A stretch of 64,000 nt of DNA from Acuticoccus sp. I52.16.1 (GTDB taxonomy: Bacteria; Pseudomonadota; Alphaproteobacteria; Rhizobiales; Amorphaceae), in NCBI RefSeq assembly GCF_022865125.1, contig NZ_CP094828.1:3279219-3343218 (forward strand), read 5' to 3'. The first letter of the stretch is position 1. The number at the start of each line of letters is the position of its first letter. Below the pieces are notes generated by a model. That model made no database searches. It saw nothing but the letters and a program-made list of their open reading frames with translations, and was not told the origin of the DNA. Made by a program: the position numbers and the translations under genes. Positions 1 to 64,000 of the stretch are shown in pieces.

Positions 1-77
1 TGGATCATGAGGACGGGCGCACCCTCGCCTTCGTCGGCGTAGTCGAGGGTCAGGCCGTCGCTCGTGAAGGTGGCCAT
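1..77 (-). CDS. Alpha/beta hydrolase, N-terminal fragment
   Basis: Only the first 25 codons are inside the window. They read [19 protein letters not shown] followed by APVLMI, which resembles the first strand and turn of alpha/beta-fold hydrolases (S-D-G-L-x-L-x-Y-x-D-E-G-x-G, leading to the L-I-H-G oxyanion region). The ATG shares one base with the stop of the upstream ferredoxin gene (TGATG), so the two are probably translationally coupled. The catalytic residues lie outside the window, so the substrate cannot be guessed. Confidence 0.6.
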   Translation of the reverse strand, partial: MATFTSDGLTLDYADEGEGAPVLMI

Positions 78-397
78 CAGGCCTGCTCTTCGGGGATCCG
101 CACGACGAGGCCGTCGAGCGCGTCGGTCACCTTGATCTGGCAGGAAAGGCGCGAGCCGGGCTGCACGTCGATCGCGAAGTCGAGCATGTCTTCTTCCATC
201 GGGCTGGGCTTTCCGGCGGCGGCCTGCCAGGCATCGTCGACGTAGACGTGGCAGGTTGCGCAGGCACAGGCGCCGCCACACTCCGCTTCGATGCCGGGGA
301 CCATGTTGCGCACTGCCGCCGACATCACCGTCGCGCCATTTTCGGCGTTCACTTCAAATGTTTGCTCGTCGTGGGTGATGTAGGTGATCTTGGCCAT
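77..397 (-). CDS. [2Fe-2S] ferredoxin, adrenodoxin/FdVI type
   Basis: A 106-residue soluble electron carrier. The cluster ligands are visible as [11 protein letters not shown] (C-x5-C-x2-C) with the fourth cysteine in R-L-S-C-Q-I, the pattern of vertebrate-type (adrenodoxin-like) ferredoxins that serve P450s or Fe-S assembly. I chose the ATG at 397 because GAGAGGG lies just upstream and family members start with M-A-K-I-T-Y; the frame stays open to 544 but that extension resembles no family. The gene is coupled to the hydrolase by a TGATG overlap. There are no isc or suf genes beside it, so its partner is unknown. Confidence 0.88.
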
Positions 398-749
398 GAA
401 CCCTCTCAAGTGCCGCCACAGTACGGCCGATGCTGCGGCGGACATAACGGTTCCGGATGGTCCGTCAAGCAATCGGGTGGGGGAGGCAGGGTTGCCGGGC
501 GGGCGTGGTGCAAACTTGTGCCGCTCAAGATCTTTTCGATGCAATTTTCAACGAATACCAGAATTAACCAACGTGATGCACAAAAGGCACACTTCCTTGT
601 ACCCGCTAGGCGAGTGTGGCATTAGCAAACCATTAACGTTTTGACTCGGCCGCACTGGCCGGTTTGTGTCGAAGCGTGGCAAAAAGGCCACTCCGAGGCT
701 GCGGCGATCCTGCCCGCCTCCGCGTAGCGTACGACCCAAGGCGACGATC
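398..749. promoter_or_regulatory. Divergent intergenic region between ferredoxin and the growth-pole protein
   Basis: This 352-base stretch holds no convincing gene. It must carry the promoters of both divergent genes. At 622-637 it contains TTAG-CAAACCA-TTAAC, one base off the TTAA-N7-TTAA(C) binding pattern of the cell-cycle regulator CtrA. A second TTAACC occurs near 563-568. An AAGGCGA ribosome site precedes the ATG at 750. Confidence 0.5.
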
Positions 750-3700
750 ATGGCGATAGACCCGCACCGCAAGGCTTCCTCGGAGTCGGACCCCGCCGAT
801 GCGGCGCTGTCCGCAGTCGAGGAAGCGCTGAAGTTCGATCTTGGCCCTTCCGACGAGGGGGACGACGCGCCGGGCGACCTCGCCGCGGGGATCGAATCCT
901 CCTTGTCCGGCCACGCGCCGGAGGACGCCGCGCCCGCGGCGGAGGCGGAAGCCTTCGCCCCGGCCAACGACGCGCCGGAGGAGCAGCCGAGCCGGCCGCG
1001 CCGCCGCCGTCACCGGGCGCTCGCCAAGCAGCAGGCGGCCGCAAACGACGATCGCCGCCGCTTCGAGGAGGCCGAGCGTCAGGGCCGCCGCCGCGGCTTC
1101 ACCGCGGTCTCCTTCGCCGTCGTCGCATCTATCGCATGGGCGGCTGTCGGGGGGCTGATCGCCGCCGGGCAGATCGCCGCCGCCGGGCTGATGCCGTTCC
1201 TCCAGTCGCCGGTCGCCTACGCGATCCTGGGCGCCGTGGTCGGCCCTGTCCTCCTCTTCATGATGGTCGCCTTCCTCGCCCGCCGCTCCGAGGAACTGCG
1301 GGCCACGTCGCTGGCCATGACCGGCATCGCCCAGCGCCTGACAGAGCCGGAGATCAACGCGTCCGAGGGTGTCGCCAACATCGGCCAGGCGATCCGCCGT
1401 GAGGTCGCGGGCATGTCCGCCGGCATCGAGCAGGCGCTGGAACGCGCCTCCGAGCTGGAGGTGCTGGTTCACCGCGAAGTGTCGGCCCTGGAACGCTCCT
1501 ACGGCGACCACGAGGCCAAAATCCGCGCCCTCTTCGAGGAACTGGTCGCCGAGCGCGAGACGCTGATGGCCAATTCCGACCGCATGCGCGACGAGCTGGA
1601 GACCGCCAAGTCCGGCCTCGCGGTGCTGGTCAACGAGCTGCAGGACGTCGTGTCCACCAAGCTCAGCGACACGACGGCGATGATCGGCCAGTCGATCCAG
1701 GGCGAGAGCGCCCGCATCGTCGAGGATCTCAAGTCCTCCGGCAACGAACTGCTGAACGCGCTGACCACCACCGGCGACAGCTACGTCACCCGCCTGTCGG
1801 AGCGTTCCGAGACGCTGTCGCGCACCCTGGTGGAGCGCGGCGACCTCGTGGGCGAGCAGCTCGCCACCGCGTCCGAGACCCAGGCCGCCGCCGTCGAAGG
1901 TTACGTCACGGCGCTGATCGATGCGCTGAACAGCCAGTCGAACGCCACGATCGACGCGGTGAAGTCCGCGTCCGAGGGTCTCGTCGGATCGCTGCATTCC
2001 GAAGCCGGACAGACGGTGGAGACCATCCGCAGCACCGCCGAATATCTCGTCGGCTCGTTGCAGGCCGAGGCCGGCTCGGCGACCGAGACGATCCGCTCCA
2101 CCGCCGACATCCTGATCGATTCCATCGCCGGCCAGTCGAAGGAGATCACCGACGAGTTCGGCCGCGTCGGCCAGGAGCTGGTCGACAGTCTCGCCGACCG
2201 CACGGTCGCGATGACGGACTCCTTCGCCTCCACCGGCTCCACCATGGCCGACACGGTCCTGGAGCGGGCCGAGGAGGTCTCCAAGATCCTCATGAGCGCC
2301 GGCGAGCAGGTCTCCGGCGCCATCGGCGAGGTCAACACCACCCTGTCGGTCACGCTCGACTCGAAGCTCTCCGAGATCAACGCCACCCTGGCGGAGGCCT
2401 CCGGCAACTTCGACACGACGATCACCGACAAGATGGGCGCGCTCGAGACCACGGTCACGATGTCGGCCGAGCGGCTGTCGAGCACGGTCGAGGATCGGAT
2501 CAACGCGATCGACACCTCGGTCTCCTACGCCACGGAGCGCTTCTCCGGCATGGTCGAGGAGCGCCTGGAATCCCTCGACAACATCGTCACCGGCGCGTCC
2601 GACACCTTCACCAGCCTGGTAGAGACCTCGATGGAGGGCATCGACTCGACGCTGGAGCGTGCCTCGCGCGAGCTGATCGAGACCGTCGAAGGCCGTCTCG
2701 GCAACACCAGCGAGGTGATGAGCCGCACCGCGCAGGAACTGACGCTGAATCTCGGCGAGCGCGCCGGCAGCGTCACCTCCGAGATGACGCGCATCAACAC
2801 CGAGCTGAACGCCACCTTCTCCACCCAGCTCGCCTCGATCGACGAGACGCTGTCGAATGCCTCCAACGAGGTGATCACCGTCGTCGACCAGCGCCTCGCC
2901 ACCATCGAGTCGACCCTCGTCACCGCCTCGCACACGCTGGAGACGGAGATCGGCGAGCGCCTCGAGGTGGTCGTCACCCGCATGAACGAGAGCGGCGAGC
3001 GCCTGTCGGGCGTCGTCGGCGGATCGCTCAGCCACCTCGACACCACGCTGACCGACGCCGCGCAGCGCATCGCCGGCATGATCGAAGGCCGCCTCGCCGA
3101 GATCGACGAGCGCGTCGACGGTGCCTCCACCCACATCACCGACACGATGGCCGAGCGCCTCGGCGTGATGGAGCGCGAGATCAGCGGGACCGCGTCGCGT
3201 GCGGTCGAGAGCGTCTCGCTCAGCGCCCGCACGGTGGACGAGCGCCTCGGCGACACCGCCGCCCGCCTCGTCGAGACGCTGGAGCTGAAGATCGGCGAGC
3301 TGGACGCGACCATCGCCCAGACCTCGACCATCACCTCCGGCACCATCGGCGCGGCGACCGAGGATCTCACCCACCAGCTCGCCACGCAGGTGGACCAGGT
3401 CACCGCGACCCTGGCCGCCCTCGGCGACCGCCTGACCGACGCGATCGGCACCTCCTCCAACACCATGAGCGACACGCTGATCACTCACGCAGACCAGCTG
3501 GAGGCCACGCTCGGCACCCTCGGCGACCGCGTGACCGACGTCGTCGTCACCGCGTCGAACGGCTTCACGTCGACCATCTCGATGCAGGTGGACGACATGG
3601 AGAGCCGCCTGCGCTCGCTGTCGGACGCCCTCACCGGCACCGTCCAAGTGACGACGACCGCCATGCTCGACACGTTCGGCGGCCGCATCGAGGAGGTCGA

Positions 3701-6700
3701 GGGCCGCCTCGGCCAGCTCGGCGACCGCATGACCGAGACGATCAACGGCGCCTCGACGCAGATGCACGACGCCGTGTTCACGCAGATCGACCAGATCGAA
3801 GCCTCGATCGGCGCACTGGGCGACCGGATGACCGAGGCCGTCGGCTCCACCTCGGCCTCTCTGTCGGAGACGCTGCTGGCCCAGGCCGACCGGTCCGAGA
3901 CCCTCCTCAAGGAGCGCCAGGCGGAGCTGGAGCAGAGCTTCATGCGCCACGCCGAGTCCTTCCAGGTGACGCTCGCCCAGTTCGGCGAAGCGCTGGAGGC
4001 GACCTTCGTCAACGGCACCGACACCGCCGGCAACACCCTCGCCGAGCGGACCGACCAGATCGTCGAGCGCATCACCTCCGAGGTGGACCGCGTGGCCGAC
4101 ATCATCGCCGGCTCCGGCACCTCGCTGGTGGAGGACTTCGGCCTGCGCGCCGAGGCGTTCGCCGAGCGCATCAACGAAGTGCACGGCATGCTCACCGGCA
4201 CCCTGACCGACAGCGGCGGCGAACTCGCCACCCGGATCGAGGGTGTCGCCGGGCGCATCGAAAAGGCGATCCTGGAGGAGGGCGCGGCCCTCGACTCGAC
4301 GCTGCGCGAGTCGACCGACGCCTTCCAGGGCAGCCTGCGCCTCCACACCGACGCGGTGAAGGGCGACCTCGACGCCGCCGTGCAGAACGTCTCGTCCGAC
4401 ATGCGGGAGCAGACCGGGGTGCTCGCCACCTCGCTCGCCGAGGCGGGCCGCGAGATCGCCCACGCCGTCGCCATGCGCGGCGAGGAGGCGGCCGAGCAGA
4501 TCAACGAGTCCGCCAGCCGCGTGGCCGACCTCATCGCCGACCGCTCCGACGCCATCCGCATCTCCTTCGACGGCGAGATGGAGCGCTTCAACATGATGAT
4601 CGCCGAGAGCGCCGGCCGCTTCGAGTCGACCCTGTCGGAAAATGCCGGCCGTCTGGTCGCGACGCTGGGGGGCAGCACCACCGAGATGGAATCGATGATC
4701 GGCGACAGCTCCGGCCGCCTGGAGCAGGTGTTCGCCGAGAACGCCCGCCGCCTCGACCAGATCGTCACCGACACGTCCGACGAATCCACCCGCATCTTCA
4801 ACGACCGGATCGACACCATCCGCGTCACCCTCGACAGCGGGGTCGACAACTACGCCTCCATCATCCGCGACCAGTCCGAGCGGCTGGAAGCCTTGATGAC
4901 GACGACGTCCGAGACCGTCTACTCGTCCCTCTCGGCGCCGATCGACGAGGTCCGCGTCTTCATGACCGACGGGATCGAGAACTTCGCCGGTATCATCACC
5001 AGCCACACCGACCGGCTGGAGCAGCTGTTGGCCGAGACGTCGGACGGCACCCGCACCCGCCTCGGCGCGCAGATCGAGGAGATCCGCTCGACGATGGAGA
5101 CCGGGGTCGACCGCTACACCGGCGTCATCACCGAGCAGTCCGGCCGCCTCGAGCAGGTCGTCCTGTCGACCGCCGACTCGACCGAGCGCACCATCGGCGA
5201 CCGGATCGACTCGCTGGTCGCCGCGTTCGACACCGAAACGCAGGCTTTCGCGGCCCGCATGGACACGATGCGCGACACCATCTCCGGCGACATCGTGCGG
5301 CTGTCCGGCATCCTCGACGAGCGCGCCGCACCGATCGCCGAGGAGCTGACCGTCGCCATCGGCCGCTACGAGGAGCTGATGAACGAGCGCTCGGTGCAGA
5401 TCGTCGCCGCGCTCACCAACCACGCCACCGAGGTCAGCCACGTGCTGACCGAGCGGATGGACGCGATGGAGGACGCGCTCGACGGGCGCGTGGAGAAGGT
5501 GTCCGACGCGCTGGTCGAGCGTGCCCGCACCATCTCCGAGGCGCTGTCCGACGGGCAGGCGGCCATCAACGAAGCGTTCGCACAGCGCCTCGAAGAGATC
5601 GCGATCATGTCCCGCGAGGCGACGCAGACGGTGGCCGACGGCCTTTCCGAAGGCGGTGCGCTCGCCCAGGACGCGCTCAAGGCGGTCGTCGAATCGGCCC
5701 GCCGCGACATCCTGGAGCCGATGCAGGACATCTCCGTCCAGCTCGCCGAGGAGACCGGCTCGGTCAATCGCATGCTGGCCGAGACGATGGCCAACATGTC
5801 CGGCGAGGTCGCCGCCGGCGGCAGCCAGATGCGCCAGTCCATGATCGAGACCATGGATCAGCTCCTCAACACGATCACCGAGCACTCCGACGAGACGCGC
5901 CGCAAGATCACCGAGACGATGTCGGTGGCGCACGACGCGTTGTCCGAGGAGGGCGACCGCACCTCCGCGGCGATGCGCCAGGTGGCGAACGACGCCTCCG
6001 AGTCGCTGGCCCAGCTCCGCTCGGTGATCGACGAGCACGGCGACGCCTTCCTCTCCGCGCTCGCCGATCGCGGCGCCGGGGCCATCGCCGAGCTGCGTGA
6101 CACCCACCGCGCCCTGATCGACGAGCTGGGCGGCACGCTGGACCGCGTCCACTCCACCAACACCGCCCTGCACGACATGCTGGGCTCCGTCGGCATGACG
6201 CTGGCCGACATGGAGAACAACCTGTCGACCCGCGGCGAGGCACTGCGCGACGTGGTGCAGCAGGCGCTGCACGACACCCAGCGCACCGGTGAGGAGATGA
6301 CGCATCAGGCGAACGCGCTGCGCGATTCCGCCGGCGCCGCCCTCGGCGACCTGTCGTCGATCGCCGAGCGGATCGAGCGGGACAGCCAGTTCCTGGCGAC
6401 CACCGTGGAGCGCTTCGGCGACGATGCCGGCTCCTTCGACGCCCGCATGGACGAGCGCAGCCGCGCGCTGGAGCAGCTCGCCCGGCAGCTCGCCGAGAAG
6501 ACCGAGCAGGTGGACACGCTCACGCGCAACTTCACCGCCCGGATCGACGATCAGCTCAACCAGACCGAAGAGCGCGTGCACGCCGCGCGGATGCTGCTGG
6601 AGCGCACGCTGGACGAGGCGGCGCGGGCCGTCGCCCCGCAACTCGAGGCGCTGCACGAGAGCGCGTCGGCCGACGCCGAGCGGATCCGCGAGAACCTCAG

Positions 6701-7523
6701 GGTCTCGCAGGAGGCGATGGCGGCGGAGATGGTCGAGGCGTTGCAGGCCGTGGCCGAGCGCTTCCAGGCGGCGACGAGCGAGATGCGCGAGTCGGCCCGC
6801 GTGGTGCAGGACGAGTTCGAATCGACCCGCTCTGCCCTCGCCCGCAGTGTCATCGAGCTTCCCGAGGAGACGATGCAGAACGCCGAGGCGCTGCGCCGCG
6901 CGGTCACCGATCAGCTCGACGCGGTGCGCGAGCTGGGCGACATCGTCGCCCGCCACTCCGTCGTGGCCGAGGCGTCGGGCCGTCAGCCGGCCGGCGCGCT
7001 CGCCGACAATGGCGGCCGCGAAGGCTATCGCCGCACGACCCGCGTGGCCGAGGTGCGGCGCGACGAGCCGCGCCCGTCACGCTTCGGCGGCACGCCGGAG
7101 CGCGAGGGCGGCGGCTGGATGAACGGGCTGGTGCGCCGCAGCGAGCCGCCGGTGGAAGAGCCGGAGGTCCGCGGCCTGCCGCTCGACGCGTCGTTGGCGC
7201 GGTTCGCCAAGCCGGCCGCCCGTGCGATCGAAGAAGGGCTCTACCGGGACCTCTGGAGCCGGTTCAACCGCGGCGACCGCCAGGTCTTCTCCCGCCAGGC
7301 CTACACCGAAGAAGGCCAGCAGACGTTCGAGGACGTCCGTCGCCGCTACCAGCGTGACCGCGACTTCCGCGGCGCGGTGGATCAGTTCGTCGACGACTTC
7401 GAAGAGATGCTGAGCGAGTCGGCCCAGCTGGACCCGTCCGGCCGGCGCACCCGCGACGCCCTCCTGGCCGAGGACGGCAAGCTCTACACCGTCCTCGCCC
7501 ACGCCTCGGGCCGCCTGAACTGA
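750..7523 (+). CDS. GPR/RgsE-like growth-pole-ring protein, 2257 residues
   Basis: A giant membrane-anchored helical protein. Residues 1-115 are acidic then Arg-rich. Two membrane segments lie near 117-141 and 156-176, followed by about 1900 residues of Ala/Glu/Thr/Ser-rich amphipathic helix, a basic linker near 2070-2110, and a conserved-looking C-terminal domain of about 130 residues (L-Y-R-D-L-W-S-R-F-N-R-G-D). The helix is built from 11-residue units in higher-order 33- and 44-residue repeats. This matches the family of Agrobacterium GROWTH POLE RING and Sinorhizobium RgsE (about 2100 residues, TM anchor plus apolipoprotein-like helices), which organise unipolar growth in Hyphomicrobiales. 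The start at 750 follows AAGGCGA; the frame is open back to 666. A strong terminator follows. The alternative is another TipN-like polarity coiled coil. Confidence 0.75.
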   Translation: MAIDPHRKASSESDPADAALSAVEEALKFDLGPSDEGDDAPGDLAAGIESSLSGHAPEDAAPAAEAEAFAPANDAPEEQPSRPRRRRHRALAKQQAAANDDRRRFEEAERQGRRRGFTAVSFAVVASIAWAAVGGLIAAGQIAAAGLMPFLQSPVAYAILGAVVGPVLLFMMVAFLARRSEELRATSLAMTGIAQRLTEPEINASEGVANIGQAIRREVAGMSAGIEQALERASELEVLVHREVSALERSYGDHEAKIRALFEELVAERETLMANSDRMRDELETAKSGLAVLVNELQDVVSTKLSDTTAMIGQSIQGESARIVEDLKSSGNELLNALTTTGDSYVTRLSERSETLSRTLVERGDLVGEQLATASETQAAAVEGYVTALIDALNSQSNATIDAVKSASEGLVGSLHSEAGQTVETIRSTAEYLVGSLQAEAGSATETIRSTADILIDSIAGQSKEITDEFGRVGQELVDSLADRTVAMTDSFASTGSTMADTVLERAEEVSKILMSAGEQVSGAIGEVNTTLSVTLDSKLSEINATLAEASGNFDTTITDKMGALETTVTMSAERLSSTVEDRINAIDTSVSYATERFSGMVEERLESLDNIVTGASDTFTSLVETSMEGIDSTLERASRELIETVEGRLGNTSEVMSRTAQELTLNLGERAGSVTSEMTRINTELNATFSTQLASIDETLSNASNEVITVVDQRLATIESTLVTASHTLETEIGERLEVVVTRMNESGERLSGVVGGSLSHLDTTLTDAAQRIAGMIEGRLAEIDERVDGASTHITDTMAERLGVMEREISGTASRAVESVSLSARTVDERLGDTAARLVETLELKIGELDATIAQTSTITSGTIGAATEDLTHQLATQVDQVTATLAALGDRLTDAIGTSSNTMSDTLITHADQLEATLGTLGDRVTDVVVTASNGFTSTISMQVDDMESRLRSLSDALTGTVQVTTTAMLDTFGGRIEEVEGRLGQLGDRMTETINGASTQMHDAVFTQIDQIEASIGALGDRMTEAVGSTSASLSETLLAQADRSETLLKERQAELEQSFMRHAESFQVTLAQFGEALEATFVNGTDTAGNTLAERTDQIVERITSEVDRVADIIAGSGTSLVEDFGLRAEAFAERINEVHGMLTGTLTDSGGELATRIEGVAGRIEKAILEEGAALDSTLRESTDAFQGSLRLHTDAVKGDLDAAVQNVSSDMREQTGVLATSLAEAGREIAHAVAMRGEEAAEQINESASRVADLIADRSDAIRISFDGEMERFNMMIAESAGRFESTLSENAGRLVATLGGSTTEMESMIGDSSGRLEQVFAENARRLDQIVTDTSDESTRIFNDRIDTIRVTLDSGVDNYASIIRDQSERLEALMTTTSETVYSSLSAPIDEVRVFMTDGIENFAGIITSHTDRLEQLLAETSDGTRTRLGAQIEEIRSTMETGVDRYTGVITEQSGRLEQVVLSTADSTERTIGDRIDSLVAAFDTETQAFAARMDTMRDTISGDIVRLSGILDERAAPIAEELTVAIGRYEELMNERSVQIVAALTNHATEVSHVLTERMDAMEDALDGRVEKVSDALVERARTISEALSDGQAAINEAFAQRLEEIAIMSREATQTVADGLSEGGALAQDALKAVVESARRDILEPMQDISVQLAEETGSVNRMLAETMANMSGEVAAGGSQMRQSMIETMDQLLNTITEHSDETRRKITETMSVAHDALSEEGDRTSAAMRQVANDASESLAQLRSVIDEHGDAFLSALADRGAGAIAELRDTHRALIDELGGTLDRVHSTNTALHDMLGSVGMTLADMENNLSTRGEALRDVVQQALHDTQRTGEEMTHQANALRDSAGAALGDLSSIAERIERDSQFLATTVERFGDDAGSFDARMDERSRALEQLARQLAEKTEQVDTLTRNFTARIDDQLNQTEERVHAARMLLERTLDEAARAVAPQLEALHESASADAERIRENLRVSQEAMAAEMVEALQAVAERFQAATSEMRESARVVQDEFESTRSALARSVIELPEETMQNAEALRRAVTDQLDAVRELGDIVARHSVVAEASGRQPAGALADNGGREGYRRTTRVAEVRRDEPRPSRFGGTPEREGGGWMNGLVRRSEPPVEEPEVRGLPLDASLARFAKPAARAIEEGLYRDLWSRFNRGDRQVFSRQAYTEEGQQTFEDVRRRYQRDRDFRGAVDQFVDDFEEMLSESAQLDPSGRRTRDALLAEDGKLYTVLAHASGRLN
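3384..3878 (+). repeat. Five in-register 33-residue repeats inside the growth-pole protein
   Basis: Five consecutive 99-base units encode 33-residue repeats starting with T-Q-V-D-Q, T-H-A-D-Q, M-Q-V-D-D, G-R-I-E-E and T-Q-I-D-Q, each carrying a central L-G-D-R-x-T-like block. 33 is three hendecads, as expected for a right-handed or apolipoprotein-like helix. Unit starts at 3384 and 3780 confirm the exact 99-base step. Confidence 0.85.
4728..5255 (+). repeat. Four 44-residue repeats inside the growth-pole protein
   Basis: Units start at 4728, 4860, 4992 and 5124, a step of exactly 132 bases. Each carries a R-L-[ED]-x-[LIV] block, a D-x-x-R-x-x-[ML] block and a [SG]-[VI]-[DE]-x-[FY]-[AT] block. 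44 residues is four hendecads, so this array uses the same 11-residue module as the 33-residue array but a different superperiod. Confidence 0.82.
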
Positions 7524-7572
7524 CGCCCGCGGGGCACCCCCGACGCCCCGCCTCGGCCACACCTCATCCAAG

Positions 7573-7600
7573 AGCCGCTCCCTCGGGAGCGGCTTTTTTT
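7573..7600 (+). terminator. Rho-independent terminator of the growth-pole gene
   Basis: A 10-bp perfect stem AGCCGCTCCC/GGGAGCGGCT with a TC loop is followed by a run of T to 7600. It lies 49 bases past the stop at 7523. The following 7601-7875 is GC-rich and I see no gene in it. Confidence 0.93.
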
Positions 7601-7875
7601 ATGGCCGAACCATCGGCCTGCATGGTCTTGCTTGCCGGATCGTTCTGGCGCCACGGCGTGCGGCAGGACGCCGAAGCCCCCCGTCCCGGCAGTCCCCGGT
7701 GGGGGTGGCTTGGTGTGACGGGAGCGGCCGGGCGCCTGGGGGCGTCCGCCGGGGACGCTCGGCCGCCTGGTCCGGGGCCGCGGGCCGCCGGCGAGACGGG
7801 AAGAGCGCGAGACGGGGAGGGCGCCGCGTGGCGGGGTGCGTCGCGCCGTGGGGCGACGGCGTCACTCTCGCGGCG

Positions 7876-8790
7876 TCAGCGGTCCGGGACGAACGGGCGG
7901 CCGAGGGCGGCCGGCGTGTTGACCATCGTGAAGCGGCGGTTGGCGGCGAAGATCACCAGCACGAGGATGGTCGCGAGGTAGGGAAGGGCGGAGAGGAACT
8001 GCGACGGCACCTCCACACCCAGCGCCTGCGCGTGGAACTGGGCGATGGTCACGGCGCCGAAGAGGTAGGCACCGGCGAGGACGCGCATCGGCCGCCAGCT
8101 GGCGAAGACCACGAGCGCCAGCGCGATCCACCCTCGCCCGGCGGAAAGGCCGTCGATCCACTGCGGGGTGTAGACGAGGGTGAGCTGCGCCCCGGCGATG
8201 CCCGCGCAAAGGCCGCCGAAGAGAACGGCCAGCGTCCGCGTGCGGTTCACCTTCAGGCCGAGGGCGTGTGCGGCGGCGGGTTGGTCGCCCACCGCCCGCA
8301 GTTGCAGCCCCGCGCGGGTTCGGAAGAGGAACCACGCGACGCCGAGGGTCAGGAGGATCGAGAGGTAGAAGAGCGGGCTCTGGGCGAAGAACAGCGGGCC
8401 GACGAAGGGAATCTCGGACAGGCCGGGGATCGCGATGTCGTCGAGCTTGACGCCCGGGCGGCCGACATAGGCTTCGCCCGCAAGGCTCGCCACGCCGAGG
8501 CCGAAGAGCGTCAGCGCCAGCCCGGTCGCGACCTGGTTGGTGGCCAGCCACACCGCCAGCAGCGCAAAGAGACCGGCCATCGCCACGCCCGCCAGCCCTC
8601 CGGTGAGGACCGCGAGGTAGGGCATGCCGGTCGTCTGCGCGGTCGCGAAGGCGGTGACGGCGCCGACGATCATCATCCCCTCGACGCCGAGGTTGAGGAC
8701 GCCGGAGCGCTCGGCCACCACCTCGCCCAGGGCGGCGATGAGGATCGGCGTCGCGGCGATGACGACGGAGATGAGGATCGCCTCGATCAT
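7876..8790 (-). CDS. ABC transporter permease, nucleoside/BMP type, second subunit
   Basis: A 304-residue polytopic inner-membrane protein. The N-terminus (A-L-G-E-V-V-A-E-R-S-G-V-L-N-L-G-V-E-G-M-M) is the signature of the second permease of importers for nucleosides and related solutes that work with BMP-family binding proteins. The start at 8790 overlaps the stop of the first permease by four bases (ATGA). It is the last gene of a three-gene operon: ATPase, permease 1, permease 2. Confidence 0.9.
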   Translation of the reverse strand: MIEAILISVVIAATPILIAALGEVVAERSGVLNLGVEGMMIVGAVTAFATAQTTGMPYLAVLTGGLAGVAMAGLFALLAVWLATNQVATGLALTLFGLGVASLAGEAYVGRPGVKLDDIAIPGLSEIPFVGPLFFAQSPLFYLSILLTLGVAWFLFRTRAGLQLRAVGDQPAAAHALGLKVNRTRTLAVLFGGLCAGIAGAQLTLVYTPQWIDGLSAGRGWIALALVVFASWRPMRVLAGAYLFGAVTIAQFHAQALGVEVPSQFLSALPYLATILVLVIFAANRRFTMVNTPAALGRPFVPDR

Positions 8791-9867
8791 GCCGGGTGCC
8801 CCTTGCGGGCGGTGACGATGGTCACGCGGTAGCGCACGAACGTGTCGCTCGCGAGGACGGCGAACAGCAGGACGCCCTGGAACACCTGCGCGATCTTCTC
8901 CGAGACGCCGAGCGAGATCTGCGCCGCCTCGCCGCCCAGGTAGGTGAGCGCCAGCAGCGTCCCGGCGACGACGATGCCGATCGGATGCAGTCGCCCCAGG
9001 AAGGCGACGATGATCGCGGTGAAGCCGTAGCCGGGGCTGATGACCGGGGTGAGCTGGCCGATGGCGCCCGCCACCTCGATGGTGCCGGCGAGGCCGGCGA
9101 GCGCGCCGGAGAAGAGGAAGGCGAACATCGTCGTCGCGTTCTGGTCGAACCCGGCGAAGCGGGCCGCACGCGGGCTGGCCCCGGTGATCTTGATCTGGAA
9201 ACCCCGGAGGGTCCGCGTCAGCATGATCCAGGTGACCACCGCGAGCGCGAGGGCGATGACGATGCCCCAGTTGGCCCGCCCGCCCCAATCGCCCTGGGAG
9301 ACGATCTCCGGCAGCCGCGCGTCGTCGCCGAAGAAGCGCGTCTCGGGGAAGTTGTAGCCCTCCGGGTTGCGCCAGGGTCCGCGCACCAGCCAGTCGAGCA
9401 GGAGTTGGGCGACATAGACGAGCATCAGCGAGACGAGGATCTCGTTGGCGCCGAAGCGCGTCTTCAGCAAACCGGGGATGGCCGCCCAGGCGGCGCCGCC
9501 GAGGATGCCCAGGAAGAGCATCGCCGGCAGCAGCCACACGCCGGTGGCGCCGGGGAACAGCACCGGCAGGGCCGCCCCGGTGATGGCGCCGGCGACGAAC
9601 TGTCCCTCCGCGCCGATGTTCCAGTTGTTGGAGCGGTAGGCGACCGAGAGGCCGACCGCGATGATGATGAGCGGCGCGGCCTTGATGGCGAGTTCGTGCA
9701 GGGACCAGATCTCGGACAGCGGCTCGATGAAGTAGGCGGTGAGGGCGGCGACCGGGGGCTTGCCGGAGGCGGCGAACATCACCGCGCCGATGACCAGCGT
9801 GACGGCGAAGGCGACGAGGGGGGCCAGCGCCTCGCCCCACCAAGGGACGGCAGTGCGACGGCGCAGG

Positions 9868-9878
<11 letters not shown>
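8787..9878 (-). CDS. ABC transporter permease, nucleoside/BMP type, first subunit
   Basis: A 363-residue inner-membrane protein with eight or more hydrophobic segments. The block A-Y-R-S-N-N-W-N-I-G-A-E-G-Q near residue 80 and the central G-F-D-Q-N-A-T-T-M-F-A-F-L-F-S-G-A-L-A-G-L-A-G are typical of the larger permease of BMP/nucleoside importers (YufP/NupP-like). It overlaps the ATPase gene by 11 bases upstream and permease 2 by four bases downstream, so the subunits are made in step. Substrate inferred only at family level: nucleosides, purines or related compounds. Confidence 0.9.
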
Positions 9879-11409
<1,531 letters not shown>

Positions 11410-11591
11410 CTCGGCCTTCGCGCTGACACCGGCAACGGTGCAAGTTTCAGACCGCGTTGTCGACCGTCAGCACGGTCGTCGCAGCCGGATACGAACAGAT
11501 CCGGCCGCAATTGGCTTCGCCCCACCGCCGGGCGATGCGCTAGGCTCGGTCCGAGCGGCCGCGGCCGCACGGCAACGACAAGGACGATGGG

Positions 11592-12134
11592 ATGGAACGC
11601 CTTCAACCCCCCGATCTCGACGATCTGACGCCCGAGCAGGAAGAGGTCGCCCGGGCGATCATCGCCGGGCCGCGAAAGGCGGTCATCGGGCCGATGCGGA
11701 TCTGGCTGCACCGGCCGGAGCTTGGCCAGCACGCGCAGCGGCTGGGGCAATATTGCCGGTTCGACTCGTCGCTCCCGCCGCATTTGTCCGAGCTGGCGAT
11801 CCTGGTGACGGCGCGCGTGTGGTCCTCGGAGTTCGAGTGGTCGGCGCACAAGAAGATCGCGCTGGAGGCGGGTGTCGATCCGGCGATCGTCGAGGCGATT
11901 CGCACCCATCGGCCGCCGCCGTTCGAAACCGACGTGCAGCGCGCGATCTACGACTTCGCCAATATGCTGCACACCGAGCGCAAGGTGAGCGATGCGGTCT
12001 ATCAGGCGGCCGTGGCGACGCTGGGCGAGGCGGGCGTCGTCGATCTGACGGCGATCCTCGGCTACTACACGCTGGTCTCGATGACGCTCAACGTATTCGA
12101 GGTGCTGGCCGAGGGTCCGCCCGAGATGAGCTGA
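11592..12134 (+). CDS. Carboxymuconolactone decarboxylase-family (AhpD-like fold) protein
   Basis: A 180-residue all-helical cytoplasmic protein. The core motif E-F-E-W-S-A-H-K-K-I-A-L-E-A-G-V near residues 78-93 is the E-x-x-W-x-x-H block of the CMD/AhpD superfamily. The C-x-x-C of true AhpD peroxidase partners is absent, so it is closer to lactonase/decarboxylase-like relatives. It is divergent from the ABC operon and convergent with the TAXI gene. I cannot assign a substrate. Confidence 0.82.
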   Translation: MERLQPPDLDDLTPEQEEVARAIIAGPRKAVIGPMRIWLHRPELGQHAQRLGQYCRFDSSLPPHLSELAILVTARVWSSEFEWSAHKKIALEAGVDPAIVEAIRTHRPPPFETDVQRAIYDFANMLHTERKVSDAVYQAAVATLGEAGVVDLTAILGYYTLVSMTLNVFEVLAEGPPEMS

Positions 12135-12176
12135 GCCAGCACCGCGGCGCCTCGCGCGGCGAGGCACGCCCGACAC

Positions 12177-12204
12177 AAAAAAAGCGCCGCCCGAAGGCGG
12201 CGCT
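12177..12204 (-). terminator. Rho-independent terminator of the TAXI gene
   Basis: Read on the minus strand: a 9-bp GC-rich stem AGCGCCGCC/GGCGGCGCT around CGAA, followed by seven T. It lies 24 bases past the stop of the TAXI gene and also separates it from the convergent gene ending at 12134. Confidence 0.9.
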
Positions 12205-12227
12205 CTCGTCTCGTGCGGCGCGTGGAC

Positions 12228-13196
12228 TTACATCCAGCCGCGCTCCTTGTAGTACTTCTCCGCGCCCGGATGCAGCGGGGCCGACAGCGAGTCGGAGATC
12301 ATCTCCTCCTCCTTCAGGTTCTCGAAGGCCGGGTGCAGCTGCTTGAACTGAGCGAAGTTGTCGAACACCGCCTTGACGACGTTGTAGACGACGTCGTCCG
12401 GCACGTCCGTCGAGGTGACGAAGGTGGCGCCGACGCCGAAGGTGGTCGTGTCGTCGGGGTTGCCCTTGTACATGCCGCCCGGGATCGTCGCCATGCGGTA
12501 ATAGGGGTTCTCGTCGACCAGCGTCTTGATCGGATCGTCGGCGACGCTGACGAGCTTCACGTCGCAGGAGTTGGCCGCTTCCTGGATCGCCGCGGCCGGG
12601 TGGCCGACGACGTACATCATCACGTCGATGTTGCCGTCGCATAGCGCCTGGGCCATCTCTGCGCCCTTCAGCTCGGTGGCAAGGGCGAGGTCGTCCATGG
12701 AGATGCCGTAGGCGTCCATGACGATTTCCATCGTGGCGCGCTGGCCGGAGCCGGGGTTGCCGACGTTGACGCGCTTGCCCTTGATGTCCTCGAAGGAGTC
12801 GATGTCGCTATCGGCGCGAACGACGATGGTGAACGGCTCCGGGTGGACGGCGAAGACGGCGCGCAGCCCCTCGAACGGGCCGGCCTCTTCGAACTGCGAG
12901 GTGCCGTTGTAGGCGTGGTACTGCCAGTCGGACTGGGCGACGCCGAAGTCCAGCTCACCGGCACGCAGGGTGTTGATGTTGTAGACCGAACCGCCGGTCG
13001 ACTCCGCCGAGCAGCGGATGCCGTGGTCGCGGCGGCCACGGTTGACGAGACGGCAGATGGCACCGCCGGTGGGATAGTAGACGCCGGTCACGCCGCCGGT
13101 GCCGATGGTGACGAACTTCTCGTCCTGGGCCGAAGCCGGCAGGGCGGACACCGTCAGCGCCGTCACGGCTGCGAAAGCCAGAATGCGCATGCTCAT
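12228..13196 (-). CDS. TAXI-family TRAP transporter solute-binding protein
   Basis: A 322-residue exported protein: signal peptide MRILAFAAVTALTVSALPASA, then the TAXI hallmark I-G-T-G-G-V-T-G-V-Y-Y-P-T-G-G-A-I-C near residues 32-50. Further conserved blocks are S-T-G-G-S-V-Y-N-I and V-N-V-G-N-P-G-S-G-Q-R. The start at 13196 is supported by GAGGGAG eight bases upstream; the frame is open to 13376. TAXI proteins normally deliver solute to a fused 12+4-helix TRAP permease, but none is adjacent; the TRAP genes at 17695-21062 have their own DctP protein. It is a single-gene unit with its own terminator. Confidence 0.92.
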   Translation of the reverse strand: MSMRILAFAAVTALTVSALPASAQDEKFVTIGTGGVTGVYYPTGGAICRLVNRGRRDHGIRCSAESTGGSVYNINTLRAGELDFGVAQSDWQYHAYNGTSQFEEAGPFEGLRAVFAVHPEPFTIVVRADSDIDSFEDIKGKRVNVGNPGSGQRATMEIVMDAYGISMDDLALATELKGAEMAQALCDGNIDVMMYVVGHPAAAIQEAANSCDVKLVSVADDPIKTLVDENPYYRMATIPGGMYKGNPDDTTTFGVGATFVTSTDVPDDVVYNVVKAVFDNFAQFKQLHPAFENLKEEEMISDSLSAPLHPGAEKYYKERGWM

Positions 13197-13447
13197 GTTT
13201 GATCTCCCTCTGCAGAGTGCGGATCTACCGCCGCCGCTCACACCCGCCGAAAACCAGGCGCATGAACCGCCGGCGTCGGACCGATACCGGCCCGGCCGCG
13301 TCGTTGAAGGCAAACCGAGTGCTGTCGGCTTTGTCAATCTTGCGACACGACGAACTAGGTTAATCTCGGAACACAACGCGGCAGGCCCCGTTGTCTCACC
13401 AAAGGGACATTGTCCTTTGCAAACATCTTATAGATTGGAGTGAGCAT

Positions 13448-14680
13448 ATGCACCGGACCTGGTTGACCGGCACGGCTCTCGCGGCGGTATTGGCCGCGAC
13501 CCCGGCCCTTGCGCAGGACGACCCGCGCTGCGACCTCAGCGGCGCGATGGCCTCCAGCGAGACCATCGCGGCGATCGACACCGACGCGAACGGCGAGATC
13601 TCCCGCGAAGAGTACATGACCTGCCTCGACGCCAACGTCGCGGACGGCGAGCGCCAGTCCTTCGTCGACGCGTTCGACGAACTGGACGAGGATGGCGACG
13701 CAGTGATCGTGATCGCCGATCTGGAGCTGGCGGACGGCGGCACCGAGACGGCGACCGCACAGGACGCCGTTCCCACCAAGGTCGCGGTGACGCAGCCGAA
13801 CGCCGAGGTGAAGGTCGATCAGGCGGCGCCCACCGTCTCGGTCGATCAGGCCAATCCGAAGGTGGCTGTCCAGCAGGCCGAGCCGCAGGTGGCGGTGACG
13901 CAGGAGGAGCCGAAAGTCTCCGTCTCGCAGCCCGAGCCCGAGGTGTCGGTCACGCAGCCGGAGCCGACCGTCGAGGTTCAGCAGGACGAGGCGCAGGTCG
14001 CCATCCAGCAGCCCAAGCCGCAGGTGCAGATCGACGCGCCGGCCCCCGAGGTCGAGGTCACGCAGGCCAAGCCGAACGTCACCGTCGAGCAGCATGAGCC
14101 GAAGGTGTCGGTCTCGCAGCCCGAGCCGGAAGTGTCGGTCGAGACGGCCGACCCGAATGTCGAGGTGCAGTCCGAAGAGCCGAAGGTCGTCATCAATCAG
14201 GGCGAGCCGGAGGTTGTGATCGAGAAGATCTCTGAGGCCGACGCCACGGTCGAAGACGCCGCCACGACCGAGGACACCGCCGCGGCCGAGGCCGCTGAGG
14301 GCGAGATGAACGTCGCCGCCAACGACGCCGCGCCCGCTGCCCCGACCGATGCGGCGGCGACCGCCGACGTCGTCGAGGCCAAGGAGACCGCCACGATCGA
14401 CATCGCGGCGGAGGAGCTCGAGGGCCGGACCGCGGTCAACAACGCCGGCGAGGAGATCGGCGAGATCGACGAAGTCGTGACGCAGAACGCCTCCGGCGAC
14501 CGCTACGTCGTGGTGTCGGTCGGCGGCTTCCTCGGCATCGGCGACAAGGACATCGTCTTCCCGATGTCGGACGTGTCGCAGGACGGTGAGACCATCGTCA
14601 TCGACACGAGCCTCACCGAGGACACGCTCGCCGAGCAGGAAGAGTACGACGAGAGCCTCTACACCGAGGTCGACGACTGA
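13448..14680 (+). CDS. Exported EF-hand / nonapeptide-repeat / PRC-barrel-like protein 1
   Basis: A 410-residue protein I cannot assign to a characterised family. Order: signal peptide ending in A-L-A-Q (residues 1-23); EF-hand loop D-T-D-A-N-G-E-I-S-R-E-E at 44-55 and a weaker second acidic loop near 78-90; 16 consecutive nine-residue repeats at 111-254 with a partial seventeenth; an acidic Ala/Thr linker; and a C-terminal PRC-barrel-like domain at about 325-395 (G-E-E-I-G-E-I-D then V-V-V-S-V-G-G-F-L-G-I-G). The start at 13448 follows GGAGTGAG. It is the first of three tandem paralogues, each its own transcription unit. A periplasmic or surface role, perhaps calcium-responsive, is inferred. 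Confidence 0.8.
   Translation: MHRTWLTGTALAAVLAATPALAQDDPRCDLSGAMASSETIAAIDTDANGEISREEYMTCLDANVADGERQSFVDAFDELDEDGDAVIVIADLELADGGTETATAQDAVPTKVAVTQPNAEVKVDQAAPTVSVDQANPKVAVQQAEPQVAVTQEEPKVSVSQPEPEVSVTQPEPTVEVQQDEAQVAIQQPKPQVQIDAPAPEVEVTQAKPNVTVEQHEPKVSVSQPEPEVSVETADPNVEVQSEEPKVVINQGEPEVVIEKISEADATVEDAATTEDTAAAEAAEGEMNVAANDAAPAAPTDAAATADVVEAKETATIDIAAEELEGRTAVNNAGEEIGEIDEVVTQNASGDRYVVVSVGGFLGIGDKDIVFPMSDVSQDGETIVIDTSLTEDTLAEQEEYDESLYTEVDD
13778..14209 (+). repeat. Sixteen 27-base units encoding [x-V-x-V-x-Q-x-E-P] repeats, paralogue 1
   Basis: The units run without a break from K-V-A-V-T-Q-P-N-A to K-V-V-I-N-Q-G-E-P. Valine or isoleucine occupies positions 2 and 4, Gln usually position 6, Glu/Pro positions 8 and 9. 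The alternating V-x-V suggests a short beta strand with a Pro turn every nine residues. DNA units differ widely at synonymous sites, so this is protein-level selection rather than recent slippage. Confidence 0.88.
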
Positions 14681-14702
14681 TCGCGGCGGATAGCCGGAAC
14701 CG

Positions 14703-14730
14703 AGCCGGGGCATCGCGCCCCGGCTTTTTT
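14703..14730 (+). terminator. Rho-independent terminator after paralogue 1
   Basis: A 9-bp stem AGCCGGGGC/GCCCCGGCT with loop ATCGC is followed by six T. It lies 22 bases past the stop at 14680 and separates paralogues 1 and 2. Confidence 0.93.
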
Positions 14731-14807
14731 CGTTTCGCGACTGAGCGCGCTGGACTTGCCGTCACGCGCGCAGGCAACAAGTCTACGGGAAAAGATGAGG
14801 AGCTCCC

Positions 14808-16229
14808 ATGAAGCTTTGGACCTGCACGGCGATCGTGGCTTTGCTTGCGGCCACGCCGACCCTTGCGCAAGACACCGCGCCTGCGGCCGAGGAGGGGGCC
14901 CCCGCGGCCGCCGCTGATACACCCGCGTCCCCCCCGGCCACCGAGCGAACGGTGATCGTCGTGCGCCAGCCGGCCGCGACGGTGCGCGTGTTCGAACCGG
15001 CGCCGACTGTGACGGTGACGCAGCCCGCCCCGCGCATCATCGTGCGCCAGTTCGATCCGATCGTCACCGTGACGCAGAAGAAGCCGAAGGTGACGGTGAC
15101 GCCGGTGGAACCGGACGTGAAGGTCGAGCTGCGCGATCCGGAGGTGATCGTCGAGCAGGCCAAGCCGTCGGTCTCGATCGACCAGCCGCAGGCGACGGTC
15201 GAAGTCGACCAGCCGGACCCGCAGGTCGAGATCTCGGCGGCAGATCCGCAGGTGGACGTGAGCCCGGTGGCACCGGAGGTGCGTGTGGAGACGCCCGAGC
15301 CGCAGGTTCAGGTCACGCAGCCGACGTTCAACCTGGAGATCCAGCAGGAAGAGCCGCAGGTCACGGTCGAGCAGGCCGAGCCCAACGTGAACGTGGCGCG
15401 CACGTCGAGCGTGGAGCCGGAGGCGGCGGCCGTTCCGGCAGCCGAGGACGATACGCCCGGCGCCGCGCAGGACGAGGCGGTCGCGGCGATCAGCGACACG
15501 CCGGACGAGGCCGTCGCCGAAGAGATCGAAGTCTCCGAGACGGAGGTCGCCCAGGCCGAGGCCGAGGCGGAGACCGAAACGGAGGCCCCGGCAGCGGACG
15601 AGCCGGCGGCGGACGAGCCGGCTGCCGAGGCGCCCACCACCGAGGAACCCGCGACCGACGAGCCTGCTGCCGAGGCGCCCGCCGCCGAGACTCCGGCCGT
15701 CGAGGAGCCGGCGACCGAGGAACCCGCCGCCGAGGAAGCCGCTGACGCTGCCGCTGAGGAGACCGCCACGGAGGAACCCGCTGCCGAGGAGGCCGCTGCC
15801 GCGGTGCCGGCCGCCGAAGAGGCGGTGACCGGAGCGCCCGCCGCCGAAGCGCCCGCCACCGAGGAGCCCGCCGCCGAAGCAACCGCCGCGGAGGCGCCGG
15901 CAACCAGCGAAGCGGAGGCGTCGACCGTCACGACGACGATCCCGAAGGACGCCATCACGGAGCTGAAGCTCGTCAACGTGGAGGGCGACACCATCGGCAA
16001 CATCGAGGACATCGTCCTCGACCCCGCGACCGGCGAGCCGATGGTCGTCGTCTCGGTCGGCGGCGTGCTCGGCCTGGGCTCCACCCAGCTCGTCTTCCCC
16101 TACGGCGACCTCGACTACGACGGGGAGACCGCCACGCTCACCACCTCGACCAACGAGGATATCCTCGAAGAGCTTCCGGAATACGAGGAGGAAAACTACG
16201 AGCCGCTGCCCGATTCGATGATCGAGTAG
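14808..16229 (+). CDS. Exported nonapeptide-repeat / Ala-Glu-Pro linker / PRC-barrel-like protein 2
   Basis: The second paralogue, 473 residues. Signal peptide to A-L-A-Q near residue 21; 16 nine-residue V-x-V repeats at 49-192, more divergent and less acidic than in paralogues 1 and 3; a low-complexity linker of roughly 120-160 residues made of E-E-P-A-A-E and E-A-P-A-like words; then a PRC-barrel-like domain ([22 protein letters not shown]) and an acidic tail P-E-Y-E-E-E. It lacks the EF-hand region of its neighbours. The long acidic linker may act as a spacer across the periplasm or wall. The ATG follows GAGGAGCTCCC-type sequence. Function unknown. Confidence 0.8.
14952..15383 (+). repeat. 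Sixteen 27-base units encoding V-x-V nonapeptide repeats, paralogue 2
   Basis: Units run from V-I-V-V-R-Q-P-A-A to Q-V-T-V-E-Q-A-E-P. The unit count equals that of paralogues 1 and 3 although residue identity between paralogues is low. A seventeenth, N-V-N-V-A-R-T-S-S, has lost the Q and E-P positions. Confidence 0.85.
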
Positions 16230-16254
16230 TCGCAATCTACATTAAAACTTTGGG

Positions 16255-16282
16255 CGCCGTCGCAGCACATGCTGCGGCGGCG
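16255..16282 (+). terminator. Long hairpin after paralogue 2, possible terminator
   Basis: Positions 16255-16267 pair with 16270-16282 (13 pairs including one G-T wobble) around GCAGCACATGCTGC, directly after the stop at 16229. The 3' side is TTCGTTGTTCTGG, only moderately T-rich, so it may terminate weakly or just protect the 3' end. Confidence 0.5.
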
Positions 16283-16440
16283 TTCGTTGTTCTGGAGCAA
16301 GATCTTTTGCCTGCGCCAATTTCTACGCAGGTCGGCGCGCTTTTTGCGGAACATGTCGTCGCGTGAACGAATTGACTCCACAGAAGGCCCGTGGGTCTCG
16401 TCCCCGGGCCGCGAAAGATCTTACACCGAGGAGCCATTCG

Positions 16441-17622
16441 ATGACCCACAAGTGGATGCTGGGCACCGCGTGCGCCGCCATGCTGGCTGCAAGCCCCGCG
16501 CTCGCGCAGTCCGATTTTGGCCCGTGCGCCGTCGATGAGATGTCCAACGAGGAATTCCTGGCGCTGGACGCCAACGGCGATTCCGGCCTGACCATGGACG
16601 AGTACGTCGCGTGCCTCGAGGACTCCGGCACCACGCTGTCGGACGCTGACATGGACGCCTACAACAGCCGCTTCGCCGAGGCCGACGCCGACGCGGACGG
16701 GCGGCTGATGTTCGTCGAGGTCGAGACCCTCGCCGCCGCGCCCACCGGCACCGACGTCGCCGCCGCCGATAAGGACGCCGACGCGCCGAAGGGCACCATC
16801 ACGGTGACCCAACCGGCCGCGGAGGTGACCGTGTCGCAGCCCGCGCCGCAGGTGAAGGTGAGCCAGGGCGAGCCCCAAGTGGCCGTGCAGCAGAAGCAGC
16901 CGCAGGTCTCGGTCGAGACCTCGGAGCCCCAGGTCGCCGTGACGCAGCCCGAGCCGAGCGTGACCGTCGATCAGGCGGAGCCGCAGGTCGCCGTCTCGCA
17001 GCCCGAAGCCCGGGTCGAGGTGACGCAGCCCGAGCCGGAGGTCGCCGTCCAGGAGGGACAGCCGGCCGTGTCGGTCGAGGCCCAGGCGCCCGAGGTCGCG
17101 GTCGATACGCCCGAGCCCGACGTGAAGGTCGAGCAGCCCGAGCTCGCCGTCGCGGTCGAGCAGGAGGAGCCGGCCGTCGCGGTCGAGCAGCAGAGCCCGG
17201 ACGTCGCCGTCGAGAAGACCGGTGAGGTCGACGTCGAGACCGCTGCCGCCGCCGAGACCGGCGAAGCCGAGGTCGCCGCGTCGTCGGTCGAGGCCGATGC
17301 GGAGGCGATGAAGACCGCCTCCTATCAGATCAACGTCTCCGAACTCGAGGGTGCCGACGTCATGAACGCCGCCGGCGACGAGGTCGGTGAGGTTGAGGCC
17401 GTGCTGCTGGACCCGGCCCTCGACGCGCCTGTCGTGATCATCTCGGTGGGCGGCATGCTGGGCATCGGCGACAAGGAAATCGCCTTCCCCTACAGCGATC
17501 TCACCATCACCGCCGACAAGGTCGTCCTCAACACGCAGATGTCGGGCGACGAGATCGAGAACATGGAAGAGTACGACGAGGCGGCCTACGAGGAGCTGCC
17601 GGAGACGATGATCGTCAAGTAA
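16441..17622 (+). CDS. Exported EF-hand / nonapeptide-repeat / PRC-barrel-like protein 3
   Basis: The third paralogue, 393 residues. Signal peptide MTHKWMLGTACAAMLAASPA then L-A-Q; two EF-hand loops, D-A-N-G-D-S-G-L-T-M-D-E near 43-54 and D-A-D-A-D-G-R-L-M-F-V-E near 82-93, both with acidic residues at positions 1, 3 or 5 and Glu at 12; 16 nonapeptide repeats at 119-262; then a PRC-barrel-like domain (G-D-E-V-G-E-V-E-A-V-L-L-D, V-I-I-S-V-G-G-M-L-G-I-G). Same layout as paralogue 1, so 1 and 3 are the closer pair and 2 the outlier. The start at 16441 has GAGGAG upstream; the frame is open to 16363. Role unknown. Confidence 0.8.
   Translation: MTHKWMLGTACAAMLAASPALAQSDFGPCAVDEMSNEEFLALDANGDSGLTMDEYVACLEDSGTTLSDADMDAYNSRFAEADADADGRLMFVEVETLAAAPTGTDVAAADKDADAPKGTITVTQPAAEVTVSQPAPQVKVSQGEPQVAVQQKQPQVSVETSEPQVAVTQPEPSVTVDQAEPQVAVSQPEARVEVTQPEPEVAVQEGQPAVSVEAQAPEVAVDTPEPDVKVEQPELAVAVEQEEPAVAVEQQSPDVAVEKTGEVDVETAAAAETGEAEVAASSVEADAEAMKTASYQINVSELEGADVMNAAGDEVGEVEAVLLDPALDAPVVIISVGGMLGIGDKEIAFPYSDLTITADKVVLNTQMSGDEIENMEEYDEAAYEELPETMIVK
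16795..17226 (+). repeat. Sixteen 27-base units encoding V-x-V nonapeptide repeats, paralogue 3
   Basis: Units run from T-I-T-V-T-Q-P-A-A to D-V-A-V-E-K-T-G-E. Many match the ideal Q-V-A-V-T-Q-P-E-P. The count is 16, as in the two upstream paralogues. Confidence 0.87.
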
Positions 17623-17644
17623 GGACGGTTCGCGTCAAACATCG

Positions 17645-17672
17645 AAGGCCGGGGCATGCCCCGGCCTTTTTT
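17645..17672. terminator. Bidirectional terminator between paralogue 3 and the TRAP operon
   Basis: An 11-bp stem AAGGCCGGGGC/GCCCCGGCCTT around AT is followed by a T run to 17672. It sits 22 bases past the stop at 17622 and just before the convergent dctM stop at 17695. Confidence 0.92.
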
Positions 17673-17694
17673 GTGTCCGCGGCTCGCGGCCCGG

Positions 17695-19308
17695 TCAGTT
17701 GCCGGGTGCGCGGGCGGAGATCTCCGGGCCCATCAGCTCCGTCGGCAGCCAGGTGGAGATCGCCGGCACGTAGGTCACGAGGATGAGGAAGAGGAACAGG
17801 ATCGCGACGAACGGCGCCGCCGCCTTGACCACCTGGACGAGACTCATCCCGGTGATGCCCGACGTGACGAAGAGGTTGAGGCCGATCGGCGGCGTGATCA
17901 TGCCGATCTCCATGTTCACCACCATGATGATGCCGAGGTGGATCGGGTCGACGCCCAGCTCCAGCGCGATCGGGAACACCACCGGCGCCACGATCAGCAA
18001 GAGGCCCGACGGCTCCATGAATTGTCCGCCGATCAGGAGGAGCACGTTCACCGCGATCAGGAAGGTGAACCAGTTGAAGCCGGCGTCCAGCATCCAGGAG
18101 GTGATCGCCTGCGGAATGCGCTCCGACGTCAGCACATGGGCGAAGAGGAGCGCGTTGACGATGATGAACATCAGCATGATCGTCGTGCGTGAGGCGTCGA
18201 TCATGACCTTGCGCGTGTCGGGGTGGACGATCGTCAGCGGGGTGAACGCCAGCGCCTCGGCGATGTTCTTGGCGAGGTAGGCGAGGCCGATGACGAGGGC
18301 GGCCGGGATCTTCGCCGCGCCGATCTTCAGCGTGATGTAGGCCAGCGCCGCCACGATGCCGAGCACGAGGCCGACGACGGCCCGCTCCGCGATCGCGCCC
18401 TCGCCGCCGGCGAAGTAGCCGATGATCAGCACCACGACCCACAGCGCCAGCCCGTAGACCCAGGCGAAGAAGCCGACGCGGGCGGTCTCGCCGACGCTCT
18501 CGGCGAGGAAGCGGCGCCCTTTGAGGGGCCCCATGTCGCGGTAGACGAAGAGGGCGATGACGAACGAGTAGACCGCGGCGACGGCGGCCGCCTCGGTCGG
18601 TGTGAAGACGCCGCCGTAGATCCCGCCCAGGATGATGATGATGAGGAAGAGGCCCCAGGCGGCGTCCTTGCCGGCGCGCAGGAACTCGCCCCAGCCCTGC
18701 CACTCGCCTTTGGGCAGGCCCTTCACGCGGGCCATGATGTAGATGGCGATCATCAGCATCGCGCCGGCGACGAGGCCGGGGATGACACCCGCCAGGAACA
18801 TCCGCCCGACCGACACGTCCGTCGCCGCCGCATAGACCACCATGACGATCGACGGCGGGATCAGGATGCCGAGGGTGCCGGCATTGGCGATGATGCCGGA
18901 CGCGAACTCCTTGGAGTAGCCGACCTGGCGCATGCCGGCGATGGCGATGGTTCCGATGGCGACGACCGTCGCCGGCGAGGAACCGGACAGCGCCGCGAAG
19001 AGCATGCAGGCGAGCACCGAGGCCATCGCCAAGCCGCCGCGGAACGAGCCGATGGTGGCGATGGCGAAGCGGATGATGCGCTGCGCGACGCCGCCGGTCG
19101 ACATGAAGGCCGAGGCGAGGATGAAGTAGGGGATCGCCAGCAGCGTGTAGTTCTGCGACGCGGTGTAGAGCTGCTGTGCGACCGAGGAGATCGAGTCGTT
19201 GGAGAAAAAGGCGATCAGGAGCAGCGAGGAGAGGCCCAGCGAGATCGCGACGGGGACGCCGATCAGCAGGAAGATGAAGACCAGCGCAAAGAGGATCCCG
19301 GCTTCCAT
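17695..19308 (-). CDS. dctM: TRAP transporter large permease (DctM)
   Basis: The 537-residue ion-coupled transport subunit of a TRAP importer. Typical blocks are S-G-S-S-P-A-T-V-V-A-I-G near 108-119, G-T-L-G-I-L-I-P-P-S-I near 144-154, G-V-F-T-P-T-E-A-A-A-V near 233-243 and G-M-I-T-P-P-I-G-L-N-L-F-V. It is about 100 residues longer than the usual 425-430: an extra stretch at about 261-366 holds roughly three additional hydrophobic segments between conserved blocks. The start overlaps the dctQ stop by one base. Substrate unknown; TRAP solutes are usually organic acids or other carboxylates. Confidence 0.93.
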   Translation of the reverse strand: MEAGILFALVFIFLLIGVPVAISLGLSSLLLIAFFSNDSISSVAQQLYTASQNYTLLAIPYFILASAFMSTGGVAQRIIRFAIATIGSFRGGLAMASVLACMLFAALSGSSPATVVAIGTIAIAGMRQVGYSKEFASGIIANAGTLGILIPPSIVMVVYAAATDVSVGRMFLAGVIPGLVAGAMLMIAIYIMARVKGLPKGEWQGWGEFLRAGKDAAWGLFLIIIILGGIYGGVFTPTEAAAVAAVYSFVIALFVYRDMGPLKGRRFLAESVGETARVGFFAWVYGLALWVVVLIIGYFAGGEGAIAERAVVGLVLGIVAALAYITLKIGAAKIPAALVIGLAYLAKNIAEALAFTPLTIVHPDTRKVMIDASRTTIMLMFIIVNALLFAHVLTSERIPQAITSWMLDAGFNWFTFLIAVNVLLLIGGQFMEPSGLLLIVAPVVFPIALELGVDPIHLGIIMVVNMEIGMITPPIGLNLFVTSGITGMSLVQVVKAAAPFVAILFLFLILVTYVPAISTWLPTELMGPEISARAPGN

Positions 19309-19997
19309 CAGTCCCTCAGAACATCTTTGTTTTCATTGACGAGGTCTTCGGCTTCGTGGCTGGCGATGACCAGCTCGCGCTTGCCGGTGGCGATCTCCAC
19401 CAGCGCCTGCACGGCCCGCATGGCGAAGAGGCCGAGGCCGATGGGCAGGATCAGGTAGGCGACCCAGCGGTGCACCCGCTGCTGGCCGGCCCACTCCTGC
19501 ATGAAGCCGGGATAGATCAGGTCGTCGAGCCCCAGCGGCAGCTTGAAGAAGCGGACCCAGTAGTCGACCGCGCCGCCGCCGCGCGAGGTGGCGCCGAGGT
19601 AGGTCAGCCACGTGCCGTGGATGAGGATCACCGCGTAGAGGAGGGCGGCGAAGGCGCCGAAGATCGCGAAGGCGCGGAAGACGGGTCGCGGAAAGACCCG
19701 GATCAGGGAGTCGATGCCGAGGTGAGCCGCCGTCTTCAGCCCGTAGCTCATGCCGAAGAGGATGAGCCAGGCGAACAGGATGCGGTTCAGCTCCAGCGCA
19801 CCGGTGATGCCGGAGTTGAAGCCGTAGCGCAGCACGACCTGCACGAACGCGACGAGCACCATCAGCGCGAGGATGATCGCGATGAGCGATTCCTCGAAGG
19901 TGTTCATGACGCGGGGGGCGAGGCGATCGAGGAGGAAGTAGATCCCCACGAAGATCGCCAGGGCGCCCAACGGATAGTTGAGGATGAAATCGTACAT
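19308..19997 (-). CDS. dctQ: TRAP transporter small permease (DctQ)
   Basis: A 229-residue membrane protein with four main hydrophobic segments. The block L-V-A-F-V-Q-V-V-L-R-Y-G-F-N and the following E-L-N-R-I-L-F-A-W-L are the DctQ signature (membrane segments 2 and 3, E-x-x-R-x-x-F-x-W). It is somewhat longer than the usual 160-200 residues. It lies between dctP (60-base gap) and dctM (one-base overlap). Confidence 0.92.
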   Translation of the reverse strand: MYDFILNYPLGALAIFVGIYFLLDRLAPRVMNTFEESLIAIILALMVLVAFVQVVLRYGFNSGITGALELNRILFAWLILFGMSYGLKTAAHLGIDSLIRVFPRPVFRAFAIFGAFAALLYAVILIHGTWLTYLGATSRGGGAVDYWVRFFKLPLGLDDLIYPGFMQEWAGQQRVHRWVAYLILPIGLGLFAMRAVQALVEIATGKRELVIASHEAEDLVNENKDVLRD

Positions 19998-20057
19998 GCG
20001 CGTCCCGTCGCCTCGCAGGGAAGGGCCGGCGGCGGCCGCCGGCCCCGGTGGTGAGCG

Positions 20058-21062
20058 TTACGAGTTGGAGTTGCCCGCCGCGACCGCCGCATCGATCAGG
20101 TCCTGGCCGATCTCGTCGGAGAACTGGGCCCACACCGGCTTCATCACGTCCACCCACTTCTGCCGCTGCTCGGGAGTCAGGGTGCGGATCTCGCCGCCGG
20201 CGTCGACGATCTTCTGCTTGGCCTCTTCGTTGAGGTCGTTCGAGCGGGCGTTGTACTCGTCCGCCACCTCGTTGAAGAGGGTGACGAACTGCTCACGCGT
20301 CTCGTCGTCCAGGCTGTCGAGGAACTCCTGGGTCGTGACCGCGAAGTAGGTCAGCACCTGGTGGTTGGTCTCGGTGATGCCGTCCTGCACCTCGAAGAAC
20401 TTCTGCGTATAGATGTTGGTGTAGGTGTTTTCCTGGCCGTCGACGACGCCGGTCTGCAGCGCGCCGTACACCTCGTTGAAGGCGAGCTTCTGGGCGTTCG
20501 CGCCGAGCGCCTCGATCATCGCCTGGGCGACGTCGGAGGTCTGCACGCGGAACTTCAGGCCCTTGGCGTCGGACGGGTCGATCAGCGGCTTGTCGGCCGA
20601 GAACTGCTTCAGGCCGTTGTTGATGTAGCCCATGCCGACGTAGCCGTAGTCCGACATCGAGGTCAGCAGGCTCTGGCCCTCTTCGGACTTCACGAAGCGG
20701 TCGACCGAGGCGATGTCGGGAAAGAGGAAGGGCAGGTCGAAGAGGCCCAGCTTGCGGGTGTAGGCGCCGAACTTCGACAGCGAGGGCGCGGCGAGTTGCA
20801 CGTCGCCCAGGAGGAGAGCCTCCATCACCTTGTCGTCGTCGTAGAGCTGCGAGTTCGGGAAGACCTGCATGCAGGCCTTGCCGTTCATCTCTTCGTTGAT
20901 GCGCTGGGCGAGGGCTTCGGCCATCTCCCCCTTGGGGTGGCCCTGAGCGGAGACCACGTGGCTGAACTTGATGACGGTTTCACCGCTGTCGCAGCCGTCT
21001 TGCGCCAGAGCCGGCGTCGCGCAGAGACCGAGTGCGACGGCGGCGGAAAGGAAGGACTTCAT
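20058..21062 (-). CDS. dctP: TRAP transporter solute-binding protein (DctP)
   Basis: A 334-residue periplasmic protein with signal peptide MKSFLSAAVALGLCATPALA. DctP-family blocks: V-I-K-F-S-H-V-V, G-K-A-C-M-Q-V-F-P-N-S-Q-L-Y, F-D-L-P-F-L-F, and the ligand-binding region L-K-F-R-V-Q-T-S-D-V near 180-190, whose Arg is the family's carboxylate-binding residue. The start at 21062 follows GGGGAGCG; the frame is open to 21209. It heads the operon dctP-dctQ-dctM. Confidence 0.94.
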   Translation of the reverse strand: MKSFLSAAVALGLCATPALAQDGCDSGETVIKFSHVVSAQGHPKGEMAEALAQRINEEMNGKACMQVFPNSQLYDDDKVMEALLLGDVQLAAPSLSKFGAYTRKLGLFDLPFLFPDIASVDRFVKSEEGQSLLTSMSDYGYVGMGYINNGLKQFSADKPLIDPSDAKGLKFRVQTSDVAQAMIEALGANAQKLAFNEVYGALQTGVVDGQENTYTNIYTQKFFEVQDGITETNHQVLTYFAVTTQEFLDSLDDETREQFVTLFNEVADEYNARSNDLNEEAKQKIVDAGGEIRTLTPEQRQKWVDVMKPVWAQFSDEIGQDLIDAAVAAGNSNS

Positions 21063-21533
21063 AACGCTCCCCACATGTCTTTGTTGTGCCACCCTGTTTG
21101 CCATAATTGCCTGCTCCCGCAAAGCGCGATATGCCGGAAGTAACGACGACAAAAGACACGATCGACAGCGTGCCTCGCGCGATGGCTGGCGCGACAAATG
21201 GCATTTCAATTCGGATGACGGAGGGTGAACGCGCGAACGTCCGGCGTTTCACCGCAAACAAGACTTAACATCTCAAGTATGGCTGCCGCGGCGGGACGGA
21301 ATTGCTGCGGTCGAGGGGCGGCCGGTGCGGCGATGGTCGGCGCCGTCGATCCCGAACGGGTCACGGTCCCGTGCCGGGCGGCCGGGCGCATCGGGAGCCT
21401 TGCGGCGGGCCGAAGAGCGGCCGGCATGCGGCAAAATGCGCAGGGCCTGCCTGGAGCTGAAACCCGCGGCGGTGAAAATCGCAAAGGCGGTTGCAGGCGC
21501 GGCCAAAGCGCACTAGAGAATGCCGCGAAGCGG
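21063..21533. other. 471-base intergenic region between dctP and tRNA-Thr
   Basis: I see no convincing gene on either strand. It must hold the dctP promoter (minus strand) and the tRNA promoter near 21491-21519. The middle is GC-rich with no long repeat. Confidence 0.5.
21491..21519 (+). promoter_or_regulatory. Putative promoter of tRNA-Thr
   Basis: TTGCAG (21491-21496), a 17-base spacer, then TAGAGA (21514-21519), which would start transcription a few bases before the tRNA at 21534. The -10 match is weak. Confidence 0.35.
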
Positions 21534-21609
21534 GCCGCGGTAGCTCAGTTGGTAGAGCACGTCATTCGTAATGATGGGGTCGGGGGTTCGAGTCCCTTCC
21601 GCGGCACCA
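21534..21609 (+). tRNA. tRNA-Thr (anticodon CGT)
   Basis: A 76-base cloverleaf. Acceptor GCCGCGG/CCGCGGC; D stem GCTC/GAGC; anticodon stem CGTCA/TGATG with one G-T pair and loop TTCGTAA, giving anticodon CGT at loop positions 3-5; T stem with loop TTCGAGT; discriminator A; CCA is genome-encoded at 21607-21609. It reads ACG codons, which are common in this GC-rich genome. Confidence 0.96.
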
Positions 21610-21676
21610 TCCTTCCCTCGGTGCCCCGCCTTTTCCGTCACGCAGCCGTCCGTCTCCGCGCCTCGCCGCCGGCGCG

Positions 21677-23542
<1,866 letters not shown>

Positions 23543-23567
23543 GAGCGGGTCCTCGCCTGCGGCAGCC

Positions 23568-24014
23568 TCACCAGCGCCAGGGGCGCGGCCGGTCCACCAG
23601 CGCGCCGGTGAGGTATGGGACCACGAGGTTGAGCGCGCTTTCCGCCGCGAACCGCAAGGTCGGCGCCCCGTCCACGGCGTAGACGACGCCGTTGCGCACC
23701 ATCGACCCGCGCGAAAAGGCCAGCGCCGCGGCGACGATGAGGCCGACCGACCCCAGCACCACGATCTCCAGCGCCAGCGAGCGCACCTGGTTCTGCCCCA
23801 GCCGGTAGACCACCCACAGCGGCACCGCGCACAGCACCGCGAAGTTGGCGAGGCTGACGAGCGGCATCAGCAGCAACATGGCCGCCGCCACGTCCGTCTG
23901 GCGCGGGTCGGACAGGATGACCGTGACGAGAACGGGAACGAGCTGCATCAGCACGTACGTCGAAGCGGCGATGGCGAGGAACCCCCATGCGGCTGGGCGG
24001 TTCCCCTCGGTCAT
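23568..24014 (-). CDS. Hypothetical four-helix membrane protein
   Basis: A 148-residue protein I do not recognise. Four hydrophobic segments are visible at about 10-33, 45-72, 80-102 and a shorter one near 125-140. The tail is D-R-P-R-P-W-R-W. The ATG overlaps the dcd stop (ATGA), and recQ begins 25 bases further on, so it is translated with the two nucleic-acid genes. No catalytic motif seen. Confidence 0.72.
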   Translation of the reverse strand: MTEGNRPAAWGFLAIAASTYVLMQLVPVLVTVILSDPRQTDVAAAMLLLMPLVSLANFAVLCAVPLWVVYRLGQNQVRSLALEIVVLGSVGLIVAAALAFSRGSMVRNGVVYAVDGAPTLRFAAESALNLVVPYLTGALVDRPRPWRW

Positions 24015-25084
24015 GGCACGGCACGAAAATGCTTCGAGAGTTTGAGCGACTGGGCCTGATAGTTGGACTTCAAGTCCTCGCCATACAAACGGTCGGGCAG
24101 CTCGACCATACGTTCATAGGCGAGCCTGGCCACGACCTGGCCGTGCTCCAGGATGAACGGCACCTCGCGCGATCGCACCTCCAGCACCGCGCGTGAGGCA
24201 TGCCCCGCGCCGTGGCCGAAGCCGGGGTCGAAGAAGCCTGCATAGTGGACGCGGAACTCGCCGACCAACGGGTCGAAGGGCACCATCTCGGCCGCGTACG
24301 TCGGCGGGATCGAGACGGCCTCGCGGCTCATCAGGATATAGAACTCGTTGGGGTCGAGGATCAGCCGGCCGTCGGTCGCCTCGATCGGGTCCCAGAAGTC
24401 GCGCAGCGCCTCGGCGTCGCGCTTGTCGACGTCGATCACCGAGGTGTGCCGCTTGGCGCGGTAGCCCACCGGGCCGCCACGGGCCGACAGGTCGATGGTG
24501 ACGTTGAGGCCGTCCTTGATCGCGGCCTTCGGGGCGGCGATCGGGCTCTCGCGGTCGAGCGCGCCGAGTTCGCCGTCGGTCAGCCGCGCGTCACCCTCGC
24601 GGAAACGGATCTGGCTGAGGCGCGAGCCGGCACGCACCAGGATCGGGAAGGTCCGCGGCGAGATCTCCAGCGCCAGCGCGCCGGAGTATCCGGCGGGCGC
24701 GAAGTCGAACCCCCCGGCACCGTCGGCGATGACGCGCGTGAAGACGTCGAGCCGGCCGGTGGAGCTCTTCGGGTTCGTCGACGCGGAGAGGTGCGGCGGC
24801 AGGTCGAGCCGCTCCATCAGCGGAACGAGGTAGACGCACCCTGTCTCCAGCACCGCCCCTTGGGTCAGGTCGATGGTGTGCAGGACCACGCGGGCGACCT
24901 TGTCGGCCATCGCCTCGCCGGACGCGGGCAGGAAGCTGGCACGGATCCGGTGCGCCTTGGTGCCGAGCCTGAGGTCGAGGCTCGCCGGTTGCAGCTGGTC
25001 GGCCGCGATCGGCTCGGTGGCCCCGAGCGCTCCTTCGTCGATCAACCGCGCGATCGCCTGTCGCGGCAAGATCCCTTCGGCCAT
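24011..25084 (-). CDS. dcd: dCTP deaminase, long form
   Basis: A 357-residue 2'-deoxycytidine-5'-triphosphate deaminase of the long alphaproteobacterial type, about twice the 190-residue E. coli form. The active-site region N-P-K-S-S-T-G-R-L-D-V-F near 105-116 corresponds to the S-S-x-G-R block of Dcd/dUTPase folds, and a second dUTPase-like half follows from about residue 185 (A-G-F-F-D-P-G-F-G near the C-terminal part). It makes dUTP for thymidylate synthesis. The start at 25084 follows GGAGG; the frame is open much further upstream through unrelated sequence. Confidence 0.9.
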   Translation of the reverse strand: MAEGILPRQAIARLIDEGALGATEPIAADQLQPASLDLRLGTKAHRIRASFLPASGEAMADKVARVVLHTIDLTQGAVLETGCVYLVPLMERLDLPPHLSASTNPKSSTGRLDVFTRVIADGAGGFDFAPAGYSGALALEISPRTFPILVRAGSRLSQIRFREGDARLTDGELGALDRESPIAAPKAAIKDGLNVTIDLSARGGPVGYRAKRHTSVIDVDKRDAEALRDFWDPIEATDGRLILDPNEFYILMSREAVSIPPTYAAEMVPFDPLVGEFRVHYAGFFDPGFGHGAGHASRAVLEVRSREVPFILEHGQVVARLAYERMVELPDRLYGEDLKSNYQAQSLKLSKHFRAVP

Positions 25085-25294
25085 ACATCCTCCGTGCCCC
25101 CCTGCCATAGCAGCGGCCCGCTCTCCGCGCACCAGCCGCGACGCCGATTTTTGCCGCCCCCCGCGCGCCGGTTCACCGGATTCGTCATGCGCGGGGCGCC
25201 GCCGGGCCCCATGGTGGCGGCGAACGGCAGCGCCTTCGCTGACATTCGGCGCCGTGGCGATTAAGCTCCCCGCCGAGCCAAGGGGGAGGTCTCC

Positions 25295-26479
25295 ATGTTT
25301 ACGCCGCTCTTCGAGGGCCTGCGCGCCGAAGGCGTGCCCGTCTCGTTGCGGGAGTACCTGACCCTGCTGCAGGCGATGCACGGCGGCCTCGCCGACGACG
25401 ACATCGAGACGTTCTACTACCTCGCCCGCGCGGCTCTGGTGAAGGACGAGACCAAGATCGACGCGTTCGACCGCGTCTTCGCGCGCGTCTTCCAGGGCCT
25501 GCAATCCCTCTCCGAGGCGGGCGACACGGTCGACGTGGCGCAGCTGCCGGAAGAGTGGCTGCGCGCGCTCGCCGACCGTGTCTTCACCGAGGAGGAGAAG
25601 GCGCAGATCGAGGCGCTGGGCGGCTTCGAGAAGCTGATGGAGACGCTGCGCGAGCGCCTCCAGGAGCAACAGGGGCGCCACCAGGGCGGCAACAAGTGGA
25701 TCGGCACCGGCGGCACGTCACCCTTCGGTCACGGCGGCTACAACCCCGAGGGCGTGCGCATCGGCGGGCCCGGGCGGCACCGGCGCGCCGTGAAGGTGTG
25801 GGACAAGCGCGAGTTCCGCGACCTCGACGGCAACGTCGAGATCGGCACGCGCGCCATCCGGATCGCGCTGCGCAAGCTGCGCAAGCTCGCCCGCACCGGC
25901 GCGACCGAGGAGTTGGACCTTCCCGAGACCATCGAGGCGACGGCCCGCGAAGGCTTCCTCGACGTGCGCACCCGCCGCGAGCGGCAGAACGCCATCAAGG
26001 TGTTACTTCTCCTCGATATCGGCGGGTCCATGGATGACCACGTCAAAGTCTGCGAGGAGCTGTTTTCGGCCGCGAAGTCGGAATTCCACTCGCTGACGCA
26101 GTTCTACTTTCACAATTGCGTTTACGAAGGCCTGTGGACCTCCAACGCGCGCCGCCGCACCGAGGTCACGCCGACGATCGACGTGGTGCGCCGCTTCCCG
26201 CCCGATACCCGGCTCATCTTCGTCGGCGACGCGGCGATGAGCCCGTACGAGATCGTCGCGCCCGGCGGCTCGGTCGAGCATTGGAACGCGGAGGCCGGGG
26301 CGGTCTGGATGAACCGACTTCTCGGTCATTTTACCAAAGCTGCATGGATCAACCCGGTGCGAGGTGATCTATGGCAGTACACGCAGTCGACCGGGATCAT
26401 GTCGGACCTCATGGAGGGGCGCATGTTCGAGCTGACGCTCTCCGGCCTGGACGCTGCCATCGACGCCTTGCGACGCTGA
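25295..26479 (+). CDS. VWA-domain protein, CoxE-like
   Basis: A 394-residue cytoplasmic protein. The N-terminal half (F-V-x-L-R-E-Y-L-T-L-L-Q-A-M near 18-32) is the helical region typical of CoxE-like proteins; the VWA domain starts near residue 228 with L-L-L-L-D-I-G-G-S-M-D-D, a variant MIDAS (D-x-G-G-S in place of D-x-S-x-S). Such proteins pair with MoxR-type AAA ATPases as metal-dependent chaperones; the likely partner lies at 28403-29245 on the other strand. GGGGGAGG precedes the ATG. Confidence 0.85.
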   Translation: MFTPLFEGLRAEGVPVSLREYLTLLQAMHGGLADDDIETFYYLARAALVKDETKIDAFDRVFARVFQGLQSLSEAGDTVDVAQLPEEWLRALADRVFTEEEKAQIEALGGFEKLMETLRERLQEQQGRHQGGNKWIGTGGTSPFGHGGYNPEGVRIGGPGRHRRAVKVWDKREFRDLDGNVEIGTRAIRIALRKLRKLARTGATEELDLPETIEATAREGFLDVRTRRERQNAIKVLLLLDIGGSMDDHVKVCEELFSAAKSEFHSLTQFYFHNCVYEGLWTSNARRRTEVTPTIDVVRRFPPDTRLIFVGDAAMSPYEIVAPGGSVEHWNAEAGAVWMNRLLGHFTKAAWINPVRGDLWQYTQSTGIMSDLMEGRMFELTLSGLDAAIDALRR

Positions 26480-26489
26480 AGGTCAGCCC

Positions 26490-27932
26490 ATGGACGCCAC
26501 CCCCGAACGCGCCAAGACGCCCGCGCCCACCAAGGCGCCCGCCCGCCCGAAGCCGTTCACCGTGCTCCTGCGCGAGATCGCCGGGTTTCCCCTGCCGCCC
26601 GAGCACGAGATCGCGCACAAGCCGATCCCCGCCTCGCGCTTCATCCCGCTGACGCGCCAGGCGGTGACGGCGGACCTGTGCCGCGACATTCCGGGCGAGA
26701 AGGACGGTCAGGTGTTCGCCCTCGCGGCGCTGCGGCTGGAGCGGCACCGCAACCACGCCTACCGCGCCCTCGCCCGCGAGATGCGGCGCATCTACCTGCC
26801 GTTCAGTCCCGACGCCGACACGCTCAAGGTCTGTACCTTCGCCGACGACGAGCGGCTGGACATGGAGCGGCGCCTCTCCGACCTGACCGAGCACCTCCTG
26901 ACGCGCGCCAACTACACCTCGCTCGAGACCGAGGAGATCGACGCCATCCTCAACGAGCAGTCGAGTTATTCGCTGCGCATCGAGGTCGACCTCGACGAGT
27001 ACGACCTGCTGCACGTCTACGCGCGCGACGTCTACCTCACCCACCACGAGGTGCGCCGGCCCGAGACGGCGTTCCTGAAGACCTACCGCTACGACATCCG
27101 CGTCTACCGCCGGCTCTTCATCCTCCTGAAGCTGAAGTCCGACGCGGAGCGCGCGGCCGAGGTGGCGGCCAAGGAGGGGATCTCGGAAAAGGCCGCGCTC
27201 AAGCGGGTGGAGAAGCGACGCAAAAACCTGCCCACCGGGATGTCGACCGACAATATCTACATCAAGGTCTTCAAGGACATGCCCGAGCATGACCTGCAGA
27301 TCCTCTTCCCCCTGCGCCGCGTCCAGTTCCGTCCGTTCGACAAAATCAAGTTCTACGCGACCGCCGGTGGCGGCACCGCGTTCGGCGTCTTCAGCACCAC
27401 GGGCAAGGTCGTCGCCGCGACGAACCCGATCGCCGCGGTCGGGGCGCTGGTGGCCTTCGGCGGCCTGCTGGCGCGGCAGGTGACCGGCTTCTTCAACCAG
27501 CGCAATCGCTACATGATGGAGCTGTCGCAGAAGCTCTTCTTCCACAACCTCGCCAACAATCGTGCGGCACTGACGCTGCTGTTGGACCGGGCGGAAGAGG
27601 AGGACGTGAAGGAGGATCTCATCACGCTCTACTTCCTCGCCGGCGAGACGGTGGAGGAAGCGGAGCTGATGGCCAGGAAGCGCCGGATCGACGAGGCGAT
27701 CGTCGAACGCTACGGCGTCTCGGTCGACTTCGAGATCGAGGACGCGCTGCGCCGGCTGCTCGCCGACGGCGTGGTGACGAAGGTGGGCAGCGCGTTGCAG
27801 TTCCTCACCTTCGCCGAGGCCGCCGCCCACTACGACCGGCTCCTCGCTGCGCACGACGACGAGGACGCGCGCCATATCCAGGAGGACCCGTCGCCGGACG
27901 ACTGCGACGCGACCGGCGTGCTCGAGGCCTGA
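26490..27932 (+). CDS. DUF3754 / TMEM143-like protein
   Basis: A 480-residue protein with an N-terminal soluble region, a charged segment K-R-V-E-K-R-R-K-N-L-P-T-G near 230-245, the core I-Y-I-K-V-F-K-D-M-P-E-H-D-L-Q-I-L-F-P near 255-275, and a hydrophobic stretch at about 300-335 (A-T-N-P-I-A-A-V-G-A-L-V-A-F-G-G-L) likely to be membrane-inserted. This matches the uncharacterised DUF3754 family related to mitochondrial TMEM143. It begins ten bases after the VWA gene, so the two probably share a transcript. Biochemical role unknown. Confidence 0.82.
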   Translation: MDATPERAKTPAPTKAPARPKPFTVLLREIAGFPLPPEHEIAHKPIPASRFIPLTRQAVTADLCRDIPGEKDGQVFALAALRLERHRNHAYRALAREMRRIYLPFSPDADTLKVCTFADDERLDMERRLSDLTEHLLTRANYTSLETEEIDAILNEQSSYSLRIEVDLDEYDLLHVYARDVYLTHHEVRRPETAFLKTYRYDIRVYRRLFILLKLKSDAERAAEVAAKEGISEKAALKRVEKRRKNLPTGMSTDNIYIKVFKDMPEHDLQILFPLRRVQFRPFDKIKFYATAGGGTAFGVFSTTGKVVAATNPIAAVGALVAFGGLLARQVTGFFNQRNRYMMELSQKLFFHNLANNRAALTLLLDRAEEEDVKEDLITLYFLAGETVEEAELMARKRRIDEAIVERYGVSVDFEIEDALRRLLADGVVTKVGSALQFLTFAEAAAHYDRLLAAHDDEDARHIQEDPSPDDCDATGVLEA

Positions 27933-27938
27933 GCCGCG

Positions 27939-28403
27939 CTACGGGGTGATCAGACCGTCGAAGCGGATCGTGTCGAGGCCGAAGCCGAGGGTGAAGACCG
28001 CCGCGGTCGACGTCGGGAAGCCGTGGGCGAGGTTGCCTCCGTCGGCCCCCGCGAAGTCGAGCGCCAGCTCGTGGACCGAGGGGTTGTGGCCGATCACCAG
28101 CACCCGCTGGCCGCTCGTCTTGCGCAGTGCGTCGCGCAGGTCCAGCGCGTCCGCCTCGTAGAGCGAGCGGCGCAGGTGGACCACGCAGTCGCTGCCGACG
28201 TGCGGCAACACCGCGCACAGCGTGTCGCGCGTGCGGCGGGCGGCGGAGCAGAGCACGGTGTCGGGCACGAGGCCGTGCTCGGCGAGCTGGCGGGCGGTGG
28301 AGTCGGCCTCGCTCCAGCCGCGCTCGACGAGCGTGCGGTCGTAGTCGAGCTTGTCTTCGCCGGCCTCGGCCTTGGCATGACGCATGATGATGAAATAGCG
28401 CAT
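27939..28403 (-). CDS. sixA: Histidine phosphatase SixA
   Basis: A 154-residue phosphohistidine phosphatase. The catalytic R-H-A-K motif is at residues 8-11 (I-I-M-R-H-A-K-A-E) and the second catalytic histidine in V-I-G-H-N-P-S near 96-102. SixA-type enzymes remove phosphate from histidine phosphotransfer proteins. The ATG shares a base with the stop of the AAA gene (TGATG), linking it to that ATPase; the stop is seven bases from the convergent DUF3754 stop. Confidence 0.9.
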   Translation of the reverse strand: MRYFIIMRHAKAEAGEDKLDYDRTLVERGWSEADSTARQLAEHGLVPDTVLCSAARRTRDTLCAVLPHVGSDCVVHLRRSLYEADALDLRDALRKTSGQRVLVIGHNPSVHELALDFAGADGGNLAHGFPTSTAAVFTLGFGLDTIRFDGLITP

Positions 28404-29245
28404 CAGCGGCGCGCCCGGTCGAGGAAGGCCAGCCGCTCGAAGAGGTGCACGTCCTGCTCGTTCTTGATCAGCGCGCCGTGCAGCGGCGGCAGGATGTTGC
28501 CGGCCTTCTTCTCCGCGATGGTCGACGGATCGAGGTCCTCCACCACCAGGAGCTTGATCCAGTCCAGCAATTCCGACGTCGAGGGGCGCTTTTTCAGCCC
28601 CGGCACGTCGCGCAGCGCGAAGAAGGTCTCCAGCGCCTCGCGCAGCAGCTCCTTCTTCAGGTCGGGGAAGTGGACCTCGACGATGGCGGCCAGCGTCTGC
28701 GCGTCGGGGAACTTGATGTAGTGGAAGAAACAGCGGCGCAGGAAGGCGTCCGGCAGCTCCTTCTCGTTGTTGGAGGTGATGATGACGACCGGGCGGCGCG
28801 CGGCCTTGATGTGCTCGCCGGTCTCCAGCACGTCGAACTCCATCCGATCCAGCTCGAGGAGGAGGTCGTTGGGAAACTCGATATCCGCTTTGTCGATCTC
28901 GTCGATCAGCAGCACCGGCCGGTCGTCGGCCACGAACGAGTCCCACAGCTTGCCGCGGCGGATATAGTTCGAGATGTCCGACACGCGCGGGTCGCCGAGC
29001 TGACTGTCGCGCAGGCGCGCCACGGCGTCGTACTCGTAGAGGCCCTCGCGTGCTTTTGTTGTGGATTTGATGTGCCACTCGATCAGCGGTGCGCCGAGCG
29101 CGGCGGCGACCTCGTGGGCGAGCACGGACTTGCCGGTGCCGGGCTCACCCTTCACCAAAAGTGGCCGTTCCAGGGCGATCGCCGCATTTACGGCGACCGA
29201 CAGGTCCTTGGTCGCGACGTAGCTGGCCGAACCTTCAAATCGCAT
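28403..29245 (-). CDS. MoxR-type AAA+ ATPase
   Basis: A 280-residue AAA+ protein. Walker A G-E-P-G-T-G-K-S near 31-38, Walker B V-L-L-I-D-E-I-D-K near 109-117, sensor I T-S-N-N near 148-151, arginine finger region F-L-R-R-C-F-F-H-Y-I. The opening M-R-F-E-G-S-A-S-Y-V-A-T is characteristic of the MoxR subgroup coupled to CoxE-like VWA proteins. The start at 29245 has GAGAGG upstream; the frame is open to 29302. Its presumed VWA partner is encoded convergently at 25295-26479. Confidence 0.9.
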   Translation of the reverse strand: MRFEGSASYVATKDLSVAVNAAIALERPLLVKGEPGTGKSVLAHEVAAALGAPLIEWHIKSTTKAREGLYEYDAVARLRDSQLGDPRVSDISNYIRRGKLWDSFVADDRPVLLIDEIDKADIEFPNDLLLELDRMEFDVLETGEHIKAARRPVVIITSNNEKELPDAFLRRCFFHYIKFPDAQTLAAIVEVHFPDLKKELLREALETFFALRDVPGLKKRPSTSELLDWIKLLVVEDLDPSTIAEKKAGNILPPLHGALIKNEQDVHLFERLAFLDRARR

Positions 29246-29493
29246 GGCACCTCTCAGGACTTCACGGCGACGCGGCCCGGACGGCCTCGTCCCAGGCGCC
29301 ATGTTTCATGAGCCTCGGAGCGGGTTGCAGTGTCAAGGCAAGACGGTCAATTTCCCGGCCCGTGAACGGTTGCGGGACGGGGGAAAACGGGGCCAAGGCT
29401 TAGCCTGTCGCGAGGGGGTCGACATGCGCCGGTGCACCGGCGCAACAGTGTCGGTTAGCCGCGTAACGGTTTGTGATCTCTGCCCCTTCCAGC

Positions 29494-29521
29494 TTGCAAT
29501 TGTTCCATAAGAGTGTATAGC
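29494..29521 (+). promoter_or_regulatory. Putative sigma-70-type promoter of dksA
   Basis: TTGCAA (29494-29499), a 16-base spacer, TATAGC (29516-29521), about 30 bases before the GTG start. The rest of 29246-29493 shows nothing I can name. Confidence 0.5.
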
Positions 29522-29550
29522 GACGGCGCAGTAGCGGGGGTGATACGCGC

Positions 29551-29979
29551 GTGGTTGAGACGGTCGAAGAACGGGTCAACGGCGATTATCGTCCGAGCGA
29601 GGACGAACCGTTCATGAATGAGCGGCAGAGAGAGTATTTTCGCAAGAAACTGCTGGATTGGCGGTCCGATATCTTGCGGGAAGCGAAGTTCACGTTGGAG
29701 CAGCTCGCCGAGCGCGAGCGAAATCATCCGGACCTGACCGATCGTGCGACGTCCGAAGCGGACCACGCGATCGAGCTTCGGGCCCGCGACCGGCAGCGCA
29801 AGTTGATCGCCAAGATCGACTCCGCGCTCTCCCGGATCGAGGATGGCTCCTACGGATACTGCGAAGAGACGGGGGAGCCGATCGGCCTGCGCCGCTTGGA
29901 CGCCCGCCCCATCGCCACTCTCTCCATCGAGGCGCAGGAGCGCCACGAACGCCGCGAACGCATCCACCGGGACGACTGA
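29551..29979 (+). CDS. dksA: RNA polymerase-binding transcription factor DksA, single-cysteine type
   Basis: A 142-residue secondary-channel factor that works with ppGpp. Coiled-coil tip motif D-L-T-D-R-A at 61-66 (D-x-x-D-x-A) is intact. The C-terminal globular region has only one cysteine (Y-G-Y-C-E-E-T-G-E-P, C104) where classical DksA has four zinc ligands, as in other alphaproteobacterial DksA proteins. GTG start at 29551 chosen because family members share the S-E-D-E-P-F-M-N-E-R-Q-R-E-Y-F region preceded by about 15 residues; GGGGGTGA lies upstream. Confidence 0.93.
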   Translation: MVETVEERVNGDYRPSEDEPFMNERQREYFRKKLLDWRSDILREAKFTLEQLAERERNHPDLTDRATSEADHAIELRARDRQRKLIAKIDSALSRIEDGSYGYCEETGEPIGLRRLDARPIATLSIEAQERHERRERIHRDD

Positions 29980-30066
29980 TCCCGGCGGACATCCGATCCT
30001 CGGGTCGGCAGCGGCCGAGGCGCCGCGTCAGGCGCCTCGGCCACACGAATCAGGCATAATGCGGGG

Positions 30067-42690: not shown

Positions 42691-43614
42691 GTGATCGAAT
42701 TCCTTGGCGTCCCGCTGCCGCTCTTCATGGGCCAACTGCTCATCGGGCTCATCAACGGGTCGTTCTATGCCGTCCTTTCGCTGGGGCTGGCGCTGATCTT
42801 CGGCCTTCTGAATATCGTCAACTTCGCGCACGGTGCGCTCTACATGGTGGGCGCGTTCGTCGCCTATCTGTTGTTGCAGATCATCGGCATCGGCTACTGG
42901 CCGGCGCTGATCCTGGCGCCCATCATCGTCGGAGCGTTCGGCATGGTGCTGGAGCGACTGCTGCTGCGCCCGCTGCATGACCTCGACCACCTTTACGGCC
43001 TGCTCCTGACCTTCGGCGTGGCGCTCGTGCTGGAGGGCACCTTCCGCCACTTCTACGGCGTGTCGGGCCTGCCCTACTCGATCCCCGATTCGCTGGGCGG
43101 GGCGCAGAAGCTGATGATTCCGTCCTGGATCACCGGCGGCGATCCGGCCTTCATGATGGCGCTGCCCAACTACCGCGCCTGGGTCATCGTCGCCTCGCTG
43201 ATCGTCTGCACCGCCACCTACATCCTGATCGAGCGGACCAAGCTCGGCGCCATGATGCGCGCGGCCACCGAGAATCCGGACCTGGTGCGCGCCTTCGGCG
43301 TCAACGTGCCGATGCTCATCACGCTGACCTACGGGCTCGGCGTCGGGCTGGCCGCGTTCGCCGGTGTCCTCGCCGCGCCGATCTACTCGGTGAACCCGAT
43401 CATGGGCTCCAACATCATCATCGTGGTGTTCGCCATCGTCGTCATCGGCGGACTCGGCTCGATCGGCGGTGCGATCATCTCCGGCTTCATGCTCGGCGTC
43501 ATCGAGGGGCTGACCAAGGTGTTCTATCCCGAAGCGTCCAACGTCGTGATCTTCGTGGTGATGGCCATCGTCCTCATCGTGCGCCCGGCGGGCCTGTTCG
43601 GAAAGGCATCGTGA
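42691..43614 (+). CDS. livH: HAAT/Liv-type ABC transporter permease (LivH-like)
   Basis: A 307-residue permease with eight hydrophobic segments. I-N-G-S-F-Y-A-V-L-S-L-G-L-A-L-I-F-G-L-L-N-I-V-N-F-A-H-G near residues 18-45 is the LivH signature. GTG start at 42691; 67 bases after the binding-protein gene. Confidence 0.93.
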   Translation: MIEFLGVPLPLFMGQLLIGLINGSFYAVLSLGLALIFGLLNIVNFAHGALYMVGAFVAYLLLQIIGIGYWPALILAPIIVGAFGMVLERLLLRPLHDLDHLYGLLLTFGVALVLEGTFRHFYGVSGLPYSIPDSLGGAQKLMIPSWITGGDPAFMMALPNYRAWVIVASLIVCTATYILIERTKLGAMMRAATENPDLVRAFGVNVPMLITLTYGLGVGLAAFAGVLAAPIYSVNPIMGSNIIIVVFAIVVIGGLGSIGGAIISGFMLGVIEGLTKVFYPEASNVVIFVVMAIVLIVRPAGLFGKAS

Positions 43615-44645
43615 TGGCCACGAACACCTCCACCATCAACTGGTTGGGCTGGGCCAAGTTCGCGGTCGCCGTCGCGGCCCTGATCGCGCTGCCGTTCTTC
43701 CTGTACCCGGTCTTCCTCGCCAAGGTGCTGTGCTTCGCGTTGTTCGCGGCGGCCTTCAACCTGCTGCTCGGCTTCGCGGGCCTGCTCTCGTTCGGCCACG
43801 CCGCCTTCTTCGGCTTCGCGGCCTACGTCTCGGCGCACACCGCCAAGGAATGGGGCTTCACGCCGGAGCTGGCGATCATCGCCGGCACGCTGACCGCCAC
43901 CGTGCTCGGCACGCTGATGGGCCTGCTGGCGATCCGCCGCCAGGGCATCTACTTCGCCATGGTGACGCTGGCGCTGGCGCAGATGGTCTTCTTCATCTGC
44001 ATCCAGGCCCCGTTCACGCACGGCGAGGACGGCATCCAGGGCGTGCCGCGCGGGCACTTCCTCGGCCTGATCAGCCTCGAGTCGAACTTCGCCATCTACT
44101 ACTTCGTGCTCGCCGTCTTCCTGATCGGCGTCCTCGTCATCTACCGCGCGGTGCACTCGCCGTTCGGCCAGGTGCTGAAGTCGATCCGCGAGAACGAGCC
44201 GCGGGCGATCTCGCTCGGCTACGACGCCGACCGCTACAAGCTCCTCGCCTTCATCCTGTCGGCGGCGTTGGCGGGCATGGCCGGCTCCACCAAGGTGCTG
44301 GTCTTCAAGCTGGCCTCGCTGACCGACGTCGCCTGGCAGATGTCCGGCGAGGTGGTGCTGATGACCATGCTCGGCGGCGTGGGCACCATGCTGGGGCCGA
44401 TCGTCGGCGCCTCGGTGATCGTCACCATGCAGAACTACCTCGCCGAGATCGGCCAGTTGACGCTGATCATCCAGGGCCTGGTGTTCGTCTTCTGCGTGCT
44501 TCTGTTCCGCCGTGGCATCGTCGGCGAGATCAGCCACCGCTGGGCGAAGCTGCGGGGCGGCGGCAAGGGCGAGAAGCCGCATCTGACGCCGGCCGCACCC
44601 ACCCCGACCGCAGATCCTGCGAACGCCAAAGAAACGGTGAGCTGA
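43614..44645 (+). CDS. livM: HAAT/Liv-type ABC transporter permease (LivM-like)
   Basis: A 343-residue permease. F-N-L-L-L-G-F-A-G-L-L-S-F-G-H-A-A-F-F-G near 46-65 and R-R-Q-G-I-Y-F-A-M-V-T-L-A-L-A-Q-M are LivM signatures. The C-terminal tail is Pro/Ala-rich. Start at the ATG 43614, sharing a base with the livH stop (TGATG); a GTG at 43611 is equally possible. Confidence 0.92.
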   Translation: MATNTSTINWLGWAKFAVAVAALIALPFFLYPVFLAKVLCFALFAAAFNLLLGFAGLLSFGHAAFFGFAAYVSAHTAKEWGFTPELAIIAGTLTATVLGTLMGLLAIRRQGIYFAMVTLALAQMVFFICIQAPFTHGEDGIQGVPRGHFLGLISLESNFAIYYFVLAVFLIGVLVIYRAVHSPFGQVLKSIRENEPRAISLGYDADRYKLLAFILSAALAGMAGSTKVLVFKLASLTDVAWQMSGEVVLMTMLGGVGTMLGPIVGASVIVTMQNYLAEIGQLTLIIQGLVFVFCVLLFRRGIVGEISHRWAKLRGGGKGEKPHLTPAAPTPTADPANAKETVS

Positions 44646-44648
44646 ACC

Positions 44649-45608
44649 ATGCTCAATGTCCTCGTCACGGGCGCGGCCGGGTTCCTCGGCAGGGCCGTAG
44701 TCGAGGCGTTGATCCGGCGCGGCGGGCTGAACGGGCCGGACGGCGTCCAGCCACTCACCGCGCTGACCCTGGTCGACCGCGTCCCCGCCACGCCGCCGGC
44801 CGCCCCGGTCGATACGCGCGTGGTGGTCGGCAGCCTCGTCGACCACGACCTCGCCACTCTCATCGCGGACATCGACGTCATCATCCACCTCGCCGCGTTC
44901 CTGACCATCGAGTCGGAGCGCGACGTGGCGGCCGGCTACGATCTCAACCTGCATGTTCCGCTGCGGACGCTGGAGGCGGCGCGCGTCGCCGGGCGACGGC
45001 CGCGGATGGTGTTCCCGTCGTCCATCGCGGTCTTCGGCGGGACGTTGCCGGGCCGCGTCTCGGAGAACACGGTCTGCACGCCGCAGACGTCCTACGGCAC
45101 CGCCAAGGCGATGGTGGAGTTGATGCTCTCCGACTACGCCCGGCACGGCTTCGTCGACGGGCGGGCCATCCGCATCCCCATCGTGGTGACGCGGCCCGGA
45201 CTGCCCTCGCCGGTGGTGTCGGACATCGTCGGAGAGGTGATCCGCGGGCCGCTGGTCGGGCGCAAGGTGGTCTCGCCGCTCGACCCCGACGCCTCGTTCC
45301 CGATCGTCTCGGTGGAGCGGGTGGCCGAGAACGTCCTCAACCTTGCCGAGCGACCGGCGGACAGGTTCGGTGCCAGCCGCGCAGTGCACCAGCCGGGCCT
45401 GACGACGACGCCGCGCCAATTGGTCGAGAGCCTGGAGCGGCTCGCCGGGGAACGGTTAAAGGGGCGCGTGTCCTTCGCGCCGGATCCGGCGGTGACCCGC
45501 GTCGTCGCCGGCTGGCCGAGCGACTTCGCCTCCGACATCGACGATCCGCTCGTGGGTGACGCGGACGTCGACAGCATCGTGCGGCTGGCGCTGGCCCGCT
45601 TCGCGTAG
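44649..45608 (+). CDS. denD: D-erythronate dehydrogenase-like SDR (DenD family)
   Basis: A 319-residue extended short-chain dehydrogenase. NAD-binding T-G-A-A-G-F-L-G at 7-14; H-L-A-A near 77-80; S-S-I-A-V-F-G-G with catalytic Ser/Tyr/Lys in S-Y-G-T-A-K near 145-150; R-I-P-I-V-V-T-R-P-G. The overall pattern matches DenD, which oxidises D-erythronate at C2 to the 2-oxo acid in four-carbon sugar-acid catabolism. It begins three bases after livM, so it belongs to the transporter operon. The kinase and decarboxylating partners (DenK-type, OtnC) are not in the window. Exact substrate is inferred. Confidence 0.78.
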   Translation: MLNVLVTGAAGFLGRAVVEALIRRGGLNGPDGVQPLTALTLVDRVPATPPAAPVDTRVVVGSLVDHDLATLIADIDVIIHLAAFLTIESERDVAAGYDLNLHVPLRTLEAARVAGRRPRMVFPSSIAVFGGTLPGRVSENTVCTPQTSYGTAKAMVELMLSDYARHGFVDGRAIRIPIVVTRPGLPSPVVSDIVGEVIRGPLVGRKVVSPLDPDASFPIVSVERVAENVLNLAERPADRFGASRAVHQPGLTTTPRQLVESLERLAGERLKGRVSFAPDPAVTRVVAGWPSDFASDIDDPLVGDADVDSIVRLALARFA

Positions 45609-45712
45609 GCGCCCCGGCGGCGCGAAAAGCTGGGGACCGCGCGTCGGCCGGCGCGCGCCGCCTTCCGCAATCCCCGCTCGATGCCGTAACCCTGGGCGCC
45701 GCGGAGGATGGG

Positions 45713-46939
45713 GTGACGACCTTTCGGTTCTTGCATGCTGCCGACCTGCACCTCGGCAGCCCGTTCAAGGGGCTCGCCGTGCGCGACCCGGCCGTCGCCG
45801 CGCGTTTCGCCCAGGCGACGCGCACCGCGCTGACGCGCCTCGTCGACGAGGCGCTCGCCGCCGAGGTCGCCTTCGCCGTCATCGCCGGGGACGTCTACGA
45901 CGGCGCGTGGCGGGACAACCACGTCGGCCTCGTCTTCAACCGTGAGGTCTCGCGGCTGGCGCGGGCGGGGATCCCGACCTACGTCCTGCGCGGCAACCAC
46001 GACGCCGACAGCGTGGTCACTCAGACCATCGCCCTGCCGGACAGCGTCCACGCCTTCGAGACGCGCCGGCCGACGACCTTCACCCTGCCGGACCTGAAAG
46101 TGGCGCTGCACGGCCAGGGCTTCGCCTCGCGGGCGGAGGACGCCAACCTCGTCGCCGCCTATCCGCCGGCCGTCGCGGGGCACTTCAACATCGGCGTCCT
46201 GCACACCTCGCTCACCGGCCACGCCGCCCACGCCACTTACGCGCCTTGCACCGTCGCCGACCTCGCCGCGCGCGGGTACGACTACTGGGCGCTCGGCCAC
46301 GTCCACGACTTCGCGGTCGTCGCCGATGATCCTTGCGTCGTCTTCCCCGGCAACCTGCAAGGCCGCAGCGTGCGCGAGACGGGGGCCAAGGGCGCCGTCG
46401 TCGTCACCGTCGAGGACGGACGCGTCGCCGGCGTCGAGCGGGTGATCGTCGACGATGCCCGCTGGGCGCTCGCCGAGGTCGACATCACCGACGCGGCCGA
46501 CATGCCTGCCGTGCTCGCCGCGGTGGAGGCGGCCGCCGAGGAGGCGGTGGCGGACCTCGGCGACCGCGTCCTGGCGCTGCGGGTGCGGCTGACCGGCCGC
46601 TCGGCGCTGCGCTCGGCGATCCTCGCGGCCAAGTCGCAGGTGACCGACGACATCCAGGCCGCCTGCCACCGCGTCCACGCCGAGATCTGGCTGGAGGCGG
46701 TCAAGGTCGACCTCACCGCCCCCGACACCGCTCCGGTCGATTTCGGCTTCGACCTCGCCGCCGCATTGCGCGACCTCGCCGCCGATCCCGAGACGCTCGC
46801 CCGCGCCGAGGCGACGATCGCCGAGATTGCGACCCGGCTCCCCGCCGGCCGCGCGGCGGGCGAGGCGCCGCTCGGCGAGGACGCCGCCGCGCTGATCGCT
46901 GAGGCGTGCGAGCTGGTCGCGACGCGGGCGCGCCGCTGA
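45713..46939 (+). CDS. SbcD-like DNA repair exonuclease
   Basis: A 408-residue calcineurin-like phosphoesterase. Metal motifs: H-A-A-D-L-H-L-G-S-P near 8-17, A-G-D-V-Y-D-G near 59-65, L-R-G-N-H-D-A-D near 95-102, H-T-S near 164-166, L-G-H-V-H-D near 188-193. This set, with the large ATPase beginning in the same TGATG overlap, is the YhaO/YhaN arrangement related to SbcCD/Rad50-Mre11. GTG start with GGAGG upstream. Confidence 0.9.
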   Translation: MTTFRFLHAADLHLGSPFKGLAVRDPAVAARFAQATRTALTRLVDEALAAEVAFAVIAGDVYDGAWRDNHVGLVFNREVSRLARAGIPTYVLRGNHDADSVVTQTIALPDSVHAFETRRPTTFTLPDLKVALHGQGFASRAEDANLVAAYPPAVAGHFNIGVLHTSLTGHAAHATYAPCTVADLAARGYDYWALGHVHDFAVVADDPCVVFPGNLQGRSVRETGAKGAVVVTVEDGRVAGVERVIVDDARWALAEVDITDAADMPAVLAAVEAAAEEAVADLGDRVLALRVRLTGRSALRSAILAAKSQVTDDIQAACHRVHAEIWLEAVKVDLTAPDTAPVDFGFDLAAALRDLAADPETLARAEATIAEIATRLPAGRAAGEAPLGEDAAALIAEACELVATRARR

Positions 46940-49900
46940 TGCGCCTCTCCCGCCTCGCCCTCATCCGCTACGCCGCCTATACCGACCGCGCGCTCCAGTT
47001 CGCCCCGGAGGCGGCGCTGCACCTGGTCTACGGCCCCAACGAGGCGGGAAAATCCTCCGCGCTGCGGGCGATCTCGGACCTTCTGTTCGGCTTTCCGCAC
47101 GCCAAGGAGGCCGACTTCCTGCATGCGGCGAAGGACCTGCGCCTCGGCGCCACGCTGACGAGCGCGGCGGGGGAGGCCATCGCCTTCCGCCGCCGCCGCG
47201 GCAACAAGGCGACCCTCCTGGCGGACAGCGACGCCGAAAGTCCCCTCAACGACGACGCCCTGGCGCCCTGGATCGGCGGGCTGACGCGCGAGATCTTCGG
47301 CGCCTCCTTCGGCCTCGACTCCGACACGCTGCGCGCCGGCGCCGAGGAGATGCTCAAGCCCGGCGGCGAGCTCGGATCGATCGTCATGGCGGCCGCCTCG
47401 GGCCTGGTGGGCCTCACCGAGCTGCGCACCGGCCTGGAGGCCGAGGCCGACGCGCTCTACGCCCCGCGCGCCTCGACCCGCGCCTTCAACGCCGCGCAGG
47501 CCCGCTACAACGCCGCGCGCGAGGCGGAGCGGGCGGGGGAACTGAAGCCCGGCGAATGGCGCGAGCTGAACCAGGCGATCGACCAGGCCGAGGCCGACCT
47601 CGCCCAGACCCGCGAGCGCCGCGAGACGGTGCTGACCGAGGAGAAGCGCATCGAGCGGCTGCGGGCACTGCGCGGCGTCGTCGCCGAGATCGACGCCGGC
47701 GCGGCCAGACTGGCTACCTACGGCGACCTCGACGCGGTCCCGGAAGGGCTGAGCGCCGCGCTCGACGAGCACCGCGCCGCCCTCGCCGACGCCGAGCGGC
47801 GCCTCGCCGAGGGGGCGGCGCAGCTCGACGCCGCGCGCCGCCAGCACGAGCGTATCGCGGTCGACGAGGCGCTGGTGGCGCACGCGGCCGAGGTGCAGGC
47901 CGTCTTCAGGGACAGCGGCGCCTACGCCGCCCTCGTCGAGGAGCTGCCGGCCGCCGCTGCCGAGCGGGACGCCGAGGCGGGCCGCATCGCCGACCGCGCA
48001 CGCCGCCTCGGTCGCCCCGCCGATGCCATCGCCGCCCGCCAGCCGACGGACGCCGCGCTCGCCCGCGCCGCTGCCGCGGTGGAGCAGCTGGCCGCGGTCG
48101 AAGCGGCGCGCGAGGACACCGTCAGAGCGCTGAAGGCCGCCGAAGAGGCGCTCGAAGCGCTGGACGCTGCCGGCGACGGGGCCGGAGCCGCGAACCCGCA
48201 GGACGCCAAGGCGAACCTCGCCGCCCTGCAGCCTCGACTGGATGCGCTGAAGGCCCGCGGCAAGCTCGCCGCGCGCCTCGCCACGGTGGAACGTGCCGTG
48301 GCGGAAGGGGCCGCGGCGCTGTCGCCGCCGCCCCGGCTCGACGCACCGGCGATCGCGGGGTTGCCGCCCGTGGCGCGCCTCGCCGAGCAGGCGGGCGAGC
48401 TGCGGGCGATCGAGCGCGACGGTCTGGAGGCCCGCAAGCGCCTGCGCGAGCAGGAGGAGCGCCGCGCGGCGGTGGAACGGCGCATCGCCGAGGCGGAGGC
48501 GGGCGGGCCCGTCCCAAGCGCGGAGGCCGTCGCCCATGCCCGTCAGGCGCGCGACGCCGCGTTCGACACGGTGGCCCGCGCCGCCACCGGCGAGGCCCCG
48601 CTGGGCGACGCCCCCGGCGCGGTCGCCAAGGCGGCACGGCTGACCGCGGAGGCCGACAGCCTCGCCGACCAGGCTCTCGCCGAGGTGAGCCGCGTCAACA
48701 CCTACGCCGCGCTCAAGGCCGAGGCGGCGGACCTCGCGGGCGACATCACCCGGCGTGAGGCCGACCTGGCGGACCTGCGCGCCACGTTGACCGCACAGCG
48801 CGAGGCATGGCGTGCGCCCTTCACGGCCGCGGGGCTGGAGCCCGGAAGGCCCGACGACATGGTCGAATGGCGCCGCCAGCTCGGCACCCTGCTGGAGGAC
48901 CGCGCCGAGGCGGCCGACCTGACGGCGGAGATCGCCGCACTGGACGTGGCCGAGGCGGCGGCCGCCGCAGCTCTCGCCGCCGTTGCCGAGAGCATCGGCC
49001 TCACCCTGCCGGCACTTCCCACCGACGCGCTCGCGGCGCGCCTCGCCGCGCGGATCGGCGACCTCGAAGAGGCGTGGCTCACCGGCCAGCAGACGACGCG
49101 TCTGCGACACCACCACGAAGAGGCCATCGCCCGTCACACCGCCCGGCTCGCCACGCTTCAGAGCGAGCGTGCCGCCGCCGCCGGGCGCCTCGCGGCCGCA
49201 GCGACGGACCTCGGCCTCGCCCCCGGCGCCACCGCCGCAGAGACCGCGCCGACCATCGCCCTGTGGCGCGAACTCCCCGACCTCATCGAGCGGCGCGACA
49301 CCGCCGAGCGCCGCCACGCCACGCTGCTGGCCAACAAGTCCCGGTTCGAGGCGGAGGTGGAGCGGCTCGTCGCCGCGCTGGCGCCGGGCCTCGCCGGGCT
49401 CCCGCCCGCCGCCGCCTGCGCCGAGCTGGCCGAGCGGGCCGCCGCCGCCCGCGCCGCGAGCGAGCGCCGCGAGGCCGCCGCCACCGCCGTCGCCGCCGCC
49501 GAGGAGGCGCTCGCCGAACGCCGCGCCGAGCGGGCCGCCGTCGCCGAGGCCGCGGACGCCGCCTTCGCGGGCCTTCCGCAGGGCGACCGCGGGCACCTCG
49601 TCCAGCGCCTCGCCGCGCGCGACACGGCCGCCGCCGACCTCGCCCAGTGCCGCCGCCGCTTTTCCGAGATCGCCCCCGGCGAGGAGGAGAGCGCCATCCG
49701 CGCCGCCCTCGACGCGATGGACCCCGCCACGGCCGATGCCCGGCGCGACGAGCTGGCGCGCGAGGCCGCCCGCCTCGCCGACGAGGAGAACGTCGCCTAC
49801 GCGGCCTTGCGCGAACGCCAACGCGAGCGCGAGGCGCTGTCGGCGAGTGTCGGCGCCGAGGCGGCCGCGTTCGAGAAGAACGCCGCCAGCGCCGAGATGG

Positions 49901-50388
49901 AGGGGGTGGCGCGCGACTGGGCGGTCCTGCGCATCGCCTCGCAGCTCCTGACCGCGGCCATCGAGCGGCAGCGCCAGCGCCACCACGCGCCGCTGATCGA
50001 GCGCGCCGGAGCCCTGTTCGCGACCCTCACCAACGGCGCCTACAGCGGCCTCGCCCAGCGGTTCGACGAGAGCGACCGCATGCAGCTCTACGCCGCCCGC
50101 GGCACGGACATCCTCGAGCGTGCGGCATTGTCGGACGGCACGCGCGACCAGCTCTTCCTGGCGCTGCGCCTCGCCATCGTGGAAGACTATGCCGGCCGCA
50201 ACGAGCCGGCGCCCTTCATCGGCGACGACATCTTCCAGACCTTCGACGACGACCGCACCGCCGCCGGCCTCGCCGCGCTGGCGGAGATCGGCGCCGGGGT
50301 GCAGCCGATCCTCTTCGCCCACCACCGCAGCGTGGTGGAGATCGCCCGCGACCGGCTCGGCTCCCGCGTCGACGTCATCGAGCTTTGA
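46939..50388 (+). CDS. YhaN-like SMC/Rad50-type ATPase
   Basis: An 1149-residue AAA protein. Walker A Y-G-P-N-E-A-G-K-S-S at 31-40; then about 900 residues of Ala/Arg/Glu-rich coiled coil; a C-terminal head with L-S-D-G-T-R-D-Q-L-F-L-A-L-R-L-A near 1057-1072 as signature and I-G-D-D-I-F-Q-T-F-D-D-D-R as Walker B. No central zinc hook C-x-x-C is seen, unlike SbcC. Partner of the upstream nuclease. Its GC-rich coiled coil creates a 1347-codon open frame on the opposite strand, which I judge non-coding. Confidence 0.88.
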   Translation: MRLSRLALIRYAAYTDRALQFAPEAALHLVYGPNEAGKSSALRAISDLLFGFPHAKEADFLHAAKDLRLGATLTSAAGEAIAFRRRRGNKATLLADSDAESPLNDDALAPWIGGLTREIFGASFGLDSDTLRAGAEEMLKPGGELGSIVMAAASGLVGLTELRTGLEAEADALYAPRASTRAFNAAQARYNAAREAERAGELKPGEWRELNQAIDQAEADLAQTRERRETVLTEEKRIERLRALRGVVAEIDAGAARLATYGDLDAVPEGLSAALDEHRAALADAERRLAEGAAQLDAARRQHERIAVDEALVAHAAEVQAVFRDSGAYAALVEELPAAAAERDAEAGRIADRARRLGRPADAIAARQPTDAALARAAAAVEQLAAVEAAREDTVRALKAAEEALEALDAAGDGAGAANPQDAKANLAALQPRLDALKARGKLAARLATVERAVAEGAAALSPPPRLDAPAIAGLPPVARLAEQAGELRAIERDGLEARKRLREQEERRAAVERRIAEAEAGGPVPSAEAVAHARQARDAAFDTVARAATGEAPLGDAPGAVAKAARLTAEADSLADQALAEVSRVNTYAALKAEAADLAGDITRREADLADLRATLTAQREAWRAPFTAAGLEPGRPDDMVEWRRQLGTLLEDRAEAADLTAEIAALDVAEAAAAAALAAVAESIGLTLPALPTDALAARLAARIGDLEEAWLTGQQTTRLRHHHEEAIARHTARLATLQSERAAAAGRLAAAATDLGLAPGATAAETAPTIALWRELPDLIERRDTAERRHATLLANKSRFEAEVERLVAALAPGLAGLPPAAACAELAERAAAARAASERREAAATAVAAAEEALAERRAERAAVAEAADAAFAGLPQGDRGHLVQRLAARDTAAADLAQCRRRFSEIAPGEEESAIRAALDAMDPATADARRDELAREAARLADEENVAYAALRERQREREALSASVGAEAAAFEKNAASAEMEGVARDWAVLRIASQLLTAAIERQRQRHHAPLIERAGALFATLTNGAYSGLAQRFDESDRMQLYAARGTDILERAALSDGTRDQLFLALRLAIVEDYAGRNEPAPFIGDDIFQTFDDDRTAAGLAALAEIGAGVQPILFAHHRSVVEIARDRLGSRVDVIEL

Positions 50389-50452
50389 CGGCTTCGCGCC
50401 TCCGGGGCGTGCGTGCTATAGCAACGGGCAAACAGCTCGCGGGAGGGGCAAA

Positions 50453-51739
50453 ATGGAGGTTCTGGAGCGCCTGATCGGCGACATTGCGCTGCCGAAGATG
50501 GTCCGCGTGCGCCAGAGGTTCGCCGACGATCACGTCGCCGACGTCGCCGCCGCCGTCGTCGAGGGGATCGAGGCGCCGGCGATCGCGGAGCGCATCCGCC
50601 CCGGCATGTCGGTCGCGATCGCCGTCGGCAGCCGTGGCCTCGCCGACCTGCCGACCCTCGTCGCCGCCACCGTCAAGGCGCTGAAGGCCGCCGGCGCGGA
50701 GCCCTTCATCGTGCCCGCCATGGGCAGCCACGGCGGCGCCACCGCGGAGGGCCAGGCGCTGCTTCTCAACGGCATGGGCGTCACCGAGGGGGCCGTCGGC
50801 GCGCCGATCCGCTCTTCGATGGAGACCGTCTCGCTCGGCAACCTGCCGAACGGCCTGCCGGTGCTGATGGACCGCCACGCGATGGAGGCCGACGGCATCG
50901 TCGTCATCAATCGCGTCAAGGCGCACACCTCGTTCTCGGCCCCGATCGAGAGCGGCCTCGCCAAGATGATCACCATCGGCCTCGGCAAGCAGGACGGGGC
51001 GGCGAGCTGCCACGCGATGGGCTTCGCCCACATGGCGGGCAACGTGGTCGACATGGCCCGCGTCAAGCTCGAGACGTGCAAGATCCTCTTCGGCGTCGCC
51101 ACCGTCGAGAACGGCTACGACCGGATCTGCCGTGTCGAAGTGGTGCCGGCCGAGGCGATTTTGACGCGTGAGCCGGAACTCCTGAAGGAATCCAAGGCGC
51201 GCATGCCGCGCATCATGTTCGACCCGCTGGACGTCCTCGTCGTCGACAAGATGGGCAAGGAGTTCTCCGGCACCGGGATGGATCCGAACATCACCGGCCG
51301 CGCGACGACGTCGCTGGTGCAGAGCCGCCTGTCGGTCACGCGCATGGTGGTGCTCGACCTGACGGCCAAGGGCGGCGGCAACGCCACCGGGATCGGCCTC
51401 GCCGACGCGACGACCCGCAAGCTCTACGAGAAGATCGACCTCGTCGCGACCTACGCCAACCACATCACGTCGACCGTGATGTCGGGCTGCAAGATCCCGA
51501 TGATCCTGAACAGCGACCGCATGGCGATCATGGCCTGCATTCGCACCGCCAACGTCATGGACCTCTCCACTCTGCGGCTGGTGCGCGTGCCGAACACCCT
51601 CCACATCGGCGAGATCCAGATCTCCGAGGCGCTGCTGCCCGACGCGCGCGCCAACCCGGACATCGAGATCCTCTCCGAGCCGGAAGCGATGGTGTTCGAC
51701 GCCGCGGGCGACTTCGCCGAGCTCGAGGCCGCACACTGA
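50453..51739 (+). CDS. LarA-family nickel-dependent 2-hydroxyacid racemase/epimerase homologue
   Basis: A 428-residue DUF2088/LarA-family protein. LarA uses a nickel-pincer nucleotide tethered to a lysine. Candidate equivalents here are R61 (G-S-R-G), H93 (G-S-H-G-G-A-T), H158 (V-K-A-H-T-S-F), K171 (L-A-K-M-I) and H187 (S-C-H-A-M-G). The Lys-to-His spacing of 16 equals that of L. plantarum LarA (K184, H200), where K184 holds the cofactor and H200 binds nickel. Strong GGGAGGGG site. It is immediately followed by larC, larE and larB, which make that cofactor, so it is very likely holo-enzyme here. Sequence diverges from lactate racemase, so the substrate is probably another 2-hydroxy acid. Confidence 0.85.
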   Translation: MEVLERLIGDIALPKMVRVRQRFADDHVADVAAAVVEGIEAPAIAERIRPGMSVAIAVGSRGLADLPTLVAATVKALKAAGAEPFIVPAMGSHGGATAEGQALLLNGMGVTEGAVGAPIRSSMETVSLGNLPNGLPVLMDRHAMEADGIVVINRVKAHTSFSAPIESGLAKMITIGLGKQDGAASCHAMGFAHMAGNVVDMARVKLETCKILFGVATVENGYDRICRVEVVPAEAILTREPELLKESKARMPRIMFDPLDVLVVDKMGKEFSGTGMDPNITGRATTSLVQSRLSVTRMVVLDLTAKGGGNATGIGLADATTRKLYEKIDLVATYANHITSTVMSGCKIPMILNSDRMAIMACIRTANVMDLSTLRLVRVPNTLHIGEIQISEALLPDARANPDIEILSEPEAMVFDAAGDFAELEAAH

Positions 51740-51740
51740 G

Positions 51741-52901
51741 GTGACGCCGCTTCACGTCCATCTCGACCCGGTGGGCGGGGCTGCCGGGGACATGTTCGTC
51801 GCCGCGATGCTGGCCGCCCGCCCCGAGCTGAAGACCCGCGTCATGGCCGACGTCGAGGCGGTGCTCCCGCGTGAAGCGGCCGCGACGCTGAGCGAGGGCA
51901 GCTCCGGCGGCCTCGCGGGCCAACGCCTGGCGCTGGTGCCGCCGCGGGACGACGGCCGGCCGCCGGTCGCGTGCCCCACCACCTACGCCGCCTTTCACGA
52001 GCGCATCTCCGGCGCCGTGCTGGCACCGGGGACGGCAACGGCGGCGCTCGGCATCCTCGAGCGGCTCGGCCGTGCGGAGGCGGCGATCCATCAGGTGCCG
52101 CTCTCGCGCGTGCATTTCCACGAAATCGCCGACTGGGACACGTTGATGGACGTGGTCGCCGCAGGGTCGATCGCCGCTGCGCTCGACGCCACGTGGAGTG
52201 TCGCGCCGCTGCCGTTGGGCGGCGGCTTCGTGCGCACCGCCCACGGCCTGCTGCCGGTGCCCGCTCCCGCCACCGCCGCCATCCTCGACGGCTATTCTTG
52301 GCGCGACGACGGCGTTTCCGGTGAGCGCGTCACACCGACCGGGGCCGCGATCCTCGCCCACGTCACCGGCGGCGCCGGATCCGGCACGCACCGTGGCGGC
52401 CGCCTCGCCGGTGTCGGCAACGGGTTGGGGACGCGCACGCTGGAGGGCGTGCCCAACGTCCTGCGCGCGATGGTCTTCGAGGTCGCCGCGGCCGCGGCCG
52501 AACGCACCGAGATGCTGACCTTCGAGGTCGACGACATGACCGGCGAGGAGATCGCCACCGCCACCGACCGGCTGCGCGCCGTGGCGGGCGTGCGCGATCT
52601 CGTGCTGATCCCGGCGCTCGGCAAGAAGGGCCGACCGGTGACGCGGATCGAGCTTCAGGCCGACCCCGCCGAGGCCGACCATATCGCCGAGGCGGTGTTC
52701 GCCGAGACCACCACGCTGGGCGTGCGCCGGGCCGAGATGCGGCGGGACATCCTGCCCCGCACCAAGGGCGTGGAGATGGGTCTCGCGGTCAAGCACGCGG
52801 TCCGCCCCGGCGGCGTGATCACCACCAAGGTCGAGCAGGACGCGCTGACCGAGGCGACGCTCGACGCCCGTCGCCGCGCCGCCCGAGAGGCCGAGCAATG
52901 A
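51741..52901 (+). CDS. larC: LarC, nickel insertion protein for the pincer cofactor
   Basis: A 386-residue CTP-dependent nickel insertase (cyclometallase) that completes the nickel-pincer nucleotide. N-terminal L-D-P-V-G-G-A-A-G-D-M-F-V-A-A-M-L near 8-24 and H-F-H-E-I-A-D-W-D near 128-136 are family blocks. In L. plantarum larC needs a programmed frameshift; here it is one continuous frame. GTG start one base after the larA-like stop. Confidence 0.92.
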   Translation: MTPLHVHLDPVGGAAGDMFVAAMLAARPELKTRVMADVEAVLPREAAATLSEGSSGGLAGQRLALVPPRDDGRPPVACPTTYAAFHERISGAVLAPGTATAALGILERLGRAEAAIHQVPLSRVHFHEIADWDTLMDVVAAGSIAAALDATWSVAPLPLGGGFVRTAHGLLPVPAPATAAILDGYSWRDDGVSGERVTPTGAAILAHVTGGAGSGTHRGGRLAGVGNGLGTRTLEGVPNVLRAMVFEVAAAAAERTEMLTFEVDDMTGEEIATATDRLRAVAGVRDLVLIPALGKKGRPVTRIELQADPAEADHIAEAVFAETTTLGVRRAEMRRDILPRTKGVEMGLAVKHAVRPGGVITTKVEQDALTEATLDARRRAAREAEQ

Positions 52902-53716
52902 CGCTGCTGGACGCGCCGGCGGATCCGGTCGTCGACACGCTCGCCCGGCTCGATGCGGCGCTGGGGGAGGGGCGGTGGACCATCGCCGTGTCCGGCGGCG
53001 TCGATTCCATGACGCTGGCGACGCTCGCCCACCGGCGTCTCGCCACCCCGCCGCGCATGGTGCACGCGACGTCCCCCGCGGTGCCGTCCGAGGCGCGCCG
53101 CCGGGTGGAGCGGCACGCGGGCGCCGAGGGATGGCGGCTGGAGGTGATCGACGCGGGCGAGTTCGCCGACGCCGACTACCGCGCCAATCCGGTGAACCGC
53201 TGCTACTTCTGCAAGTCACGCCTCTACGGGTCGATCGACGCGGTGATCCGCGCGGCCGGCGGCGGCCTCGTCGCCTCCGGCACCAACCGGGACGACCTGG
53301 GCGACTTCCGTCCCGGTCTGAAGGCCGCGGCGGAGAACGGCGTGCGCCACCCCTTCGTCGAAGCCGGGATCGGCAAGGCCGAGATCCGTGCGCTCGCCCG
53401 CGCCCATGGGCTGGAGTTCGCCGCGCTCCCGGCGCAGCCGTGCCTGTCGAGCCGGGTCGAGACGGGGCTCGCCATCCAGCCGGCGGACCTCGCCTTCATC
53501 GACGCGCTGGAGACAGAGCTGCGGACCCTGGCGCCGACGAGCGCCGTGCGGGTGCGGCTGCGCGCCGCCGGCGTCTGCGTCGAGACCGATTGCGCCGCGG
53601 CGCTGTGGCCCCGTCTCGCCGCCCGCGCCGCCACGGCCTGCGACGCCGCGCGCCGGATTTTCCTCGGCGTCGAGGCCTACCGCATGGGCTCGGCCTTCCT
53701 GAAGGACGCCCGTTGA
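52898..53716 (+). CDS. larE: LarE, sulfur transferase for the pincer cofactor
   Basis: A 272-residue PP-loop enzyme that adenylates the pyridinium dicarboxylate and inserts sulfur. PP-loop S-G-G-V-D-S at 32-37. Three cysteines are placed as C102 and C105 (R-C-Y-F-C-K) and C182 (Q-P-C-L-S-S-R). C182 aligns with the sacrificial C176 of L. plantarum LarE; together the three could bind a [4Fe-4S] cluster as in some LarE homologues. ATGA overlap with larC. Confidence 0.92.
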   Translation: MTLLDAPADPVVDTLARLDAALGEGRWTIAVSGGVDSMTLATLAHRRLATPPRMVHATSPAVPSEARRRVERHAGAEGWRLEVIDAGEFADADYRANPVNRCYFCKSRLYGSIDAVIRAAGGGLVASGTNRDDLGDFRPGLKAAAENGVRHPFVEAGIGKAEIRALARAHGLEFAALPAQPCLSSRVETGLAIQPADLAFIDALETELRTLAPTSAVRVRLRAAGVCVETDCAAALWPRLAARAATACDAARRIFLGVEAYRMGSAFLKDAR

Positions 53717-54393
53717 CCGAGCCGATACCCGCGATCATGGACTGGGACCGCGAGGCCCGCACCGGCCTGCCCGAAGCGGTGTTTTGCGCCGGCAAGACCC
53801 CCGCCCAGATCGACGCCATCCTCGCCGAGGCGCGCGCGGCCGGCCGCCGCGTGCTGCTCACGCGCCTCGACCCGGCACGCCGCGACGCCCTCGCCGCGAA
53901 GGAGGGGCTCGACTACGACGCCGCCTCCGCCACGGCGATCCTGGGCGGCCCGGCGCCGGCGCGGCCCGGCCGCATTGCCATCGTGACCGGCGGCCTCGCC
54001 GATCTGCCCGCCGCGACCGAGGCGCTGCGCACACTCGCCTTCTGCGGCTTTGCCGGCGAACTGGTCGCCGACGTCGGCGTCGCCGGGCTGTGGCGCCTGC
54101 TGGAGCGGATCGACGCGATCCGCGAGGTGGACGTCGTGATCGCCGTCGCGGGCATGGAGGGGGCGATCTTCTCGGTGCTCGCCGGGCTCGTGACGGCGCC
54201 GATCATCGCGCTGCCGGTGTCGTTCGGCAGCGGTGTCAGCGCCGGGGGGCGGCTGGCCCTGGACGCGGCGCTCGGGAGCTGCGCGCCGGGCCTCGTCGCG
54301 GTCAACATCGACAACGGGTTCGGGGCGGCGCAGGCGGCGATCCGGATGCTGTCGCCACGCGGCGGCACCGCGCAAAACGCGGGCCCCAGCTAG
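53713..54393 (+). CDS. larB: LarB, pyridinium-3,5-dicarboxylate mononucleotide synthase
   Basis: A 226-residue PurE-related carboxylase/hydrolase that starts pincer-cofactor synthesis from nicotinic acid adenine dinucleotide. D-W-D-R-E-A-R-T-G-L-P-E-A-V-F-C-A-G-K-T near 9-28 and the PurE-like C-terminal block L-P-V-S-F-G-S-G-V-S-A-G-G ... C-A-P-G-L-V-A-V-N-I-D-N-G-F-G-A-A. TTG start overlapping the larE stop (TTGA); the helical N-terminal segment of longer LarB proteins (about 246 residues) is missing. Confidence 0.9.
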   Translation: MTEPIPAIMDWDREARTGLPEAVFCAGKTPAQIDAILAEARAAGRRVLLTRLDPARRDALAAKEGLDYDAASATAILGGPAPARPGRIAIVTGGLADLPAATEALRTLAFCGFAGELVADVGVAGLWRLLERIDAIREVDVVIAVAGMEGAIFSVLAGLVTAPIIALPVSFGSGVSAGGRLALDAALGSCAPGLVAVNIDNGFGAAQAAIRMLSPRGGTAQNAGPS

Positions 54394-54457
54394 CAGCCGG
54401 CGCCCGCCTCCGCGTGGGCCGGGCGCGCGCGGGGCGGTCGCGGTCGCGCGGGGCGGT

Positions 54458-55288
54458 TCAGGCGAGGCGCTCGGCGTGCCAGGCGATATGGTCGGCCATG
54501 AAAGTGGAGATGAAGTAGTAGGAGTGGTCGTAGCCCTGCTGCGTGCGCAGGGTCAGATCGATCCCCGCGTCGGCGCAGGCGCGCGACAGCAGCTCGGGGC
54601 GCAGCTCGGTGATGACGAAGCTGTCCGACTCGCCCTGGTCGACCAGGATGTCCGTCACCCGTGCGCCGTCCTCGATGAGGGCGACCGCGTCGTACCGGCG
54701 CCACGCCGCTTCGTCGTTGCCGAGGTAGGCGGGGAGCGCCTTGCGGCCCCAGGGCACCTGGCTCGGCGCGACGATCGGCGCGAAGGCCGAGACGCTGCGG
54801 TAGCGGCCGGGGTTGCGCAGCGCGACGGTCAACGCGCCGTGCCCGCCCATCGAGTGGCCGAAGATCGACTGCCGGTCCGACGCGACGGGGAAATGGGCGG
54901 CGATCAAGGCCGGCAGTTCTTCCTCCACGTAGGTGCGCATCTTGAAATGCGGCGCCCAGGGCTCCTCCGTGGCATCGAGGTAGAAGCCGGCCCCCTGGCC
55001 GAGGTCGTACGCCTCGTCGTCGGCGACGTCCTCGCCGCGGGGGCTGGTGTCGGGACACACGACGATGATGCCGGCCTCGGCCGCGGCCTGCCGGTACTCA
55101 CCTTTTTCCATCACGTTGGCGTGCGTGCACGTCAGCCCGGAGAGGTAGGTGAGGACGGGGCAGGGGCCGTCCTTCGCCTGCGGCGGGACGAACACCGCCA
55201 GCGTCATCGGCGTGCCGGTGGCCGAGGAGGTGTGCCGGCACACGAGCTGCTCGCCGCCGCATGCCGTCCAGCGCGATACGATCTCCAT
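54458..55288 (-). CDS. fghA: S-formylglutathione hydrolase
   Basis: A 276-residue esterase-D-family enzyme releasing formate and glutathione from S-formylglutathione. Nucleophile G-H-S-M-G-G near 144-149, oxyanion region Y-L-S-G-L-T-C-T near 49-56, catalytic Asp in V-D-Q-G-E-S-D near 220-226 and His in Y-D-H-S-Y-Y-F near 253-259. Acts after FrmA; separated from frmA by 267 bases, so it may have its own promoter. Confidence 0.95.
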   Translation of the reverse strand: MEIVSRWTACGGEQLVCRHTSSATGTPMTLAVFVPPQAKDGPCPVLTYLSGLTCTHANVMEKGEYRQAAAEAGIIVVCPDTSPRGEDVADDEAYDLGQGAGFYLDATEEPWAPHFKMRTYVEEELPALIAAHFPVASDRQSIFGHSMGGHGALTVALRNPGRYRSVSAFAPIVAPSQVPWGRKALPAYLGNDEAAWRRYDAVALIEDGARVTDILVDQGESDSFVITELRPELLSRACADAGIDLTLRTQQGYDHSYYFISTFMADHIAWHAERLA

Positions 55289-55390
55289 GGGTCTTCTTCT
55301 GCTCGTTTGTGGGTCCGACGCGAATGCGAAGCGCCGATGCCGTCGGACCTTCGCGGATGAGGGCGCGGCCGGCGCGGAACCACCCGCGAG

Positions 55391-55410
55391 CGAGGGTCGA
55401 TCGACCTTCG
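55391..55410. promoter_or_regulatory. Near-perfect 20-base palindrome between frmA and fghA
   Basis: CGAGGGTCGATCGACCTTCG is an inverted repeat with one mismatched pair around the core GGTCGATCGACC. It lies about 105-120 bases before the fghA start. It may be an operator; no T run follows, so it is not a terminator. A GC hairpin at 55522-55550 just past the frmA stop also lacks a T run. Confidence 0.4.
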
Positions 55411-55555
55411 CCCGGCGAGCCCGAGCCGCGCCGGCCGCCCGAGTTGATAGCGTGTCGCTTGCTAGCGCCTTTGCCGCCCCGGCGTCAAAGCCGATCTGAC
55501 CCCGCGCGACCTTCGAACGAGGCGGCGGCCCGCCCGGAGCCGGCCGCCGCGCGGA

Positions 55556-57334
<1,779 letters not shown>

Positions 57335-58237
57335 TCAGGGCCAGCGCACCGTCGGCGGCATGGAGGAGAGGATCGAGGCGACGTTGCCGCCGGTCCTCAG
57401 CCCGAACAGCGTGCCGCGGTCGTAGAGCAGGTTGAACTCCACATAGCGCCCGCGCTGGGTCTGCTGCTCCTCGCGGTCGGCCTCGGTCCACGGCTCGTGC
57501 ATCGTGCCGCGCACGATCTGGGCGTACACCTCCATGAACGTGGTGCCGATGTCCTTGATGAGGGCGAAGTCCGCCTCCCAGTCGCCGCTCGCCAGATAGT
57601 CGGTGAAGACGCCGCCGATGCCGCGCGGCTCCTTGCGGTGGGGGAGGTAGAAGTATTCGTCGCACCACGCTTTGTCGCGGGCATAGTCGCCGACGGGGTG
57701 GCGCGCGTAGGCGTCGCGGTAGGCTGCGTGGAAGCGCACCGCGTCGGGGTGGTCCTGGCTGCGGCGGCGGGCCAGCATCGGCGTCAGATCGCCGCCGCCG
57801 CCGAACCACTGGCGCGTCGTCACCACGTAGCGCGTATTGATATGGACGGTCGGCACGTGCGGGTTCACGGGGTGGGCGATTAGCGAGATGCCGCTGGCCC
57901 AGAAGGTCGGATCCTCGGCCGCACCGGGGATCTGGGCGCCGAAGTCGCCGGTGAAGCGCCCGTGGACGGTGGAAGTGTGGACGCCCGCCTTCTCGAACAG
58001 GCGCCCGGCCAGCGTCCCCATCACACCGCCGCCGCCGTCGGATCCGTCCGCGTCGGTGCGCGACCAGGGCTCGCGCACGAAGCGGCCGGCGGCGTCGTCG
58101 CCGCCGACCTCGTCCTCCAGCGTCTCGAACAGGGCGTGGATGTCGTCCCGCAGCGTCTCGAACCAGGATCGGGCGCGGGCCTGCCAGTCGGCGAGGGTCG
58201 CCGGGTCGGGCTTGGGTCCGCCTTTGGTGTCGGTCAT
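57335..58237 (-). CDS. hemF: Oxygen-dependent coproporphyrinogen III oxidase
   Basis: A 300-residue haem-synthesis enzyme making protoporphyrinogen IX by oxidative decarboxylation. F-G-G-G-G-D-L-T-P near 150-158, V-H-I-N-T-R-Y-V near 133-140 and [16 protein letters not shown] near 262-277 are family motifs. The start overlaps the trmL stop by four bases (ATGA). Confidence 0.95.
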
Positions 58238-58695
58238 TTCAATCCTTTCGCCACGAGGGCGCCTGAAGAGACGGTGGCCGTCATGAGCGCAATTCCGACG
58301 GCGACCGCAAGGTTCAGCGAACGGGCGCCCGGTACGAGAGGGATGCGCAATCGCACGTCGGCGGCGGCGTGGACCTCGTCCGGCACGCCGGCGCTTTCTC
58401 GGCCGAAGAGGAGTGTGTCGCTTTGATCGAACGCAAAGTCGGTGAGGGCCATGTCGGCGCGGGTCGTGAAGAGGACCACCCGCCCCGGCGCGGCAGCTTT
58501 GAATGCGTCGAAAGTCGGATGCTGCGTCAGGGGAACGGTCGCGGCATAATCGAGCCCGGCGCGTCGTATCGCGCGGGGGGACAGGTCGAACGCGGCCGGG
58601 CCGATGATGTGGCCCCGGGCGCCCAGGCAAGCGAGGGTCCGCAGGATCGCGGCCGTATTTTGGGGAATCTCCGGTTGAAACAGTGCGACATTCAT
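58234..58695 (-). CDS. trmL: tRNA (cytidine(34)-2'-O)-methyltransferase TrmL
   Basis: A 153-residue SPOUT methyltransferase. [11 protein letters not shown] near 10-20, [11 protein letters not shown] near 94-104 and [16 protein letters not shown] near 118-133 form the knot and SAM site. Start at 58695 ([13 protein letters not shown]); the frame is open to 58932 but the extension is unlike the family. Upstream of hemF and divergent from petABC. Confidence 0.94.
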
Positions 58696-58762
58696 GTCCC
58701 GAAATCCGTTTGGTTGAACGATCGCACCATCGCGTTCTAATTTCAGGTGTTTCTGGAAAGAC

Positions 58763-58781
58763 GAACCGTTTAGAACCGTTT
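58763..58781. promoter_or_regulatory. Tandem GAACCGTTT repeat in the trmL-petA divergent region
   Basis: GAACCGTTT occurs at 58763-58771 and 58773-58781, a 10-base step that places both copies on the same face of the helix. It is about 100 bases before the petA start. Regulator unknown. Confidence 0.4.
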
Positions 58782-58880
58782 GCGAGACCGTGCTGAAGTG
58801 GGTCGGATCTAGACAGGGCCCGCGCAGGCAGGCATGGCAGTGCGACGAATGCGCGATCAAGAAGATGGGGGACGAGGGTC

Positions 58881-59459
58881 GTGGCGACCACGGAAACGAA
58901 TAACGAGCATGGAGAGGCGCACGGTGAGACACGGCGCGACTTCCTCTACATCGCGACGGGTGCCGTGGCCGCGGTCGGCATCGGCTCCGTCGCCTGGCCC
59001 TTCATCGACCAGATGAATCCCGACGCCGCGTCGCTGGCGATGGCCTCCACCGAGGCCAACATCGGCGACCTCGGCGAAGGCGAGTCGATGACGGTGATGT
59101 GGCGCGGCAAGCCGGTCTTCATCCGCCGCCGCACCGCCGAGGAGGTCGAGGCGGCCAAGGAAGTCCCGATGTCCGACCTCAAGGACACCGACGCGCGCAA
59201 CCCCAACGTGGACGCCACCGAGGCGACGGACGTCAACCGCGCCGTGCAGGGCCGCGAAGATCTGCTCGTCATGATCGGCGTGTGTACCCACCTCGGCTGC
59301 ATCCCGCTCGGCCAGTCGGGTGACTATGGCGGCTGGTTCTGCCCCTGCCACGGTTCCCACTACGACACGGCCGGCCGGATCCGGAAGGGCCCGGCGCCGG
59401 AGAACCTGGCGATCCCGCCGTACAACCTTCCCGACGAATCGTCGATCGTCATCGGCTAA
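58881..59459 (+). CDS. petA: Ubiquinol-cytochrome c reductase Rieske iron-sulfur subunit
   Basis: A 192-residue subunit of the bc1 complex. Twin-arginine signal anchor E-T-R-R-D-F-L-Y near 16-23 with the membrane segment 24-45; Rieske box 1 C-T-H-L-G-C near 135-140 and box 2 C-P-C-H-G-S near 154-159. GTG start with GAGGG upstream. First gene of petABC. Confidence 0.97.
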
Positions 59460-59475
59460 GAAGAAGAGGACCGAC

Positions 59476-60804
59476 ATGGCCGGACACGGACACGGCGATA
59501 CGCCCGCCTTCGAACCAAAGAACAAAGTCGTCAAGTGGTTCGACTCCCGCCTGCCGATCGTCTCGATGATGAACGATCAGGCGGTGGTCTTCCCGACGCC
59601 GAAGAACCTCAACTACATGTGGACCTTCGGTGCGATCCTCACGTTCATGCTCGTGACGATGATCATCACAGGCATCTGCCTGGCGATGCACTACGCCGCC
59701 AATACCGAGCTGGCGTTCGACCGGGTCGAGAACATCATGCGCAACGTCAACTTCGGTTGGCTGCTGCGCTACATCCACGCGGTCGGCGCGTCGATGTTCT
59801 TCTTCGCCGTCTACATGCACATCGCCCGCGGCCTCTATTACGGCTCCTACAAGGCGCCGCGTGAGGTCCTGTGGATGCTCGGCGTCATCATCCTCATCCT
59901 GATGATGGCCACCGCCTTCATGGGCTACGTCCTCCCCTGGGGGCAGATGTCCGGCTGGGGCGCCACCGTGATCACCAACCTCTTCTCGGCGATCCCGCTG
60001 GTCGGCCCGTCGATCACCGAGTGGCTGTGGGGCGGCTTCGCGGTCGACAACGCGACGCTGAACCGCTTTTTCGCGCTGCACTACCTGCTGCCGTTCATGA
60101 TCGCCGGCGTCGTCGTCCTGCACATCTGGGCGCTGCACGTCTCGGGCAACAACAATCCGACCGGCGTCGCGGTGAAATCCTCCAAGGACACCGTGCCGTT
60201 CAGCCCCTACCTGACGATCAAGGACGGCTTCGCGATCGTCGTCTTCATGCTGCTCTACGCATGGTTCGTGTTCTACGTCCCGAACTACCTCGGCCACCCG
60301 GACAACTACATTCAGTTCGACCCGCTGGTGACCCCGGCGCACATCGTGCCCGAATGGTATCTCCTGCCGTTCTACGCCATGCTGCGCGCCATTCCGGACA
60401 AGCTGGGCGGCGTCATCGTGATGTTCGGCTCGCTGTTGATCCTGCTGGTGATCCCGTGGCTCGACACGTCGCGCGTGCGCTCGGCGCGCTACCGGCCGAT
60501 GTTCAAGATCGCCTTCTGGCTCTTCGTGGTCGACGCGATCGCGCTCGGCTACCTCGGCGCCATGCCGGCCGAGGGTATCTACGTCCTCCTCGCGCGGATC
60601 TGCACGTTCTACTACTTCGCCTTCTTCCTCATCCTGATGCCGGTGCTGGGCATCATCGAGACCCCCAAGCCGTTGCCGACCTCGATCGCCGACGACGTGC
60701 TGGCGAAGTCCAAGAAGAAGGGCGGGCACGCGCAGCCCGATCAACCCGCCGGCTCCGGGGCAGGACAGCCCACGGGTGCCACCGCCGCGCCGAAGAAGGA
60801 TTGA
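59476..60804 (+). CDS. petB: Cytochrome b of the bc1 complex
   Basis: A 442-residue eight-helix protein carrying both b haems (His pairs in R-Y-I-H-A-V-G and Y-M-H-I-A-R-G of helix B, H-Y-L-L-P and H-I-W-A-L-H of helix D) and the Qo motif P-E-W-Y. A 40-residue Lys/Pro/Ala-rich soluble tail (K-S-K-K-K-G-G-H) extends beyond the usual end. ATG at 59476, 17 bases after petA. Confidence 0.97.
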
Positions 60805-60807
60805 CCG

Positions 60808-61701
60808 ATGCTTGAGACGATGACCGCGCCGCTCGCCAGACTCGGCAGGCTCGCAGGCACCGCCGGGCTCTCGGTCGCCCTCCTGTGCGGCACCGGGGCC
60901 ATGACCGGCTCGCTCTCCACCCCGGCACAAGCGGCCGAGGAGGGCGGCCACCACGTCGAGAAGCAGGATTGGACCTTCTCCGGCGTGTTCGGGCAGTACG
61001 ATCAGGCCCAGCTGCAACGCGGCTTCAAGGTCTACCGCGAGGCCTGCGCGGCGTGCCACTCCATGCGCCTCGTCGCCTTCCGCACGCTGGAAGACGAGCA
61101 CGGCCCGCACTTCTCCGAAGCCGCGGTCGAGCAGATCGCGTCGGAATATACGGTCGAGGACATCTCCAACGAGGACGGGCAGCCGTTCGAGCGCCCCGCG
61201 ACGCCGAACGATCACATCCCCTCGCCGTACCCGAACGCGGCCGCCGCCGCGGCGGCCAACGGCGGCGCCGCCCCGCCGGACTTCTCGTTGATCGCCAAGG
61301 CGCGCGCCGTCCACCGCGGCTTCCCCGGCTTCATCACCGACGCGTTCGCCGGCTACTCGGAGAGCGGGCCGGACTACATCTACGCCCTGCTGCAGGGCTA
61401 CGAGGAGGTGCCGGAGGGCGTCGAGGAGGTGCCGGGCAAGTACTACAACCCGGTCTTCCTGAACGGTAAGTGGATCGCCATGCCGCCGCCGCTCACCGAC
61501 GAGCGCGTCGAGTACACCGACGGCTCGCCGCAGACCGTGGAGCAGTACGCGGCCGATGTCTCCGCCTTCCTGATGTGGGCCGCCGAGCCGCACCTGGAGT
61601 CGCGCAAGGAGATCGGCTTCCGCGTGATGATCTTCCTCCTGGTCTTCGCAGTGCTTCTCTACATGACGAAGCGCAAACTCTGGCGAAACGTCGACCACTG
61701 A
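60808..61701 (+). CDS. petC: Cytochrome c1 of the bc1 complex
   Basis: A 297-residue haem protein. Signal peptide to about residue 42; haem site C-A-A-C-H at 80-84; axial Met in the C-terminal half; C-terminal anchor V-M-I-F-L-L-V-F-A-V-L-L-Y-M near 274-287 with K-R-K-L-W after it. Three bases after petB. Confidence 0.96.
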   Translation: MLETMTAPLARLGRLAGTAGLSVALLCGTGAMTGSLSTPAQAAEEGGHHVEKQDWTFSGVFGQYDQAQLQRGFKVYREACAACHSMRLVAFRTLEDEHGPHFSEAAVEQIASEYTVEDISNEDGQPFERPATPNDHIPSPYPNAAAAAAANGGAAPPDFSLIAKARAVHRGFPGFITDAFAGYSESGPDYIYALLQGYEEVPEGVEEVPGKYYNPVFLNGKWIAMPPPLTDERVEYTDGSPQTVEQYAADVSAFLMWAAEPHLESRKEIGFRVMIFLLVFAVLLYMTKRKLWRNVDH

Positions 61702-61705
61702 CCGC

Positions 61706-61738
61706 AAAAAGGGCCGGACCGATCGTCCGGCCCTTTTT
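61706..61738. terminator. Strong bidirectional terminator after petABC
   Basis: GGGCCGGAC/GTCCGGCCC with loop CGATC, flanked by five A before and five T after. It starts five bases past the petC stop. Confidence 0.95.
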
Positions 61739-62382
61739 CGTTCCCACGACCCCACCGGTCGCACGGCCCCACCGCGCGCTGCGCCGACCGGCACCCGGTC
61801 GGACACGGCGCGGCAACCCGCCCGCCGCCTCACCGGGCGCGGAAAGGGGACAGGCGGCCGCCAGACCAAACGCTCGCGCCAATTGACGGCTCAGCGCTCC
61901 AGGCCTGACGGCGCGGCACCCGGCACGGCGCTTCGCCGACTCGCGCCAGCCGGCATGCGGCGGCAAGCGGCGACCCGCCTCCTTCGGCACCGCCGTACAC
62001 CGCTGTGCGGCATGCAGTGCTCCGCCTCGTCGGCCGCCTTCTGGCCACACTGTGCCGCGGCCCTATCCCCGCCCGTCTTGCGCCGCTCCATCCGGCCGGG
62101 ACGCGGTCCCTCGCTGGCCGGAGGCGGCAGGCGATGGACTGCGCCCGTCCGTGCGTGGCTGTGTCTGGTCTGACGCCCGGCACCGTCGGCTCCGGGCGGG
62201 TGTGCGGCGGCGTGCCAGTGCTTCGGGTGCGGCGAGGGGGGAGCCTTGCAAGGGTGCTCCGCCGCGTCGCATGGTTGTCATCTCCACGTATGATGTACCT
62301 AGTGGCATGTCGTCGGCGGCGGCCGCGCATCGGGGCCCCGCGTCGCGGTCGCGCCGCGGTCCGCCCACCCAATGGAGCGCCT
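61739..62382. other. 644-base region without a recognisable gene
   Basis: Unusually long for this gene-dense window. Several short open frames run through it on both strands but none has a convincing ribosome site with a recognisable protein. It contains AT-richer sequence at 62275-62305 (ATGTACCTAG region) that may be the promoter of the fusion gene. No tRNA-like or terminator-like structure seen. Confidence 0.5.
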
Positions 62383-64000
62383 ATGCAGACACACGACGGC
62401 CCTGAGGACGCGGTGGCGGAGCCGGCCGGGGCGTCGTCTCGGGAGGGCGTCCTGTTCCTCGTCGTCGGGCCGAGCGGGGTGGGCAAGGACTCGTTGATCG
62501 ACGGCGCTCGTGCCCGCCTGCCGCAGCGGCACTTCAGCCTCGCCCAGCGTGTCGTCACCCGCCCGCGTGAGGCCGGTGGCGAGGACCACGAACCCATGGA
62601 CCTCACCACCTTTCGTGCCGAGGAGGCCGCGGGCGCCTTCGCCGTCGCCTGGGGCGCGCATGGCCTGCGCTACGGCATCCGCCACCGTGCCATCGCCCCG
62701 CTGGCGCAGGGGTCCAACGTCATCGTCAACGCCTCGCGCGGCTCGATCGGCGCCTTCGCGACCCTCGCCCGGCGCGTCGTGGTGATCTCCGTCGTCGCCC
62801 CGCCGGAGATCGTGCGCGCCCGTCTCGAAGCCCGCGGGCGCGAGGACGCGGCCGACGTCGCCGCGCGGCTCGAGCGGCGGGTGCCGCTGGTCGGCGCCGG
62901 CAACGTCGCGGTCATCGACAACGGCGGCGCGCTGGAAGTGGGGGTCGACCATTTCGTCGCCGCACTCCTCGGCGCCGCCCGGCTGCCGCTCGCCGTGCAC
63001 CGTGTCCCCGTCACGCTGCCGGGCGGTCCCGTCGCGTTCGTGCATCGCGCCGCGTTGCCGCTCGCCAGCCAGCAGGTCGCGGCAGGCGGGGGGACCGAGG
63101 TCGTCGCCGACAGCGCCGTGCGCGTGCGCCTCGCCGTGACCGACGGGCCGCTCGTCGACCCGGCCAGCGTCGGCCTGCCGGACGCGGTGTTCGACCGGCT
63201 CGGTGCCGCCGAGGGCAGCGAGGTGGTTCTGCGCCGCGCCGCACCGCCCGTCAGCCGGGACGCGCTCCGGCGCAAAATCGCCGGCGATACGCTGGGGGCT
63301 GGCGCCATCGCCACCATCGTGCGCGACATCGTCGACGGCCGCTACAGCGAGGCGGAGGTGGCCGGCTTCCTCGTCGCCGCCTCGCGCCAGCTCACCGTGA
63401 CCGAGATTGCGGCGCTAACGAAGGAGCGTGCCGGCCTCGTCGTGCCGATCGCCTGGGATCGCCGGTTGGTGGTCGACAAGCACTCGCTGGGCGGCGTGCC
63501 GGGCAACCCGATCTCGCTGGTGGTGGTCCCGGTGGTGGCCGCGCACGGGCTGCCGATCCCCAAGACGTCCTCGCGTGCGATCACCTCCGCCGCCGGCACC
63601 GCCGACATCATGGAGTGCGCCGCGCGCGTGGATCTCGACGCTGCCGACCTGAAGCGCGTCGTGAGCACCGCGGGCGGCGCCGTCGCCTGGGCCGGACGCA
63701 TCAGCCACAGCCCGCTCGACGACGTGATGAACGCCATCAACCGCCCGCTCGGGATCGCTTCGCCGGGGCTCGACGTGTCCTCGATCTTGTCCAAGAAGCT
63801 CGCCGTCGGCGCGACCCATGTGGCGATCGACATTCCGGTCGGCCCTGCCGCCAAGGTGAAGACGGCCGAGGCGGGCGCCGAGCTGGCGCGGCTCTTCGAG
63901 GAGGTGGGCCGCGCGGTCGGCCTCACCGTCCGTGCCGCGATCAGCGACGGGCGCCACCCGCTCGGCCGCGGTGTGGGCCCCGCGCTGGAGCTGGAGGACG
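62383..64000 (+). CDS. PhnN ribose-1,5-bisphosphokinase fused to an AMP-phosphorylase/thymidine-phosphorylase-family domain (3' end outside window)
   Basis: 539 codons are visible with no stop. Residues about 20-200 are PhnN: Walker A G-P-S-G-V-G-K-D-S at 29-37, T-R-P-R-E-A-G-G-E-D-H at 59-69, H-G-L-R-Y-G-I at 93-99; PhnN makes PRPP from ribose-1,5-bisphosphate and ATP. Residues about 205-290 look like the N-terminal beta domain of archaeal AMP phosphorylases (G-L-P-D-A-V-F-D-R-L-G). Residues 290-539 are the nucleoside-phosphorylase II fold: D-G-R-Y-S-E-A-E at 318-325, V-V-D-K-H-S-L-G-G-V-P-G-N at 363-375, P-K-T-S-S-R-A-I-T-S-A-A-G-T-A-D at 393-408, S-K-K at 470-472. AMP phosphorylase yields the substrate of PhnN. 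GGAG lies six bases before the ATG. Confidence 0.87.
   Translation, partial: MQTHDGPEDAVAEPAGASSREGVLFLVVGPSGVGKDSLIDGARARLPQRHFSLAQRVVTRPREAGGEDHEPMDLTTFRAEEAAGAFAVAWGAHGLRYGIRHRAIAPLAQGSNVIVNASRGSIGAFATLARRVVVISVVAPPEIVRARLEARGREDAADVAARLERRVPLVGAGNVAVIDNGGALEVGVDHFVAALLGAARLPLAVHRVPVTLPGGPVAFVHRAALPLASQQVAAGGGTEVVADSAVRVRLAVTDGPLVDPASVGLPDAVFDRLGAAEGSEVVLRRAAPPVSRDALRRKIAGDTLGAGAIATIVRDIVDGRYSEAEVAGFLVAASRQLTVTEIAALTKERAGLVVPIAWDRRLVVDKHSLGGVPGNPISLVVVPVVAAHGLPIPKTSSRAITSAAGTADIMECAARVDLDAADLKRVVSTAGGAVAWAGRISHSPLDDVMNAINRPLGIASPGLDVSSILSKKLAVGATHVAIDIPVGPAAKVKTAEAGAELARLFEEVGRAVGLTVRAAISDGRHPLGRGVGPALELED

Follow-up and report, generated by a model that had tools for sequence, protein, structure and literature searches.

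What might a cell gain from joining a ribose-1,5-bisphosphate (R15P) kinase to a nucleotide phosphorylase in one polypeptide? A gene of this architecture begins near the end of the stretch of Acuticoccus sp. I52.16.1 DNA analyzed here (64,000 nucleotides, C1:3279219-3343218 of a 5.5 Mb genome; hereafter 'the window'). Its frame opens with an ATG at 62383 on the forward strand and is still open at the window edge at 64000, and the whole-genome sequence places the stop at C1:3343676, giving a product of 691 amino acids (Table 1). A preliminary description of the window had seen here one uninterrupted frame fusing PhnN to an AMP phosphorylase-type domain, and had proposed that the protein converts nucleoside monophosphates (NMPs) through R15P to free base and PRPP. 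The frame is as it described, the C-terminus that it sought beyond position 64000 has been located, and every motif it named lies in the translation where it was said to be: GPSGVGKD, TRPREAGGEDH and HGLRYGI in the kinase half, and DKHSLGGVPGN, KTSSRAITSAAGTAD and SSILSKK in the phosphorylase half. A stop hidden between the two halves can be dismissed, because 16 other sequences share this architecture.

Table 1. Coordinates in the window of the fusion gene, its domains and the residues that set it apart (Tk, numbering of the Thermococcus kodakarensis AMP phosphorylase)
Feature	Position	Strand	Basis or remark
Fusion gene, 5′ part	62383..64000	+	539 of 691 codons; 3′ end ~458 bases past the window
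PhnN-type ribose-1,5-bisphosphate kinase domain, residues 22-195	62446..62967	+	TIGR02322
P-loop GPSGVGKD, residues 29-36	62467..62490	+	Motif in translation
N-terminal domain, AMP-phosphorylase type, residues 201-288	62983..63246	+	Model alignment to 4ga5
Phosphorylase catalytic domains, residue 289 onward, cut by window edge	63247..64000	+	4ga4; PF02885, PF00591, PF07831
SSRAITS nucleotide-binding stretch, residues 396-402	63568..63588	+	Identical in archaeal AMP phosphorylase
His442 (Leu239 Tk)	63706..63708	+	His in 17/17 fusions; Leu/Ile in 48/48 stand-alones
Asn450 (Ile247 Tk)	63730..63732	+	Asn in 17/17 fusions; Ile/Leu/Val in 48/48 stand-alones
Asn453 (Glu250 Tk)	63739..63741	+	Glu in 48/48 stand-alones, 0/17 fusions
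Ala459 (Asp256 Tk)	63757..63759	+	Asp lost in 14/17 fusions, kept in 47/48 stand-alones

Curated family models assign both halves. The first passes the PhnN equivalog threshold (TIGR02322, 163.1 bits against a cut-off of 156), and residues ~204-678 pass those of the PRK04350/TIGR02645 phosphorylase family (NF003338, 'putative thymidine phosphorylase', 525.6 against 434; TIGR02645, 438.1 against 434.6). The AMP-phosphorylase equivalog TIGR03327 scores 395.6 against a cut-off of 535, so the label 'AMP phosphorylase' itself does not apply. Thymidine and pyrimidine-nucleoside phosphorylases were rejected as identities (TIGR02643, 120 against 570.7; NF004490, 172.8 against 269; NF004747, 124.5 against 559). 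In an AlphaFold model with a mean pLDDT of 84.4, residues 201-691 superpose on residues 1-491 of the T. kodakarensis AMP phosphorylase 4ga5 (Z 44.3), and the match to 4ga4 reaches Z 50.3 at 1.8 Å across 399 residues. Since the fold search mainly probes residues 289-691, the identity of the kinase half rests on its sequence families.

A search for the two-domain architecture, as the preliminary description had advised, yields 17 sequences from Alpha- and Betaproteobacteria. To the window gene, scanning one genome for each species adds 12, a class sample of alphaproteobacteria adds one (genome G065, locus L045), and plasmid records add three, from Pacificitalea (Alphaproteobacteria) and from Variovorax and Paraburkholderia (Betaproteobacteria). 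Hosts include two further Acuticoccus (L007, L015), two species of Roseovarius, Limibaculum, a Paracoccus, Mangrovicoccus, Poseidonocella, Labrenzia, and metagenome-assembled genomes (MAGs) of an Anderseniella and of a member of Hyphomicrobiales. The 17 phosphorylase domains form one clade against 48 stand-alone relatives (support 100/100), and with this clade spanning two classes the fusion is real and not an artefact. It is also rare, being recognised in 2 of the 289 alphaproteobacteria of the even class sample and 3 of 395 genomes of the family of R. nubinhibens. The Paraburkholderia fusion (L118:14046-15878) is shorter than the others, the N-terminal domain of the phosphorylase being missing between kinase and catalytic domain. 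Public records for Variovorax (L117:16007-18160) and Pacificitalea (L119:7959-10085) label the entire protein 'PhnN, phosphonate metabolism', a name that is probably misleading.

Aligning the 17 fusions with the 48 stand-alone relatives, in Tk numbering, separates what is kept from what has changed. All fusions retain the positions that serve nucleotide and phosphate binding (194-199, 203, 264, 268 and 288). Positions 239-250, which contain three of the four changes in Table 1, sit immediately before Arg251, a residue that aligns with the base-binding arginine of thymidine phosphorylase; the natural reading of these changes is that the base itself is a different one. The window protein retains neither of the AMP phosphorylase-type acids Glu250 and Asp256, the latter being annotated as the proton donor and presumably the general acid. 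Loss of Asp256 could not be upheld as diagnostic of every fusion once Variovorax, Paraburkholderia and G065, all of which retain it, were included. A pyridinium leaving group, such as that of nicotinate mononucleotide (NaMN), requires no general acid or proton on departure. The earlier choice of AMP or another NMP as substrate fares poorly here, for next to the base-binding arginine the fusions have moved away from every relative of AMP/NMP type, and a substrate other than AMP is likely.

Gene neighbourhoods, read by eye from translations except where model or structure searches are named, place the fusion beside nadC, the gene for quinolinate phosphoribosyltransferase. In 12 loci outside Acuticoccus nadC lies immediately upstream on the same strand at a gap of 2-50 nt, and a 13th nadC-fusion locus (L011, genome G293) is cut by a contig end. 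Leaving aside L012, which starts at a contig edge, every one of the 13 loci outside Acuticoccus that can be judged has nadC adjacent to the fusion; all three Acuticoccus genomes lack the gene. The neighbouring NadC is a true TIGR00078 member (314.6 against a cut-off of 198.4), and all 12 of the cluster NadC proteins contain the quinolinate-site motifs, for which we assume the residue assignments familiar from the QAPRTase literature. Ahead of nadC, the alphaproteobacterial loci carry a TAXI receptor and a fused TRAP permease. The gene after the Variovorax fusion is an orthologue of Bug27 (2qpq, 457 bits; next match 206). Quinolinate binds to Bug27 and Bug69 with Kd values of 136 and 70 nM, respectively (PMC11452294). 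In the loci read, none of the genes near the fusions was recognised as a phn gene, which speaks against a phosphonate (C-P lyase) role; the general salvage or phosphonate-linked function suggested earlier thus finds no footing among neighbours that are quinolinate and nicotinate genes.

In addition to the NadC of the cluster, Labrenzia 011 (G296) and Poseidonocella (G298) encode another one close to nadA. Acuticoccus, both Roseovarius, G065, G290 and G293 lack NadA, and the last three also have no nicotinate phosphoribosyltransferase (PRTase). Of these, G065 and G290 apparently rely on quinolinate as their source of NAD; unless it is regulated, cleavage of NaMN in these two would compete with the making of NAD.

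Genes for nicotinate degradation form a second group of neighbours. In both Roseovarius species, Limibaculum and a Paracoccus, the fusion stretch also encodes a Mo-dehydrogenase, a 6-hydroxynicotinate reductase and an enamidase. The set stands ahead of the transporter in R. nubinhibens, where the enamidase matches 2vun at 355 bits (next match 29), the reductase is ~75% identical to plasmid proteins so annotated, and the two-gene Mo-dehydrogenase matches nicotinate dehydrogenase subunits among other members of its family. A MarR regulator, an AA_synth protein and a UPF0280-type protein (named as in Sulfitobacter) complete it, and R. aestuarii, Limibaculum and Paracoccus have much the same genes. 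The MarR protein beside the Paraburkholderia fusion is an orthologue of BpsR (179.7 bits; next match 82.6), a sensor of 6-hydroxynicotinate, and keeps Tyr15, His23, Arg26 and His32, all four of the residues that hold this ligand (PMC6837509). The Variovorax MarR gives only weak matches to solved MarR structures. Across whole genomes, 11 of the 15 alphaproteobacteria that carry the fusion, all three Acuticoccus among them, encode 6-hydroxynicotinate reductase, compared with 44 of the 289 sampled from the class (Fisher p ~1.5e-6, uncorrected for kinship among relatives that are not independent). Enamidase is intact in 7 of the 15; in the G290 MAG its gene is broken by an in-frame TGA and a split frame (L098:13865-14529). 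Neither marker was found in the genomes G294, G298 and G299.

From the fusion and its clade, the gene order, the neighbours, the residue changes and the fold, we infer a substrate, a direction and a cycle. The protein is predicted to be a bifunctional mononucleotide phosphorylase and R15P kinase, likely acting on NaMN and closing a PRPP cycle with NadC, a reading to which we give a probability of about two in three. NaMN is the likely nucleotide because nadC adjacency, the transporters, the degradation genes with BpsR and the residue pattern, taken together, point to it. Quinolinate, a pyridine acid, would be taken up by the adjoining transporter and converted by NadC, with PRPP, to NaMN, CO2 and PPi. 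The C-terminal half would then split NaMN, the most likely pyridine mononucleotide, with Pi into nicotinate (vitamin B3) and R15P, and the N-terminal PhnN half would use ATP to return R15P to PRPP, releasing ADP. The net reaction would be quinolinate + Pi + ATP to nicotinate + CO2 + PPi + ADP, with nicotinate passing on to ring reduction and opening through nicotinate dehydrogenase, 6-hydroxynicotinate reductase and enamidase. PRPP would thus act as a regenerated carrier for catabolic decarboxylation of quinolinate and NaMN phosphorylase would be a new activity, propositions towards which we lean somewhat less firmly. No description of a PhnN-phosphorylase fusion, of NaMN phosphorolysis or of this quinolinate route was found in the literature searched, a body of work outside which most subscription journals fall.

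Several observations weigh for the quinolinate cycle, namely the second NadC copies of G296 and G298, the association with 6-hydroxynicotinate reductase and the single fusion clade. Counted against it are the solitary gene of Acuticoccus, the Asp256 of three fusions, by which acid loss is no rule, the missing degradation markers of G294, G298 and G299, and the competition with NAD synthesis in G065 and G290. What survives of the original proposal is passage from a mononucleotide through R15P to PRPP within one polypeptide, which is supported by the domain identities, by the retained residues for phosphate and nucleotide and by an unfused pair in another alphaproteobacterium (L028:1483-4340). 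There a stand-alone phosphorylase has a divergent PhnN as its neighbour, followed by a PRTase-like gene, an arrangement that supports the general logic of R15P to PRPP. The substrate and role are probably others than those first suggested.

The window's own genus departs from the common arrangement. In Acuticoccus the fusion gene stands alone, downstream of or beside genes of the bc1 complex. A search of its own genome with Roseovarius NadC and with PF01729, the latter positive in 12 of 14 controls, recovered no nadC, and neither NadA nor NadC was found in the three genomes (G000, the window genome, with G289 and G297), for which dependence on niacin-type precursors is predicted. A gene of the nicotinate PRTase (PncB) family is present. 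The full quinolinate cycle cannot run here because nadC is absent, and the most that the Acuticoccus enzyme could do would be to regain nicotinate and PRPP from NaMN that arises in some other way. The window genome encodes 6-hydroxynicotinate reductase at C1:548425, away from the fusion, in a cluster (C1:544000-556000; L127, L128) that also carries genes for a large Mo-dehydrogenase and for UPF0280-like and LIV-type ABC proteins. The same genome yielded no enamidase.

In a rival explanation, the phosphorylase half would act on AMP, CMP or UMP and supply PRPP to NadC, which would convert quinolinate taken up from outside to NaMN for NAD. The adjoining nadC, the kept NMP-phosphate residues and the several hosts without NadA suit this, as do G065, G290 and G293, where absence of nicotinate PRTase as well would make imported quinolinate the source of NAD. 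We nevertheless regard it as unlikely, since the fusions have changed residues beside the base-binding arginine that are fixed in NMP-type relatives, the adjoining degradation genes and the BpsR sensor would go unexplained, and PRPP synthase is normally available in cells anyway. Somewhat less likely again is the salvage originally envisaged, in which AMP or NMPs in general yield free base and PRPP, possibly in connection with phosphonates: the domain families and the L028 locus speak for it, but the shortfall at TIGR03327, the lack of recognised phn genes near any fusion, the quinolinate and nicotinate neighbours and the residue changes all tell against it.

The enzyme might also run in reverse, making a mononucleotide from nicotinate or another base with R15P, or from PRPP and ADP by way of the kinase half, and so bypassing nicotinate PRTase. 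In principle, phosphorylase and kinase reactions can run either way, and nicotinate PRTase is missing from some hosts. The PncB-family gene of Acuticoccus led us to set such a bypass aside, and six other fusion hosts have a gene of this family as well; NadC and the uptake system would yield NaMN in any case, and pyridinium N-glycosides favour cleavage, so that we consider synthesis highly improbable.

The preferred reading, NaMN phosphorolysis coupled to R15P kinase, draws on parts known from other systems. Like the AMP (NMP) phosphorylase TK0352 of T. kodakarensis (4ga4/4ga5), the C-terminal half has the same fold, N-domain included (Z 44-50), the same nucleotide-binding residues and the same expected product, R15P; unlike TK0352, the fusions carry PhnN, have lost Glu250 in all cases and Asp256 in most, have gained His and Asn, and lie in another genomic setting. 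The kinase half resembles PhnN in passing its equivalog cut-off with P-loop and signature motifs intact, but it is joined to a phosphorylase and has no recognised phn operon nearby. In Bordetella (nadQ-nadC-bug69; Bug27/Bug69) NadC likewise stands beside a quinolinate-binding protein, as with the Bug27 orthologue of Variovorax, whereas the role there is NAD synthesis, and a kinase-phosphorylase fusion does not appear in the passages of PMC11452294 consulted. The neighbouring 6-hydroxynicotinate reductase and enamidase belong to the families of the nicotinate pathways of E. barkeri and Azorhizobium, but those pathways begin at nicotinate, and the fusion loci are proposed to add an entry module from quinolinate. 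If this is correct, PRPP, normally a building block that is consumed, would be a recycled handle by which NadC decarboxylates an aromatic acid, and a biosynthetic enzyme would have been turned to a step of degradation. It would further open quinolinate use to marine and soil proteobacteria, define a NaMN phosphorylase activity, explain a 'phosphonate' gene beside nadC and correct the public PhnN annotation.

The bacterial stand-alone 'putative thymidine phosphorylases' (NF003338/TIGR02645) are of the same family as the fusions by cut-off, but, apart from the residues in Table 1, they fall outside the fusion clade and differ in setting. Most of their loci are ordered MBL-fold protein, phosphorylase and Prs-like gene. 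This arrangement, with a beta-CASP-like MBL-fold protein, is apparently a conserved module (L019-L044, L072-L092), which might perhaps lead from RNA or NMPs to PRPP.
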